From Cladopsammia gracilis (Eukaryota > Cnidaria > Anthozoa > Scleractinia > Dendrophylliidae): a DNA stretch of 64,000 nucleotides. How positions within the stretch are numbered: position 1 is the stretch's first letter; the number at the start of each line of letters is the position of its first letter. Below are positions 1-64,000 of this stretch, in pieces. The translations under genes were made by a program, and so were the position numbers. Below the pieces are notes generated by a model. It was not told the DNA's origin. It made no database searches and saw only the letters and a list, made by a program, of their open reading frames with translations. Location of the stretch: the NCBI GenBank assembly GCA_022457155.1, contig JAJGOT010000021.1, positions 252,501 to 316,500 on the forward strand, read 5' to 3'.

Positions 1-1298
1 ATAGAACCAGAACCTATGCCCTTCATTTTTCATGGTCATGGCTAGCGGAATGTTCCGCGGGCGCGCGTGTGCCCTCCGTCCGCTGTCGCACAGGACCGGA
101 CTACTGCGCAGGATTAGCTCGCGGGCGCGTATGACGTCGCAAAACATGCGCGTACGACGTCATGTTGAAACCAAAGCGAGGCTTTGTTTTTCGCGCGGTT
201 ACACGGCCAAATGTCACGTCAGCTAGAAAAACACTTTGATGTTTTGCTGTGAATTTACTAAGCGGAGAAAAACGTTTAAATTAAAGGCGTTATTTCCCTG
301 AATATTTCGCGGTTTGCTACTCAGGACAAGGAAGTTAATTAAGGGATACTTAGAAGCCGCTTTAGTGGAAAAAGACGAGCTTTCATGGATAAAATCTTGC
401 TTCGAGGAACTTCGTGTATTACGTTTTTATCACATGCGGGAGACTGGTTTGTTTTCTACGGATTTCAGAACCAGAAGCGGAGATTTGAATTTCCAAGCAA
501 GCGAGGGACATAAAGGTAAAACAGATTACAGTTTTCGATGAGAATTTATGTTGATATCAATCTGCGAGTGTCTTTTTATTGGTGTTATTGTTAGTTTTGG
601 AGAATTGATTTTAAAACGTGCTTAAATTCAGTTGTATCGATCTCTTGAATTTCATCGAAGAAAGCTTGAACTCTATGAGCTATAATTAAATGGTACGCGT
701 TTTGCTTTTAAACGTAAACTAATGGAGATTTGAATAAATTTTTTCGAAAGAAGATTGTGTTGTCCATTTTTATGTGTTTGTTCATTCATTAGATAGTTTG
801 AAAAGCGATTTTATGTAAACAAAACAAGACTTTGATTTTATAGTACAGTTCTATCTTCACTCGCATCCCCATATGCAAATATGTTTGTGTATTTTTGCAA
901 TTTTTGATTTTCAAATCAGTTTCTCGGGCAATTTTTGACAAACAAAAACTGTATTTTATTCGGAAACTAGTGGTACTAGTTATTCTAGAAAGAGAAAAGT
1001 TGTTTTTGTGAACTTTTGTACGGTCTATAAAAATGTACTGTGCAGACGGTCGCGTAATACTGTTTTTGAGAATTGCTAAAATTGAAAATAGCCCGTTCGT
1101 CAATCTTAATTCTTGTGCTTCCATCCTTTCACCTTAGTTAAGTTTCACCTTAGTTAAGCTTGTTCAAAGTGCGACGCTGTTAGGCTTGGGCTATCTATAT
1201 ATATTAGCATTTTTGTTCCTGGACTGCCGAATTCTTGAGACACCTGGCCCGGCGTGCAAAGTTGATCACCTAAGTGTTGGGTAAAAGTGTTTGCATAC
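1..1298. other. Non-coding host DNA, no gene seen
   Basis: No exon with both splice sites and family resemblance could be found. The first 200 bases are CpG-rich and contain several TGACGTCA/GACGTCAT-like CRE half sites. The remainder is AT-rich and unremarkable. It probably includes the downstream intron or 3' region of the minus-strand gene that owns the Kazal exon. Confidence 0.5.
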
Positions 1299-1514
1299 CT
1301 TCACAGCTTCCAGGATGTTGCACTGTGAAGTTCTGGCGTAGCAGACACATGTCTTGTTCAAAGAGGCACTTGTTGTCATACGTCGTACCGTTTGAAGAGC
1401 ACAAAGGTTCCTGGTAGGATGGACAACTGTCTATGCACACACAGCGTGCATCATAAGGCCCAAAAGCTTTGCATAGACCGTAATCACAGGTCACATCCAA
1501 ACAAGGATCCAAGT
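1299..1514 (-). CDS. Kazal/follistatin-type exon of a secreted or extracellular protein (partial gene)
   Basis: Read on the minus strand, a 216-nt segment is bounded by an AG acceptor (ends ATCATAG) and a GTATGC donor. It encodes a follistatin-like lead (DPCLDVTCDYGLCKAF, then CVCIDSC) followed by a Kazal domain (CPSYQEPLCSSNGTTYDNKC, then CLLRQNFTVQHPGSC). The cysteine spacing is that of Kazal serine-protease-inhibitor folds, as repeated in agrin and follistatin. Both introns fall after the first codon base (phase 1-1), which is typical of shuffled extracellular modules. NGT and NFT are possible N-glycosylation sites. Neighbouring exons were not found nearby. It could belong to either minus-strand lectin-like gene upstream or to an independent gene; the protein's function is inferred only from the fold. 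Confidence 0.8.
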
Positions 1515-1605
1515 CTATGATTGTTTTGAACAAAAAGAAACGCACAATCATGATTTAAAAACACAGGTAGCCCAAACTCGCAAGCCCAAAACACAGGTAG
1601 CCCAA

Positions 1606-1989
1606 TTTTGATAAAACTTGACGTTTCGTATGCTACTACAAAAGTGACCGCTAGTGTAAAAACTGCCATTGCTGACCATGTCAACACCACTGGACACAAC
1701 ATCAAGTGGGATTATTTTGATACCTTAGCGTCGGGCAAAACTGATTTCCACTGTAAAATCAAAGAAACATTGTTTATACAAGAACTGAAGCCAACTTTTA
1801 ATGCAAACGTCAGTAGCGAGAAGCTGATGCTTTATTAATTAGCTGTTTCTTTTTATAGATCAACTGTTAAGTTTTGTACTTAATCTCGTTCCCAGTCCCT
1901 TTTTACTACTATATAGGTATAGTTTTTATACTTACGGTCACTTTTGAAAATGTATGTAGTAGCATACGAAACGTCAAGTTTTATCAAAA
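1606..1989 (+). mobile_element. Penelope-like element fragment with inverted flanking repeats
   Basis: A perfect 35-bp inverted repeat (1606-1640 and 1955-1989) encloses the end of a plus-strand reading frame. The frame (about 1650-1838) encodes a segment running from TAIADHVNTTGHNIKWDYF to the stop after SSEKLMLY. This resembles the extreme C-terminus of Penelope-like reverse transcriptases that carry a GIY-YIG endonuclease (His-rich TGHxIxW, then CKIKE, then SEK). The reverse transcriptase domain is absent, so this is a 5'-truncated remnant. Inverted terminal repeats are known for Penelope-like elements. A second remnant lies at 39748-40456. Confidence 0.65.
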
Positions 1990-2320
1990 ATGAATAAGTT
2001 CAATATGTTTATCACCGCGGTTTGTGTTCTATTTCTCATCAAGCTACGATGGCCCAAGAACAAAAGTCTTTACGATACAGGTAGCCCAAGCCTGTGGACT
2101 ACCGTAAGCCTCTTAGTAATAGTACTTGCCATATAAAATAAATTTCTCTTTTGAGCTCACCTTTACCCGGGGGGTGGGGAACACCTATATGAAAATGACG
2201 GGGGTGCTCGTTGTACCTTTAAGGGGTGAAAATGACCATGGTTAGAATTATCGTGGTATCGTTAAGGATATTGAGCCGAAAGAATATGACAGAATATTTT
2301 GAAATGTTCGGCCTTTCTAT

Positions 2321-2419
2321 CATGCAGTCGTCGTTTCGTTTCACCAGTGTTAAAGGCATCACAGTTGCTGGGACTGTGATGCCTTTTGCATTGGTAAAAC
2401 GAAACTACGACTGCATGAC
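2321..2419. repeat. Short foldback element with flanking direct repeat
   Basis: The two halves (catgcagtcgtcgtttcgtt... and ...acgaaactacgactgcatg) are near-perfect reverse complements and could form a hairpin. The 12-nt string atgacagaatat occurs just before (2284-2295) and overlapping the end (from 2416), which resembles a target duplication. Confidence 0.55.
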
Positions 2420-2501
2420 AGAATATGTCTTGGTATCTCTTACAGCCATGCTCCGTCACGCGTGACCAGTATTTTTGAAAATTTGAAGGGGATGCACAAT
2501 A

Positions 2502-2580
2502 TGCGAGCCAGCGAGCCAGCGAGTCATGCGAGCCATGGCTGCGAGCCAGCGAGTCATGCGAGGCATTCGTGCGAGGCACG
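2502..2580. repeat. GCGAGCCA(GCGAGTCATGCGAGCC) minisatellite
   Basis: Short imperfect tandem units gcgagccagcgagtcatgcg are repeated here. The reverse-complement version (ggctcgcagccatggctcgc) occurs at about 4034-4100 and again at 4508-4540, on the opposite side of the nested element. Confidence 0.8.
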
Positions 2581-2856
2581 CGAAAACACAAATACTCGTT
2601 CCCAGTCCTGTTGTTGCCCACTTGTTCACTGTTCGCACGAGAAAGCGTGCTTTCAGTACATTGCAACTTGAAAACTCTTGCCAGTTTTTTTCAAGTTCTC
2701 ATATGTCGGTTGATTATGGTTTGTTGTCCCTTCAAGGAATCATATTATGTTTTCTTGTGGGTGTTCCAAGAGCATTTCATAAATGAGGAAATGTTCCATT
2801 TCGAACACAAGCAACAAAATCCCCGTGACATGGCTCCTTTTAGATTTATTTTCCAC

Positions 2857-3365
2857 ACGTATCCGGATATTTTTGAATCCGCAACTTTTTTGTTGTGGAT
2901 TGGCCTTCCGTCCACACGTATCCGGCGAATTCGGCTCACGAATCCGCAACTTTTTGAATTCGCTCTCCAGAGTGGAAATTTTTGAATACGCTACGAGTAC
3001 GGCATCGTGTGGACGGTCGAATCCGGATATTTTTTAATACGCTGACGTAACAGTATCAGACCCAGTCTTTAACCGCGCGAATATTCAACATGGCTGACCA
3101 AAATGTTATCGCTTCACTTCTACATGGACTTATTTCTAGTCTAATAACGTGTTTACAGTTGAACTTTGATTTGAACATGCTGAACTTGGCCTTTTCGTAT
3201 GCTTTTTTGACAACATTTAAAGAGGAGCCCTGGCTGCTAGAGCGAATCCGGATAAGTGTGGACGGGCAAATACGATTCGAATACGCTACGTGTGGACGCG
3301 AATATTTTCTAATCCGCAACAAAAAAGTTGCGGATTCAAAAATATCCGGATACGTGTGGACGGGG
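2857..3365. mobile_element. MITE with TCCGGATATTTTTGAATCCGCAAC-type inverted ends
   Basis: Left end cacacgtatccggatatttt, followed by tgaatccgcaacttttttgt. Right end is the reverse complement (gttgcggattcaaaaatatc, then cggatacgtgtggacggggc). Partial internal copies of the same motif lie around 2918-3040 and 3240-3330. No coding capacity was seen. Confidence 0.65.
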
Positions 3366-4354
3366 CCTTAACCTAGCGGTGAAGTAAAAACGAGCTCAGT
3401 GATCCCCATTTTTTGATTATCGAATTGTACTCGGCATGTTGAGATAAAAAGTTTTTGCAAAGTGACAAAAACTAGGGTGCCACCTGAAATTTTCAAAAAT
3501 TTAAAGTGGCATTAAGCTAAAATTAAGGGGATCTACGCAGCTCTTAGAATGAGTTGTTTTATTGGCTCATCAAACAATGGATGAATGACCTAAACAATGC
3601 CCCTATCTCTAAAAACAATAGCAGCTGTCTTTTACAAGGCCAATGGAAATAGAGGCTTTTGAGAGCTGCGTGCTATCTGAATAGCTTGACCGTTTTAGCA
3701 GGAGAATGAATGTCCGCGTGGTCAGCGCGAGTGCGGCTACAAACTAGAATGTGCCGTTACAAAAGCTCGGATCTATCAGGGAAAGTAAATGAATTTCACG
3801 CTAGCAGCAACAAGAAAACCTTACCGTTCGTTTTACTCTGTCATCGACTGTCAAGTCAAAAAATTGAAGCAGGGTCTCATCTGCGGGAAATCATGAAACT
3901 ATTAATTCACTAATTTCATAATTTTTCCAAAGCAACAGTTTTTCAAGCTTTTCTGTGTACGTGCATTGTGTATTGCGTGCCGCGTTGCTTTTGTTTTGTT
4001 TTTCGCAACCTCCAAGGCGTTATTTAACGTGGCTTGCATGGCTCGCAACCATGGCTCGTGTGACTCACTGGCTCGCAGCCATGGCTCGCTGGCTCGCAGC
4101 ATCCTAGGTACTTGGTGTATCCCTGATCATAATGTATGGTACTTCATGTATCCCTTATTGTAATGTATTTACATATATTGCAGTGTAATTTAGGGTCGGA
4201 TTATAGTATTTAGGGTTGAAGCACTGATTTTAGGATTAAGGTTTAAGCACTGATTCCAGTATTTCCAGTGTATCGAAAGGGTTAGTTCTTATATATGGTC
4301 TGGGCTAGCAGCATATTATCTTATATCCCTTAAAAATTACAGTTTCCGGCAGCT

Positions 4355-4437
4355 AGTTCTCGGTGGTGTAGTGGATAGTGTGCATGGAGCAGATCATACG
4401 GCCCGGGTTCGATTCCCTATTCTACTGCTGTTTTATC
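4355..4437 (+). repeat. tRNA-derived SINE-like sequence
   Basis: Contains a box-A-like stretch (tggtgtagtggatagtg) and a box-B-like stretch (gggttcgattccc) at tRNA spacing. The anticodon arm and 3' acceptor do not fold into a proper tRNA, so a functional tRNA gene is unlikely. A tRNA-derived SINE head or tRNA pseudogene fits better. Confidence 0.5.
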
Positions 4438-4985
4438 TTTTATTTCTACTAAAATAAAAACTAAGTCTAAATACAAAATAATAAGGGATACATCAAGTAC
4501 ATACCCGCAGCATGACTCATTGGCTCGCTGGCTCGCATATTGGTGATACTCAAATTTGAATGGATTTTTCAAGTTTACGCGTCGGTTTTGTAAATTCATT
4601 CTGAGATTCGGAATTCCCGTAAGAATTTTACCGCATTTTCGGAAACAAAGAGCAACAAAATATCATTTTATTTGAAATGTTACATATCCAAACAATATTT
4701 GGCTTTTTATGCGCGTAGCGAAGTTATTTTTCCGTTAACTCGTGACTTTCAAAGTGTTTTCCAAAGAGATCTTCAAGGTTTCATTCAAATCTCGGACGTT
4801 ACAAAGAAATATCCAAATGTTCATTTCAGTCTTGTGATTACTGGTCACGCGTGACGGAGCATGGCTGTAAGGGAAAAAATATATTCCAGCCACGCCTATC
4901 AAACGAGATTCTGGTACCTTTTAGGGTGTTTTTCGAAAACTTCCGACGAGTACCTTCGTCATTTTTAGACCGTGTAATACCCTCC

Positions 4986-7268
4986 TTTGGGAACCTTTAG
5001 TGTTTTCTTGCATTTTCGTGGGTGTCTACTGCAGTTTTAACACCTTTCAGAGAACAACGATCAGTTCCACCCCAAACGAGCTTCCCCTCCCGCTTGTTGG
5101 GGTGGTAAAAGGGCGCCCTCAGAAAGGTGTTAAATTATTAATTAAGGCCTAAAACGCAATAAACACACAAGAAAAGGAAGGAAAGCAATCTAAAGGTGAG
5201 CTCTCAAGGAAAAGTTATTGCATATTTAACACTTTTACAGAGAAAAAAATACATTCTACACAAAGTTGCTAAAGTATGGATAATTAATTAGCTAAGAGAC
5301 TAACTGTTGTTCACTGGCTCTAGTTGGAGCTTGGGATAAAGAGTTCGTCTTTGGGAGCAAGGGGTTGGTGGTGGGTAGGTCTCATAAGAAACTTAAGAGG
5401 GTTGTACTCAGTCTGTAATCCCTAGTACCACCCCCATCGGCTGTTTGAGTTGGGCTGTGTGGTCTAGAGGGATTCTTGTGCGCAGGCCTTTTGCTCGCTA
5501 ATCCAAACAGGGACATTTATCAATATTAATACTACACTTAAAAGATCATCAACACCTCAGAGGTCCATCTTTTACCACGCTATAACGTCATGGACCAAGT
5601 TAAGTGATGAAACCAAAAGCAGCGCAAGTAACAGTAGTTTTAAACGTTCCACCCGTAGAGAATTGTGGGCCATTTATAAATAATTCCTTTTGCAGCTTAA
5701 TGTTTCCCATTGCTTTATTTTAATTTCGGTTTATTGACTTTTGTAATTGGCTGTCTTAATTAGGATTATTGACTTTTGTAATAAGCTGTTTTATTCTCTC
5801 CTTTGTAAATTAGTATTGAAAACCCCTGTCGGGATATACTAATGAACTTATTGTATTGTATGGTATTGCATCATCAATAAACATTTGTTCTGTTTCAGCG
5901 AGCAGCAGACAAAGCAATAGCGTGCCTTTGAAAGTAACAAATAAAAACTTGCACTACCCAGCAAGACTCAAGTCATTTGCTTTTTGGAAATCTGTGTGAT
6001 ATTTTTGCAAACGTTTCCAGTGTGGCTTAATAAATATTACGAAAGGTGTACAAAAAAAAACGACTACTTTGCTTCTCTGTACGTTTTTTTTCGTGTTATT
6101 ATAATTACTCATGCGCATAGCGCGCATGAGTTATAAAACGGGCTTCGTTTTTCTCCTTTTTATTTTTTATTATTATTGTTTATTGTGTGTGTCACGATTT
6201 TGCATGCAAATTTATGCACGCATATTTTAGTGACCGGGTCGTCGGGTCACCAACAAATTCTACAAAAATGGCTGCCGCGCTCGGCATGTGCTTGGTTTTT
6301 TAAAACAGTAGTTTCGTGTCATCGGATTAATAACTCACATTTAAAATATTCAAAATGGAAAGATAAAGCTTTAAAGAATGCCCAAAAGCCACTATAGTGG
6401 AGAAAAGGAGAGCTTTAAGCAACTAAATCTTGCTTCAAGGAACTTCAAACGCTTTTATCAGTGCGGGACCGGGGCGATCAAAGCAGTTATTTAAGGAACT
6501 AGCTTTATTGGAAAAATGTCATTTCGATTTGGTCTTGAAATCACGGAGGGGTTTTTTATGATGCGTCTCGCAATATTTATTTTTTAAATTGTTTCACCAA
6601 TTTATAGCACTTATCACCACAGTTTTGAAAATTAAAAGCAGAATCTCCAGAATGCGATTACATGTTTTTTTTTTTCATTAACAATAAATTTAGGGATTCC
6701 AAAAATTTATTGGAAAACCGGGAAGGAGGAGGGGTCTCTGGGCTTGCAAATCCAGGCGGGAGGGGGGTCTTCTGGGCGGAAGGGGAGGGGTCAAAAAATC
6801 TTGCCATCCATCAGGGGGGATAACCCAATGTAATCACGGTTTAGGAAGTATTAGATTAGTGTGGGTTTGATCGGGAATCAATAAATTAAATATTCAAAGT
6901 GAGTACAGAAAATTGGAAGCTTCAATCAATGCGTCTTAGAGTCTCATGCGCATAAGTATAGGCTACGTGAAGCCTCTTGTTTCTAAATGCCCTTAACGTC
7001 ATGGATCGAAGTTACATCTCCGAACTTACGTATCAGGAAAATTCTCAGTAGGTTGCGGTCAATTAGTGAATTTCACTGGAAAAATCGTGCTCCATCTTTA
7101 ACTTTGTCAATCACCAGGCAAGTATCCTTGCTCTGTTAACTTTTTACCTACCTCCAATCACCAAATAATCGGCGACTTTGATAGTATCCTTATTGCTGTC
7201 ATCATAGTTTCTTGTACAAATCTCCGTATCTGTTATGGATGTGTGCTAAAAGTAAAAAGTACAACCCT
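4986..7268. other. Non-coding host DNA with dispersed repeats
   Basis: No exon could be supported. 5037-5136 contains the inverted pair ttttaacacctttcagaga / ctcagaaaggtgttaaa. The segment about 6109-6985 (atgcgcatagcgcgcatgag to gcgcataagtataggctacg) shares several strings with 18430-18835, including gcatgcaaatttatgcacgc and agcctcttgtttc, so the two are copies of one dispersed repeat. G-rich low-complexity sequence lies at 6720-6800. Confidence 0.5.
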
Positions 7269-7883
7269 TTTAACCTTCGGACGTACACGCAAACGTATAC
7301 CCCAACCGTGGTACAAGGGGGGGGGGGGGGGTTGTTGTTGCAACCCCCCCCCCCCTGAGTTTTTGCGATGTTGCAATATTTCGGAAATATTTTACATCTA
7401 ATAGATAGCCCGCGATGTGCTCTACAAGATAAGGTAAATATTATAGGTTGGGGCGCTGCTGGGGATCCGTGACGTCATCCAAAATGGCCGCCAAGGTGGC
7501 TGCCATCTTGTATTTTACTGAAAATTCTTATTTTCAGAAAAATGCGGAAATTGCAAATATTGTCTGCTAGAGTTGCAAAATAACATACAATCAAACATTT
7601 TGATGCTTTTGGTGGCATTTTATATGTTTTTTCGCTGAAAAAAAGGTGAAAACACGCTTTTTCTTCAAAAATGGGTTGACCACATGTTACTTTAGACGTC
7701 ATATCTCGTTACCCAAGCAACCGGTTGTCGCCAAACTTTAACAAAATGTGTCTCAAGGATAAATGAACAGCTACTGAAAATGGCATGTGCTAATCTTAAA
7801 TGGTCTTGAAAATATCGGAGAAAAACCTTAAGGGGGGTAACCACCCCCCCCCACCCCCTCCCCCCGGTACGTCCGAGGGTTAA
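7269..7883. mobile_element. MITE-like element, AACCTTCGGACGTAC ends
   Basis: Left end ttttaaccttcggacgtac and right end gtacgtccgagggttaaa are inverted repeats. Poly-G/poly-C tracts sit just inside both ends. The interior contains the phrase aaaatggccgccaaggtggc. Its general architecture (AACCYT terminus, homopolymer tract, ATGGCGGCC core) resembles the element at 17119-17701, suggesting related families. Confidence 0.6.
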
Positions 7884-8550
7884 ATTGTCCTCTTTCTTCG
7901 TCGTTTCTTCAAGAATTGTTTTTATATCATGAATACGCGAAGCGTTGAGCGAGATATAGTTTACGGGAACAGAATGCAAATTTTCACTCATTCCTTCATG
8001 TGCAAACTTTTTTAATTCACCAGTGTATTACATGTTAAAAGATGATTGCTGTAGCCAGCGTAAGAACGTTATCAAGTTGTCTAGACAGTCTCGTTTGACA
8101 CGACAATGCATTTATGTCACGCTAAGATGTTTTGATCGTTTTAAATCTATATTACTCTTCAATTCTTTGACTTCATACTCAGAATTTAATTCAAACCGAC
8201 ACTTCAATCAATTAATTTTATTTAAACACGGTAAAACGGCTCAGTAAAACTGGTTTTCAGACATGCCGTGCACTTAAATATAATAAATCTAAATGATAAT
8301 TTATTCACTTAATTCACTTTATTCACGAGATGGCTCTCAAAGCCCTTTGATTCTAGACAACAGGTGCAATTTTTGTACAGCCATTTCATGGTATCAAGAA
8401 AAACAAACCCCAGTATTGTAGAAATTGTGAAGTGGGTTTCACTGTCAAACGGGTTCGTGTGTTGTAAAATGTAGATAACATTACCCGACATTATCAGTTT
8501 TCATCTGGGAGAGAAGACGGTAAATTCAGTAAACATTTAAAACTTCTTAC

Positions 8551-8670
8551 CTCAACCCACGAGGTAATTGCATTACATCCAGATCCAGAGGAACGGTTGT
8601 TTTTGTAATTGAGTTTTGGCGTCAGCACTACCACTGGTGTAGCGAAAAATGGATCCGTAAAGTTGATTTT
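8551..8670 (-). CDS. Lectin-like (H-type lectin resembling) exon 2, partial gene
   Basis: Bounded on the minus strand by a GTTGCAG acceptor and a GTAAGA donor. The 120 nt encode 40 codons in phase 0 on both sides. The peptide has the pattern INFTDPFFATPVVVLTP followed by CNAITSWVE, matching the aromatic/proline start and the WVE strand of H-type-lectin-like domains (F..PF..PVV.LTP...W.E). It joins in frame to the exon at 9383-9553. The domain's expected second half (F-x-V-C-x-R-E strand) is not visible further downstream, so the gene may be incomplete or its next exon may be diverged. Confidence 0.6.
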
Positions 8671-8776
8671 CTGCAACGTAACGTGCAAGGCACAGCTCAA
8701 TAAAAAGGACGTTCACGGGAAAATCTGTCAAGAAATATATTAAAGACTAGAAAGAGTAATCATTTGTTGTCGTCCG

Positions 8777-9021
8777 TCAGTAGCATCGTAAATAAAGTAA
8801 GTTATAGTCAAGTGAGGCCTTTAAGCTACTGTATCCAAACCCTAAAAAGCCTGAAAAAAAAATATCAGGACTTTTCAACGGGAATCAAACCCGTGACCTT
8901 CGGGTTATCGGTGCGATGCTTTACCAACTGAGCTATCAAAGCCACATGTTGGTAGCAGGTCAAATGTGAGTTCATGTGGAACTACCCGAGGACGAAGTAG
9001 ACTCGGCCCTAGTCTAAGTTC
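8777..9021 (-). mobile_element. tRNA-related SINE with 22-bp target duplication
   Basis: On the minus strand the core reads as a tRNA-like sequence: gctttgatagctcagttggt (box A), then cacgggtttgattcccgt (box B), followed by a T-rich end. The acceptor stem is degenerate (G-U and mismatched pairs), so it is not a working tRNA. The element is bracketed by agtaatcatttgttgtcgtc(cg) at 8755-8776 and the same sequence with one mismatch at 9022-9043, a good target-site duplication. It lies in the intron between the two lectin-like exons 8551-8670 and 9383-9553. Confidence 0.75.
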
Positions 9022-9382
9022 AGTAATCATCTGTTGTCGTCCGAAAGAGAAAGAGTGTTTTATTAGGATTTTAAAAAACACAGATAAGTGTGTTGAAAAA
9101 AAAAAGATGCGCATCCGAGTACTTTTTAACCGACTTCGAGCTGCATGATTCCTGATGGCACACTCTTTCGAGTGTTTGATATATAGCTTCTCAAACTGAT
9201 TAATGCATACGAAGAAAACGAAGGAATAAAATCGCCAAAATCTATGCTAAATGAGATCGGGTTCCTAAACCACCATCACCTTTATGATTGTTTTCGTTTG
9301 AAAAATCTGTTCCTCGTGTCGAAAATACCAAAAGTGGGAATTTTTGTTCTTTCTTTGGGAGGTTTATTTTGTTAATGCCTAC

Positions 9383-9553
9383 CTGGCAAAAGGGGCTGTT
9401 GTCCTGTTGAGATGGAACGTTTTTGCTTGCAAACACCAAGCTGTCGGTCAACGTAAAGTTGTCAAGCGTCAGATTGGTATATGCCAACCAATTCTGCAAG
9501 ATTACAATGAAGATGAGCAGGAAAGCAAAATCAACCAATAGCTGCCACTGCAT
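9383..9553 (-). CDS. First coding exon of a lectin-like protein (signal anchor plus stalk)
   Basis: The minus-strand ATG opens 57 codons ending at a GTAGGC donor in phase 0. Residues 5-21 (LLVDFAFLLIFIVILQN) form a hydrophobic signal peptide or signal anchor. They are followed by a polar stretch with sequons (NLT, NFT) ending DNSPFCQ. The open frame joins without phase conflict to the lectin-like exon at 8551-8670 across an intron containing the SINE. The likely product is a secreted or type II membrane protein exposing an H-lectin-like domain. Expression and full exon content cannot be judged here. Confidence 0.55.
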
Positions 9554-11126
9554 TCAGGGCTCATTTTGTGCTCAGTGGTTATAGCCTCCTCATTTAAAAG
9601 ACCAAGGGATCGCTCCATTTTACCTGGTCATCCAAATTTGGTATAAATTAAAGTAAACTTTCTCAAGCAGGCATCCCTCCCTTGAGGCGGACACACCTGT
9701 AAGATGTACACCTCTCTAAAGCAGACATCACAAGATGGTTGGTCCTGGCCAAATTTCACGTGTTTAGCAATATTTAATCTCTTCATAAGGCCAATACCTT
9801 TTTTAAGGTGGACGCCGGGCTAGAGCTACAGTAGCACCGTGAGTGTCCGTCTTCGAAAGAGGTCGCTATAAGCAAGAGAGGATTAACTAAGAGAACACAT
9901 CACCATCCCATGATAGTTTTTTCAATCTATAAGCTTCGCGCGACGCGGTGAAAGTTATTTTAGTTCTCGTCGCTATGGTCGAGCGGCCAATGATCAGAGG
10001 ATCATATGTCATTGCGAAGAAGTTTCCCGCCGTCGTGGTCGCCGTCGTGTTGAAGTCCAATATTCACTCAAATTGTAAATCGAAATCGAAAGATGTGATC
10101 GCGTTTCTCCGTGTGTTTGTTATCCCGAGCGCAATGAGCATTCGAGAAAAGCTTCGTCAGTTCCTGAAAAGAAAAGGAAATGAAAGCAGCGGGGAATCCG
10201 CGAGTATAAAGGAACAGAGACAAGAACGTGAAAGCGAAGGTTAGATCTTTTTGCTCTAGCTCCGGGCCCGAAAAGTTATCGGGACCTTTGAGAAACGGGT
10301 ACCAGAACATCAAAGCCGTCAACTCTTAAATTTCATTACGTCATTACAACTGACCAATCAGGTGTCTTCCTTAAAATAGCCGCGCACTATGACTACGCGC
10401 TAAAAATAGGTTGAAAAAAATTATCATTGAAAGAAGCCCATGTATGGGGGATTTGTTCTCTTAGTTCATCCTCTCTTGCTATAAGTTAATGTTTTAGCAT
10501 ATAAAGGCAGGGCTTTCCGTTTCGTCTCTCTTATTTTAAAAACCCTGCACGTTGATAAGGCCTCGAAAGGACACACGGATTCTCCGTTCTACTGGCTGAC
10601 TCCTTCAGCTTAGGACGCCAAATATAAATTGGAGTAAGCAAGGGAACGGGCACACACAAACTATATGTAATACTAATGAGGGCGTGTATTGTGTCCTTGT
10701 TGTATTGTTTCTGGTGGTGCTGATCGGATTGATTCGTGTTGATATATGATCATGCTGTGTATCCTTCTTTTAGCTCTTGTAATCATCGTGGTTGGGGCAA
10801 TTAAAGGGACAACTATCCCGTCGAAATAGCAAAATTTCGCTTTGCTTATTTCCAAGTTATATCGCCAAATGCCACCAAATATACAACTTAGTTGGATAAA
10901 AAGATTCTATAGAGGAAAAAACACCAGCAGTAGTTTGGACATAAAGTGAAGGATTGCGAGGATTGAAGTGGATTACAATTTTTGAAATTTGATTTATTGA
11001 CAGGCGGTGAAGAAATCAAACTTGCCATTGTTGTGGAATTTTTACATTTGTAACCGTTATTTTGTCTGTTTAGTTCACACTTCTTTGCTTCTATCACTTT
11101 TGGCGATGGTTTCTTCCAATTTCAAG
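9554..11126. other. Intergenic DNA with an inverted-repeat element
   Basis: About 31-bp inverted arms tataagcaagagaggattaa(ctaagagaaca) at 9867-9897 and the reverse complement at 10454-10483 (one indel) bound a probable non-autonomous element of ~0.6 kb. An open stretch of 98 codons inside (9948-10244) shows no recognisable family. 9660-9870 looks like degenerate copies of a GTGTCCGTCTT-type satellite. No host exon was found. Confidence 0.5.
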
Positions 11127-11546
11127 ACAATGGCCCATTTCACACTAGAAGACGGACAAATCGTCTGGACGGACAAGTCGTCCGACGATTTGTTCGTGTA
11201 AAGTGAATCCTAGACGGACAACTCACCTTGTGTTGGTCATCGTAAATTCATATCTGAACGAACAAACAGACGATTTTGAAAGCAAGGGGCCTGGCACTAA
11301 CAGGCTTGGTTACCTTGCTTTATATCCGCCATTTTGATTTTCCCATAAACCATCACTCCCTTTACTAGTTCCATTCCCCTTAGCGAGTACTGGGACCGAG
11401 ATACAACCATTTGTTCGTCTGGTGTGAATTTAAGTCGGACTTTGGACGACTTAACCGTCTAGACGAACAAATCGTCCTCGAAAAATCGTCTTAATAGACT
11501 TGTCCGTCCAGACGATTTGTCCATCTCTAGTGTGAAAACGGCCAAT
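11127..11546. mobile_element. MITE with TCACACTAGAAGACGGACAAATCGTC-type ends
   Basis: The left end (atggcccatttcacactaga, then agacggacaaatcgtctgga) and right end (tccagacgatttgtccatct, then ctagtgtgaaaacggccaat) are inverted repeats. The interior repeats the GACGGACAA/TTGTCCGTC words many times. Compare the element at 41268-41657, which has the same GGCCNTTTTNAC...terminal logic. Confidence 0.7.
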
Positions 11547-11750
11547 AAAGTAAGCTTAAACCAAGCTCCTGGCCATAATCATGAAAACACGATATTTCAG
11601 CCACGACAGTGTCCCTTTAAAGATAAATCTACGAATCATATATATGTTTATTGAAAAGCACCAATCAGGGGCGGATCCAGAAAATCTATAAAGAGGGGGC
11701 CGGAGCAATTTTTATAGTGACAATATGGGCGCGCCGAAGGCGTGACAATA

Positions 11751-12986
11751 GGGAGCTTAAGATCCAGGACGCGACGGCTTTAAGAACGCGGCGACCGAGC
11801 TAAAGCCTGGAACGAGAACGCCGTTCTAAGCTCGGGAAAAATAAACTTTAATAAGTTTTGCGATGTGACGCGGTTGTTCAAGATTTTTGTTTTGACAAAA
11901 GAAAACGCAAAATATTATAAAATGAGCTCGTTCAAAGAAGTCCAAGAAATGTTGTTATTGTGCTTGGAAGAAGAAATCATTGATGATGAAGAATTTGCCG
12001 TGTTGTACGAGGCATACGCACCGCAGAATCCTCCATTTGCTCACTCGTCGTATGAGAAATTTTCTCTTGTAAATGAAGACCCGTCTAAATGTAAAGCAAA
12101 TTTTCGTGTGGAAAGGGGGGATATCTCTTTACTTGTTGAAACCTTAAGAGTTTCTCCTATCCAAAGCATTCTCTAATTCGGAGGGCTCGTCTGGCGTTCC
12201 CGCAGCTTTTTCCTCATCTCTCAGTTTTTTTCTTCTACCTATTAAAATAACAAGAATTCCCACGTGGTCGCGAACAGACCGCTTATCAACGCTAAATTTA
12301 ATTTAGGAACTGAACATTTATTCAAAGTGTCGGCAATATTTTCCCATAGGCTGCTTCTCTGTGTGGACTTGGCAACTAGGTAAGTTGGCAACTTCCCTAC
12401 ACAGGATTATGTCGTGGTCGTTTGTCCAAGACATCACCGAACTAAAAGAAAAAATAAAACAACAACATCTTGAAAACCGAGTTAAATTTGAGCTCAGACT
12501 GAGTTGAAAATAATTTTGTGCTTAATTCCACGAAACATCACTTCTTGCATGTTCTTAGCAAATTAATAGCTTAATTTTGCTAAATACAAGAGTAAAAAAC
12601 AGGGGGAAAAAAGGGAAGCTTAGAGGCACAACTTACTTCGAAGATTTTGTCGAAGCCATTCTTCGCTAACCTGAGTTAACCTGTAAATAAAGTTTAAAAA
12701 AGTCAGAGCTTTCCCATTTTTGCGGCGTAAATTTCGCCAGAAAGTTTCAATATGAATCAAGGTTTCGATTTATGTTTAGAGTTAACACTTAATACACCGT
12801 TTTCTTCAAAACAAGAACATTTAATACTCACGTTTTCTACACAACGCCAAATCCTTCTGACTCGAGTTCTCTACGCGACGGCGACGCTGCGAGCCAGCAC
12901 TCCGAGGCAAGCGGACTGCTGCTTTTATGTGAAAAATTACTTCCGGCCGCGTCTCAAAACCGTCGCGTCCTGGATCTTAAGCTCCC
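11751..12986. mobile_element. Nested element with GGGAGCTTAAGATCCAGGACGCGACGG inverted ends
   Basis: Perfect 27-bp inverted repeats at 11751-11777 and 12960-12986, flanked by TA on both sides. The termini GGGAGCTTAAG / CTTAAGCTCCC are shared with the small MITE at 51668-51889. The interior contains the 5' part of a transposase-like ORF (11865-12176) but no catalytic core, so this is an internally deleted derivative. Confidence 0.65.
11865..12176 (+). pseudogene. Truncated Harbinger/PIF-type transposase N-terminus
   Basis: The ORF of 103 codons has a likely true start at the internal Met (MSSFKEVQEM, ATG near 11922). It contains the acidic helix LLLCLEEEIIDDEEFAVLYE and the stretch RGDISLLVETLRV, which resemble the N-terminal region of PIF/Harbinger-like transposases in cnidarians. 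The DDE catalytic domain is missing. The frame ends shortly after LVETLRV where the conserved domain would begin, as expected from an internal deletion. It is carried by the inverted-repeat element 11751-12986. Family assignment is from recollection of the pattern and is moderate. Confidence 0.5.
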
Positions 12987-13109
12987 TAATCTAGGGGTAA
13001 AAGGCAAAAAGGGGGGCCGCGGCCCCCTCGGCCCCCCCCCCCCCTCCCTAAATCCGCCCCTGCCAATAAGTAATAGATTAATGAGCACAATATTCAAATA
13101 TTTGCTCAC

Positions 13110-13274
13110 AATTTTTATGTTCTTGTGTATTCCATCGAAGATCTTAACTTCTCTAAGACAAACTTTAAAACTGTCCTCGGTGAAGTCTTCCACCCAAACA
13201 GCCATGGCGTCCTGTGGTCTGTTTGGAAGCTGGTGACTAGGAGTCACAAGTATGGTTGGAGGAGACATGAAATG
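13110..13274 (-). CDS. H-type-lectin-like exon 3
   Basis: Minus-strand exon of 165 nt with a long pyrimidine tract, TTTCCAG acceptor and GTGAGC donor, phase 0 on both sides. The peptide HFMSPPTILVTPSHQLPNRP continues to AMAVWVEDFTEDSFKVCLRE and then FDGIHKNI. The strand pattern VWVEDxTxxxFxVCLRE...FDGxH is that of the domain seen in 15372-15724 (AVWLDSADQNGFKACILE). It follows that exon in phase, giving a second lectin-like domain. The usual terminal NW-x-A-F strand is absent here and must come from a further exon. A possible short exon at about 12637-12680 was seen but not established. Confidence 0.7.
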
Positions 13275-15371
13275 CTGGAAAAAAATATACAACGATCGAT
13301 GAAATAGCTGGAAATAGGGGAAGCAATTTTCATCTTTCGCTAACACTCCATTCATCATGAAGTAAGCATCCCCTGTCAAAGGACGACAAGGAATATGGAG
13401 TCTGTACACTGCTAGCACTGAACTAAGGATTAGTATAATCGAGTAAGTGTCACATCTGATTGTACTTATAAGTAGAGTAAGTAATCGTATTGTCAGTATA
13501 TGAGTAATTGTAAGTAGTGTCTTTTTGGATCATTAAAAAAAAGAACTGGAAAATTGCCATTGTTGAGTTGCTTTATGTTATTCATATTCACTCACTTAAA
13601 ATGAGTACTTGTATAAATATTTGTGCAATTATATGTTGCGTAACTCTTCTGCTCAAGTTACTAAATAGCGGAGCTAATAGTAACAACGTTATCACGACAT
13701 TTTTGCATCATCTGCTTGCATCGAAAGAAGCTAGTGTACACTTCATTTTTTCTGCTAGCATTTCAAAATTTTATATCGTGCATGAAAAATCTCCCTGGCG
13801 TGGGAAGAGGGGCAGGGGGGTGGGGAGGTGGAAGGTACTCCTGATAATGGGATACACGAACATGCTCCGCCCGAAAGGGGTCCCTTTTTAAGGCTGGAGG
13901 TATATGAAAGGGTACTAGGGATTTCACGAGTTGAAGTAGATTTGAAAAGTAAGTAAACGTTGCTCAAATGTTAGCCAAAAACGCTTCTTTTGCTTTTTCC
14001 TTTGTCATTACAACACAACATGTATCAGGGATGTAAGTCAGGAATTTACAGCCACAATTGATGTAATCGTAATAAGTTTATATGAAGGGTATAGTAAAGA
14101 GATGGAGTGTTTCTTCTGTAGGTATGTGAAAGGGGTACCATTTTATACGCAAGGTTTATGAAAGGGTTACCCAGTTTCTGTCAAAAACGGTTTACAAAAG
14201 GATAAGGGTTTGGACCTCGGGGCGGAGCATCCCCGTACAAAACTTTGTTGAGTTCTTCCCCCCCCCCCCCCCGTTCCCTCCCCCGGGAAAAATCGTCTCT
14301 CACAGATCATTTCTGTACGTTTGTAACAGCTTGTCTCATATTTGTATATACTACAAAGATTTGACATTCTCGGCTCTACATCCAGACTTGTATAAATTAA
14401 AGAAACTGTGCAGAATAACTTGCAGGCCCGTGTTCATTGGCTCAAACTTTGCATCAGGGAGCTTAAGAGCGTTAACTGAAAACAACGAGGTAGGTAATTT
14501 GTGACCTTTTGACTCAGTGCCTTTTACCTAGAAAAATAAGCAAAGCTAAGTAAATATTAATGTCTCTCAGGTTTAGGTTTATCTTATAAGTCAATTCAAC
14601 AACAAAACCGGTTTAATTTTAGGATGTCAAAACAAACAGTAAGCGGACAGGATTTTAGGGTTGTTAGGACTATTTGAAAGGTCGTTAATAATTGCAAATG
14701 TATTCATATGCATTTTGGTGCATGATATAAGGTATAAGGTATAAGGTATAATTTATTTACCGTCAGGTACACGGTAAATATTTATCATCTGCATCATCAA
14801 ATATTTATCATCTGCTGCACAGTTTCCCTTAAAAAACGCAAATATCTGAGCTAATCGATTGTTTTGAACGAGTACTGCCGTAAATGTCTTGCTTAACGGA
14901 AGAGGATGATCGATGCTAGAGTTCGACGCCCCTTATTTTTACAAGCTACCCACGCCCCCAAAATTTCCTTTTCGTAAACTTTCAATGGCATTCGCTACAC
15001 TAAGTTTATGTCGTGGGTCATCTTTTTTCTTTTCATACACGATTTCTTGACTAGTCAACTGCTAACGACCGATTTGTTTTAATGAATTCTCTAGAGCATT
15101 TGATTAAATCAGGACTAAACCCACTTACAAGCAGATCAATAATTTTGCTTAACTGCGTTAAACGTTTATGCTTACGTTTATGTTTAAGGTAAACATGTTA
15201 AGGTTTCGCGCCTCCCCACCAAGTAATTGCTCTTGCGTGAATAATAACACCACGCATTCTAGGAAAGTCAAATTTTGTATTCGTCTGACTCACTCCTGAA
15301 AGCTGGTAGCTGCTTTTATACTACAAAATCCCGCAAAGACAACAACTTAGCAACTTAGCAAGAGAACTAAC
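13275..15371 (-). other. Intron of the lectin-like gene
   Basis: Intronic sequence between exons 2 and 3. It holds low-complexity G/C tracts (13800-13830, 14258-14280), short TAAGGTA repeats (14730-14750) and the GGGAGCTTAAG word at 14457, perhaps a fragment of the element family seen at 11751 and 51668. No further exon was recognised. Confidence 0.5.
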
Positions 15372-15724
15372 CTGCTGGAAATGGATGATTTTACACTCAG
15401 TTCCAGTAGTCCAAGAGTCCAAGGAACTGGTTCCCATTTGCGTCCCAGAAAGAGCAGATTGCACTGCAACCCAATTAAGCTCCGCAGTTCCATTTGAGCC
15501 GTCGCTGAGCTCCAAAATACAAGCCTTAAATCCATTTTGGTCCGCTGAATCCAGCCAAACAGCAGCGCCGCTACCGCTTGTTGGGTTCTTCACTGAGTGG
15601 CCAAATGAAGCAAAAACCTTAACTTCCTGTCCGCCTTGGAAAGGGGCAGTGAATGAAACTTGTTCGCAAGCGAAGTACCCTCGACTGGCTGTCGTCACAT
15701 TGATTTTGCCAAACTTGAAACTAG
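15372..15724 (-). CDS. H-type-lectin-like exon 2
   Basis: Minus-strand exon of 353 nt with a CTAAGCAG acceptor and GTTAGT donor. Phase 1 on entry matches the preceding exon; phase 0 on exit matches 13110-13274. The encoded domain runs SRGYFACEQVSFTAPFQ, then QEVKVFASFGH, then GAAVWLDSADQNGFKACILE, then ELNWVAVQ. This is the F..PF...V.V..S.gH...v.W.d....gFkaC...E....NWvA.Q pattern of H-type lectin domains, which bind GalNAc-type sugars in invertebrates. Sugar specificity is not predictable. NVT and NGT are possible glycosylation sites. Secreted or surface location is inferred from the upstream signal peptide. Confidence 0.75.
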
Positions 15725-15985
15725 CTGCTTAGAAAGAAAAAAAAACAAAGGATTGTTGTTCTTATTTTGCTAATCGTCGAAGATGAACAAGTGTAAAGAC
15801 GAAGATGATTCGTATTAATGATCAGTTTTGTCTTTCCTTGTTCGCCCCACCCCCAACTTTTTGTTCAAGTTCTCCTTGTAATTCAAAAGACCATATAAAC
15901 TAAAAGCACCCGATATAATAACCAAAATTGAAACGTTTGCAGTATAATAGCAAATTACAAGCAACTGCTGTTTTAACTCGCTTAC

Positions 15986-16058
15986 CTTTACTTCCTTGAG
16001 TAAGCACCACAACTGTGAATAGCAAAAGGTTCAGCAGAAGATGGGGCGCGTCAGACAT
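15986..16058 (-). CDS. First coding exon of the lectin-like gene (signal peptide)
   Basis: Minus-strand ATG at 16058 opens MSDAPHLLLNLLLFTVVVLT and QGSK before a GTAAGC donor in phase 1. The hydrophobic core LLLNLLLFTVVVL is a classical signal peptide with probable cleavage near TQG. It joins in phase to the lectin exon 15372-15724, giving a continuous open frame across two introns. An AT-rich TATATTAT sequence about 40-50 nt upstream (near 16100) could serve as a core promoter. Confidence 0.7.
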
Positions 16059-16361
16059 ACTGTATTGGATCAACTAAAAATAAGCTTTCACTGCTAGATA
16101 ATATACCGTATCTGTACTTGAGCATTAGTTATATAAGATGGAATCTGTCATCATGGTGTGGGTAAACCTGGGCTTGAAGGGAGGGGGGAGAGAAGGGAAG
16201 GAGCAGGGAAGAGAGGGAGAGGGGGAAAGGGGAAGGGGCTTTCAGGTAACTTTCAGTAAGGCGCCCCTCATTTTCATTTGCATCATGCCCCTCATTTCAT
16301 ATTTTGGTAGCTCTTGGTCCCCTAACCTCAAGGTCAATCTGTCTCTTCTACTGTTTCACTA

Positions 16362-16567
16362 GGCTGAGAAAACAGACGACTTTTCGCGGTGGTGCCACAA
16401 CGAAAAGACGTCCGAGAAACGAGAGCAAAAATACCGTACTGATGACGTACGCCACCCAGATCAGAGTAGTCCTTCTGTTTGATTGAGAGATTTGTTTCAA
16501 CCAGTCATAAGGACTACCTTGATCCGTAGTGACGCCATCGCGAAAAGTCGTATGTTTTCTCACACTA
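16362..16567. mobile_element. MITE with TGAGAAAACAKACGACTTTTCGCG ends
   Basis: Left end aggctgagaaaacagacgac, then ttttcgcggtggtgccacaa. Right end is the reverse complement with a few changes (ttgatccgtagtgacgccat, cgcgaaaagtcgtatgtttt, ctcacact). The 11-nt string actgtttcact lies directly on both sides, an apparent target duplication. No coding capacity. Confidence 0.7.
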
Positions 16568-17118
16568 CTGTTTCACTTATTTACCTTGTCAAAAAGGAAT
16601 GTTCTGCATGCTCTAGATTCCGTTGAATTATCATGAATTATACAGCTCTGATTCAACAAGATTAATGAATATCGCAAACTGCCTCAAGAGCAGCTAGTTG
16701 AAAGTAACGATTTGGATGAAAAATGCGACTTTTATAGTCAATAAAAATATTAGTTCTGCAGAGGCGTAGCCAGCTTTGAGAAGAGTTGTAGGCCTGGCCA
16801 TCCGGCCCGCAAGGGCCGCTTCTGGGCCTTGCACATAGTACAAGTAATAGAGTAAAAGCTATGTAGGCAGATACAAGACGGACAAATCAGCTTCGTGATC
16901 TGAACCTCCAGCTGTCCGTCTTTACTGAAGAACGAGAGTTCAATTACAGTGAAATAACTGACTGAAGTGCAATAGAAACCAACGTTAACTTTAATTAAGT
17001 GTCCATCTTAGGGAAGTGTCCATCTTATAGAGAGTTCAGTTACAGTTAATTAAACTGAGTGACTGAAGTGAGATAGAAAAAACCTTTAGGTGTCCGTCTT
17101 ATAGAGAGTTCAGTTCTT
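16568..17118. repeat. Degenerate satellite of GTGTCCRTCTTATAGAGAGTTCAGTT units
   Basis: Units of about 65-75 bp containing gtgtccatcttatagagagt, tcagttacagttaatt and gtgactgaagtgagatagaa recur at about 16925-17115 and resume at 17703-17760 on the far side of the element 17119-17701, showing that the element inserted into the array. The first 350 bp of this interval show nothing recognisable. Confidence 0.65.
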
Positions 17119-17701
17119 AACCCTATTCAGCCTGGGGGGGGGGGGGGGGGGGGCACAAAGTGCCCGCGCTAACTTTGAACGTTCATAACTTCTTTAATAT
17201 GTATTCAAACGCCATCAAACTTTGTGACTTTTCCTAAAATTTATCTGGCAACAATTTTATACGACAATTTTTTGATCACGTGACTTGATGTTTCCATGGC
17301 AACAAGATTTTGACAGGCATGTTTTTTGAAATTTGCATATTTATACCTTTGAATGAAGAAAAACAATGTTTATTGGTATAACTTTTATATTTTTACGTCA
17401 TTTAGCGTTTATTTATTGGTTTTGATTAATTTTGAGTCAATTTGGACGGTTTTTAAGGGGTTTTAAAAAATTCAGAAATCCAAGATGGCGGATCCAAGAT
17501 GGCGGCCATATAACTAATTACCTAATAACTACGTTATATGACGTCATCGTTCCATTGTGCGGACCGTAAAGGAGACAGTTTCGGACGTACTCTAGGTTTC
17601 ATTGTCGTAGCCTTAATGCTTTTGAAGTTACGAAGGGGGGGCACAATGTGCGCCCCCCCAGGCTCAGGAACTCAAAACAAGCCCAGGCCGAATAGGGTTA
17701 A
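17119..17701. mobile_element. MITE-like element, TTAACCCTATTCAGCCTGGG ends
   Basis: Left end ttaaccctattcagcctggg and right end cccaggccgaatagggttaa are inverted repeats with one mismatch and an offset. A run of G follows the left end and GCGCCCCCC precedes the right end. The interior includes caagatggcggccat. It interrupts the satellite around it. Confidence 0.7.
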
Positions 17702-19361
17702 CATGATAGAGAGTTCACTAAATTGAGTGAGTGAAGCGCGATAGAGACCAACTAAAGAGTACGTGTTAGATCTTCTTAGTTCATTTATTTTTTTTTAATC
17801 ATACTTATTTGATTATAAAACTGTAAAATATTCCAAAATTTAGAGAAAAATAAAGGAGAAAGAATAACATAACAAATATGAAAGTACATTTAACAAGGGA
17901 GAAGCGTATAGTGACCAAAGGAGTGAAAGCTTTCGAGTTGGCCACTAGTGATTACCCTCTAATTGAGGAAGGAAATAAATTCATATAACTATTACAAGGC
18001 TCAATATTAGAAACAAAAGGGACAAACTAAAAAACACTTAACGAATATATAAATATTTGCAGTATTATGTTCGGCTACCGAGGAGGAAGAGCTTCTATTC
18101 ATTTTAAATTTAATATTACTCAGACATTTAATTTCAATTGGAATTGTTTCCCAAATCTTTGATGCCGTAGCTTTTGAATCTTGTAAAACCATATACATAT
18201 GTAATTAGTTCTGGAAGCTGGCATGTGTGGCTTCCATGCGTTATTGCGTTATTGCTTGTACTAAACACGTATACTAAAATCAAAACTTCACCCTGCCTTA
18301 TGCTAATTTCTGGTGAACCTCTATTAAACCGCTTTAAAAATTGGTTACTTTTTTGTTCCTTCCACTTTTCAGAAGGGAAGTAATTTCAGACTAACTGAGT
18401 AGTATAGTTAGAAGACATGAAATAGAAGTGTTTTTGTTTTTACTGATTTTGCATGCAAATTTATGCACGCAAATTTTAAATTGTACACTTCCGGTTCATA
18501 ACTTTGCCACTACACTTCCTGTTAAGTGACTTCCGGCTACGCTCACTTCCGGTAAAAGAGCGTTACTCAAGTGTCACGACAGCGTCTCCTACAACCCTAC
18601 TTACATTAGCAACGTTCATGTTTGGTATATATCACACTTAGAAGAATCATTCCCTTCATTGTGGTACAGCCTTCATTTCCAAAACAATCAATAGTAAACA
18701 GCGTGGTTTGCAGGAACGATGACTGAATGAAAGGAGTACTCTTCGCCATGTCGGACATCTAAATATATCATGAAACTAACTTAAGCATGCGCATAAGTGT
18801 AGGCTGCTAGGAGCCTCTTGTTTCCTTTAAATTGCTCCATGTTGAATCTGAACAGCTACCACGTACGTTTGATAGGCGCCGGCCAAAAGAAGATATTTGA
18901 ACTTGACACTTCCGGTTCAAACTCCCCCGCACAGAAAACGTTCAATTGCCCCGGGCATGCCCGAGCGGGGTGGAGGGGGAGGGGAGGGGGATGTTGATGT
19001 TTCGAATTGATCGGCGCATAAGATGTGAATTAAAGAGAGTTTTTACAGTACGTTGACTTATCTCTATCTAAAGGTCTGGTCGCACTACAGTCAAAAACAA
19101 AAATCCGCCCATGCAAAAATCGAGGAAAACAAAAGAAACCGCTCCGCTGGGACACGCTATTTGTGGAATGTTTTTGTTTTTATGTTATTTTGCACGGGCT
19201 AATTTTTGTTTTTGACGGTAAAGTCTAGATTCCATATAGCTCAGAAGGAGGTCGTACACCTTATTGAGACTTATATAAAGAGTAACTGGTTAGCTTTCGC
19301 TTGAGGCTAGGGGTAGCAGTTTTTATAGTTAAATTTAAGGCTAAGCAACTCGAGAAGCTAG

Positions 19362-19450
19362 GTGGTACAGTGGTACGGTAGGCTATGTAAGTCTAAGCCT
19401 AGCTGAGGTCATCGGCTCAATCCTGAGTGGGGATTTTAGATTTCCTTTTT
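19362..19450 (+). repeat. tRNA-derived SINE-like sequence
   Basis: A box-A-like motif (ctaggtggtacagtggtac) is followed by a weak box-B-like motif (tcggctcaatcctgagtg) and then a T-rich run. The B box deviates from the tRNA consensus and no cloverleaf forms, so this is probably an old SINE copy. Confidence 0.4.
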
Positions 19451-21372
19451 TGCACTTAAAAATTTATTAAAAAAATAAAAAATATATTGAAAATAAAATT
19501 CTGGCACGTCGAACATGACAGCTGGAAAGCAGTTTCTCAAAGCAATCGAAAGCAACATATTCATATATTTAATCCAGGCTTTACGTAGGCTTTCTCAGAC
19601 AAGTTACCGGGTATCTTAACAACCGTGCTGACCGGAAGAACTCACCTTAGAATGAGTAACCACCGCTTAGAGTATAGTCAGACGAATTTGAAGTTCCTTC
19701 CAACACAATCGCGAAGATCTAGCGTAGCTAGACAGATGTTTAGTTGTAAAGAATTGGATCGCCAAGGGGAACTAACCTATACTTTTAAGTCTTCCTGTGT
19801 TACTAACACGTACCACGTAGAACATTTTGAGAAAAACATTAGCGGGGAGTTAATAGGCTCATGTGCAGTCCGCAATGAAGGAAGATGTTAAATTCTATAG
19901 GCGATACGGTTCGAAGCTCAAACAAAGTCACGTTTCAGAAAATGGAAACAAATCACAACAAAAAATAGTTTCCCAACTGGCGCATGTGACTACTGCTAAG
20001 ATGCATAAGGTGAAAAATGCGAAATGTAGAATTGTCCTATAAATGCGGTTCTGTGGACAAGAATCGAAGCAAATATTTAAAATAATGATGAATCTTTGGT
20101 GGTTAACCTCCGAAGAGGCTCAATTATCCTCCGAAGAGTCAAGTTTAAGTCTGGTTTCCTCATACGAGGCTTTTAGTTTTATGTAAATACCGACCTAAAA
20201 GCTGAAAATTACGGTAGATTCTGCATGTACCGGAGCACGCATTACGTAAAACAAAAGGAACAAAGATCGACAACAATACAAATGCAAAACAAGACCAAAA
20301 ATACAATACCTCACAAACAATAGAAGACCATGGATACCGGTACATGCAGAAAGACCCAAAATTACTCAGGCAACCTTTATCTGAGCGGTTAGAAACAAAA
20401 TATGAAAGCTGTGAGAACTGTTGTAAAATTAATCAGCGCTCGAGACTGACGGTAGCCAACTAGTCATAGTCCTAGTAGATTTGGGTAATTTATTTAGTTG
20501 CCCGTATTTAAAACTTCACCCATAGGGAAGAAGTGCGCGACCAACGCGCTGAAACGCTTCACGATGAAATGTCGAAACCAAAGGAAAGTCGGACAAACAA
20601 ACTAATTAGTCCCGGTTAAAACCAGCGCAAGAAACACACGCGTTCACGAAAGACAAGTACCACGCGCGTGAAAAATTTTCATCCATTTCCACAAATAATT
20701 TACGGATTCGGATTGGAGCATAAATTATTGTTCAAAAACACCAATTTTGGCTCAAACCCGAACCAGCAAATTAAATTAATTGTGAACTTTTGACATGTAA
20801 TAATTAAAAATGTTCAAAATTTCGCAATTGCAAAGGTAAGGAAGGTTCAAAATCCAGCATGCTTTTGCTGTCTACAAAACGAAGGCCTAAACCTGCGATC
20901 AGGCGCGGAGCGCGGGGAGGAAACAAACCCTTTCCTCGACTTTCGCAATGACTAAATAAACTGAATCACGTTCCATAAAAGAAAAGCGCCGGATGGCAGG
21001 TTACAGGTTATAAAGACCGAAGACCTAAGAAGCTACTAGTCGCGAGGCTTTTAAGAGTTATAATAAGAAACTTAACCTTCATTTGAAACGCTTCAAAACA
21101 TTTTATTTGTATACTCAGAAACGTGAATGCTCCTACGCAGCCGTTATTAGTCTATTATTTGAAAATATATTGTCTTTCTCTTCGTTTTAATAATATGTAT
21201 GCGTATATGCTAATGAGGCAATAATTATAATTCATGATGAGAACACAAAGCAAATCACTACCGTGAAGGAGGTTATGAAATCGTTTCTTAATTTGCATAG
21301 ATTTTGGCGATTTTATTTCTTCGTTTTCTCCGCATTTAACGATCAGTTTGAGAAGCTATATCAAACACTCGA

Positions 21373-21490
21373 AACAGTGTTTCATCAGATTTCCAAACAC
21401 CTTGAAGTGGGTTAAAAAAAAACTCGGCTGTGCCTAGCCTCGTTTTTCCAACCCACTTCTTGGTGTTTGAAAATCTGATGAAACACTGTT
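21373..21490. repeat. Foldback repeat with AACAGTGTTTCATCAGAT ends
   Basis: aacagtgtttcatcagattt...ccaaacacc...aagtgggtt on the left pairs with aacccacttc...ggtgtttg...aaaatctgatgaaacactgt on the right, leaving a short loop. It is a small palindromic transposon-like repeat immediately following a sequence shared with 9160-9260. Confidence 0.7.
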
Positions 21491-22481
21491 CTTCGTTTTG
21501 GATATATTACTTTAACAAGAACAACAACTCTTCGAGTAGTGAAGTCGTGCTAAGAAGCTTTAAGGGTCTTGTAAAGTGCCCCTAAGGTACGAGAACTAAT
21601 TCATTTGTTTTACATGTACAGTCGCTTTTCCGGTCACTGACTAGGTGATCCGTCACGAACGTTACCACACTGTACTTTAATCAGTCTTTCGCAATGACTC
21701 GTGCATGAAATGTCAACTTTAATTTTTATATTTAATACTTCCATTTATCTGTTGCTCGAAAAGAAAAGAAAGAAAACGAAATCGTTATCGAATGGAACTT
21801 TTACTTGATATGTTTCGTTTCGTCATTTTCCTTTTTCTTATGTTGTAAATAAATCCAATCATCCACAATAGCGGACGGCACGTACGAAAGACTTACGGAA
21901 TGACTGAATGATCCAGCGTTTTGTATAAATGTTTGCTTCAGCATTTCAGCCGTTTCCATGATTGCTTAACCGCATTAAATGACTTCCTTCTACGTGATCA
22001 GCTCGATTTCCCGTCACCATCAAAGGGAATATAATCAATTGTCTTCGGTACGACAAAAGAGAGTATAGTACATTCTTGCTTTAACAAATTGCTCACATGA
22101 GTGACGATAGTATTGTATAAAATTGAATGAGCAGGACTCTCAGGTGGTAAATAACACAAAAATTCAATAGAATCATTATTTGGAAAATACTGCAAACAAT
22201 TATTTGATTTTTGTTGACAAGACAGAAATTCTCATTACGTTTGATCAGTCCAGTTTTCTTGCATCCGTTGCAACTAGCAAATGACAACTTCTAAACACTC
22301 AGATGTGAACAAAATATTCTAAAAGTATCTGACGGAACGTAAATTTCAGCATGTTATTTTTAAACGTTTTTTTTTAATTTCCTTTGTCCTGGTTGCCAAC
22401 ATTTAAAAAACTCAATGCCAACATTTCCCCTAAACGTTTCCTGAGGTTTATTTGATATTGCAACACGGAAGAATTGTATTC

Positions 22482-22487
22482 CATTTA
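22482..22487. repeat. Left target-site duplication CATTTA of the Polinton
   Basis: CATTTA directly precedes the first base of the left TIR. The same six bases directly follow the right TIR at 39257-39262. Six-base duplications are the known signature of Polinton/Maverick integration. Confidence 0.92.
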
Positions 22488-22849
22488 AGTAGAGGATATA
22501 TGCCGGTTCTGGCGCATTTCATTAAATTACCGTTAAATTATCGACCATTCACGCTAATTTAACGAGAAAATGGTCCGTTCACACGTTCAGATGTCTAGCG
22601 CATTTCATTGAATTTTCGTTAAATTATCGATCATCCACACTAATTTAACGATAAAAGATATTTCGCAACTCGCGAGTCACGAGTCACGAAGACTATCCTG
22701 AAGAGATACCACTCAAGCAACACTGACGAGTTTCATGGAAGAGAAAAATCGCCACTACCTAAAGAGACTACCTCAAAGAGATACCACTCAAGCAATGTTA
22801 GTGAGTCAAGTGAGGAATTTTTATATGTAAAAAATGGAATTAAAGAAAT
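22488..22849 (+). repeat. Left terminal inverted repeat (about 362 bp)
   Basis: Matches the reverse complement of 38893-39256. The outer ~150 bp show no difference by eye; about ten substitutions or small indels lie further in. The TIR has internal structure: two similar ~58-bp units starting gcgcatttcatt (about 22512 and 22595), each containing cgttaaatta...taatttaacg arms that can fold, and a second pair of units with gagataccactcaagcaa (22701, 22780). The inner edge ends with atggaattaaagaaat, which in the right copy is the start of the polymerase gene. Confidence 0.93.
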
Positions 22850-22873
22850 AAAAAAAGTGTGTAATAAAAAGCA

Positions 22874-23068
22874 ATGGGAAGAGGAAGGACTGGTACTGTC
22901 ACTCAAAGCAAATCGAAGATTGATTATGCCAAACGTATCACACGATTTATTACATATAATGATGGAAAAAAGAAAAATAATGAGATGATGGAAATTGATA
23001 TAGAACAGGTGAAACGTTTGAATCCAAAGGATTTGGTCAAGTTTCTTGTACTGAAAGATACTAATTGA
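22874..23068 (+). CDS. Small basic Polinton protein of unknown function (64 aa)
   Basis: First gene inside the left TIR, starting at an ATG preceded by taataaaaagca, a context shared with the next two genes. The product is highly charged, with a basic N-terminus (GRGRTGT...KSK) and a C-terminal half rich in Lys, Asp and Leu (IDIEQVKRLNPKDLVKFLVL). No family was recognised. A short amphipathic helical segment near the end could mediate dimerisation or DNA contact, but this is speculation. A perfect hairpin begins 13 nt after the stop. Confidence 0.6.
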   Translation: MGRGRTGTVTQSKSKIDYAKRITRFITYNDGKKKNNEMMEIDIEQVKRLNPKDLVKFLVLKDTN

Positions 23069-23081
23069 ACATACATATATA

Positions 23082-23110
23082 ATTTCATCTCTAAAAACTA
23101 GAGATGAAAT
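23082..23110. terminator. Hairpin after the 64-aa gene
   Basis: ATTTCATCTCT (23082-23092) pairs perfectly with AGAGATGAAAT (23100-23110); loop of 7 nt. It starts 13 nt after the stop codon and is followed by AATAAA. It belongs to a series of post-stop hairpins in this element. Confidence 0.65.
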
Positions 23111-23158
23111 AAATAAAAAAAATGGAATTAAAGAAATAAAATATACTAAATAAAAGCA

Positions 23159-23593
23159 ATGGAAAAGCATTCGAAAAGCACACTCAAAGAATTGCAATTT
23201 TTAGCAAAAGAGATGAAAATCAAGGGATATTATCTAATGCGGAAAGCAGAATTAATTGATGCGCTAGATGCTGTTGAAAGACAAGAGCCTGTGAAACCAC
23301 CAAAGCGTAAAGTTTTACATTGTCTTCACGGAAGAAATAAATACAATTGTAAAGAGTGTTCAGGAGCAAGGATTTGTGAACATGGTAGGCAAGAGTATTT
23401 TTGTAAAGAATGTGGTGGAAACGGAATTTGCGTACATCAAAACAACAAGTATTTTTGTAAAGAATGTGGTGGAAACGGAATTTGCGTACATCAAAACATC
23501 AAATATTATTGTAAAGAATGTAATGGAAACGGAATATGTATTCATGGAAAAGACAAACGCTGTTGTAAGGATTGTAAGGATGAGAAAAAATAA
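23159..23593 (+). CDS. SAP-like domain plus Cys/His repeat protein (144 aa)
   Basis: Residues about 3-35 (STLKELQFLAKEMKIKGYYL...KAELIDAL) resemble a SAP helix-extended-loop-helix DNA-binding motif. The same module begins the next ORF and the DNA polymerase at the other end of the element. From about residue 55 there are four tandem units of the form C-x-H-(G/Q)-x4-(Y/R)-x-C-K-(E/D)-C-x-G-x-x-I-C, each with a likely metal-binding set of Cys and His. Such repeats occur in large DNA viruses and some protists. The N-terminal module suggests nucleic-acid binding. Starts at ATG in the context ctaaataaaagcaATGG. Confidence 0.7.
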   Translation: MEKHSKSTLKELQFLAKEMKIKGYYLMRKAELIDALDAVERQEPVKPPKRKVLHCLHGRNKYNCKECSGARICEHGRQEYFCKECGGNGICVHQNNKYFCKECGGNGICVHQNIKYYCKECNGNGICIHGKDKRCCKDCKDEKK

Positions 23594-23637
23594 AAAATGG
23601 TCTTAAAGAAATAAAATGGTCTTAATAAAAAAAAGCA

Positions 23638-23928
23638 ATGGAAAAGCAAGAATCGAAAAACAAGTTAACGGTTAAAGAATTGAAATCTAAGGCGAAAGAG
23701 TGGAGGATTGAGGGATGGTATCAGATGCGGAAAGCAGAATTAATTAAAGCTATAAAAGATGCGGAATTTGCATTCGGTTTTTGTATTCATTGGAACGACA
23801 AGTTCAATTGTGAAGAATGTACAGAAATGGCATCAGTATTCAGAGGGACATATTATTGTAAAGAATGCGCTGAAAAAGAAGGTATCTGTATGCATGGACC
23901 AAACAAAAGGATTATTGTGATGAGTTGA
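23638..23928 (+). CDS. SAP-like plus degenerate Cys/His repeat protein (96 aa), probably frameshifted at the 3' end
   Basis: Paralogue of the preceding gene: SAP-like module at residues 8-40 (LTVKELKSKAKEWRIEGWYQ), followed by only two Cys/His units, one decayed (CIHWNDKFNCEECTE). After GICMHGPNK the annotated frame ends in a hydrophobic tail unlike the family. The -1 frame immediately at this point continues with the expected Tyr-Cys and basic residues to a stop inside the next pre-gene motif. A one-base change at the AAAA run is therefore likely. No canonical slippery heptamer is present here, so mutation or sequence error is favoured over programmed shifting. Confidence 0.6.
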   Translation: MEKQESKNKLTVKELKSKAKEWRIEGWYQMRKAELIKAIKDAEFAFGFCIHWNDKFNCEECTEMASVFRGTYYCKECAEKEGICMHGPNKRIIVMS

Positions 23929-23969
23929 AAAAAATTGTCTTAAAGAAATAAATATACTATATAACAAAC

Positions 23970-24683
23970 ATGCAACTGACAAGTCTTTCAAATCTCTGCA
24001 AAGAAAATATTACTTTCCACGAAGCTGTAACATACACGGTGAAAAACACCGATTCAGAATATCAAAGGATTAAGATTGAAACCAATTATCCTAATAACAA
24101 GAAAGGACCGCTAGTTATCGAATCACCATTTCTCTTCAGTTTTGGAGTGAATGAAAGAAAGGATAAAGTAACTAACGAGGTAGTCGGTTACTCTATTCCG
24201 GTTTGTTTATGGAGTAAAGAGAAAGAGCCGACAGCAGAAGAAAATGAGTTTTTTAAGTGTTTGACATTTCTAGAGGATATTTGTTTTGAACAGCTAGAAG
24301 ACACATATGGTCAAGAAATAGCGAATAAATTAAGTCAGCTTTTATATTTCAAACAACTCGAGTATACTGATAAGAAAGGTAAGAAGAAGGTAAAGAGAGA
24401 TGAAACAAAATCACCAGTATTATATGCTAAACTGATATATTCGGAAAAGTCAGATAAGATTTTATCGCTATTCACAGTGAAAGGAAACGAGAAACCTGAT
24501 CCGCTCGACTATCTTAACCAATATTGTAAAGTCAAATTAGCTTTGATAATTGAAAGCATTTACATCAGTGACAGCGTCGTTTCAATACAGATGAAAGTTC
24601 ACGAAGCATATGTTAAACCGCTAAAACAGAGACAAGCGTTGTTAGCAATTCAAGAAAGTGAAAGCGAAGATGAAGAAGATTAA
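23970..24683 (+). CDS. Polinton conserved protein, candidate single-stranded DNA-binding protein (237 aa)
   Basis: Acidic-tailed soluble protein (C-terminus ESESEDEED) with an N-terminal beta-rich part. The segment FLFSFGVNERK, then GYSIPVCLW, then a helix around EENEFFKCLTFLEDI resembles the layout of the poxvirus I3-like/DUF2738 single-stranded DNA-binding family of large DNA viruses. An acidic C-terminal tail is typical of SSBs. The resemblance is by pattern only. It lies with the DNA-binding SAP genes at the left end, apart from the structural block, consistent with a replication role. A hairpin begins 14 nt after the stop. Confidence 0.45.
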   Translation: MQLTSLSNLCKENITFHEAVTYTVKNTDSEYQRIKIETNYPNNKKGPLVIESPFLFSFGVNERKDKVTNEVVGYSIPVCLWSKEKEPTAEENEFFKCLTFLEDICFEQLEDTYGQEIANKLSQLLYFKQLEYTDKKGKKKVKRDETKSPVLYAKLIYSEKSDKILSLFTVKGNEKPDPLDYLNQYCKVKLALIIESIYISDSVVSIQMKVHEAYVKPLKQRQALLAIQESESEDEED

Positions 24684-24697
24684 ACTTAAATAAATCA

Positions 24698-24726
24698 ATT
24701 TCAAGTCGTGAAACGCGACTTGAAAT
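24698..24726. terminator. Hairpin after the 237-aa gene
   Basis: ATTTCAAGTCG (24698-24708) pairs perfectly with CGACTTGAAAT (24716-24726); loop of 7 nt. It starts 14 nt after the stop. A second, smaller imperfect hairpin (gctgaaacgttgtcacgttcagc) follows at about 24739-24761. Confidence 0.65.
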
Positions 24727-24876
24727 ACGTGTTCATTGAGCTGAAACGTTGTCACGTTCAGCGAAAAAAAATATCCGGTGACGTCATCAACTAACCAGTC
24801 GAAAGCGGTTTTACACGTGAAACACTGCACGTTCACCGTACAGAAAGTCCGATTTTTTGGTGTTATAACCTAATTA

Positions 24877-24993
24877 ACATACATGCAAATTAGCTACATA
24901 TTTCTTCGACATAGTTACCACCAACTGAAAAACTAAATAAAAATTTTTTTGGTAACTACGTCGAAGAAATATGTAGCTAATTTGCATGTATGT
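24877..24993. repeat. 43-bp inverted repeat between convergent Polinton genes
   Basis: Arm 24877-24919 (acatacatgcaaattagcta...gttacc) and arm 24951-24993 are reverse complements with one mismatch, separated by 31 bp. It lies between the convergent 237-aa (+) and 163-aa (-) genes, 26 nt after the latter's stop. This position suits a bidirectional transcript-end signal; a replication or packaging role is also possible. Confidence 0.75.
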
Positions 24994-25019
24994 AAATTTC
25001 ACACAAAGATTTCAAGCTA

Positions 25020-25511
25020 TCATGTTATGAAAATTCTCTCATATTTCTCTTCAATCCTGTCATTAGAAAGCGTACAAAGATCGCTAATCATATCATCGAT
25101 TAATCTCATCTCATCCACAAACGAATCGTGATCGAAATGTTTTCCACGCATACAAGAACGTAAGTCAATCAATACTTTCTGATATGTTGTATATGCATGT
25201 TTACTCATTTCAATCCTTCGATTATAATTCTTGTAATCGGCGTATGTTTTCAATAACAATCCCGCACCGGCAATAACTCCTAACGTAACCGGGTTTAGCG
25301 TAACTCCACCTGCTATTGTACCGCTCGCGATAAGAAATGAACTACTCAGTTTACAGAATAGATTCATCCGCTTGAAGCGTCTAAAAGTCTTTTTGTAACA
25401 CCACCATTTCTTGTGATAAAATCTGTAAAGAGCCTTAATCTCCAACAGTCTCTCTTCACCGATCGAAGTATCGATATGATTGAACGTGAAAATATCTCGC
25501 TTATGTTTCAT
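25020..25511 (-). CDS. Two-TM membrane protein of unknown function (163 aa)
   Basis: One of only two leftward genes in the element, divergently placed 43 bp from the packaging ATPase. The N-terminal ~50 residues are basic and helical (YRFYHKKWWCYKKTFRRFKR). Residues about 54-87 form two hydrophobic stretches around a Gly/Pro turn (SSFLIASGTIAGGVTLNP, then TLGVIAGAGLLL). The C-terminal half is helical, with His and Tyr spaced as in HAYTTYQKVLIDLRS. This layout recalls 2-TM SLATT-type proteins, though the sequence match is weak. Membrane insertion of the product is the only confident prediction. Confidence 0.6.
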   Translation of the reverse strand: MKHKRDIFTFNHIDTSIGEERLLEIKALYRFYHKKWWCYKKTFRRFKRMNLFCKLSSSFLIASGTIAGGVTLNPVTLGVIAGAGLLLKTYADYKNYNRRIEMSKHAYTTYQKVLIDLRSCMRGKHFDHDSFVDEMRLIDDMISDLCTLSNDRIEEKYERIFIT

Positions 25512-25554
25512 ATTTTAAAACTTTATTTATTTTTTAAATATATAGTTTTAAAAT

Positions 25555-26193
25555 ATGAAGTTTATTAACTATGATGTGGGTGATGATATAGTTACAAATT
25601 ACAAGCAATTACATTCTTTCATGCCAGATCAAAATTTTAGAATGTTGATTTGTGGACCTTCCGGTTCAGGAAAAACAAATCTTTTACTTGATATGATTTT
25701 TCGTTTACTGTATTATGACAAGGTATATCTGTATGCGAAAAATTTAGACCAATCAAAATATCAGTTCTTATTAAGAAAATTTGACCCGATCAATCAAGAT
25801 GCTGGTTATGAAGTGATAGAAATATCTCCAGAAGATATTATCCCGGTATCTTCATTATCGGATGAAAACCAAAAAATAATTATATTCGATGATTTTGTGT
25901 GTGAAAAGAATCAAAATCCGCTGATTGAATATTTTATCAACGGTAGACATAAAAATTGTAGCGTTATCTATCTTTCACAAAGTTATTATAAGACGCCAAA
26001 AGATATACGGTTAAATTGTTCGCATTTCTGCGTTTTCGAATTTCCGAGTAATAACGAAATTTCTATGTTTTGTCGTGAAGTTAACGTTGACAAGAAACAA
26101 TATGAGATGGCCACAAAAGATCCGTACTCTTTTCTCTATATCGACAAGCCAAAGAAAAGAGTATTAAAAAATTTTGATGAAAATATAATCTGA
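25555..26193 (+). CDS. FtsK/HerA-type DNA packaging ATPase (212 aa)
   Basis: Walker A GPSGSGKT at residues 34-41 and Walker B KIIIFDDF at about 107-114, followed by a conserved Asn-Gly-Arg (FINGRHKN) and a Ser-Gln (YLSQSYY) sensor-like motif. This is the compact A32-like packaging ATPase shared by Polintons, virophages and large DNA viruses. It pumps DNA into preformed capsids. Length is normal for Polintons. It starts at ATG after tatagttttaaaat and ends only 11 nt before the next ATG, so the two genes may be co-transcribed. Confidence 0.93.
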   Translation: MKFINYDVGDDIVTNYKQLHSFMPDQNFRMLICGPSGSGKTNLLLDMIFRLLYYDKVYLYAKNLDQSKYQFLLRKFDPINQDAGYEVIEISPEDIIPVSSLSDENQKIIIFDDFVCEKNQNPLIEYFINGRHKNCSVIYLSQSYYKTPKDIRLNCSHFCVFEFPSNNEISMFCREVNVDKKQYEMATKDPYSFLYIDKPKKRVLKNFDENII

Positions 26194-26204
26194 ATATAAA
26201 CAAA

Positions 26205-27992
26205 ATGAGCTATTCAAATGGGGTATTACCAGATTCTTTCAGATACCATCCATCAGGTGGAGAACAAGGACCGCAAGGATTACCGGGCGTCGGTTTCAAA
26301 TTAACGTCTTCGGGTGATTATGATATTCAAAACAAAAGATTGGTAAACATAGATAATCCGACCGACTTGAAGGATGCTATTAATTATGGTACTGCTAAAA
26401 CACACTTTCTAAACTTGGATGGAAGTACACATATGACCGGTGATTTAGATCTCAGAGGAAATAGATTGATTCTTCCTGGAGAGATCGATATGAACAGAAA
26501 ACTAATCACAAACATGGACACGGACGAAGATAACGATCTGTCTGCCGTCAATATGGTGACTTTGAAAAAATTTCATCCTAACGCTCCCGAACCTACACAT
26601 GAGGTCGTGAAAAATATCGATCTAAAGCAACGTTTCAATGTTATCCATTCGAAACAACAATCATATCACGATTTAGGGGCAAATTATAACAATCTTGTCT
26701 CTTACAGCGATGTCAAAAATATTTTCTTATCTCGCAAAGAGACGTTTCCGATGGAGACTAGTTTGGATATGGGTAATAATACGGTTTACAATGTAAAGGA
26801 CCCGACGGTCGCCGACCAAGGAGCAAATAAAAGATATGTAGACACCGAGACAACTAAAAAGCTTTCTTTGACAGGTGGAATTATGACCGGTATTTTGGAT
26901 ATGAATAGTAGTTATATCAACAATATTGCAACACCGACTCTTAATCATCAAGCTACACCAAAATCTTACGTTGATAGAAATCTTAGACTCAGGATAGGAA
27001 ATGTGGTAGTTCATATGAACGAGGTAGAAGAAAAGCTCAAAAAATATGTTGACGAATCACATATCAGTGACTCATCAAATTTGAAAGATGAGTTCCGGTA
27101 CATAATGGAAAATGTTGACGAAAGCTCATCTGAGTCTGGTATAACCGTCACCGGTATAGTCGATTTGGTAGAGTCACCGCATACACTAAACAGAAAAGTT
27201 TATGCGTTGCTATTACACAAACATCCGCTAAATAGCTACGCATCAAGAATCAGTTTTAATATGTATAAATTACCAAAGGGAGAATATACCGTTTGTATCG
27301 AATTTATCCCACCTACGATGAGCGGCGTCAGCGTCGATGTTCAATCGGCTTCTCTCAACATAATTAATCAACCGATGAAAAAATTTTCTAATTACAGTAG
27401 AAGCATTATCCATCTACATAAGTGGGAAATTTCACCGCCGGAGTATATAAGGGTTGATTTAAAATGTAGTGGCTCACCAACATCAGCTTCGCAAGCTCAA
27501 GCTTACCTTATAATTTACGGAATAAAAGGATACCACTCAGATGTACCGGCCAGTGTTTACGACACTCCTTATATTTTGGAGGGTGGGAAAATGCTAATGC
27601 AGACCACACTCGATATGAATAATCACACAATTATCAATTCACCATCGCTTGCGATGAGCGGCGGTGTTTTTGTAATTAACGGTGTTTACAATAAAACTGC
27701 AAACCAAACATTTGCTCTATTTTCAGGAGAGGAAGAAGTTATAGTTCCTGTTAATTGTAAAATTGTAAAATGTTGTATTAACATCCTCGATACACTCCAA
27801 ACATACCCTCCTATTTTTGTGATGATAAACAACGGATTAGGACGAGGAAAGGGTGGAAAGAAACAATCTTATGACATGAATGTCGTTTTGATTGAGTGTG
27901 ATACATTTCGAGTAAGAATACGAAGTGATCAGGATACTACCCCAGCAATCAATAAATGTTTGGTAAGCCTTCTACTTGAACCGGTCTCTTAA
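26205..27992 (+). CDS. Fibre-like virion protein with collagen-like and tail-fibre repeats (595 aa)
   Basis: Starts with a short Gly-x-y stretch (GEQGPQGLPG). It then has at least four phage-tail-fibre-like units built on M-x-x-x-L-D-M/L-x-x-N-x-I followed by DQGANKRYVD-like strings (for example MTGDLDLRGNRL, METSLDMGNNTV, MTGILDMNSSYI, MQTTLDMNNHTI). The middle (about 300-440) and C-terminal (about 490-595) parts are beta-rich and may be globular heads. Such repeats form trimeric beta-helical shafts in phage fibres. A surface-exposed attachment fibre is therefore inferred. Fibre-like genes vary widely among Polintons, so host-cell specificity might reside here. Confidence 0.65.
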   Translation: MSYSNGVLPDSFRYHPSGGEQGPQGLPGVGFKLTSSGDYDIQNKRLVNIDNPTDLKDAINYGTAKTHFLNLDGSTHMTGDLDLRGNRLILPGEIDMNRKLITNMDTDEDNDLSAVNMVTLKKFHPNAPEPTHEVVKNIDLKQRFNVIHSKQQSYHDLGANYNNLVSYSDVKNIFLSRKETFPMETSLDMGNNTVYNVKDPTVADQGANKRYVDTETTKKLSLTGGIMTGILDMNSSYINNIATPTLNHQATPKSYVDRNLRLRIGNVVVHMNEVEEKLKKYVDESHISDSSNLKDEFRYIMENVDESSSESGITVTGIVDLVESPHTLNRKVYALLLHKHPLNSYASRISFNMYKLPKGEYTVCIEFIPPTMSGVSVDVQSASLNIINQPMKKFSNYSRSIIHLHKWEISPPEYIRVDLKCSGSPTSASQAQAYLIIYGIKGYHSDVPASVYDTPYILEGGKMLMQTTLDMNNHTIINSPSLAMSGGVFVINGVYNKTANQTFALFSGEEEVIVPVNCKIVKCCINILDTLQTYPPIFVMINNGLGRGKGGKKQSYDMNVVLIECDTFRVRIRSDQDTTPAINKCLVSLLLEPVS

Positions 27993-28006
27993 GTTTCTCA
28001 TAAAAA

Positions 28007-28035
28007 AATTTATTATACGCTACGTATAATAAATT
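28007..28035. terminator. Hairpin after the fibre-like gene
   Basis: AATTTATTATACG (28007-28019) pairs perfectly with CGTATAATAAATT (28023-28035); loop CTA. It starts 14 nt after the stop and carries AATAAA in both orientations. The core TTTATTATAC/GTATAATAAA recurs at 32973-32999. Confidence 0.7.
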
Positions 28036-28229
28036 AGATGATCTTTCACACACTAGATCTGTTCAAGCGCTTCTACAACCTCTCTTGCGATCTCTCGAGT
28101 TTCTCTTAACCATTGTGGAGATAAATCTTGAAAGATATACTCATTTATAAAAGAAACAAGAAAGAAAATACTTGCGATCATTATTTTATAATTAACATTT
28201 TAAAATTTAAAATCGATACATCTAATAAA

Positions 28230-29096
28230 ATGAGTTTACTTAAGTGGAAAGAACTTGCAAAACGAAAAACCGAGTTGGGGAATAAGATTAACTTTGTTCA
28301 CGAAACGTTGACAAAGAAAAAATTAGGTGAGGAGACAGATCAATTAGCTTATGAAAAAATTTTTAAACCGATAACATCAAAATTAGATGTACATGTGCAA
28401 CATGCGAAGCCATCACAAAGGAAAAAACAAAGCGGTAAAGAATTATTAACAGGAATTGATTATTATCCTGATGTAGATCCGTATGAAGAGATGGATGTAG
28501 AAGGTTTAATCGATTTTGGTGAAGAAGTTTTACCGCAAGATGCGAAGCCATCAACATCATCACCATCTCCACCATCTCCACCGCCAGCATATTCACCGGG
28601 TGAATATATGCGCAGCCAACAACAAAGAGCTCTGGAAGAGAAAGAAATATTTGAAAAATACGGTTTACCTATTATCGAAACTACCGATCAAGCACCGGAA
28701 GAGATGCTTGAAGCGTACGATATCGCAGTAAAAGGTCTAGGAAAAGAAAAACGAAAATTAACCAATTTAATCAATAAATCGAGAGATCCTGAAGAAAAGG
28801 AAACTCTCAAAGAATATAGAGAGCATTTGCAAAGAGAAAGTTCCGTAATTACAGTGAGAAGAGATAAATTAAAAAAGACAGGTAAAGGGCTTAGGAGAGG
28901 CGGAAACTTAACATTTTTCAGTAATCCTAAAGATCTTGTCAAAAAACTCGAAGTAATAGTAGGTGAAATTATAGCCGGTAATACGAATATTGAGATGCGT
29001 AATACCGGAGTTGCGATTTTAGACGAACTTTTGAAAAATAATATAATCGATAAAATGCAGGCTAAACAGATTTACAAGAGTTATTTTAAATATTAA
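28230..29096 (+). CDS. Polinton virion-associated protein with PPxY motif (288 aa from the favoured start)
   Basis: The open frame begins at 28128, but the ATG at 28230 (MSLLKWKELAKRK) has the taataaaATG context used by other late genes here and is chosen. The N-terminal third is basic and helical. A Pro/Ser-rich linker follows, containing PPAY at 28581-28592, a PPxY late-domain type motif that in other viruses recruits Nedd4-type ubiquitin ligases. A long charged coiled-coil-like region (KGLGKEKRKLTNL... ETLKEYREHLQRE) comes next. The tail RRGGNLTFF onwards includes a Gly-Gly that could be cut by the viral protease. Position inside the structural block suggests a virion component; family not recognised. 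Confidence 0.6.
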   Translation: MSLLKWKELAKRKTELGNKINFVHETLTKKKLGEETDQLAYEKIFKPITSKLDVHVQHAKPSQRKKQSGKELLTGIDYYPDVDPYEEMDVEGLIDFGEEVLPQDAKPSTSSPSPPSPPPAYSPGEYMRSQQQRALEEKEIFEKYGLPIIETTDQAPEEMLEAYDIAVKGLGKEKRKLTNLINKSRDPEEKETLKEYREHLQRESSVITVRRDKLKKTGKGLRRGGNLTFFSNPKDLVKKLEVIVGEIIAGNTNIEMRNTGVAILDELLKNNIIDKMQAKQIYKSYFKY

Positions 29097-29133
29097 AAAA
29101 ATATAGTTAACTACTACAGTAGGTAGTAATAAA

Positions 29134-29895
29134 ATGGATAGAGAAATAGTGTTGTCATCATATTCAGTTAAATCAAAAGGTAACAACAGACCTGGAGATT
29201 TCACAACAAAATTTTATCAACCGATTGTTTTGGATCAAAATGCAGAATATGCTATCGGTCTTAACAGAATTATCAATATGAGTTTTACATGGTATAACAT
29301 TAACGCTGAACGTAACAATCAGCTAATCAGATACAGCTCTGATGGTGGAAAAACGTTTCGCGACATTACTTTCCCAGGTGGTGTTTGGAATTATGAAGAG
29401 TTTAATAATCATATCCGAAAAGAAACTGTAATAAAACACCCTGAAAAAGAAAAAGATGTGTTTCCAATCAACCTGGTTTTTAATAAAGCAACTTTTAGAG
29501 TGGAAATAACGTTGAAAGAAAATTATCAACTCGATCTGACACTGAGTAACTTTAACGAACTGATCGGTTTTGACAAAACAGTTCTGAAGGAAGAGATTAA
29601 CATTGGTCCCAGAGTACCAAATTTAGCTCAAGATACTGAGATGTTGAACATTCATTGTGATCTGACAAACGATTCACTCGTTGACGGTATAAAAACAGAT
29701 ATCATCTATTCCTTTTCAACATCTGTTCTTGAGCCATCATATAGTTTTTCAATTGAACCGATGAGAATAACATATAATCCGATAAATACGAACACAATAA
29801 GCAATATTCGAATCTATATCACAGATGGAAAAAGAAATAAGGTCAACCTAAACGGAGCAGATACAGCTTTTTCTTTAATTTTAAAAAGATTATAA
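29134..29895 (+). CDS. Minor capsid (penton-like) jelly-roll protein (253 aa)
   Basis: Begins MDREIVLSSYSVKSKGNNRP and continues GDFTTKFYQPIVL, the recognisable start of Polinton minor capsid proteins. It has a beta-rich body (YAIGLNRIINMSFTWYNI, then WNYEEFNNHIRK) and a C-terminal beta sandwich (SISNIRIYITD-like strand). In the Polinton capsid model the single jelly-roll minor protein forms pentameric vertices while the double jelly-roll protein forms the faces. It lies upstream of the major capsid gene, with an ATG in the context gtagtaataaaATG. Confidence 0.8.
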   Translation: MDREIVLSSYSVKSKGNNRPGDFTTKFYQPIVLDQNAEYAIGLNRIINMSFTWYNINAERNNQLIRYSSDGGKTFRDITFPGGVWNYEEFNNHIRKETVIKHPEKEKDVFPINLVFNKATFRVEITLKENYQLDLTLSNFNELIGFDKTVLKEEINIGPRVPNLAQDTEMLNIHCDLTNDSLVDGIKTDIIYSFSTSVLEPSYSFSIEPMRITYNPINTNTISNIRIYITDGKRNKVNLNGADTAFSLILKRL

Positions 29896-29913
29896 TATGA
29901 ATGTAATAATAAA

Positions 29914-30309
29914 ATGAAAAGTTACGAATTTACACGTTTTTATAGCCCATCTTTAGGCAAATTTGTTTACAAACATAAAGGAACAGGTGTCATTGTCGAT
30001 AATATTTTTAAACCGATGAAGGCTGTAGCAAAGGCAGTTTTCAATAAATTAGCGAAACCTATCGCGAAAAAAGCGTTGGAAGCAGGAATTTCTCATACGG
30101 GTGAAAAACTAGGTAAAAAGATCTCTGAAAAATCTGGTGATTTGATAATGAAAAAACTAGCTAAAATGAGAATATCTTCATCAAAACAACCCACAACGGC
30201 GACTTCGTATAGAAGGCCTCCATCAAAACATATCGAAGATACTGAAGATACTGATATGATATTAAATAGATTAATATCAGGTAACGGTTTAAAAAAGAAA
30301 AAAAGATAA
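29914..30309 (+). CDS. Small basic, membrane-active/core-like virion protein (131 aa)
   Basis: Begins MKSYEFTRFYSPSLGKFVY, followed by amphipathic Lys/Ala-rich helices (FKPMKAVAKAVFNKLAKP) and a Lys-rich C-terminus (GLKKKKR). Size, charge and place between minor and major capsid genes resemble adenovirus core or pVI-like small virion proteins, as proposed for adintoviruses. ISGNG at 30274-30288 fits the adenovirus protease consensus (M/I/L)-x-G-x-G, suggesting that the basic tail is removed during maturation. ATG in the context gtaataataaaATG. Exact function unknown. Confidence 0.6.
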   Translation: MKSYEFTRFYSPSLGKFVYKHKGTGVIVDNIFKPMKAVAKAVFNKLAKPIAKKALEAGISHTGEKLGKKISEKSGDLIMKKLAKMRISSSKQPTTATSYRRPPSKHIEDTEDTDMILNRLISGNGLKKKKR

Positions 30310-30338
30310 AAAATAATATAGCTCTATAATTAAAAAAG

Positions 30339-31625
30339 ATGGCTTTTCGATCAAGTGATTATTTAGAAAGATATGAAAGGGTAAAATTTAAACCTGATGC
30401 TATAATCAGAACACCGGCTAATGGTCAACATCAGGTAAAAGGTGGTTATAAGTTTACAATTGATGATAGATCAACGTTTTTCGACTGGTATAACGCTCGT
30501 TTTGAAGTACGATACCAACTGCAGAAATTAGCAGACGGTGCTGGTTATGCAGCAGCCGATAGAATAACAGTTATTAACGGTTCTCATTCATTAATTAAAC
30601 ACCTAAAGATTAGATCTGGAGGTAAATTGATTTATGATTCAGATGATCTGCATAAAGTTACTTTTGTTAAAAATCTGTTAGAATACTCTGACGACTTTAG
30701 TAGATCTGTAGGAAAGAGAAGTTTCTGGTATCTGGATACTGATGCAACAACCGCCAACACTAATACAGGATTTGAAGCTAGGCGATTACAAACTCAAGCG
30801 GTTCAAAACAATGGTAATGGCGGCGCTAAAAAGATTAGTACGATTATTCCTCTGAATCGTTTTTCCTTTTTCGAAGAGTTGGAAGATAAGATGCTTGTAC
30901 CCATGCAACTACAGTTTGAGATAAGGTTGCAAGATGATGACGAACTAATTCATATGGCTAACGGTACAGATGCTGGAAGAGTTGTTGTGGATAGGTTTGA
31001 ACTTTACGTTCCAAAATTAGAACCCAAACTCTCTCTTTACGATAAATTTGTCAGCTCTTTTTTGAAAGAAAAACAATGGAAATATTTAGTTGAGATGTAT
31101 AACCAATCAGCTCCTACGAGAGTATCAGGATTTTTTCAAATAACACCTAGTGTTGATAATGTTAAGCATGTTTTTGTTTATCTGAAAAGAGCTGCACCAC
31201 CCAATAATGATAAAGCAGAAGATAGTCCATATCTTATGGACACTTTCAAATTAAATGAGGCAGATAACAATTCATCGCTAGCAACCTGTAAATTAGAGTA
31301 TGGAAGTTCGGTTTTTTACCCTGAATTAGAGTATGATGCTGAAGAAAAAGCGCTGATATTTGATGATGTAATGTCTTATGCGATGAGGTTGAATGATTAC
31401 AACACAGGTACACAGTTGAACTTATCCAATTATAACTCTCTCTATCCACTAATCTATTTCGATTTAACATGTCAATCTGAAAAGATAACAAGAGATCCCA
31501 AACCGCTAACATTCCATTATAAATTGAACGCAACTGCAACAGCAGACTTTAATGTACATGCGATAGTTTTGTATGAAAAATTAGCAAAAATAGATAAGGT
31601 TGGAAATGAGCTGGTCATCGCGTAA
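30339..31625 (+). CDS. Major capsid protein, double jelly-roll (428 aa)
   Basis: Contains the features of Polinton/adintovirus major capsid proteins: the N-terminal segment with YKFTIDDRSTFFDWYNARFE, then HLKIRSGGKLIYD, NRFSFFEELEDKMLVPMQLQ, and a second beta-sandwich half from about residue 230 (FQITPSVDNVKHVFVYLKRA, YPLIYFDLTCQSEK, TADFNVHAIVLYE). The two sandwiches in one chain give the pseudo-hexameric trimer that tiles icosahedral shells. Length is at the shorter end for such proteins. The frame is intact. A 7-bp G-U-containing RNA hairpin spans the stop codon (31620-31636). Confidence 0.85.
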   Translation: MAFRSSDYLERYERVKFKPDAIIRTPANGQHQVKGGYKFTIDDRSTFFDWYNARFEVRYQLQKLADGAGYAAADRITVINGSHSLIKHLKIRSGGKLIYDSDDLHKVTFVKNLLEYSDDFSRSVGKRSFWYLDTDATTANTNTGFEARRLQTQAVQNNGNGGAKKISTIIPLNRFSFFEELEDKMLVPMQLQFEIRLQDDDELIHMANGTDAGRVVVDRFELYVPKLEPKLSLYDKFVSSFLKEKQWKYLVEMYNQSAPTRVSGFFQITPSVDNVKHVFVYLKRAAPPNNDKAEDSPYLMDTFKLNEADNNSSLATCKLEYGSSVFYPELEYDAEEKALIFDDVMSYAMRLNDYNTGTQLNLSNYNSLYPLIYFDLTCQSEKITRDPKPLTFHYKLNATATADFNVHAIVLYEKLAKIDKVGNELVIA

Positions 31626-31636
31626 CCGCGTTGCGT
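31620..31636 (+). terminator. Hairpin spanning the major capsid stop codon
   Basis: As RNA, GCGTAAC (31620-31626) pairs with GTTGCGT (31630-31636) with two G-U pairs and a 3-nt loop; the TAA stop lies in the stem. Weaker than the other hairpins of the series. Confidence 0.35.
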
Positions 31637-31684
31637 AAATTCATTTTAAAAAACAATTTTGTATTTTACAATACTAAATACAAA

Positions 31685-32500
31685 ATGACAACATATCATC
31701 CTTACAAAGTAAGTTTATCTGAAGGTCAGAAAGAAAAACTTGCAAGAGCTTATAAAACAAGCAGTCCTATCACGATTAGGTTAACGAAGTCACAGACAAG
31801 CGGTAATGATGAGTTACTGTTAACAGCTACTCAGATCAATAGGATCACCAAAGCGAAATCGCTTGGAAACGGTGTCGAGATAAAAATATCAAAAACACAG
31901 ATTAGAAAAGTAATGAGAGAAGGTGGTAGTCTGTTCAGTGCAATTATTCCGCTAGCGAAATCGTTGGCACCGACTTTAGCTAAAACACTCGGTTTATCAG
32001 CGCTTGCCGGTTTAGCGAGTGAAGGAGCAAGTCAAATTGTTAAAAAGATAAGCGGTAGCGGTTGTGGTCAAACCGGTGGTTTCCTCATCCCGAATAGTAA
32101 GATTCAACATCTACTTAATAATATTCATTTGCTAACAGATAAAGAGAAAGGAGTTCTTCAACGCGGTTTCCAAACAGGAAAAGGATTGGTGATAAAACCG
32201 ACAAAAACACAATCTGGAGGGTTATTAGGAACGATATTAGCCAGTATCGGAATTCCGTTAGCTGTTGAAGCGTTTAAAAAATTGACCGGATCCGGTGCAC
32301 CCAGAATGGGAAGACCTAAAGATGGAAAAGGGGCACCGCGATTAGGAATGAGTAGAAATCCTTATGATCCACCACCTCCATTTCAAGGTCGATGGGGTAA
32401 AAATACTTTCGGTATGGGAACCAAAAAAAAGGGAGGAGGGTTACTTTTAGGACCGAACAGCCCGTTCAAGGGTTTACCAATTCTCGAAACACTCTTGTAA
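31685..32500 (+). CDS. Conserved Polinton virion protein, pVI-like/membrane-active (271 aa from the favoured start)
   Basis: The ORF opens at 31631; the ATG at 31685 (MTTYHPYKVSLSEGQ) is preferred because it matches the conserved start of this protein in animal Mavericks and has the tacaaaATG context. A basic beta-rich N-terminus is followed by a long hydrophobic/amphipathic segment (LFSAIIPLAKSLAPTLAKTL, then LSALAGLASEGASQIV), a second one (LLGTILASIGIPLAVEAFKK), and a Gly/Pro-rich tail. ISGSG (32048-32062) and LTGSG (32282-32296) fit the adenovirus-type protease consensus. A membrane-disrupting entry or core role like adenovirus pVI is inferred. The protease frame overlaps its 3' end by -1. 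Confidence 0.7.
   Translation: MTTYHPYKVSLSEGQKEKLARAYKTSSPITIRLTKSQTSGNDELLLTATQINRITKAKSLGNGVEIKISKTQIRKVMREGGSLFSAIIPLAKSLAPTLAKTLGLSALAGLASEGASQIVKKISGSGCGQTGGFLIPNSKIQHLLNNIHLLTDKEKGVLQRGFQTGKGLVIKPTKTQSGGLLGTILASIGIPLAVEAFKKLTGSGAPRMGRPKDGKGAPRLGMSRNPYDPPPPFQGRWGKNTFGMGTKKKGGGLLLGPNSPFKGLPILETLL
32425..32431 (+). promoter_or_regulatory. Candidate -1 slippery heptamer A AAA AAG before the protease frame
   Basis: Within the run A8-GGG the codons read AAA AAA AAG, giving an in-register A AAA AAG heptamer. The -1 frame is open from 32401 and continues without a stop into the protease. No strong stem was found at 5-9 nt; a perfect 8-bp hairpin lies ~57 nt downstream (32489-32507). Weaker evidence than for the two downstream sites. 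Confidence 0.4.
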
Positions 32501-32507
32501 AGAGTGT
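32489..32507. terminator. Hairpin across the pVI-like stop codon
   Basis: ACACTCTT (32489-32496) pairs perfectly with AAGAGTGT (32500-32507) around the loop GTA; the TAA stop straddles loop and stem. It may mark a transcript end or influence translation into the overlapping protease frame. Confidence 0.5.
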
Positions 32508-32532
32508 AAAGCCTAAATTCGTAAACAAACCG

Positions 32533-32952
32533 TTGAGTAATGTTGAACTGATGAAGTGGATTTCATACCTTAGAATTCCTAATTTCAAAGGGATATATTC
32601 GAGGGATGAAGTTATGCCTAAAAATCATAGTCCATGCATTATTAATCTCGATTCGCTTGAAAATGCCGGAACTCATTGGGTTTGTTGCGCTCCATCTCAC
32701 GATAATAACTTCGTGTGGTATTTCGATAGTTTTGGAATGGGTTATCCTGAAGAATTTACATGCGTTAGCAAGAAACAGATAATCTATAATTCAAGTCAAT
32801 ATCAAAACATAAAAAGCGTCCTTTGCGGTTATTATTGCCTTTATTTCCTTCATCAATGGTCACTCAAGAAAGATTTTTACGATATCTTACAACCGTTTAG
32901 TTTAACAGATACTATGTTCAATGAAAAGTTCATTAAAAATTATTTTATGTAA
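32533..32952 (+). CDS. Adenovirus-like cysteine protease (maturation protease)
   Basis: Small C5/Ulp1-type protease with the ordered triad: His at 32674 (GTHWVCC), Asp at 32725 (WYFDSFGMG), Gln near 32797 (NSSQYQ) and Cys at 32824 (SVLCGYYCLYF). It would process capsid and core precursors at Gly-x-Gly type sites. The family's conserved N-terminal stretch (KPLSNVELMKW) is encoded upstream of the first ATG of this frame (32551). The interval given starts at the TTG codon where family similarity begins. Translation must start at ATG 32551, enter by -1 frameshift from the pVI-like ORF, or use splicing or a non-AUG codon. The frame is open from 32401. Confidence 0.85.
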   Translation: MSNVELMKWISYLRIPNFKGIYSRDEVMPKNHSPCIINLDSLENAGTHWVCCAPSHDNNFVWYFDSFGMGYPEEFTCVSKKQIIYNSSQYQNIKSVLCGYYCLYFLHQWSLKKDFYDILQPFSLTDTMFNEKFIKNYFM

Positions 32953-32972
32953 TTAAAATTAAAATTAAAAAG

Positions 32973-32999
32973 TTTTATTATACAGATCGTATAATAAAA
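32973..32999. terminator. Hairpin between the protease and zinc-ribbon genes
   Basis: TTTTATTATAC (32973-32983) pairs perfectly with GTATAATAAAA (32989-32999); loop AGATC. It starts 20 nt after the protease stop, and its last base is the A of the next ATG. It contains AATAAA on both strands and shares its core with 28007-28035. It could both end the upstream transcript and form part of the next promoter. Confidence 0.7.
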
Positions 33000-33187
33000 T
33001 GGAACCGATAGGAGATATATATTGCGTCAAGGAACAGAAACATACAGGTAATGCTGAACCGTCAGGTTATGAGATAGCCTCAAACGGTAGGGTATATATA
33101 TGGTGTAAGTGCGCTAATGTAAATTGTGGAATCAAGAAAACCCGTTTCGTTAAGAAATCCCATTTCGATAAGATTTCGGGAAACTAG
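32999..33187 (+). CDS. Zinc-ribbon-like small protein (62 aa), possible frameshift donor
   Basis: Begins MEPIGDIYCVKEQKHTG and has YCVK at the N-terminus, then NGRVYIWCKC and NCGIKKTRFVKK: Cys9 and a CxC-x4-C group. The pattern resembles DUF5679-like mini zinc ribbons of giant viruses and Mavericks (YCVK..T...NGR...C..CG..K.RFVK). The ORF ends with TCG GGA AAC TAG; the last seven bases before TAG (GGGAAAC) are a canonical -1 slippery site, and the PLA2-like frame is open across it. The zinc ribbon may therefore be both a free protein and the N-terminus of a longer fusion. Confidence 0.65.
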   Translation: MEPIGDIYCVKEQKHTGNAEPSGYEIASNGRVYIWCKCANVNCGIKKTRFVKKSHFDKISGN

Positions 33188-33211
33188 TTCAGCCCTCACA
33201 TGGTGGGGGCT
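33178..33211 (+). promoter_or_regulatory. -1 ribosomal frameshift signal: G GGA AAC, 6-nt spacer, stem-loop
   Basis: GGGAAAC (33178-33184) is in register with the zinc-ribbon codons (xxG GGA AAC) and is followed immediately by the TAG stop. After a 6-nt spacer, AGCCCTCAC (33191-33199) pairs with GTGGGGGCT (33203-33211; one G-U) around the loop ATG. The -1 frame is open from 33172 into the PLA2-like ORF. Heptamer, spacing and stem match known retroviral -1 signals (G GGA AAC is used by type D retroviruses). Function is inferred. Confidence 0.7.
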
Positions 33212-33252
33212 TTCTTGATGTGGAAGGTAGCCATAGTCTTGGAGAGATAGCT

Positions 33253-33828
33253 ATGAAATCAGCTATGAAAGGTCTTTACAATTTAGGAAAAATAGGAGCG
33301 TCAAAAGCCGTCAAATCAGACTTTGTAAAGAAAAAGATTAAATCAACCGCTAATAAGTATATAGATCAAGCTTTGGACAGTTTCACGGGAGACTTATCGA
33401 AAAGATTCGATCCACTTCACCGGGGTAACGGTTTCGACATTCATAATGCGATTTTAAAACTTCCGAAACCAAAAGGAGGCTGGACATTACCAGGACATAA
33501 ATATACAGGTCCAGGAAATCCGATACGTGATCAGGTAGATGCAGATTGGGAAGAAACAGGTAAAATACTGAAAGTTTACGATCAACCGACAGGAAGAACG
33601 GATGCTGTATCGATGCAACATGATGTTGATTATACCGTCTGTGCAAATAAACCGGATCCTCGAAAATGTAAAAATGAAGCTGATAGGAAAATGGTGAAAG
33701 CCTTGGATAGTATACCCTATAGCGAAAGACAGTGGGGTCATGCGCTAGCAAGAAATGTAATAGATACTAAACAAAAACTTGGAATGGGTGCTTCAAAAAA
33801 CGGAAAAAGCCGCCGAGTAAAAACGTAA
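33253..33828 (+). CDS. Parvovirus-type phospholipase A2-like protein (191 aa from the first ATG)
   Basis: Numbered from ATG 33253, it has YTGPGN (residues 84-89, calcium-binding loop), QHDVDY (HD at 123-124, catalytic) and NEAD (Asp 144), the order and spacing of the secreted-PLA2-like domain of parvovirus VP1. There that domain breaches endosomal membranes during entry. The N-terminal third is basic and helical. The frame is open upstream to 33172 with no ATG, and overlaps the zinc-ribbon ORF at a slippery site, so an N-terminally fused form is likely. It ends inside the stem-loop region that precedes the integrase. Enzymatic activity is not tested. Confidence 0.7.
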   Translation: MKSAMKGLYNLGKIGASKAVKSDFVKKKIKSTANKYIDQALDSFTGDLSKRFDPLHRGNGFDIHNAILKLPKPKGGWTLPGHKYTGPGNPIRDQVDADWEETGKILKVYDQPTGRTDAVSMQHDVDYTVCANKPDPRKCKNEADRKMVKALDSIPYSERQWGHALARNVIDTKQKLGMGASKNGKSRRVKT

Positions 33829-33894
33829 AGACGTGGCAAGAACAGTTAGCTGATGAGTTGCATAAACCTATAAGACGAAAGTTTACTCGGCGGC
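33795..33894 (+). promoter_or_regulatory. -1 ribosomal frameshift signal: A AAA AAC, 7-nt spacer, 13-bp stem
   Basis: AAAAAAC (33795-33801) is in register with the PLA2-like codons (tcA AAA AAC). After 7 nt, GCCGCCGAGTAAA (33809-33821) pairs perfectly with TTTACTCGGCGGC (33882-33894), loop 60 nt. The zero-frame stop TAA (33826-33828) lies in the loop. The -1 frame is open from 33771 into the integrase. A AAA AAC is the MMTV gag-pro type heptamer. The GC-rich stem stands out in this AT-rich element. Confidence 0.75.
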
Positions 33895-34769
33895 GTGTTA
33901 TTGTAAACGGTATCGATGATATATGGTGTTCTGACCTTGTTGAGATGCAGCAATATAGTAAGTGGAATAAGGGTTATCGGTATCTTCTTATGGTGTTAGA
34001 TATTTTCAGTAAATACGGCTGGATTGTACCGTTGAAGAATAAAAAGGGAGAGACCGTTGCAGAAGCGTTCAAAACAATACTCAAGAAAGGAAGAAAACCA
34101 AGAATGTTGTGGACTGATAAGGGTAAAGAGTATTACAATAAGAATATGAAAGAACTGTTAGACAAAAATAAGATAACAATATATTCGACAGAGAATGAAG
34201 AAAAATCTACTGTTTGTGAAAGATGGAACCGTACGATGAAACTGAAAATTTCTAAGCAAAAAACCATCCAAAACAATACCGTGTATTATGATGTGTTACC
34301 GAAGATATTGAAAAAATACAATAATACAAAACACCGAAGTATTGGGATGACGCCTGTGGAAGCGTCGAAGAAAAAGAATGAAAGTGCTGTTTACTTAAAT
34401 CTGTATGGAAAGATGAGACCAACAGCTACGCATAAACCGAAGTTTAAAGTTGGTGATAAAGTTCGAATATCAAAATATAAACGTCCTGTTTTCGATAAAG
34501 GTTACACACCGAATTGGACTGAAGAGATTTTTACTATTGATAAGATTCAATACACTAATCCGATAACTTATAAAATAAAGGATGAGATGGGTGAGGAGAT
34601 AACGGGTACTTTTTATGAGCAAGAGTTGCAGAAGGCTGTTCAAGATGTTTACCGGATTGAGAAAGTGATTCGACGAGATGCTCGAAAAGGTAAAGCGTTA
34701 GTAAAGTGGAGCGGTTACCCAGAAAAATTCAACCAATGGATAGACCTGAAAGAACTGAAAGAACTGTAA
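33801..34769 (+). CDS. Retrovirus-like DDE integrase with chromodomain
   Basis: The DDE core has Asp in WCSDLVEM (codon at 33933), Asp in WTDKGKEYY (34116) and Glu in VCERWNRT (34218), followed by an SH3-like region (FKVGDKVRISKYK) and a C-terminal chromodomain (YRIEKVIRRD...VKWSGYPEKFNQWID). It inserts the element, making 6-bp duplications; the chromodomain may steer insertion to marked chromatin. The frame is open from 33771, but its first ATG (33945) lies after the first catalytic Asp, and conserved residues (TWQEQLADELHKP) lie upstream. The interval given starts at the -1 slip point. Translation by frameshift from the PLA2-like ORF is favoured; splicing or non-AUG start remain possible. 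Confidence 0.9.
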   Translation, partial: RKKPPSKNVKTWQEQLADELHKPIRRKFTRRRVIVNGIDDIWCSDLVEMQQYSKWNKGYRYLLMVLDIFSKYGWIVPLKNKKGETVAEAFKTILKKGRKPRMLWTDKGKEYYNKNMKELLDKNKITIYSTENEEKSTVCERWNRTMKLKISKQKTIQNNTVYYDVLPKILKKYNNTKHRSIGMTPVEASKKKNESAVYLNLYGKMRPTATHKPKFKVGDKVRISKYKRPVFDKGYTPNWTEEIFTIDKIQYTNPITYKIKDEMGEEITGTFYEQELQKAVQDVYRIEKVIRRDARKGKALVKWSGYPEKFNQWIDLKELKEL

Positions 34770-34780
34770 TGATGTAAGTT

Positions 34781-34815
34781 TTTTTCATTTCATGTATTTC
34801 ATATGAAATGAAAAA
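34781..34815. terminator. Hairpin between convergent integrase and polymerase genes
   Basis: TTTTTCATTTCAT (34781-34793) pairs perfectly with ATGAAATGAAAAA (34803-34815). It begins 11 nt after the integrase stop and ends 10 nt from the polymerase stop, so it can serve both convergent transcripts. Confidence 0.7.
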
Positions 34816-34825
34816 TCATGCGAAG

Positions 34826-37800
34826 CTATTTTGTTTTATAATGTCCGTACGCAAGTGTGTGAATTCTATCAGGTTGTATTATTCTCTTATCATCATCTGC
34901 TGAAAGAGCGATCTTATTCACCTCTTCCGTAAATACTTCATGTTTACGACTCCTTATGGTATACATCTTTCGGTATTGTTTTCCACCTCCAAATAAACAT
35001 TTCTTATAATCATCGAATTTAATACTTTTATTTCTTACCGACTTCGTTACTCCTTTACACTTCTTCTCCTCCTTTCCCTCATACATCTTATAACTGTAAA
35101 GTTTCGACCTCAACCCTACAAATTCTTCTATTATTTTACCACCAGCTTCATCCTTGAACATTCCCACCACTTTCTTATTTACTCCTTGTTGTATACCTGA
35201 CGGATGATCTTCTGGAAAATTACTCGTATCAAACTTGGCAACTACATCATCGCTTATATCTTTGTAAAAGTCTTTTGTTTCAATCTCATATGCTAAGCTA
35301 TCCGTATCGGTAAATAGTAGCTTTACTTTTTCACCGTACTTTGGTTTGATGTAGTTATAATGAAAATCGTACATTAGTGTTTTACTCAAATCGAGGATAC
35401 ACATACCGATATATACCGGTTTGTTGAATTTAATTTTTATCTTTTTCATGTCGACAGCACATAAATGTTCTGAGAAGATGGTGCAGTGTTTGAAGTTGGG
35501 TTTTGCTGCTAGTTTCTTTGCTTTCTTTTCCGAGTTGAGTAGACGTACATCCACTCTGTTACGGATGTTTTCCATCGTTTTTCCAAAGACGGAATTATTC
35601 ATAAGTTTGAAAAACTCCTTTTCAAACTCATTTTGAGCTTTTGCTCTCAAGCGTGTGTTTAAATCAATGTACTTTTTCATCCAATCACTCTCTTCAAATT
35701 TAATACCTCGATGAATCTTTGTGATTTTCATCCCCAAACTCTCATATAGTTTGAGATTTTCATAGTGAAGAATGTATTTCTTTTTGTCATTCAAGTTAGG
35801 TATTAGTTTCTCCACTTTGTTTACCTTCACTCTCTCTGGAGCGAGAGGGTAGTCATTATGAAGGTCGTGTATTTCATATGGATACTCGAGGTCGACCTCG
35901 AGTATGCACGGTATACCGTCATTTCTCCAATTAACCAATTCATGATCGCTCATCCATTCGAAACCGCCTATAGGTAATTTCTTACACATAGCCCAACCGT
36001 AAAGGTTATTCGCATCGACATAAACATCAAATGTGTCAGACTTACTCTCATCATACTTTTCTTCCATGTAGATGTTGTTGGCTTTACCATACCTGTTTGA
36101 AATCATTGAAATACCACCTCTTATCCCTTTTTCAAACAATAGTAACATATCTGGATCATGTAAAAGTTCAAGTTTGGCACCTGTGCATTTTAATAACGCA
36201 TCCCAAGACAATCCCGGTGCAGTATAATACCAAGCTGGATCAAGGTCGTAATTGTTAATGCAAAGTTCACGAAAGTTTTCAAACACATCGCATAAAAGTA
36301 AAACATCCGACTTGTTGTAGAGATTGTGATAATCTCTTAGTGTCTTCATTTCAAACGTACTCCACACCTTTTGCGCATGTTCATAATCTTCGTCAGAAAT
36401 GCCTTCCCCACTTAGTTTGGAAAAGAATTTATCTTTCGGTGGTAATTGTGTTTCGTTTAATCTGTCGAGGGAGTCCATGTATTCATAAGGATACACACCT
36501 TTTCTCAACATCAACTCAAACTGTTCACCGCTAAAAAACTTGCCTGTGTTTTTAAACTTATCCTTTGATGCGCTCTTGAGATTTGTAACCAATTTGTCCA
36601 AACTTGAAGCCATAAAGTTGAAACTGTCGACAAATCGTATTTGTCGTTTTACATCCTTTTTCTTACCTTCCTTATCCTTATACGTGTCAACCGTTATTTC
36701 TTTCGTGAAACTAATATATTTTTCTTCATTTTGTGGAATACATTTTATTTCACCTTCACTTACACCTAGATTTTTGATAAATAGATGAGAATCATACCCA
36801 CACAAGTTGTGTAAAAAGACAGGAATAAATGTTGCTTTCTTACATTTTAGATTGCATTCATTATGAGCAGCACCGCGAAATCTTCCGGTATAATGACAAT
36901 GATCACGTACTTTTTTTAGTTTATCACTAGAATTCTCATCTTCAAATTCACCTTTACAGATCCAACACCTTGCTGCCCTTTCAAATTTACGTCTCTCTTT
37001 TTCCTTATAAATCATCTTCTTTGGGGATTTAAACTCGTTATATATTCTCTTAGTTTCACATTCTAACATATCCATAAATTTTTGACTTACATCTTCATCT
37101 TCAGAGGTTGCTGTATATTCAACAAGTTTTGAATACTTATCATCAAAATTACACTTTATGTAAAAACAAAAACTTGATGGTTTATGCTTTTGTAACTTCT
37201 TTGTGTAACTCTTTTCTTCTTCTTCTTCTTCTTCTTCTTTTTCTTCTTTAGGAATCGGTTTGATGGTTGACTCAAAATCTGCTATGATAGTGAATTCTAA
37301 AGGTATTTTTCGTTGATGGTTTTTAAATAAAAGAATCGTTCCTTCACCTGGCATTACAATTTTAACAGCCTCATTATCTTTACAGTATTCTTCATGTTTT
37401 TTTAACAATTCTTCTGTACTTCTATAGTTGAGGCATCTTAAACAAAAATACTTTTTATGTTCATTCTTTGATGTTTGATCTGATAACAGTCTACTCATAC
37501 TCTTAATGAGACAGTAGTGTTTCTTTTCACCTTCGGAAATGAGTAAGAGATTTACATGGTTTGTACGATTTTTTTGATTTACATAATCACTTACTTTCAA
37601 AGGGTAAACTAATCTTTCATACCCATAAACATTAATACTTATTGTCTCGTTTTGTTTTTCAAAACGTTTAAGATCCTTCAATTCAAATGGAAACTCAATT
37701 CCATCCCAGTTTAATTTTTCAGACTGTTTCCTTAATATTTTCGTTATACGTTCACCATCTCTAGTTACCGGATTTAACGCTCTTGTGATGCACCATTTAA

Positions 37801-38908
37801 AACATTCATCGTCATCGTTTTGCATGTTTATTATTGCCTTTTTATCTGAGAGTTTCTTTGGGAGTTGTATGTAGGAGGAACCTCTCAGCGGTTCATATTT
37901 TACTGTATGAAGCTCCAAAGCAACAATTGAATCAAATATCCAATTACTACCTCGTTTTTGATATGCTGCTAAACTCTCTAGTATCTTACCCATCATTTTT
38001 TGGTAGAGATCGTCAAGGTTAGTACCTTGAAGGTTTATTTCAACATTTGAAACAAAATGACCAGTTACATACTCTACTTCACCGGTTACTATATTTGTTT
38101 TCGACATGGAACACTTTAGGATTAATTTCAACTTTATGTTGTGATGTTCGTTTAGGAACTGAAGTATAGTTGGTTTTACAGCTGACAAGAATGTTTTTGG
38201 ACCATACCCCTTAACTCCATCAATAGTATATTGCACGGCAAACTTTTTCAAAGCTGACTTCCTCTCTTCAAGCTTGAACGCGCTTGTTTGTTTAGGCTTT
38301 AAATTTTCTAAAGCCACTTGGAGTGAATTTCTTTTTGAAATCCACTGTTTTTTCTGTTTGTTATTTTTTACCTTTTTTTTCACCTTTTGGAGTTTTTTCT
38401 TGATTCTTTTGATCTGTTTAACTTTTGCTTTATCATTCACCACTTCAACAGGTGAAGGTATTTCAAAGTTCTTTTCTTCTCTTTTCTGTCTGCGGGTTTG
38501 TTTAGTTTTCAACTGATAAGGTTTTGGTTCTGCTTTTCGTGGAGGAGGTGGTGTTTGTTCTCTTTCCCTATGCGAAGCTGGTTCTTCTTCTATAAAATTA
38601 ACAATACCACGTGGTGGTTCTTCTTCATCTATAAAATTAATGATACCATGTGGTGGGGGAGGGTTTGAAGATTGATCAGTAGTATTAGCAGCTATTCGTT
38701 GTCTTCTCTTTTTTGAAAGCCTCTTCTTTTTGACTTTATCTTTCTCTTCCTTTTGTGATTTAATACTACTTTCGATATTTTTGACTAGTTCTTTCTTACT
38801 CCAATCTGAATAACCTTTCAAACCATTTTCACGTGCAATTACCCTAAGCTGTTTAACAGTTTTTGAATCCATCTTATTTGTATGCGTACAAGATTTCTTT
38901 AATTCCAT
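34826..38908 (-). CDS. Protein-primed family B DNA polymerase (1360 aa)
   Basis: Exonuclease motif I ADFEST near residue 543, a Zn-finger-like insert (CWICKGEF...DHCHYTGRFRGAAHNEC, about 650-680), Exo II around CGYDSHLF (about 706), Exo III YNKSDVLLLCDVF (about 865), polymerase motif A DVYVDANNLYGW (about 963), motif B NNSVFGKTMEN (about 1103) and motif C FTDTDSLAYE (about 1199). The N-terminus has a SAP-like module (MDSKTVKQLRVIARENGLKG) like the left-end proteins, then low-complexity PP(H/R)GI(I/V)NFI repeats and a Glu run encoded by a TTC microsatellite (37211-37245). It replicates the element, probably primed by a terminal protein. The first ATG lies inside the right TIR; the second Met (residue 13) is an alternative start. 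Confidence 0.95.
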   Translation of the reverse strand: MELKKSCTHTNKMDSKTVKQLRVIARENGLKGYSDWSKKELVKNIESSIKSQKEEKDKVKKKRLSKKRRQRIAANTTDQSSNPPPPHGIINFIDEEEPPRGIVNFIEEEPASHREREQTPPPPRKAEPKPYQLKTKQTRRQKREEKNFEIPSPVEVVNDKAKVKQIKRIKKKLQKVKKKVKNNKQKKQWISKRNSLQVALENLKPKQTSAFKLEERKSALKKFAVQYTIDGVKGYGPKTFLSAVKPTILQFLNEHHNIKLKLILKCSMSKTNIVTGEVEYVTGHFVSNVEINLQGTNLDDLYQKMMGKILESLAAYQKRGSNWIFDSIVALELHTVKYEPLRGSSYIQLPKKLSDKKAIINMQNDDDECFKWCITRALNPVTRDGERITKILRKQSEKLNWDGIEFPFELKDLKRFEKQNETISINVYGYERLVYPLKVSDYVNQKNRTNHVNLLLISEGEKKHYCLIKSMSRLLSDQTSKNEHKKYFCLRCLNYRSTEELLKKHEEYCKDNEAVKIVMPGEGTILLFKNHQRKIPLEFTIIADFESTIKPIPKEEKEEEEEEEEKSYTKKLQKHKPSSFCFYIKCNFDDKYSKLVEYTATSEDEDVSQKFMDMLECETKRIYNEFKSPKKMIYKEKERRKFERAARCWICKGEFEDENSSDKLKKVRDHCHYTGRFRGAAHNECNLKCKKATFIPVFLHNLCGYDSHLFIKNLGVSEGEIKCIPQNEEKYISFTKEITVDTYKDKEGKKKDVKRQIRFVDSFNFMASSLDKLVTNLKSASKDKFKNTGKFFSGEQFELMLRKGVYPYEYMDSLDRLNETQLPPKDKFFSKLSGEGISDEDYEHAQKVWSTFEMKTLRDYHNLYNKSDVLLLCDVFENFRELCINNYDLDPAWYYTAPGLSWDALLKCTGAKLELLHDPDMLLLFEKGIRGGISMISNRYGKANNIYMEEKYDESKSDTFDVYVDANNLYGWAMCKKLPIGGFEWMSDHELVNWRNDGIPCILEVDLEYPYEIHDLHNDYPLAPERVKVNKVEKLIPNLNDKKKYILHYENLKLYESLGMKITKIHRGIKFEESDWMKKYIDLNTRLRAKAQNEFEKEFFKLMNNSVFGKTMENIRNRVDVRLLNSEKKAKKLAAKPNFKHCTIFSEHLCAVDMKKIKIKFNKPVYIGMCILDLSKTLMYDFHYNYIKPKYGEKVKLLFTDTDSLAYEIETKDFYKDISDDVVAKFDTSNFPEDHPSGIQQGVNKKVVGMFKDEAGGKIIEEFVGLRSKLYSYKMYEGKEEKKCKGVTKSVRNKSIKFDDYKKCLFGGGKQYRKMYTIRSRKHEVFTEEVNKIALSADDDKRIIQPDRIHTLAYGHYKTK

Positions 38909-39256
38909 TTTTCACATATAAAAATTCCTCACTCCAACTCACTAACATTGCTTGAGTGGTATCTCTTTGAGGTAGTCTCTTTAGGTAGTGGTGATTTTTT
39001 TTCTTCCATGGAACTCGTCAGTGTTGCTTGAGTGGTATCTCTTCAGGATAGTCTTCATGACTCGTGACTCGCGAGTTGCGAAATATCTTTTATCGTTAAA
39101 TTAGTGTGGATGATCAATAATTTAACGAAAATTCAATGAAATGCGCTAGACATCTGAACGTGTGAACGGACCATTTTCTCGTTAAATTAGCGTGAATGGT
39201 CGATAATTTAACGGTAATTTAATGAAATGCGCCAGAACCGGCATATATCCTCTACT
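38893..39256 (-). repeat. Right terminal inverted repeat (about 364 bp)
   Basis: Reverse complement of 22488-22849 with about ten differences, all in the inner two thirds. Its inner edge includes the polymerase start codon and first five codons (MELKK), so the 5' leader and promoter of the polymerase gene lie wholly in the TIR. The left copy carries the same bases but reads into a stop after five codons. Confidence 0.93.
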
Positions 39257-39262
39257 CATTTA
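39257..39262. repeat. Right target-site duplication CATTTA of the Polinton
   Basis: CATTTA follows the last TIR base (…CCTCTACT) and equals 22482-22487. Confidence 0.92.
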
Positions 39263-39747
39263 CATTTATTTTTCCTTCGCCCTCTTACTGAGACATTTAA
39301 GAGGCAAAGTCAACATTTGTCCCCAAACGTTTACTGGTGCAACACGAAGAATTGTATATATCTGATTGATGATTGAAGTTTTTTCTTGTGCTGCTTTCTG
39401 CACAGGCTCGTCTCTCATCTACATGGGTGACAACCAGTCAGTCAGTCAGTCTGCTCAATTATTAACCCGGCTTTCAGTTCTAACTTTTTAACCTGTTGAC
39501 GAAATTCTTTGGTGTGAGTGATTCGAATGAAACCTCTTCGATAATACTTTTGCATGGTACCATTTGTTTTCCAATATTTTACGAAATGAAATTTTGGATT
39601 TCTCTTGAATTTTGATGATTGGCACTTTTGGGTGTTTATAAAGGGTTAAAGACCTAAAGACTTCTGTAACGATGCAATGACCACTTAAACAAACAGTAGC
39701 AAATGTAGCTGGATCTTTGTGCAGATCAGGATCAGCAATAAACTAAC
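39263..39747. other. Host flank of the Polinton, no gene seen
   Basis: Contains caacatttgtccccaaacgt and gcaacacgaagaattgtata (39310-39360), which resemble, in the same orientation, caacatttcccctaaacgtt and gcaacacggaagaattgtat on the left side (22420-22480). CAGTCAGTCAGTC simple repeat at 39437-39450. Confidence 0.5.
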
Positions 39748-40456
39748 TAAAAAAACTTTAACATGCGAGGTTGATCAGACAGCTGAATTCGATCGATTTC
39801 TTTTAATAATATTTGCCCAATATTTCGGTTAGACAAAATTAACCTTCATCAGGGGCTAAGAAAGCTAAGTGAAGATGGAAGCAAACGGTTACAATATTTA
39901 AAGAAGGGCTAAGATAAAATGCTGATACATGATAGGCTAATAAACAAGTAACGGTTGAAAACTAGAAACGGCTAGTAATGATTATAACAATAAATATGTG
40001 GAAGATTAAATTTCGTCGCGGATCATGTCTCTATTAGAATTAATGAGTTCTAATGGGATGATTTGGAGGTCGGTAATGGAGTGTCCGGTGAGAGCACGTA
40101 TGTGTTCTCCAAATCGATCACTGACTTGACGTTTTGTCTCATCGATGTATTGTGTATGACATTTGGCGCATTGGATCATGTAGATGACGTTCGTGGATGT
40201 GCAGCAGATCATACGATGTCGTATTTGTCGTTTTTCACCTGTAAAGAAGAAGGTGTAAAACGTGTTTCCTTCTTTGATAAAAGAACATATTTTCTCCCAT
40301 TTTAAATATTGTAACCGTTTGTTTCCATTTTCACTTAACTATCTTAGCCCCAATGAAGGTTAGTTTTGTCTAACCGAAATATTGGGCAAATATTATTAAA
40401 AGAATCGAACGAATTTAGCTGTCTGATCAGCCTTGCATGTTAAAGTTTTTTTTTTT
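39748..40456 (-). mobile_element. Penelope-like element remnant with ~150-bp inverted flanks
   Basis: Arms at about 39748-39900 and 40301-40450 (aatatttgcccaatatttcg, then gttagacaaaattaacctt and their reverse complements) enclose a minus-strand ORF at 40006-40212. The ORF reads VIYMIQCAKCHTQYIDETKR and then SDRFGEHIRAL, a GIY-YIG endonuclease start as in Penelope-like elements. The second signature reads YID rather than YIG, so the fold is damaged. The reverse transcriptase is gone. Confidence 0.65.
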
Positions 40457-41267
40457 GTTAAAGAGCTAGTGTAATGGATATTTTGACCTTTTTTGGTCAA
40501 AGCCGTACTTATTTACAAAAGAATAGTAAAACACTAAAAGAGCTTTGGTTTTGCATTGCTACGCTTTGTGATTGGCTCAAAAATCTCGCGCCACTTTCTC
40601 GACCAATCAGAAGTAAAACCAAAACCAATCATGACTTGCTCGCACGCGTTTTCCCGCGCTTAATTTGGCGCCGCCGACATGTAATTGCTTCGAGCTCTGA
40701 TTGGTTCATTGGATTGTTTACGACTGCTGTGATTATGGTTTTGGTTTTGGTTTTACGACACTCAATTGAAAACTGCTCTATCAACCAATTCTTCAAAGAG
40801 GAAAAAATTATGGTCTGTTCTAGCCTATTGTTGAAACGAAAATGCGATAACTTAAAAAAAGTTAGCCTAACTTTTTTTCAAGTTATTGCAATTCATTTGA
40901 TCGACCCAGTCCTTCTATAACTAGATGACTAGAGACATTAATCAATAGTTTTGCTAGCATACGGTGGTAATTTATCAGAAAACTCGGGACCATTATTGTT
41001 ATTAATACAGAAGACATTTTTTGTTTTTTGAAATGACACCAAATTCCCCTTTTACTGCCTTTTAGTGTCACTTTAAAAAGCCAAAAGACATCTTTATATC
41101 AGTGGAAACCCAGAAATAAGAACAAAGAAAATAGAAGAGAATACGAGTTTTGTTTAAAATTATTCTACTAGTGCTCTAAGAGTAAAACTATGTGCCTTTG
41201 GTTGCAGATGGAAAGGATGGAAATGGCATGGATTGCATCTTGAAACATTGGAGCTAATTGGGCTAAT
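40457..41267. other. Non-coding host DNA
   Basis: No exon seen. 40535-40740 contains CCAATCAG/CTGATTGG words and a mixed GC-rich segment (gcgttttcccgcgctt); the reverse-oriented phrase ggttttggttttgg recurs, suggesting an old palindromic repeat. Confidence 0.4.
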
Positions 41268-41657
41268 GGCCTTTTTTATGTCTCGAGACGACTTAAACGT
41301 CTGGTATAAAAACAGAAAATTATTATAGGCCAGACGGATTTAACATCTGACGTTCTTCGCCCCTGCTTAACAGACGGCTCTAACGTCTCAGACATGAAAC
41401 ACGTCTAGTATAAAAAACAGGACGGCCTTAACTGGGACGAATTTAGCCCTATTTGTATATTCCCGCTCTTAAAATTTATAGTGGCAACGAGTTTGGTCGT
41501 GTCCAGTCACTTTCGAGAATAGCTTTTTTTAAAGAAAATCTTGTGTTTTTTCTGTTTGGCCGTCTACTTTAACGCGTCCCGTTTTTATTCCAGACGCATT
41601 TAACCATAAATACGTCTAGATGACTTTAACGTCTCTAGCATAAAAACGGCCAATATT
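41268..41657. mobile_element. MITE with GGCCNTTTTTATG...GACGTTTAA-type ends
   Basis: Left end aatggccttttttatgtctc, then gagacgacttaaacgtctgg. Right end acgtctagatgactttaacg, then tctctagcataaaaacggcc. These are inverted repeats with some mismatch. The interior repeats GACGTTTAA/TTAAACGTC words. The terminal arrangement resembles 11127-11546. Confidence 0.6.
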
Positions 41658-42481
41658 ATATTTTCTCTTAGAAAATTCACTTGATATCTTCCTGTTAGTG
41701 TTCTGTAAGCATTTGGTGTTTGACAAAGGTACTTAGCTTTAATTTAGGGCAGTTTTAACCCAAAAACCTCCAAATCACCATGACAACATAGCTCCTTTAA
41801 CTTCTCAAGTTTCCTTTCAGTAAGTGTGCGAGAGACTGAGACCGAGACAGTTTACTGTGTACCACATAGGAGACTAGCGCTTCCTTAAGTATATTTTGTT
41901 TAACATTTTGCTTGCCGTTCGTCCGGTTATTTTCAGAGTTTGTGGCCGTGCAGAGGTCTAGTACCGGTTGGCGCGTATAGGCAGGACTTCAGATTAAATA
42001 TGTTTGTTGTTAAGCCTGGTTTCTGCCGTCCGATTGTTTCCATAGATGAGAAATGTATGCCCCACATCATCTTTCAACACCCGGGGGGATTTCCCGTGAA
42101 TATAGTTCTGTAAACACTATAGTGTATATATAGCTGATGTTTTGAAAACATGGTTGATGAAACTTTGTCCATCAATTTCACTACAAGTACGATAAAACAA
42201 GGGTTTTTATGGCCCCGCATGATCAGCCCAAACCCCGAAAATCGCAGAAAAGAGAAAGAAAAGGGAAAGAGAGCGAGAGCGAGAGAAAAAAAGACTGGCA
42301 AGTTCTTTTGTTTTTGTATTGTGGACTTTAGACACTCCCAGACGCTTTCTCAGAGAGGCATGGTTTTCAAATATCCAGCTAGATATATAGTGAATAAATA
42401 AAAGTTATTATATTGTATTGTATACTTGGCCGTTGAAAAACAGGGGAATTTAGTTACGTATTTTTAAGTATACAATCCACT
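41658..42481. other. Non-coding host DNA
   Basis: No supported exon. A GA-rich stretch lies at 42250-42295 (agagaaagaaaagggaaaga). Nothing else recognised. Confidence 0.4.
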
Positions 42482-42716
42482 GTAGGAAAAAAGATGGCGG
42501 CTGTTCATTTTACCACAATACCTTGCGGACCTAACACAGCACATAAGGCACAAAGAAAGCCAAATTTTTACAATATTTGTTCCAGTACTAAGGACAATGT
42601 GTAGACCAGGTTTGAAGATTTTATAACTTTTCTTTACATTTTTATGAACGTTGTTAAGGTTTTTGTGCGCTAAGAATTATGGGTAAATGTACCAGTCGCC
42701 ATCTTTTTTCCTACCG
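42482..42716. mobile_element. MITE with GTAGGAAAAAAGATGGCG ends
   Basis: actgtaggaaaaaagatggc at the left end is matched by gccatcttttttcctacc at the right end; about 235 bp in total, without coding capacity. Confidence 0.65.
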
Positions 42717-43880
42717 AGGATTACCTCGGGGGATACTCATGTACGTATAACGTACGTATAACGTACCTGAGTGAGTGACGTATAACGTACCTGAGTGACG
42801 GAAAGGTGACGGAGACGAAGGGTGAAAGGCCTTTTTGGGTTTAAAATTTGCCTGCCTTCTGAGTGACTCTCTTTGGGTTTGAAATTTTGTGGTGATTTTT
42901 TTGGGGTGATACGGTCTGGGCCGTTTTCTGGGTCTGGCTTTAGCCTAATAGGAGATTTTTGGGTCTAACAATTTGGCCTCATTTGCACCCTCCCTGTCAC
43001 GATTAAGGTGGCTCCCTGTAGTTTTGTAGCCGCGCGCGCGCTGATGACGCGAACGTTAGTAAATTTGCGCGCGCTCACACGAAAAAGTAGATTTTTCTCG
43101 ATTTTATGACGTCGGCAAAGCCAATAAAGGCAAAATTAGGAGCGGATTTTCTCGCGTTTCCTTCGGTGAACCTTTTTAAAACGTCGCATAGTTTGAGATA
43201 AAAACTCTATCTTTCATATATTCTTTTTAGGAAAAAATCTGTCGGAGCAATTTAGTTTAATAGGTAAATATACGAAATTGCGTGATATTCCGAAAACCGT
43301 CTGAACGACCCCATGTTTTTATCTTTCCAAAATGTTGCCCGTGATCATTTCCACAATATATCAAAGTTTAAAAAAAAATTCACCCAAGGAAACTCTAAAT
43401 ATTTAAGAATTAAGGTCAATTAATTTGCAAAATATATGCCATTCTTTGGATGCTGCGTTGCCATAGCAATGGCCTCTATCAAAAAATTGACAACAAATAA
43501 ACATGCAGGTAGATGGCGGGGTTGATGGCGGGGGTGCTCTTGAAGACCCGACTATGAATGTCAAATTCTGCAAGAATAATTCTGGAATGGTTAATATATG
43601 CACTGCAAATTTACCAGAGATAAGGGAGGTGGGAGAGGGGGGAAGGCCGAAAGAATATACGACAAAATTATGACTAGGTCTAACTTCACATCGGAATATC
43701 TGTGACAGTCTATTTACGAAAGAATGAATACGAAAACAACTAACCATTTAACCATTTTATTTTAACTTTATTTCAGTAGTTCACTCTTTTAGTTGACAAG
43801 ACAACAGTATTTAAAACAGAAAACACGTTAATGGACATGCACTCAGAATTTTTATCAAAACGACGCATATTATTGTACGG
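42717..43880. other. Intergenic DNA downstream of the 727-aa gene
   Basis: Holds a short tandem array of gtataacgtac(gtgagtgac) around 42743-42805 and GC-rich sequence gcgcgcgcgc near 43030. The end of the interval (43740-43880) is probably the 3' UTR of the minus-strand gene at 43881-46064; AATAAA-like signals on the minus strand are possible around 43755-43770. Confidence 0.4.
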
Positions 43881-46064
43881 TCAATTGGAATTACGAAGTT
43901 TGTTAACAAAGTTCAGGCGAACTTCAGCAGCATCTGAAGTATGGAAGTGGCACCGATGAGACAAATCAAACGCAATTTGCGCATGCGCGCAAGCATCGAC
44001 AAGACGTTGCTCCCGGAAGTACTGATCCGATCGAACCAACTGATACTGAACCTGCGCGATCTTTGTCATTTCGGGTGTGAAGTTGATTTTTAAGCTGTTG
44101 AGACACTGCTTTGCCTCAAGGAGTGCTTCTTCCTTTACTGAGCGGCTTTCTCGTCCGGATTTTGTGAAAGAGTCGAGAAGTAACATTGTTTTCTTTATCA
44201 GCGCTATATCGTGCATTCGCGAGAGTAAACTGTTGGCACCTTCTTTCAGTCCAAGTGAGGAGATTTCAATACAGCGATCAAAGCATCGCTTGGATTCTTC
44301 AGCCATAGAAGCCATGTGGGCCTGTTCAAGAAGCAGACAGCCCTCTTCGTAGGCAAGGGACCCACGATCTAAAATAGAGGCTGAGTTATTTAGATGCTTC
44401 TTGGCTAAATCAATGCATCTTCGGGCTCTACCCAAAGCCATCTTATCTCTTCGATATATTTCCGCCAAGTAATAACTTCCGCGACCTTTGCACAGGGATA
44501 CCAAGCTAGTTGAAGCATCTGGAACCTTGGCCATTGCTTCCTTGATAAAACCCTCTGCGGATTTCAGTTCGTTTCTATAGCAAGCAGCCATTCCTTGTTC
44601 GAGGATGACAGCAATCTGTAGATCAATGTTCCCGGCGTATTTCTTCAGCAACTGCTCAGCCTCACGATTAAATTCGTCCCATTTACCGTCATCTCGAAGA
44701 TCTCTCAAAATCTCTATAATTTGCAAACTTTGCTCAAAGAAACCAGAAACTTCCGCCGGAAGTGATTTTTCTTCCGACGCGATTTGGTGACTTTGACCCG
44801 GAAGTGACGTTTCCTCAGAACCCATTTTTGGCAAATACTGTCGCTTTCTTTTCCTTTTGGGTGGAGTTCTTTTGCTTGTTTCAACAGTCATGTGTTGTTC
44901 TCCCGGAAGTGAAGTTGTCCTTGTGGCAAAGTGATCCGGAAGTGACTTTTCTTTGGGATTGGGTGTATCCTTTTGTTCGCTTCTGTCAACGTGACACTGT
45001 TCCGGAAGTGACGAAGGCTTATCATGAATTCTTCCCGGAAGTGATGTCTCTTCAGAAATCAATCTTTGCCTTTTGTTCCTTGTATGCGATGGACTCTTTC
45101 GTTCGCTTGTATCAACAGTAATGTGAATCTCATCCAATAGTTCACTTGACTGAGTTCCAGTTCGTTTCTTCCACAAAGAAAAAGTAACGATATATCTTCT
45201 ACTGGGTGTCTGAAAACGAAACCAGAATCCAACAACACCTTGGAAAAAGTCGAAGGAAGCGTCGCGCACGAACAACACTCCATCCCTGATTTCCTTTTTG
45301 CCATTCCTGCTACATTCGCTCACAGTCACTTTAACGTCGAAATAAACCTCCACTTTCTTCGATCTTCCGAAACAAGAGCTTTGACCAAAGCTGTATTCAA
45401 GAGCGCGCGCTGTACAACGATTTTGGCACACTTCAAGCACCACTAGATGATCTTTGTGGAGTTTTGGGAAGTCTTTTGCATCCTTAAACACTGAAGTATG
45501 CTTCGTAGGCGATCGGAGAACTCGAAGGATTGGCTTCGTACTGTCGAACACATTGCGAAAACCGCCAAGATTAATCACAACGTTGTTTTTGTCCCCAATG
45601 TGAGCATGGCAAGCGTTGATTTCAGAAACCGCAGTAAACCCTTCAAGATAAGGTTTGTCATCCAAAGGCGGAATTATCCGGACAAAATCCGCACATATGT
45701 TAATCGATTGACGAATTCGTCTTGCATTCTTAATCACAACAAGTTCTTCCGACCCACTATATCTTTGCAACACACGAACAACCAGTTCATCGTCTTCGGA
45801 CACTTTCGTGAGACAATCGGAAACATCGTCGGGCATGGCGAGGTCAAAGAGACCAACACGAATGCTATTATGTTCACCAACTTGTAAATAAACAGTCCGA
45901 GCTTTGAAGATGATATTTCTTTGTTGCGCTTTAAGATATGAAGGGTCTTTCTCGCTTCCTTCTTTCGATTTCGGCAGTAACACTTCGACTATCTGTCCTC
46001 TAATTTTGCTTCCGATGAAGGGGACTCGGGCCAAAGTCCTGCCTTCGCCTTCTCGAAGCGACAT
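43881..46064 (-). CDS. Intronless protein with unknown N-terminal domain, SLPG repeats and TPR-like C-terminus (727 aa)
   Basis: A single minus-strand exon. Residues 1-310 are beta-rich with several Cys and end in GVVGFWFRFQTPSRRYIVTF; the family was not recognised. Residues about 320-460 are low-complexity with at least six (T/S/K)SLP(G/E/D/A) motifs spaced about 15-30 residues apart, and a probable nuclear localisation signal PPKRKRKRQYLPK. From about 465 to the end, helical pairs with Ala/Gly/Tyr patterns (AACYRNELKSAEGFIKEA, LGRARRCIDLAKKHL) look like TPR repeats. It is a paralogue of the protein at 48384-50225, with the same order of parts. The TPR half suggests a scaffold; no enzymatic motif was seen. 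Confidence 0.7.
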   Translation of the reverse strand: MSLREGEGRTLARVPFIGSKIRGQIVEVLLPKSKEGSEKDPSYLKAQQRNIIFKARTVYLQVGEHNSIRVGLFDLAMPDDVSDCLTKVSEDDELVVRVLQRYSGSEELVVIKNARRIRQSINICADFVRIIPPLDDKPYLEGFTAVSEINACHAHIGDKNNVVINLGGFRNVFDSTKPILRVLRSPTKHTSVFKDAKDFPKLHKDHLVVLEVCQNRCTARALEYSFGQSSCFGRSKKVEVYFDVKVTVSECSRNGKKEIRDGVLFVRDASFDFFQGVVGFWFRFQTPSRRYIVTFSLWKKRTGTQSSELLDEIHITVDTSERKSPSHTRNKRQRLISEETSLPGRIHDKPSSLPEQCHVDRSEQKDTPNPKEKSLPDHFATRTTSLPGEQHMTVETSKRTPPKRKRKRQYLPKMGSEETSLPGQSHQIASEEKSLPAEVSGFFEQSLQIIEILRDLRDDGKWDEFNREAEQLLKKYAGNIDLQIAVILEQGMAACYRNELKSAEGFIKEAMAKVPDASTSLVSLCKGRGSYYLAEIYRRDKMALGRARRCIDLAKKHLNNSASILDRGSLAYEEGCLLLEQAHMASMAEESKRCFDRCIEISSLGLKEGANSLLSRMHDIALIKKTMLLLDSFTKSGRESRSVKEEALLEAKQCLNSLKINFTPEMTKIAQVQYQLVRSDQYFREQRLVDACAHAQIAFDLSHRCHFHTSDAAEVRLNFVNKLRNSN

Positions 46065-46195
46065 TTCTAACTACGCAATAGCTTTGTCTGGTCGTTTAAA
46101 AAGCTCACAAACCTTGTATCTCACACGTTTCCGTCTCTGATGCCTCGCTGAAAGGCAGTTTGTTTCCAGCGATTTAGAAATCCACTTGCACTTGC

Positions 46196-46204
46196 TATAT
46201 ATAC
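46196..46204 (-). promoter_or_regulatory. TATA box candidate of the 727-aa gene
   Basis: On the minus strand CGTATATATAGCAAG lies about 130-140 nt upstream of the ATG (46064), a plausible core promoter with a ~100-nt 5' UTR. No other evidence. Confidence 0.4.
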
Positions 46205-46271
46205 GAACTTGATTTGTGCTGTTAGCGCTCCGAGAAATTTCGAACCACGACTGCTTAAGCGATAGCCTCAC

Positions 46272-47411
46272 GATTACAACTCTGTTTATGTTTTTGCGAT
46301 GACATTTAAATCCGTGACGTCAGGGGATTCCCCGAAATTGCGCGAAGAATGTCACAAGACTTACACCTGACACGAATAATATAATTTCTCGATCACTTTT
46401 CTCGTTGGTTTCATCCGAATGAATATTTATGTACTTTTGGAATGGTAAAAATAGAAATAATTCTAGATTTGTGGGATATACCATAAAACAATGAGTATAA
46501 AGAACTGCAGGAGCCAGCCCGCCGGGCCTGAAGAAATCGAAACTAACTTTACTTATTTATATTTATAAATTTATATATAATTTTATATTGAATGCTCTAT
46601 ATAATGACCCCAATTAGTTTTTTTAGCTAAATACCATTGACACTTATAAGTTATTCATTCATTCAACTTAAGGAGCGTCGAAAACAACAAAATGAATAAG
46701 GTATGATCGGGAAAAAAACACGTGACCGATAGTGACGTTTTCGCGGAATCATGATTTTATAATGAAAGTCTTTTCTCTCTTAAAAAGACAACCTCACGAA
46801 ATACGGGCCTGTCGAGAAACTTAATGGTGTGCTTTTTATATTTCTTCCACAGTAAGGTTCTATTTATTATTAGTTTCTTTAATTATTACGCAGACCTTCA
46901 GCTTTTGGCCCATCACGCACAACGACACGCACATCGTTGGGGATGATTGCTTGACGAGCCTAAAAAAGGTCTGCGCAGGAGGCTAGCATTTTCGAGGTAC
47001 CTTTTAGGGAATTGAGGTGAAAAAATGTGACCGAATGTGTCTCAGTGTTTTAGAATTGGTGCCTTTTTTATAGCGGTAAAAATCCATTTGAGCCACGCTT
47101 ATCAAACGAGATTCTGGCATCTTTTGAGGTCTTTTCTGAAACTTTCCGACGAGCACCCACAACGTCATTTTTATATGGAGTATGGTTACAATGTAATTTA
47201 TTATCTGATTTTAGAATATGACTTATAAATATAAATGAATATGTAATAATTTGAACCATATGAAAAGGCCATCCGGTGATGTTATCTCGGATCGACCAGA
47301 TCAGCGCAGTCAAGAAATGGAATGATTGTTGCAACACAGGAACTTGCGTATGCTGCATGCTACCTCCCAAGGTTGCGAAACTGACTTGTATAAAAATAGT
47401 TTTACATGTAA
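46272..47411. other. Intergenic DNA including a diverged family A MITE copy
   Basis: About 46992-47183 carries lines of the family A MITE in order (ggtaccttttagggaattga, then caaacgagattctggcatct, then gacgagcacccacaacgtca). The rest is AT-rich without recognisable exons. Confidence 0.45.
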
Positions 47412-47416
47412 ACTGT

Positions 47417-47793
47417 AGCTGCGGTTACACGTTTCAACTTTTACCAGTGGCAAATTCCAATTACTAGTAAGTCAATTAACAAATTGACGTCACTTTTTTA
47501 TACGTCTTTAGTCCTCTTATTGATGATAAATTTCGTCATAACATTGTCAAAGTGTTTTAGATCTATTTTGGACGTATTTCTCATTGAATAATTCTGGATT
47601 TGTGAAAGAATTCTCACCACATCGAGAACGCAGCGCTGAAAAGTTTGGGAAAAACTGACGGCGTCAGCTTTATCTGTACTTTTATATACAATAAAAATTA
47701 GCCAATCAGCGCACGAGAATTCGCATAATTGATACCACGGCATTTGTTATTTCGAATTTTAATAGGTAAAAGTTGAAACGTGTAACCGCAGCT
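47417..47793. mobile_element. MITE with 29-bp perfect inverted ends
   Basis: AGCTGCGGTTACACGTTTCA...TTACC (47417-47445) is repeated exactly in reverse complement at 47765-47793. The enclosed ~320 bp contain an 81-codon minus-strand open frame without family resemblance. Confidence 0.75.
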
Positions 47794-48383
47794 TGTATTG
47801 TTGTACATCTCACACGATATGAGGAAAATCTTTAATATCGAACCGTATCTTGTCAATTTATACTGGAAACGGTCCTGCGTTTTTTCGTTTAGCTTTTGTC
47901 TATCGATGGCACCTGATTTCTGAATACGTGATAATCATGCTTGAGTACTGAAGCACGACAAATTTAAAACAAATAAATTGATCACGAAGCAAACATTTGT
48001 TCATTTAACATCTTTTTCTTTTCTATTTCCTTTTACGATATCATAGTTACAATTTAGTTTAAGTTTTAATCGATCTGTTTATATTATGGATACAAATACC
48101 ATTCACAGTTCAGAATATTTACACTATTTTACAAATCGGAATGCGGCAATAGCGATTCCGTTTGATTTCTGCGTGTCAGAGTACAAAAAAAAAAAAAAAA
48201 AACATATGAGAGTTTTCTCAACAGTACGACAGTTGTCTGGGTCGCAACGTTATAATATAGTTCTGGGCTAATGTTTTACAATTAATTGTTCCTCTTTCAC
48301 TGAATTGTTTTTTAGTCGTGACCTCCGCTATTTGGGAAGTCACGCGAAAATCGTTGCGTGACAGCAAGATTGTGTATCGAGCG
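47794..48383. other. Intergenic DNA downstream of the 613-aa gene
   Basis: A-rich tract at 48185-48201. The interval probably includes the 3' UTR of the minus-strand gene 48384-50225. No other feature seen. Confidence 0.4.
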
Positions 48384-50225
48384 CTACTCCAAAATCCGCA
48401 GCAACGAATCAAACTCTGATCCGGACGAGCTGATATCACCATCTTCTCCTTCACTTGCACTCACGATCACACCACTGGCTGGTGACGATGCAAGTCGGTT
48501 TCTGGCCGTTGTACGATCTCCTCGCGTGATACTGCGCGTGTGATCGAGCCGTTCCTGAGCGTGAGAAATCTCGGTGTTGAAACCCAACTCTACTGCCCTG
48601 TCCTTCGCCAAACTCGCAAATTTTTCAGCCTCAGCGTAGTTTCCTCTTCGGTATTCTAGATCTGAGCTAGCCAGGTTAAACTGGATCTTCACTCCTTCTG
48701 GAATCTCCGACCAGTATTTAGTTTTCAGCGTGTTCAAACACTCCTGGCCTTTGGCGATGGACTCGTCGCTCAGAACGCGATCTCGCGCGGCCTCCGTACG
48801 GCAATCGAGCAAAAGCATTGCTATTTTGATCAAAGCAAAGTGGTGCTTCTTCACATACACATCGCCGTCTTGCATTTCAACGTCTAGGCACACATCGATG
48901 CACTTTTCGAGATTGCGCAGAGTTTCGTTTACTTGCTTAGGACTCCGGTGTGGTGTGCGGCCGATGAAATCGAGTAACACACTCGCTCTCTCGTAAACGA
49001 TGTAGCTGGTGTCGAGGTTCGTGTGACACGCGCGATTGTTTTGCTCCGCTAACTGTACGTCCTTTTCAGCATCGCCTAGACTTCGTTGTCGTCTCCGGAC
49101 TCCCGCGCGATAACCAAACCCTCTACCAGATAAAATATGGACATTTGTGGCTTGAGGCATCAACTCGAACGACTCATCGATCAGCTTAAGAGAGCCTTCT
49201 AAATCGTTTCTGTAACAGGCTGCCACGCTCTGCTCCAATTTAATCGTTATTTGAGTGTCCGTATCAGGAAATTTCAGCAACAATTTACTTGAAAACTTGT
49301 CAAAATCGTCCCACTTCGCGTTGTCTCGGCGAGATTGCAATTGCTTCATCACCCATGAAGATCGCTTACACAGTTCCATACTTTCTTCAGAAAGCGAAGC
49401 TGGGCCTAATTCCGAACGCGGGGGTACATTTCGTACCGCTCTTTTCCTTGGCTTCCCGGGTTTACAAGATACTTGAGACCCCGTTTCTAGCGTGATCGAA
49501 ATTTCGCTCGTTTTCAAAGCACTGTGTCTCTCTACTGTTTTCATTTTGCCCTTCTCTTTCGCTGGAGCTTTTTGTAAAGCGAAGTTGATTCTATATTTCG
49601 TGTTTTGCTCGTGAAAGCGGAAGAGAAATCCGGCAACACCGGCCATAGATCTTTTGACACCATTCTTGGTTTCACTTTTGATGCGCATGTACTGATAATC
49701 GGGCATTTTGTGTCGAGGATCACCGCTTCCATCGCGACTGTGGGTTACTGTCACAGCTATGTCGTATTTATCTGTGATATCAAGTGCTTCCCTCGTGTGT
49801 TTATTCTTGCAGACCAACAGTTGTACCAAGTGGTCATGTTTGCAATCCGGGAAACCGAGTCTACTGAAGCCGATGCTCAAAATTCCTTCAGGTTTCCAAA
49901 AAGTTTCCAAAACCGGTCCATCTTCGTGTCTGTCGCTTGTATTGTTAAGAGAAGCGGGAATCGTTTCCGTTGAACCGAAACTTATGTCATTGTCTTTCCC
50001 AAATTGCATGATTCGAGCATCAATGTTCAGAACTAAGGCGCCTTCGCTTCCGTCCGTCGCCAATTTTTTCGTGCTGTTCATTCCATCGACGTTTGCTTTC
50101 ACAATTTTTCCGCCGTTTATAGCTGAGGATCCGATCAAATCGAAGTCGTTTGCTTTATCTGTTTCATTTTGGTCGAAACCTTGACAACACCTAGACATAA
50201 CTCTTTGCGACCAAACGATCTTCAA
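48384..50225 (-). CDS. Intronless paralogue with TPR-like C-terminus (613 aa)
   Basis: A single minus-strand exon. The N-terminal ~270 residues parallel the neighbour gene (ILSIGFSRLGFPDCKHDHLV, then MAGVAGFLFRFHEQNTKYRI corresponding to VVGFWFRFQTPSRRYIVTF). A shorter linker includes KPRKRAVRN. The helical half follows: QSRRDNAKWDDFDKFSSKLL, then AACYRNDLEGSLKLIDESFE, then further TPR-like pairs. The tail is acidic and serine-rich (SEGEDGDISSSGSEFDS), absent from the neighbour. The shared order of parts and the AACYRN(E/D)L motif show that the two genes arose by duplication. Function unknown; cytosolic or nuclear scaffold is a guess from the TPR-like part. Confidence 0.7.
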   Translation of the reverse strand: MKIVWSQRVMSRCCQGFDQNETDKANDFDLIGSSAINGGKIVKANVDGMNSTKKLATDGSEGALVLNIDARIMQFGKDNDISFGSTETIPASLNNTSDRHEDGPVLETFWKPEGILSIGFSRLGFPDCKHDHLVQLLVCKNKHTREALDITDKYDIAVTVTHSRDGSGDPRHKMPDYQYMRIKSETKNGVKRSMAGVAGFLFRFHEQNTKYRINFALQKAPAKEKGKMKTVERHSALKTSEISITLETGSQVSCKPGKPRKRAVRNVPPRSELGPASLSEESMELCKRSSWVMKQLQSRRDNAKWDDFDKFSSKLLLKFPDTDTQITIKLEQSVAACYRNDLEGSLKLIDESFELMPQATNVHILSGRGFGYRAGVRRRQRSLGDAEKDVQLAEQNNRACHTNLDTSYIVYERASVLLDFIGRTPHRSPKQVNETLRNLEKCIDVCLDVEMQDGDVYVKKHHFALIKIAMLLLDCRTEAARDRVLSDESIAKGQECLNTLKTKYWSEIPEGVKIQFNLASSDLEYRRGNYAEAEKFASLAKDRAVELGFNTEISHAQERLDHTRSITRGDRTTARNRLASSPASGVIVSASEGEDGDISSSGSEFDSLLRILE

Positions 50226-50704
50226 TTTCTAAACACGCAAATACCGAGTAAACTCGAACAAGGACATTCCGGGAGAAACGGTAACTTAGCGACCCATATG
50301 GCTAAAATCAGGCTGTGAAAATGATTTAAAACAGTTGAAGAACTCGATTTTTTCCGCCTTTAGCGCCTGGTTTTTCCTTTTAAAAACCATAACACTTAGT
50401 TCTGCTTTTGAAAGCAGAAATTTTGGTTTATTTATCATTCCGATCAATGTGTCGGGGATTCCCCTCAGAAATTTTTGCGCGGTGAGGTCGGTCGGCAGCT
50501 GGTCGGCAGCCTATCAGCAACCACTTCCGATTGTTTCCGAAGAATACCGGAAGTTTCCGAGAAGGCTAGAATGACCCTCCCACAATGCAAGGCAGAACAA
50601 CAGATTCCAATCGAGGTTGGCTTGGCCGCGTCTCATCGAATCGAACCCTCCCCAGATTTGTTTTAGCAGGGAATTTCACATAGCGATTTATCATTTATTT
50701 GCAG
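50226..50704. promoter_or_regulatory. Divergent intergenic region between the 613-aa gene and the FERM gene
   Basis: Between a minus-strand start (50225) and a plus-strand gene whose first coding exon begins at 50705. It contains gtcggcag duplicated (about 50488-50508) and CTTCCGA/CCGGAAGTTTCCG words (50523-50556) that fit ETS-type sites. It may be a shared bidirectional promoter plus the 5' UTR exon of the FERM gene. No TATA box is evident. Confidence 0.4.
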
Positions 50705-50780
50705 AAGAATGGGGAAATCTCACGATTTGCACTGCGAAGTTCAGCTGCTAGATGACCAAAACACAACTGTGGACCTAGAC
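50705..50780 (+). CDS. Band 4.1-family FERM protein gene, first coding exon
   Basis: Acceptor TTATTTGCAG then AAGAATG; the ATG at 50709 opens 24 codons (MGKSHDLHCEVQLLDDQNTT, VDLD) to a GTAAGT donor in phase 0. This begins the ubiquitin-like F1 lobe of a FERM domain. The gene continues through ten more coding exons to 63043 and leaves the window. Eleven exons join to 256 codons without a phase conflict. The sequence is closest in pattern to EPB41/coracle (YHFYFAVKFYPPNPTALVED, AEVGDYDPDEHG), which link membrane proteins to spectrin-actin. The 4.1 subtype cannot be fixed without the C-terminal part. An upstream non-coding exon is implied by the acceptor. Confidence 0.88.
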
Positions 50781-51667
50781 GTAAGTTTTCCTGTTTAACT
50801 ATAGCGTTTTGTGTGTTCTAAAATGGAGTCTTGCGATGTTGTTAATAGTTTATGTGGAAAGCTCACTAATGGCTGTGTGTCACTAGGTGTAAATGTGTTG
50901 ATGAGCCAAAACATTTTAATTGCCAAACTATTTGTGGTTAGAGGAGAGGTTTCTGAGAAGGTCCGTAAATCGATGATGATACAGTAAATAATTTCGCTGT
51001 GATATTTTTTTGTTTTTCGCTCGCGTTCAAGCGAGCGTGATCGCATTGATTCTCGTGTTTTTGCGTTCAACGAACGAATGATCAAATTCTAATTGACAGA
51101 AAGCCCTTGCAATTTTGGCTCTCACCTTTTTTGGCCTCAAGACGGCTCAATTTGAAGGTACCGAGCTGGAAAATGTCTTTAAGTTGTGTATTTTAATATT
51201 GTTCCATTGAAATGTTAACGGTTCAATATACAGTGCATATATAGGTTGAAATTTTAGGACGCCGTTTTAAATACAAATACATGTATCTGTGGTATTTTTA
51301 GCTTTGTTGCCTTGGCGAAATTACGAAAGAACATCGCTTCTAGAGATCTTTCACTGTTTTGGATGATTAAAATTTTTTCCTTTACTGATAAATTGTTTAT
51401 TAAACAATCCATTTGTTGATCTTTTGTTCTCCTGGGAATTGTTTAAAAGCTTAAATATTTCAGGCTAATTGATAAAACCAAAACTTTCTTAAAAACTTTA
51501 TGTATTCAAGTCCTGATACAAGATAAAAAATAATCCATTTTTACATGAAATTAAAACAGGACAATATTGATGTGACCTTGCAGATAAGCTTATATTATAA
51601 ATTTCAATTCTGTTGTTGCTGAGACAATAATTATTTACATTGTACAGTGTATAAGCTTACATATTTA

Positions 51668-51889
51668 GGGAGCTTAAGCAACCACCAGGTTGGAGAACAT
51701 GAACATCCGACGGTTAATTTTCCTTTCTCCACCTGAACTGGAAAGCAGTCCCTTCAAATTCATGCTCCTGGACAATCCAGTCACATTAGACAAACTAAAA
51801 AATTTGAAGCAACTGCAAGGTAGTATAAAATACTGTGAATCCTTTGACATTTTCCTTGGCGTTGCCATCAATGTTGCTTAAGCTCCCTA
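51668..51889. mobile_element. Small MITE with AGGGAGCTTAAGCAAC ends
   Basis: agggagcttaagcaac at the left and gttgcttaagctccct at the right are perfect inverted repeats. The first 12 bases match the ends of the transposase-bearing element 11751-12986, suggesting mobilisation by the same enzyme family. Confidence 0.7.
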
Positions 51890-52042
51890 TTGTTGTGACT
51901 GGACATCATATTACACACAACTTGTAAATGTTTTGAGCCTTGAGTTACAAGCTCCGGTTATTTTGTTGCAGAGACATGTCATGTACTGTACATTGCATCT
52001 TATCTTTTGAAGTCAAGATTTTGCAGGGAGGGCATGACCCCA

Positions 52043-52368
52043 GGGGGGGGGGGGGGGGGCTCCCATATAAAATTGACGGGGGTGCTCGTCGTACCTTTTA
52101 GGGGTCAAAATTTGGAGATTGGTACCACTTAGGGTACTAAAATCTAAAATGACCACCATTAGAATTATCGCGGTACCTTTTAGGGTATTGGGTATTGAGC
52201 CAAAAAAATATGACAGAATATGACATGTGTTGTTCTAGAATTGATACCTCTTAGGGTTAAAAATTATTTTAAGCCACACCTATCAAACGAGATTCTGGTA
52301 CCTTTTAGGGTGTTTTTCGACAATTTCCGATGAGCACCCCTGTCATTTTTATAATGGGAGTCCCCCCT
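52043..52368. mobile_element. Family A MITE, uninterrupted reference copy (~326 bp)
   Basis: Left end gggggctcccatataaaatt, then gacgggggtgctcgtcg. Right end cgatgagcacccctgtcatt, then tttataatgggagtcccccc. These are inverted repeats. The interior repeats GTACCTTTTAGGG words. Other copies: 2166-4985 (split), about 46992-47183, and 59660-60157 (inverted, with a nested insertion). Confidence 0.75.
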
Positions 52369-53011
52369 ATAATTCACTAACTTTATGACATACATGTATG
52401 GGGAAAGCTTTTTTTTTCTGGTTTCTGAGCAACAGTGACTACCATAACAACAGCAGTGTATTACCCTAGCCTTCATTCTAAACGATGTCCCATTTCTCAA
52501 AAATGGTCAGATCAGACACTTGCAATGTACATGTAATAACAGAACTTTTCTAGTATTGAGGTTTGACTAAATGTACTGTAACACCTTACCTGAACATATA
52601 AAAAATGTGGAAACTACAGGTGTATTGACATTAATTTTTTTTAAACGTATACTAAAATTTCACTTAAAACTTCACCTTTTAAACAAACTTTTTAACCCGT
52701 GAATATGCAAAGCACGATGAACGGGTTATCGGGGACTGTGGCAAACTCACTCACTTGCTTGCTCGTTCCATCACTCAGCTGTAAACTTAGTGTTATAATG
52801 TTTTGTTACGAATGCGTTGCGTAACAAGAACAACTTAAATCCTGCAATAACAACTAATTTGTTGTAAACGGATATAAACAACAATGAGCTTAAAGATGTT
52901 TTTTGGAGTTTTAAAATGTAAAATTAAAACTTGGAATGGATTTTAATACACGTTTTATCGCATATCTCTTTGAAATAATAAAATTTTACCCTTCTAATTA
53001 ATGTACATGTA

Positions 53012-53100
53012 GGTTTTTGTAGCCTAGTGGCGTGGTTCATGTTATGGTAATCAATCAACCTAAAAATGGCTCGAGTTCAAATCTCGCTGTGAACCTTTTT
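53012..53100 (+). repeat. tRNA-derived SINE-like sequence
   Basis: tagcctagtggcgtggttca resembles box A and gagttcaaatctcgctg resembles box B, followed by a T-rich tail. No complete cloverleaf; probably a SINE head. Confidence 0.5.
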
Positions 53101-53466
53101 TTGGTGTTCTTCAAAACTTGTTATGTTTAATTTTAAAAAAAAATTGAACTGTGTCAGTATAAAAACATAAGCTTACCGCAATATTGTGTCACACATTACC
53201 ATTTCTTATCCATGGCAGGGCTCGAAATTAAAAAAAAAGTTCAGTTGTCATTTTGCGACTAAATTCGAAAATCAAGTCACAAGTTCACAAATTTTAGTCG
53301 CAAAACTAAGTAACCACAATTAGTTAATAAATAACTTTGACTAACAAATGATAAACAAGACTTGATTTTATTACTTCAACAGCTTTCATGTTAGCTAATG
53401 ATGACTGTGTACAGAACGAAACATGTAATATAAATATTATACATTATTCATTTACTTTATTTGCAG

Positions 53467-53571
53467 AAAAATGCAAAGGGCCAAGTTCTATTTGACAAGA
53501 TCTGTGACAAAATTGAATTAGCAGAGAGGGATTACTTTGGTCTGCGGTACATTGATGAGAAAGATGGCCAG
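53467..53571 (+). CDS. FERM gene coding exon 2
   Basis: 105 nt, phase 0 on both sides (TTTGCAG acceptor, GTAAAA donor). It encodes KNAKGQVLFDKICDKIELAE and then RDYFGLRYIDEKDGQ, the rest of the F1 lobe with the hallmark DYFGL. The next intron (53572-54385) holds C- and A-homopolymer tracts near 53740-53785. Confidence 0.92.
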
Positions 53572-54385
53572 GTAAAATAATTATCAAATATTGTTGTTGT
53601 TGTTACATTGTGTGATTCTGAAAGGAGCTACCATAAAATGCTGGTTATAAGCTCCCCTTCTCCCACCTTTTGGCCCATCTACTGTACTCTGTACCTGTAA
53701 ACTACAAAACAAATTTCAGTTACATGTACATGTATAAGCCCCCCTCCCCCCCCCCCCCCCCCAAAAAAAAAAAAAAAAAAAAAAATCCCCAACTTTAAAT
53801 GTGTAGTTCAAGAAAAAATCCATACCCACCCCATGGAAGGTCAGTGGAAATTCCTAGGGGGAGGGGGGTCTTAAAAGCCAACATTTTAGAAGCAAAGTAT
53901 GAAGTTAAACTGGAATTTCCTGGGGGGATGGGGGGTGAAAAACAAAAAACCTTCCGTGGGGGGAGTATGGATATTTTCTGGAACTGCACAATAGAGAAAA
54001 TTAAGAATTTATAAGGTATGTACATGTAGAGCACAGAACTACATGTTAAGGTTTATTATAGCCTTATTGCTACACATGTACATGTATCTCAAATGTTAAC
54101 ATAACTGATCAGTGTTTTTCTGTAGTATTAATTTGATTACAACATTATTGATGATAGTGATGAGTTAGAAGTGGGAAGCCCGACCATTGTGAACAAGACG
54201 TGGAAAACATATTTTGCTAATGCTGTACTTGTATGTTCTTACATGTAGCTTATTTATTATCAGCTTATTCTATTTTTTTTTTTATGCTACATGTACATGT
54301 ACATGTTTCTTCTGTTCATCTGTGGTGATTATGGAAGCACTGTTTTTTTTTTTACCTTCTCATTATTATAATGTTTCTTGTACAG

Positions 54386-54434
54386 TACAACTGGTTGGAT
54401 CCACTGAGGCCCATCAAGAAACAGTTGAAGCATG
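54386..54434 (+). CDS. FERM gene coding exon 3
   Basis: 49 nt from a TTGTACAG acceptor to a GTGAGT donor; phase 0 in, phase 1 out. Encodes YNWLDPLRPIKKQLKH, the conserved WLD..K.I.KQ segment linking F1 and F2. Confidence 0.9.
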
Positions 54435-54528
54435 GTGAGTTAACATACAAATTCTTCTTACTGGTTTCCATATACAGTTTTTTTATAGTTGCAGTCAGGA
54501 GAATTTTTGAGGTCATCATATCCTGTAT

Positions 54529-54640
54529 CAGGACTGACAAACAGTAGGCAGCTTTTGTCAGACCAAAGGACTGGCAAAAGTCTGGTCTGACAAAAGACTG
54601 GTCTGACAAAAGCTGCCTACTGTTTGTCAGTCCTGATGCA
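54529..54640. repeat. Perfect foldback in FERM intron 3
   Basis: atcaggactgacaaacagta, then ggcagcttttgtcagacca at the left, and the exact reverse complement at the right (tggtctgacaaaagctgcct ... gtcctgat), with a short centre. A third, direct half-copy follows at about 54672-54711. Confidence 0.8.
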
Positions 54641-54728
54641 GTCAAGAGAATTTTTGATTTCATCATATCCTGCATCAGGACTGACAAACCGTGGGCAGCT
54701 TTTGTCAGACCAAACGGTGTGATGACTC

Positions 54729-55201
54729 TTAAAGTGCCTATAATTATATATTTTCAGAATCAACTCTGCGCACATTGAATAGTTATGTGGTGAAATATTT
54801 CTTGTTTTGAATGTTGCCTTATTGAGTTACACGCGTATAGAGATTTGAATTTACAAAATGCTAATTAGATGATGTCAACCCAGGAATCATTTATTACACA
54901 ACTAGTAACTTGTTTTCACCTCCAAGTAATATTTTTCACAAATCAATTGACTATCCACAGTATATTTTTAGTATTTATCAAATTCATTATCCTCAAGCTG
55001 TTAACTGTGCATTGTAAATTGGCATAGAAATAACGGCAAAGTCCTGCGCTGACGTCATCTAATAAGCATTTTGTAAATTCAAATCTTTATTATTCAATAA
55101 TGCGACATTCAAAACAAGAAATATTATTTCACCATTTAACTATTCAAATGTGCGTAGAGTTGATTCTGAAAATATGTATTTAAGGGTTATAGGCACTTAA
55201 T
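54729..55201. mobile_element. MITE with ~170-bp inverted ends in FERM intron 3
   Basis: Starts aaagtgcctataattatata, then tttcagaatcaactctgcgc; ends with the reverse complement (gtagagttgattctgaaaat, then gggttataggcactt). The inverted ends extend to the segment agatttgaatttacaaaatg / cattttgtaaattcaaatct near the middle. No coding capacity. Confidence 0.75.
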
Positions 55202-55896
55202 AAAGGATCTACAAGTGTACATGCATCATGTCATGGTGATTTGGACGGTTTTTAGGGTCACAGCTGCCCCAAATTAAAACAAAGTATATGTACCTCTGTC
55301 ATACAAAAAAATGTGTGTTGAACACTAAGAGGAAGTTATCAAGTAAATTTTGGAAGAGATAACTGACCATAATCTGAATCTAGTGAGTTTTCCAAGACAT
55401 AAGGCGATAAACTTGAAAACATTGGCCAAATGAAGTTACCATCCATTTCCATCCTGGCCATCGGCAGCCCAAGACACTTCTTTTAACCTAATAACACTAG
55501 TATTTATAGATTACTTCATGGGCAGTGTGGGCGTATGGTATTTACGACGGTTGGTTTGTATTGAACGAGCGAGGCTTTGCGAGCAAGTGAGATTTCTGAT
55601 ACAAACCAACGAGTGCAAAGCACTGCCCATGCTGTAATTTGTTTATTTTGTACATACTGAGATTTGTCATTGGACAAAACGCTTTTTTCACATGTGAGAA
55701 AGTGGTTTCGCCATTCTGATTGGTTGCGAACCCCAAACGGGGGTTTTCACATGCACATAATTTTTCAATAGAAAATCTCAATAAGTATTAAATAAAGTAT
55801 AATTTTAAATGAAACTGGTCAATTAACATTCTTCGCCTTGCAAGCTTAGAACATACAGTAAATGGGATACATATTTTTTTTACGTTTGCTTCTCAG

Positions 55897-55969
55897 AACC
55901 CTATCATTTTTACTTTGCTGTCAAGTTTTATCCACCAAACCCAACAGCTCTGGTTGAAGATATCACAAG
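55897..55969 (+). CDS. FERM gene coding exon 4
   Basis: 73 nt from TTCTCAG to a GTAGTA donor; phase 1 in, phase 2 out. Encodes EPYHFYFAVKFYPPNPTALV and EDIT(R). The VKFYPP-D/N-P...EDITRY run is diagnostic for the band 4.1 group. Intron 4 (55970-57223) contains G-rich low complexity at about 56300-56325 and 56540-56640; no exon seen there. Confidence 0.93.
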
Positions 55970-57223
55970 GTAGTACATTGTAAAAAACAAAAAAATAAAA
56001 TAAAAGTACATGGATAAACATGTAAATTGATTTTTTGATTAACATGTTGCAGTTCAAATTTTTCTTTAATTTGAAAATAGGATTTATTTTCCCTTGTCTA
56101 AATTCATTATCATACTTTCAGACAAAGGAAAACAAAAACGAAACTGGAAAGAAAAGTTTGAACCACAACAGCGAGACCGGATGGGTTAATCTGGACAGTT
56201 TTTCAATGTGCACAAGTCTTTGCCTACGATCCTTGCATACCGTAAACGTTCTATTATTAAGCCCTGGGGGCTTACTTATTTTCAGGGGGACTTAATAGGG
56301 GGCGGGGGGGGGGGGGGGGGGGGTGCTTGTTTAAAACTTGGAGATGGACTTGTTGTTCCAGGAATGCATAGTTCAATATGCAAGTCAAAAGACTACTATT
56401 GATATACTGAAAACAGAACTTTGGTTGGAAAGTATTGAAACTGTCCCATATTAAATTGGAAGTTGGAAGTGTTGAGATCAAGAATATAATGTGAATCTAC
56501 TTGGCCTACAGTAAGTGGCTGTGTCTTCCGTGGTTATGTGGGGGGAAGGGGGGTGGGAGGCTTATTAAAAACTTGAAGCTCAAGAGGGGGGCTTTTTAAA
56601 TAGGAAGGCTTAATAGAGAGGGGGTGCTTAATAGGGTGTATACATGTATTGTGATAAAGTACATGAACAGTCAAGTACTTCTTGACTGAGTTAGTTTGGG
56701 TCAGTTAGAAAATACTTTTTTGGTTCTCGATACATGTAATGGTACACAAACCTTGTATGTACATGTAGTCACTCAGAAGATGACCGGGAACTCAGTGTTT
56801 GAAAATGACAAAAGGATAAAAACCATAGTAGGCAATCTTGAGATTATGACCACCTACACTGTACACTGTATTTTCCTTCCTTTAATCTTTAATTAGTGTA
56901 ATTGCCTATATATATAGCTAGCTAATCTGGCAATGGTGGTCAGCACGGTTGCTTCAGGTAAAACATTTACAGCAAAGGTGATTACAAATTACATAATGAT
57001 CAGATGAAACATTTACACAAAGGTGATTACAAATTGTTTAGAGTTCGTTCGTTAGCTATAATTAACAAACTACACATGCACACATACGGAAAATATAAAA
57101 TTGACGCTCACGCTTGGCAATCTTCAAGATTAATAACAGCGCCAGTGCTGAAGAGTGTTCTTATCTAGAGTGGTGTACAGTATTGTAATTATTTATATAT
57201 TGTCTGGTGTGTTTGGTTATAAG

Positions 57224-57268
57224 GTACTTGATGGTTTTGCAAATAAGAGAAGATCTTCTTAAAGGAAG
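57224..57268 (+). CDS. FERM gene coding exon 5
   Basis: 45 nt, phase 2 on both sides. Encodes (R)YLMVLQIREDLLKG(R), the first helix of the F2 (acyl-CoA-binding-like) lobe. Confidence 0.9.
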
Positions 57269-57674
57269 GTGAGTTGCACTGTGTAATATTCTTGATCAGA
57301 ATGAACTAGAACATTTGGGGATGGGCTTTAAATTAAATAATGCTGCAGAATTCTGTATGTATGCTTCCCCAGTACATGTAAGTTATTGTCGCAGAACAAT
57401 ATTGATGGATAATTAAGCTGGAATCAAAGTTTTTTCAAGCCCTGCATGTTCACTGGTTCACAGTTAGGTAATGCAACAGTTTTTGAAATTTATGCACACG
57501 TTTTCCAAAAAAACTTCTGTTCCTTTTGATTTTACATGTACAGTTTACTGGAAATTTTGGTTGAAAGGATCACAACCTAGGAGATCCATGGCAGGTTAAG
57601 TCTTCTTATTAGAAGACTTCTCATTCCAGTTTGTAAAAATTACTAATAGCAACCTTACCATTCTGGTTCCTCAG

Positions 57675-57727
57675 ATTGCAGTGCTCCATTCCAATCCATG
57701 CTCTCCTTGGATCATTTGTTGTACAAG
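57675..57727 (+). CDS. FERM gene coding exon 6
   Basis: 53 nt from a CCTCAG acceptor to a GTAATG donor; phase 2 in, phase 1 out. Encodes (R)LQCSIPIHALLGSFVVQ(A), corresponding to the LxC....ALLGSYxxQ helix of the F2 lobe. It was found by phase and family expectation; no other frame fits. Confidence 0.85.
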
Positions 57728-58165
57728 GTAATGCTTGATCAAGCGCTTTTGTAATTAGCTTGCTTGCCAGTCTGTCAATGAAATCATGTGGTACAGTGTG
57801 TGTATGACCGTTCAAAGCAAACTCTTCAGCAGACCACTTTTGTGTGGTAAATTTAGGATTTTAAGCTATACGACATGGAAAACGTACATGACTACACTAC
57901 TGCATAAACTAACAATAAAAGGCAACATAACAACGTTTCAGAGTCTTTGTGATGCCATTATCAAACTACATGTAAATCGACTTTAATAAGTGACTAAATT
58001 GATTAAAATTAATATCTAGTAATAAACTGTATAACTATGTGACTGTACAGTCAGCACTTTCCCTTTAAATAAAATGATTTATTTATTATTTATTTGTTTT
58101 GTCAACTGCACATGGAAAGTCATACAACAACAACAACCAAACATACAAATCTTTCTTTTTTGTAG

Positions 58166-58245
58166 CCGAAGTTGGAGACTATGATCCTGATGAACACGGG
58201 GAGGGAGCAGGGTATCTCTCAGAGTTTAAATTCTGCCCCAAACAG
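58166..58245 (+). CDS. FERM gene coding exon 7
   Basis: 80 nt from TTTTGTAG to GTGAAG; phase 1 in, phase 0 out. Encodes (A)EVGDYDPDEHGEGAGYLSEF and KFCPKQ, the GDYDP-x-x-H signature of the FERM F2 lobe. Confidence 0.93.
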
Positions 58246-59527
58246 GTGAAGTTCAGTTTAAAGACAAGATCTTAATAATTATAAATTACATGTACAAGCC
58301 AGCCAGCAAATGATTTTATTCTTTGAGTCATTTGTCTGTCCAGGGACAAAGGCCTGCCAATGTCAGTCTTGTCAGACAATTTTGTTCCACATAGTTTAAT
58401 CTTTTCTGAAAATTAAGTGCCTGGTGTTCAAAGCTACATGTACATGTATTAAACTATGAAAAGTTTTCCATGTTTCACAGTAAAAGAAAAGATGTTCTGT
58501 CTGAATTTAAAAGGCCTTATCACGGTTTTTCCAAATTTTTAATATTGGCCTGATAGCAAAAATCCATCAACACTACTGGAAAAAGCATCTCAAAATTAGT
58601 AAAGTGGCCAAGTTTAAATAAGCGATACATGTATCTTTTAAAATAGTGGAGATCTAGCTCCGCAAAGTCGGCAAATTTCATAGACGTTCGTATCGCGCAG
58701 CCAAATTTCTTGCCTACCGGTAGGCAAGACTTTACCAGACTTGCATAAATTTTGTCCAATGACAGGCTATAATTTGCAGCCTTGCATGTGTATTTTATAG
58801 CCATTCTCAGGTTGAATCAATATTCAATTTAGGTTCAAAATGTGTACCCTGTATTCAATCTAGGTACATGTAAGCCCTCGTACAAAGCTACAGTGTAACC
58901 TTGAACCCTGACACAAACTTAAGATACATGCGGCCAGTGTGACAGTGGTGTGATGGTTATCTTTGCGTTAGAGAGCTTTGATTACAATGTAGCTTTGTGT
59001 TACTAGAGTTGAGGTTAGCTTTGTGTTGGAGTTAGCTTTGTGATGGAGTTAGCTTTGTGATGGCATTAGGGTAGCTTCATACCTAGATTGAATACTGGGT
59101 ACACATGATATATAACCTGATGAAACAGCATTTTACCTGCAACATATTCATCTAATTGTAATAAACTTGTTCACTGCCATCATGTTGTAAAGTCATTGAA
59201 CCTTCTCACGGGGCGGTATGCAGCTCTTGCAAGGTCTTCTCTGATTGGCTGAGAAAACAACAGAACAATTAACAACACAACAATGGACCCTAGCCCGGAA
59301 AACGGTAGAGCTGCGTGATACCCAGGTCCAATGAAGTAAGAGGTTCTAAAGAGCTGCGTGGCTACTGCTTCTCACTTATGAGTCTGTGGATATCATTTTT
59401 TCAAAATGGCAATACATGTTGTTCACTAAAAACTACTGAGCAGTACAGCATCAAATAATTTCTAATGGTAGATGTACTGTATTTGACTGTATGGTAGTAT
59501 TAATTAATGTCTTGCTTCATTTTTCAG
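58246..59527 (+). other. FERM gene intron 7 with a foldback and an 18-bp tandem repeat
   Basis: Inverted arms atgtgtaccctgtattcaat(ctaggta) at 58840-58866 and the reverse complement at 59080-59106 (one mismatch) enclose four imperfect copies of gttagctttgtgatggag (about 58990-59070). Confidence 0.7.
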
Positions 59528-59574
59528 CCCAATGAGATGCTTCAAAAAGTACACGAGTTTCACAAAAAACACAG
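59528..59574 (+). CDS. FERM gene coding exon 8
   Basis: 47 nt from TTTTTCAG to GTAAGT; phase 0 in, phase 2 out. Encodes PNEMLQKVHEFHKKH(R), the HxxHR helix ending the F2 lobe. Confidence 0.92.
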
Positions 59575-59659
59575 GTAAGTTAGTTAACAAGTTACTCCTT
59601 TATGATTGCTTCTTAACTAAATGCTTAAAATAATTTGCTTATGCTTTTGTTGGAACCTC

Positions 59660-60157
59660 TCTAACATAAAAATGATGGGGGTGCTCATTGGAAATTTTCT
59701 TAAAACACCCTAAAAGATACCAGAATCTCGTTTGATGGGCGTGGCTCAAAATAATTTTTACCCCTAAGAGGTACCAATAGGCCATTTGCACGATGACGTC
59801 ATATGACTATAACTACCAGAATCCTTCAGGTTTTTGTTTTGTAGTGCAAATTAGGGCTATTGTTATTTAAACCGCACTGGGATTACAAAATTTAAATAAG
59901 AAAGTAAAAACGAAATGAATTCTGGTAGTTGTAGTCAAATGACGCCATCGTGCAAATGGCCTATTCTAAAACAACACATGACATAATTATTCCGTCATAT
60001 TTTTTCAGCTCAATATCCTAAAAGGTACCGCGATAATTGTAGCAGTGGTCATTTTAGATTTTACATGTAGCACCCTAAGCGGTACCAATCTACAAATTTT
60101 GACCCCTAAAAGGTACGACGAGCACCCCCGTCATTTTTATATGGGAGTCCCCCCTCC
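59660..60157. mobile_element. Family A MITE copy interrupted by a second MITE
   Basis: Inverted relative to 52043-52368; its right end agcacccccgtcatttttat, then atgggagtccccc is well preserved and its left end is decayed. The nested element at 59779-59962 splits it. A (TGATAA)n microsatellite follows at 60216-60257. Confidence 0.7.
59779..59962. mobile_element. Nested 184-bp MITE, AGGCCATTTGCACGATGACG ends
   Basis: The left aggccatttgcacgatgacg and right cgccatcgtgcaaatggcct form long inverted repeats, continuing to ctaccagaat / attctggtag. Comparison with the uninterrupted copy at 52043-52368 shows the empty site and a 2-bp AT duplication. Confidence 0.8.
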
Positions 60158-60341
60158 CCGGGCCAATCGAACGAGCGAGTGACCAAGTAAAATTTCTACC
60201 AAAATGCTATAACTAGTATAATGATAATGATAAAAATGATAATGATAATGATAATCCAAGTAACTTCAAATCCTTCAAATCAGTGACTTTTAGTGTGATT
60301 GTTAATGTTACATGTACAATCATACTATTCAACATTCACAG

Positions 60342-60429
60342 GGGAATGACACCAGAAGATGCCGAGCTGCAGTATTTGGATAACTCAAGAAAGCTTCCAC
60401 TGTATGGAGTTGATCTACACACAGCTGTG
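60342..60429 (+). CDS. FERM gene coding exon 9
   Basis: 88 nt from TTCACAG to GTATGT; phase 2 in, phase 0 out. Encodes (R)GMTPEDAELQYLDNSRKLPL and YGVDLHTAV: the end of F2 and start of the PH-like F3 lobe, with the conserved YGVDLH. Intron 9 (60430-62199) shows no other exon or clear repeat; it is TACATGTA-rich like the rest of the gene. Confidence 0.94.
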
Positions 60430-62199
60430 GTATGTATTAGCATCTTCTTAATTTACAGATCATGCATGATGTTTGTAGATTATGTTTGTAGATTATGTTT
60501 GGCAGTATTCCTACTCAGTTACGGCTGGTTTTAATTACCAACGGAGTCGGAGTCTTAATCAGATTCACAAGAGTGGATATATACAATGTAGTGAAAATCA
60601 AATAACAGAGTTGTAAGCTGTGTGGAATCGTAGTCTCAAGCAGGGTGAGAAGTTTAATTTTGACAGCACTCACCATTAATTTTTTGGGTAAAGTGACTTC
60701 CAGAACTGCACTAAAAATGTACAATTTGTACTCTCCCAGAAGATTTGACACTTGCCTGAGCAAGAGGGCCAGTGCTAATTTCTATCCCTGCGCAAGAATC
60801 AGGTTTCCATTTTCTTCCGATTGCGCTTATGACCTCGTTGATTATGATCTAGTGAAAACTACATTGTCTGAGTTGCAAGACAAAGTGGCTGGCAAAATAA
60901 ACCAATCGTATGGAAGAATAAAGCAGTCACAGTGCCCATTTCCTGGCCCTTCGAGTACAAATTTCTGATTACAGCTGTGACAATTGCCTAGTTTTCACTA
61001 GATTTTTAGCAAAGGAATCCAACTGCAATCAGAAACTCTGACTGTTGCTTGATTTTCATTACATTGTAATACTATATTCTTCAGATTTTGACCGTGACTC
61101 CCTCATTAGTGAAAACCAGCCTTATTAGATCACATATAATGTCAAAACATGGTACATGTAAGAACAAAAAATTGGCCAATTAGAGTGAGTAAAAATGTAA
61201 CCAAGGCAGTTTCTTGGATTCAGATAAATGCAAGATTTTGCAGTTGCTGCATTCTAATGAAGCCATTGTGATGTTGTACCATTTTTGACACCTACACCGT
61301 TCATGTAGAATATACATGTAGTCTGATCTGCAACATAACAGACCAATGGCAAAAATAGAGTTAATTTGTTTTAAGTGATATAATTAATATGTAGCTTACA
61401 GTGTACATATTTCTAAACTGAACTCTAATCAACACTGACTGTAAGTTGAATGCTTTCATGAGTTTTTTTTAAGGACAATTTGTTAAAAACATTCTACAGA
61501 CATGTAGCTCTCACTGGTAAAGTTAAAAATAGCCAAATAATTTTGGAGAACTTTACAAAAATACTTAAACTTACCTTAATTTTTTCCAACAGGAAATCCC
61601 ATGTCCAAAATAGTAGAGTTGTTTAACTGCAATCCATTCCTGTTGTGACCTTCAGTTTTTCCATTATTTTGTACACATTTTTATTCTTTTTGTTGCTTAA
61701 AGCTTTTTAGCAATCAGGGTCAGCTCCTTACATACATTAGAATAGTTGATCAGAGAGATTTTTAGTTCTGTTTATTACACGTCTCGTAAGAAGACAACAC
61801 TCTCCTTCAAATCCAGTTCACTGAATGTACAGGTGTAGCTCCTAGCTGCTAATCCATTATATTGTAATAGATTTTGAGTGGAACAAACGGCATTTACAGT
61901 GCTGTGCCAGCAGACTCTATTAGTAGCCGTCTTCTTGGCCGTGTTCCTCTTCTTCTGATCATCCTTTCCATGTTTTCATTTGCCTTCCCACCTTCCGTTT
62001 ACCCTGCAGATTCCACTCCAGGGCCTGCCTGGTCATGTCAGATATTAGGTTCTGCAATGTGTGGCCGATCCAATTCTATTTGCGCCTAGTGATCTCTTTT
62101 GGGATGAATTCTTGCTCTGTTCTTTCCCAAAGTTCCCGTTGCTAATTATCTCTGGGCAGTTTAGTCACTGATAATGTGTTTGTATGAATCGTATTTCAG

Positions 62200-62288
62200 G
62201 ATGCAGAAGGGCAGAATGTGATCGTAGGTGTATCAGCTTGGGGGATTCACATCTTCCACAACAATAGGTTGATCAACAAGTTTGTTTG
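62200..62288 (+). CDS. FERM gene coding exon 10
   Basis: 89 nt from GTATTTCAG to GTAAGA; phase 0 in, phase 2 out. Encodes DAEGQNVIVGVSAWGIHIFH and NNRLINKFV(W), F3-lobe strands; the INxFxW pattern is conserved in 4.1 proteins. Confidence 0.94.
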
Positions 62289-62582
62289 GTAAGAAAATAA
62301 GTATTATAAATCAGTTAAGGGATATGTGGGTAAAGGTTTGAAAAATTAGGACTACAGAACTATATCTACTTTGTCTTTTAATACCACAGTATCATGTATT
62401 GCTACTAAGCAACTTAGACAGCAAGCATAATCATTGCAGAATAAATTGTAATAATTATATTTTTCATTCAAAAGTGATACATGTACATTCTAGTATGTGT
62501 TGGGGTTCAAATTTTTCACTGGTTTGCAATTCTTCAAACTTTTTTTTTTTTTCGTTGTCTCAGATTATGGTAATGATCTGAT

Positions 62583-62795
62583 TTCTGATCAACTGCTAGA
62601 TTCTCCTTCCAGTTTGTTTTGTATATGCTCATGTAACAAAGGGAGAATTTGGCTATAGATCAGGAGTCACTTACTGGGCCTTATCCCAAACTGGAAAAAG
62701 GCCCTTAGTGACTCCTGATCTGAAACCAAATTCTCCCTTTATTACATGAGCATATACAAGACAAACTGGAAGGAGAATCTAGCAGTTGATCAGAA
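62583..62795. repeat. Large palindrome (arms ~97 bp) in FERM intron 10
   Basis: ttctgatcaactgctagatt, then ctccttccagtttg...gggcc on the left is matched by ggccc...caaactggaaggag, then aatctagcagttgatcagaa on the right, with about 20 bp between the arms. Very few mismatches, so it is recent or actively maintained. Confidence 0.85.
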
Positions 62796-62976
62796 GTCAC
62801 TTAAGGCTTTATTCCACTCACCCTTTCAATTATATTGTTTATGCAGTACATGTTAAATAACTATCAATAATAATTAATACGATAGAAAATTATTAATTTT
62901 TGTGTTAGGTTTAATAATTTTTTTATGTACATGACTGTACATATTCAGGCATAATCAAGTTGAACTTTGTCAACAG

Positions 62977-63043
62977 GCCCAAGATCGTGAAAATTGCCTT
63001 CAAAAAGAAGAAGTTTACATTAACAATCAGACCTGCAAGTGAG
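62977..63043 (+). CDS. FERM gene coding exon 11 (last in window)
   Basis: 67 nt from CAACAG to GTGAGA; phase 2 in, phase 0 out. Encodes (W)PKIVKIAFKKKKFTLTIRPA and SE, the KI-x-KI-x-(F/Y)KKxxF strand pair of F3. The frame stays open, so the FERM domain end and the C-terminal regions (FA, spectrin-actin binding, CTD if present) lie beyond 64000. Confidence 0.93.
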
Positions 63044-64000
63044 GTGAGAAGCACAATTCCATTCAACAAGTAGATTCTGTTTTGCTAAGCATCTGTTCAG
63101 TTGTAGAACCGATACAGATGACGTGAATAAGATGATAAGAACAAAAAAGTGGCTGACAAGCTGCATTTGTACAGCAAAGCTGGTCACTGAATGAGGCTTT
63201 TGCCAAAGATTGACGTCTTCTGTGATCTATAACTGAACTGACGCACAGCAAAATGGAATCTATTTGTTTTATACAATATGTTTTATGCTATTTGTTTTAT
63301 ACAATAACAGGGAAGAAAAGCTGGCCTTGCAGCACTTGACTGTAATCATGACTTTTTGAGGTTTTTTCTATTTTCGCATTTTCTTGTCAACAAATTAAAG
63401 CTACTTTTCACTTCAGTTCATCTTTTTCTTAATTGTCAATAGCTTCTGCTAAACATTTTTTCTCTGTCACGTCAGCTGTGCGTCTGTACTCTGTTAGATC
63501 ACAGATTATGACCAATCTAAAAACTAATGCTCGACGTTCAAAGCCTAATTAAGGTTTGTTTTAAGCTGCCATCAATCACATTATGGCAACAAACATTGAA
63601 ACCCTTCAGAAACTGACAAAATGGACTGAAATCCACCAATCATGACACATGAGGATGATCTTTTGACCATTTTGTGTAAAGCATTTTTTTTATCATTGTT
63701 TCTTGAGACGTACATTGTAAGCTATGATATTTGTGGAAGTGAAAAACAAAACTGTTGGTTGAGTTTTAAACTTTAGAGTTGGTGAGTTATTAGATTAACC
63801 CAAAAGTGCCATTTAACATCAAAATTCAAGAAAAATCCCAAATTTCATTTTGTAAAATATCGAAAAACAAATGATACCATGCAAAAGTACTGCCGATGAG
63901 GTTTCATTTGAATGGTCACACCATAGGATTTCATCCACAGACTCAAAAGTTTGAACAATGGTACCATGCAAAAGTACTGCTGAAGAGGTTTCATTTGAAT
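63044..64000 (+). other. FERM gene intron 11 (start), no exon seen
   Basis: No further F3 exon (expected motif around IGFKLPSYRAAK) is present before the window ends. The last 130 bases contain two copies of atgcaaaagtactgc(c/t)ga(t/a)gaggtttcatttgaa (63880-63914 and 63965-64000), a ~85-bp tandem duplication cut by the window edge. Confidence 0.6.

What the first reader, a model, noticed from the sequence alone, without database searches (positions are those of the whole stretch)
33771..33945. Second -1 signal (A AAA AAC plus 13-bp perfect stem) feeding the integrase
Seen: the integrase frame (open from 33771) contains no ATG before 33945, which is after its first catalytic Asp codon (33933). 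So this integrase cannot be made by ordinary AUG initiation in its own frame. Upstream, in the PLA2-like frame, tcA AAA AAC is in register; after 7 nt a GC-rich 13-bp perfect stem (33809-33821 with 33882-33894) follows. The shift direction is again -1. Inference: integrase is made as a fusion, as retroviral Pol is, keeping its dose low. Two shifts in a row would give a product of 62+206+322 = 590 codons.
Basis: partly seen in the sequence, partly recalled or inferred. Interest (0 to 1): 0.92.

Follow-up and report, generated by a model that had tools for sequence, protein, structure and literature searches.

The report
Integrase made by ribosomal frameshift
A virus-like mobile element in a large eukaryotic genome appears to make its integrase only when ribosomes slip back one base at a conserved signal, as retroviruses do, while some related copies carry the same protein as one unbroken gene.

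Summary
The window holds a 16.8-kb Polinton/adintovirus-like element in an 878-Mb genome. In its copy the integrase frame has no ATG before the first catalytic Asp. A AAA AAC (33795-33801), a 7-nt spacer and a 13-bp stem precede the switch from PLA2 to integrase frame. In all 121 best-scoring integrase copies (of 5223 candidates) an in-register heptamer sits exactly 7 nt before the stem: 92 A AAA AAC, 29 G GGA AAC, which lacks the A-run. Stem pairs covary. A second signal (mostly G GGA AAC, hairpin with compensatory variants; 113 of 121) joins a small DUF5679-like ORF to PLA2. In some other copies and species PLA2-integrase, or DUF5679-PLA2-integrase-chromodomain, is one ORF, collinear with the window's frames. 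Best explanation: two successive programmed -1 ribosomal frameshifts make a DUF5679-PLA2-integrase fusion, presumably at low dose.

Limits: no RNA or protein data; 51 of 121 copies have an in-frame ATG before the Asp; six relatives keep the heptamer without a strong stem. Ten paper searches showed me no report of this for Polinton or adintovirus integrase.

The parts
22488..22849 (.). left terminal inverted repeat of the element
   Evidence: arms I1, I2 and I10, each 98% complementary to stretches of 38893-39256
38893..39256 (.). right terminal inverted repeat
32999..33187 (+). ORF0, 62 codons and stop, DUF5679-like; zero frame of signal 1
   Evidence: 62 codons from ATG; Pfam DUF5679 E 0.04, below its cutoff; aligns to P0009 residues 3-46
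33178..33184 (+). signal 1 heptamer G GGA AAC, directly before the ORF0 stop TAG
   Evidence: GGGAAAC in 91 and GGAAAAC in 22 of 121 copies, not found in 8
33191..33211 (+). signal 1 hairpin, 9 bp, 3-nt loop
   Evidence: fold -14.7 kcal/mol; compensatory variants
33172..33828 (+). PLA2-like frame (Pfam PF08398); first ATG in this frame at 33253
33795..33801 (+). signal 2 slippery heptamer A AAA AAC in PLA2 register
33802..33808 (+). 7-nt spacer, same length in 121 of 121 copies
33809..33821 (+). signal 2 stem, 5' arm
33882..33894 (+). signal 2 stem, 3' arm, no synonymous variation in 111 distinct rows
33771..34769 (+). integrase frame (rve core and C-terminal chromodomain), no ATG before 33945
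33933..33935 (+). codon of the first catalytic Asp (assignment by position in the rve match and by recalled retroviral motif)
   Evidence: solved retroviral integrases match the alignment, some of them from profile position 51 on

Best explanation
The integrase is expressed by programmed -1 ribosomal frameshifting. Ribosomes reading the PLA2 frame reach A AAA AAC, pause at the GC-rich stem 7 nt downstream, and a fraction slip back one base, so that the PLA2 stop at 33826-33828 is not read and the integrase frame is entered. A like signal upstream (G GGA AAC, stop, hairpin) lets ribosomes pass from the small DUF5679-like ORF into PLA2. The full product is DUF5679-PLA2-integrase-chromodomain; the abundant products would be the small ORF and PLA2. 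Shown: heptamers, spacing, stems, their conservation and covariation, and natural single-ORF fusions in relatives. Inferred: that slippage occurs, its rate, and that the fusion works in integration or is cleaved later by the element's protease.
For: In-register heptamer exactly 7 nt before the stem in 121 of 121 copies; 92 A AAA AAC, 29 G GGA AAC. With diverged copies, 145 of 163 places match the signal; pairs 1-10 pair in 1447 of 1450 cells against 25-59% when the 3' arm is slid; compensatory C-G to T-A (6 copies) and A-T to G-C (6 copies); the other tolerated changes in pairs 1-10 are G.U. No synonymous change in TTT ACT CGG CGG CGT of the 3' arm in 111 distinct rows, while nearby Arg codons vary. 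Only + strand place of its kind in the window; z -4.2. Signal 1 in 113 of 121 with compensatory hairpins. Of the best 120 protein relatives listed (6469 found), 38 carry PF08398 and PF00665 in one protein, 6 of them PF18930 too. Window frames are collinear with P0009 residues 3-46, 98-225 and 241-550. Single-ORF PLA2-integrase copies lie in the same genome. Integrase dN/dS 0.17 over 28 pairs of 8 copies.
Against: No reporter, ribosome-profiling, RNA or peptide evidence. In-frame ATG before the Asp in 51 of 121 copies. Six places of another lineage (L146, L148, L153, L163, L164, L165) keep A AAA AAC but the best stem found is 4-8 bp. GGAAAAC in 22 copies at signal 1 is not a canonical X XXY YYZ, and signal 1 was not found in 8 of 121. 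The PLA2 frame is open for less than 300 nt before the stem in 2 of 121 copies, L039 and L127. The 121 copies are the closest relatives and share descent, so counts are not independent events. Among degenerate codons outside the arm several are also invariant.
Confidence: 0.86

Rival explanations
1. Splicing joins an upstream AUG-bearing exon to the integrase frame.
For: The element sits in a eukaryotic genome; donor-like motifs lie upstream in 108 of 121 copies.
Against: No acceptor-like motif from -300 to the Asp in 120 of 121 copies, by a crude motif. Single-ORF copies show PLA2 and integrase directly joined with no intron. Does not explain the heptamer, the constant 7-nt spacing or the stem.
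Confidence: 0.05
2. Internal or non-AUG initiation in the integrase frame.
For: 51 of 121 copies have an in-frame ATG before the Asp; a separate integrase promoter cannot be excluded.
Against: 70 of 121, the window copy among them, have none; position and presence of the ATG vary while heptamer and stem do not.
Confidence: 0.05
3. Transcriptional slippage or an editing event at the A6 run adds a base to the mRNA.
For: A6 run in the window; several A7 copies are in-frame fusions.
Against: 33 of 145 signal-bearing places have G GGA AAC, which is no long homopolymer but a tandem ribosomal slip site; spacer and stem are kept with it.
Confidence: 0.02
4. The integrase is a decaying frame-shifted pseudogene and the signal is inherited background.
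For: The copies are close relatives, and many more distant copies carry stops.
Against: 119 of 121 scored copies list no stop in the integrase; dN/dS 0.17; compensatory stem changes and heptamer class switch.
Confidence: 0.02

Closest known systems
Retroviral gag-pro-pol with two -1 frameshifts (MMTV, SRV type; recalled)
   Same: A AAA AAC or G GGA AAC heptamers, spacer of about 7 nt, downstream structure, two successive -1 shifts, integrase in the last frame
   Different: No reverse transcriptase family matched in the 16 ORFs scanned; the upstream partners are a DUF5679-like ORF and PLA2 rather than Gag and Pro; the structure drawn is a plain long-loop stem, and a pseudoknot was not tested
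Bacterial IS3-family OrfA-OrfB transposases (recalled)
   Same: A DDE recombinase made as a -1 fusion to an upstream ORF at an A-rich heptamer
   Different: Eukaryotic element with virus-like gene content; the upstream partner is PLA2, not a DNA-binding OrfA
Polintons/Mavericks and adintoviruses
   Same: Inverted repeats, rve integrase with chromodomain, A32-like ATPase, PLA2-like protein
   Different: No frameshift for the integrase in the passages I read. PMC11071296 (passages) proposes -1 slippery sites in adintovirus Penton and a similar relation for Hexon-Adenain. PMC5803895 (passages) lists PLA2-bearing CAP and INT as separate ORFs

Membership tests
Canonical -1 programmed frameshift signal | X XXY YYZ heptamer in the register of the upstream ORF | tested here: met
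   121 of 121 copies
Canonical -1 programmed frameshift signal | 5-9 nt spacer followed by a stem or pseudoknot under selection | tested here: met
   7 nt in 121 of 121; covariation. Not met in six places of another lineage
Canonical -1 programmed frameshift signal | measured frameshifting that depends on heptamer and stem | not testable with these tools
   needs a reporter assay
Polinton/adintovirus-like element | rve integrase with C-terminal chromodomain | tested here: met
Polinton/adintovirus-like element | terminal inverted repeats | tested here: met
Polinton/adintovirus-like element | packaging ATPase | tested here: met
   Pox_A32 E 4.8e-15
Polinton/adintovirus-like element | adenain-like protease | tested here: inconclusive
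   Peptidase_C5 E 0.002, below curated cutoff
Polinton/adintovirus-like element | protein-primed PolB | tested here: inconclusive
   1361-aa ORF 34826-38911 with DTDS and NNLYG motifs (recalled as PolB-like), but no Pfam polymerase match and no PDB match
Polinton/adintovirus-like element | double jelly-roll capsid | tested here: inconclusive
   no capsid family matched the ORFs scanned; folds not predicted
Retrovirus/LTR element | reverse transcriptase beside the integrase | tested here: not met
   no RT family at E 0.01 in 16 ORFs scanned

The most novel reading that the evidence does not exclude
A eukaryotic double-stranded-DNA virus-like transposon assembles a DUF5679-PLA2-integrase fusion through two successive -1 shifts, and the length of the slip run is an evolutionary switch. 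A6 copies would make mostly PLA2 and little fusion. A7 copies read straight into the integrase, and there a -1 slip on A AAA AAA before a kept, covarying stem would meet a stop within 1-15 codons (7 copies) and give a short PLA2 product, reversing which product is the rare one. The slip would not restore the split copies' PLA2 ending, which lies in the other frame.
Probability: 0.25. Interest if true: 0.92.

Novelty: new variant of a known kind. Interest (0 to 1): 0.84.

Why it matters
Frameshift-made integrase is a hallmark of retroviruses and of some bacterial insertion sequences (recalled). Conserved signals of the same geometry in Polinton/adintovirus-like elements would extend it to a large group of eukaryotic DNA viruses and transposons. 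It would also explain integrase ORFs that lack a start codon, which gene finders may truncate or splice. Fused and split copies side by side in one genome make the question of integrase dose directly testable.

Tried and rejected
Tried without result: relatives in viral contigs, with the integrase and with alignment A1 (none); phage records (none); Rfam on 32900-34100 (one match far below its gathering score, at signal 1). A genome-wide count of the stem with and without the heptamer did not complete, so the heptamer fraction among all stems is not known. The adintovirus founding paper is not held.

Rejected: pseudogene, transcriptional slippage and splicing, for the reasons under rivals. I considered that the fused copies prove selection for fusion, and dropped it. 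They were found with fused queries, so in-frame copies are over-represented; they show only that such fusions exist. By eye they arose in several ways (an extra A, C or G, a 5-nt deletion, an upstream insertion). A first form of the novel case said that a -1 slip in A7 copies gives the PLA2 product without saying in which frame; one search showed that it enters the frame other than the split copies' PLA2 ending and stops within 1-15 codons, so I rewrote it and lowered its probability from 0.3 to 0.25.

Full report
What is there. The window lies in an 877.8-Mb genome. It holds an element bounded by inverted repeats 22488-22849 and 38893-39256 with a DUF2738 protein, an A32-like ATPase, an adenain-like protease (weak match), a PLA2-like frame and an rve integrase with chromodomain on the + strand, and a 1361-codon ORF on the minus strand that looks like PolB by motifs I recall but matched no polymerase family. 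A named relative is the integrase of Stylophora coral adintovirus, 74% identical (P0048). I take the host to be an animal, probably a cnidarian, but did not test this.

The observation. The integrase frame (33771-34769) has no Met before 33945. A AAA AAC at 33795-33801 is in PLA2 register; after 7 nt comes a perfect 13-bp stem. Fold z -4.2, 0 of 200 shuffles as stable. No other + strand place in the window has a heptamer plus a perfect stem of 11 bp or more; the minus strand has four hits with AT-rich arms, one of them of 13 bp. In-register heptamers occur 15 times in 3187 + strand codons, and a perfect stem of 10 bp or more at 5-9 nt arose in 0.00045 of 20000 simulated stretches, of 13 bp in none.

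Copies in the same genome. The integrase search scored the 121 best of 5223 first-look candidates; 119 list no internal stop, at 85-100% identity. I fetched a 1151-base piece around the integrase start for the other 120. All 121 have the heptamer in register and exactly 7 nt before the stem: 92 A AAA AAC and 29 G GGA AAC. Contiguous pairs are 13 in 77, 12 in 34, 10 in 9 and 5 in one. The loop differs in length by multiples of three. The PLA2 frame is open at least 418 nt before the stem in 119 of 121. The switch to G GGA AAC breaks the A-run but keeps a tandem slip site, which speaks for ribosomal rather than transcriptional slippage.

Selection on the stem. I added 42 further places: the 47 loci, chosen from the listed matches as best-scoring, split or in-frame copies, less five duplicates. 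Of 163 places, 145 match a pattern of heptamer, 5-9 nt and near-arms: all 121 and 24 of the 42. In 144 the spacer is 7 nt and in register; the exception, L129, is an in-frame fusion by an extra base. The integrase frame stays open to 120 nt past the stem in 143 of 145; L130 and L157 have stops. Pairs 1-10 pair in 1447 of 1450 cells; sliding the 3' arm by 1-3 gives 25-59%. Two pairs change on both sides: pair 6 C-G to T-A in 6 copies, pair 11 A-T to G-C in 6. Pairs 5, 8 and 12 vary only to G.U. The three broken cells are in L157, L076 and L134. The pattern itself asks for near-arms, so pairing among the 24 is partly conditioned; none of the 121 was lost to it. The 3' arm codes only integrase. 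Its codons TTT ACT CGG CGG CGT show no synonymous change in 111 distinct rows, while the Arg codons just upstream are AGA/AGG and CGA/CGG/AGG. Some degenerate codons elsewhere are also fixed, so this alone is modest evidence.

The 18 places without the GC stem. Eleven are open from PLA2 (or, for 401-base pieces, from the start of the piece) into integrase: L133, L135, L141, L143, L169-L175. Six keep A AAA AAC with a split or broken frame and only 4-8 bp of stem found (L146, L148, L153, L163, L164, L165), and L144 has A7 with a stop 27 codons upstream. Eight of the eighteen (L135, L143, L169-L174) share a different 11-bp stem 6-7 nt after the run, with changes on both sides at two pairs. So a second clade has its own stem at the same place. 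In its A7 copies the zero frame is the fusion, and a -1 slip would stop within 1-15 codons; this is the novel case.

The product. Of the 120 relatives listed, 38 hold PF08398 and PF00665 in one protein and 6 of these also PF18930, DUF5679 (P0082 and P0085 are named gene models that may be spliced predictions). The window's three frames align in order to P0009: ORF0 to 3-46, PLA2 to 98-225, integrase to 241-550. In this genome L135 (539 codons) and L141 (531) are single PLA2-integrase ORFs; L135 still has ORF0, G GGA AAC, a stop and, by eye, a hairpin before it. So copies and relatives would need two, one or no shifts for the same domain order. dN/dS is 0.17 for the integrase (28 pairs of 8 copies) and 0.21 for the PLA2 frame, from 4 comparisons only.

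Signal 1. In 113 of 121 copies a heptamer (91 GGGAAAC, 22 GGAAAAC) is followed at once by TAG and, 5-7 nt on, by an 8-10 bp hairpin. Its arms come as AGCCCTCAC/GTGGGGGCT, AGCCCGCCT/GGGCGGGCT and AGCCCCCAC/GTGGGGGCT, among others, which is compensatory. It was not found in 8 copies. A 9-bp hairpin there arose in 0.00095 of 20000 simulations. GGAAAAC is not a canonical heptamer and I leave it open.

Against. No RNA, reporter or peptide data. In 51 of 121 copies an in-frame ATG precedes the Asp, so own-frame initiation is possible there. Copies are related and counts are not independent. Donor-like motifs exist in 108 of 121 copies, acceptor-like motifs in only 1 (crude motifs).

Known work. Ten searches of the open-access library listed no paper that, by title, abstract start or the passages I read, reports frameshifting for a Polinton or adintovirus integrase; most listed papers I did not open. 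PMC11071296 (passages) proposes slippery sites in adintovirus Penton and a similar relation for Hexon-Adenain. PMC5803895 (passages) describes PLA2-bearing CAP and INT as separate ORFs. Passages of PMC11071308, PMC3671162 and PMC12567637 say nothing on it. The comparison with MMTV, SRV and IS3 elements is from memory.

Noticed in passing
33178-33211: A first -1 signal (G GGA AAC, TAG, hairpin) between ORF0 and PLA2 with compensatory variation among the 113 of 121 copies that have it.
   Followed up: yes
L170, L172, L173, L174, L135, L143: A7 instead of A6 at the slip site makes PLA2-integrase one frame while a covarying 11-bp stem is kept; possible reversed frameshift.
   Followed up: partly
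L146, L148, L153, L163, L164, L165: Lineage with A AAA AAC but no strong downstream stem found; by eye L165 and L153 look like recombinants of two families.
   Followed up: partly
L131, L132, L134, L136 and 29 of the 121 copies: Slippery site replaced by G GGA AAC with the spacer unchanged.
   Followed up: yes
34826-38911, minus strand: 1361-codon PolB-like ORF without a Pfam polymerase match; weak Rho_N and Endonuclease_7 matches.
   Followed up: partly
39749-40452: A second inverted-repeat structure just outside the right end of the element (arms of 51-57 nt), perhaps a separate small element.
   Followed up: no
43881-46070 and 48384-50228, minus strand: Two long ORFs (729 and 614 codons) with no Pfam match at E 0.01.
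   Followed up: no
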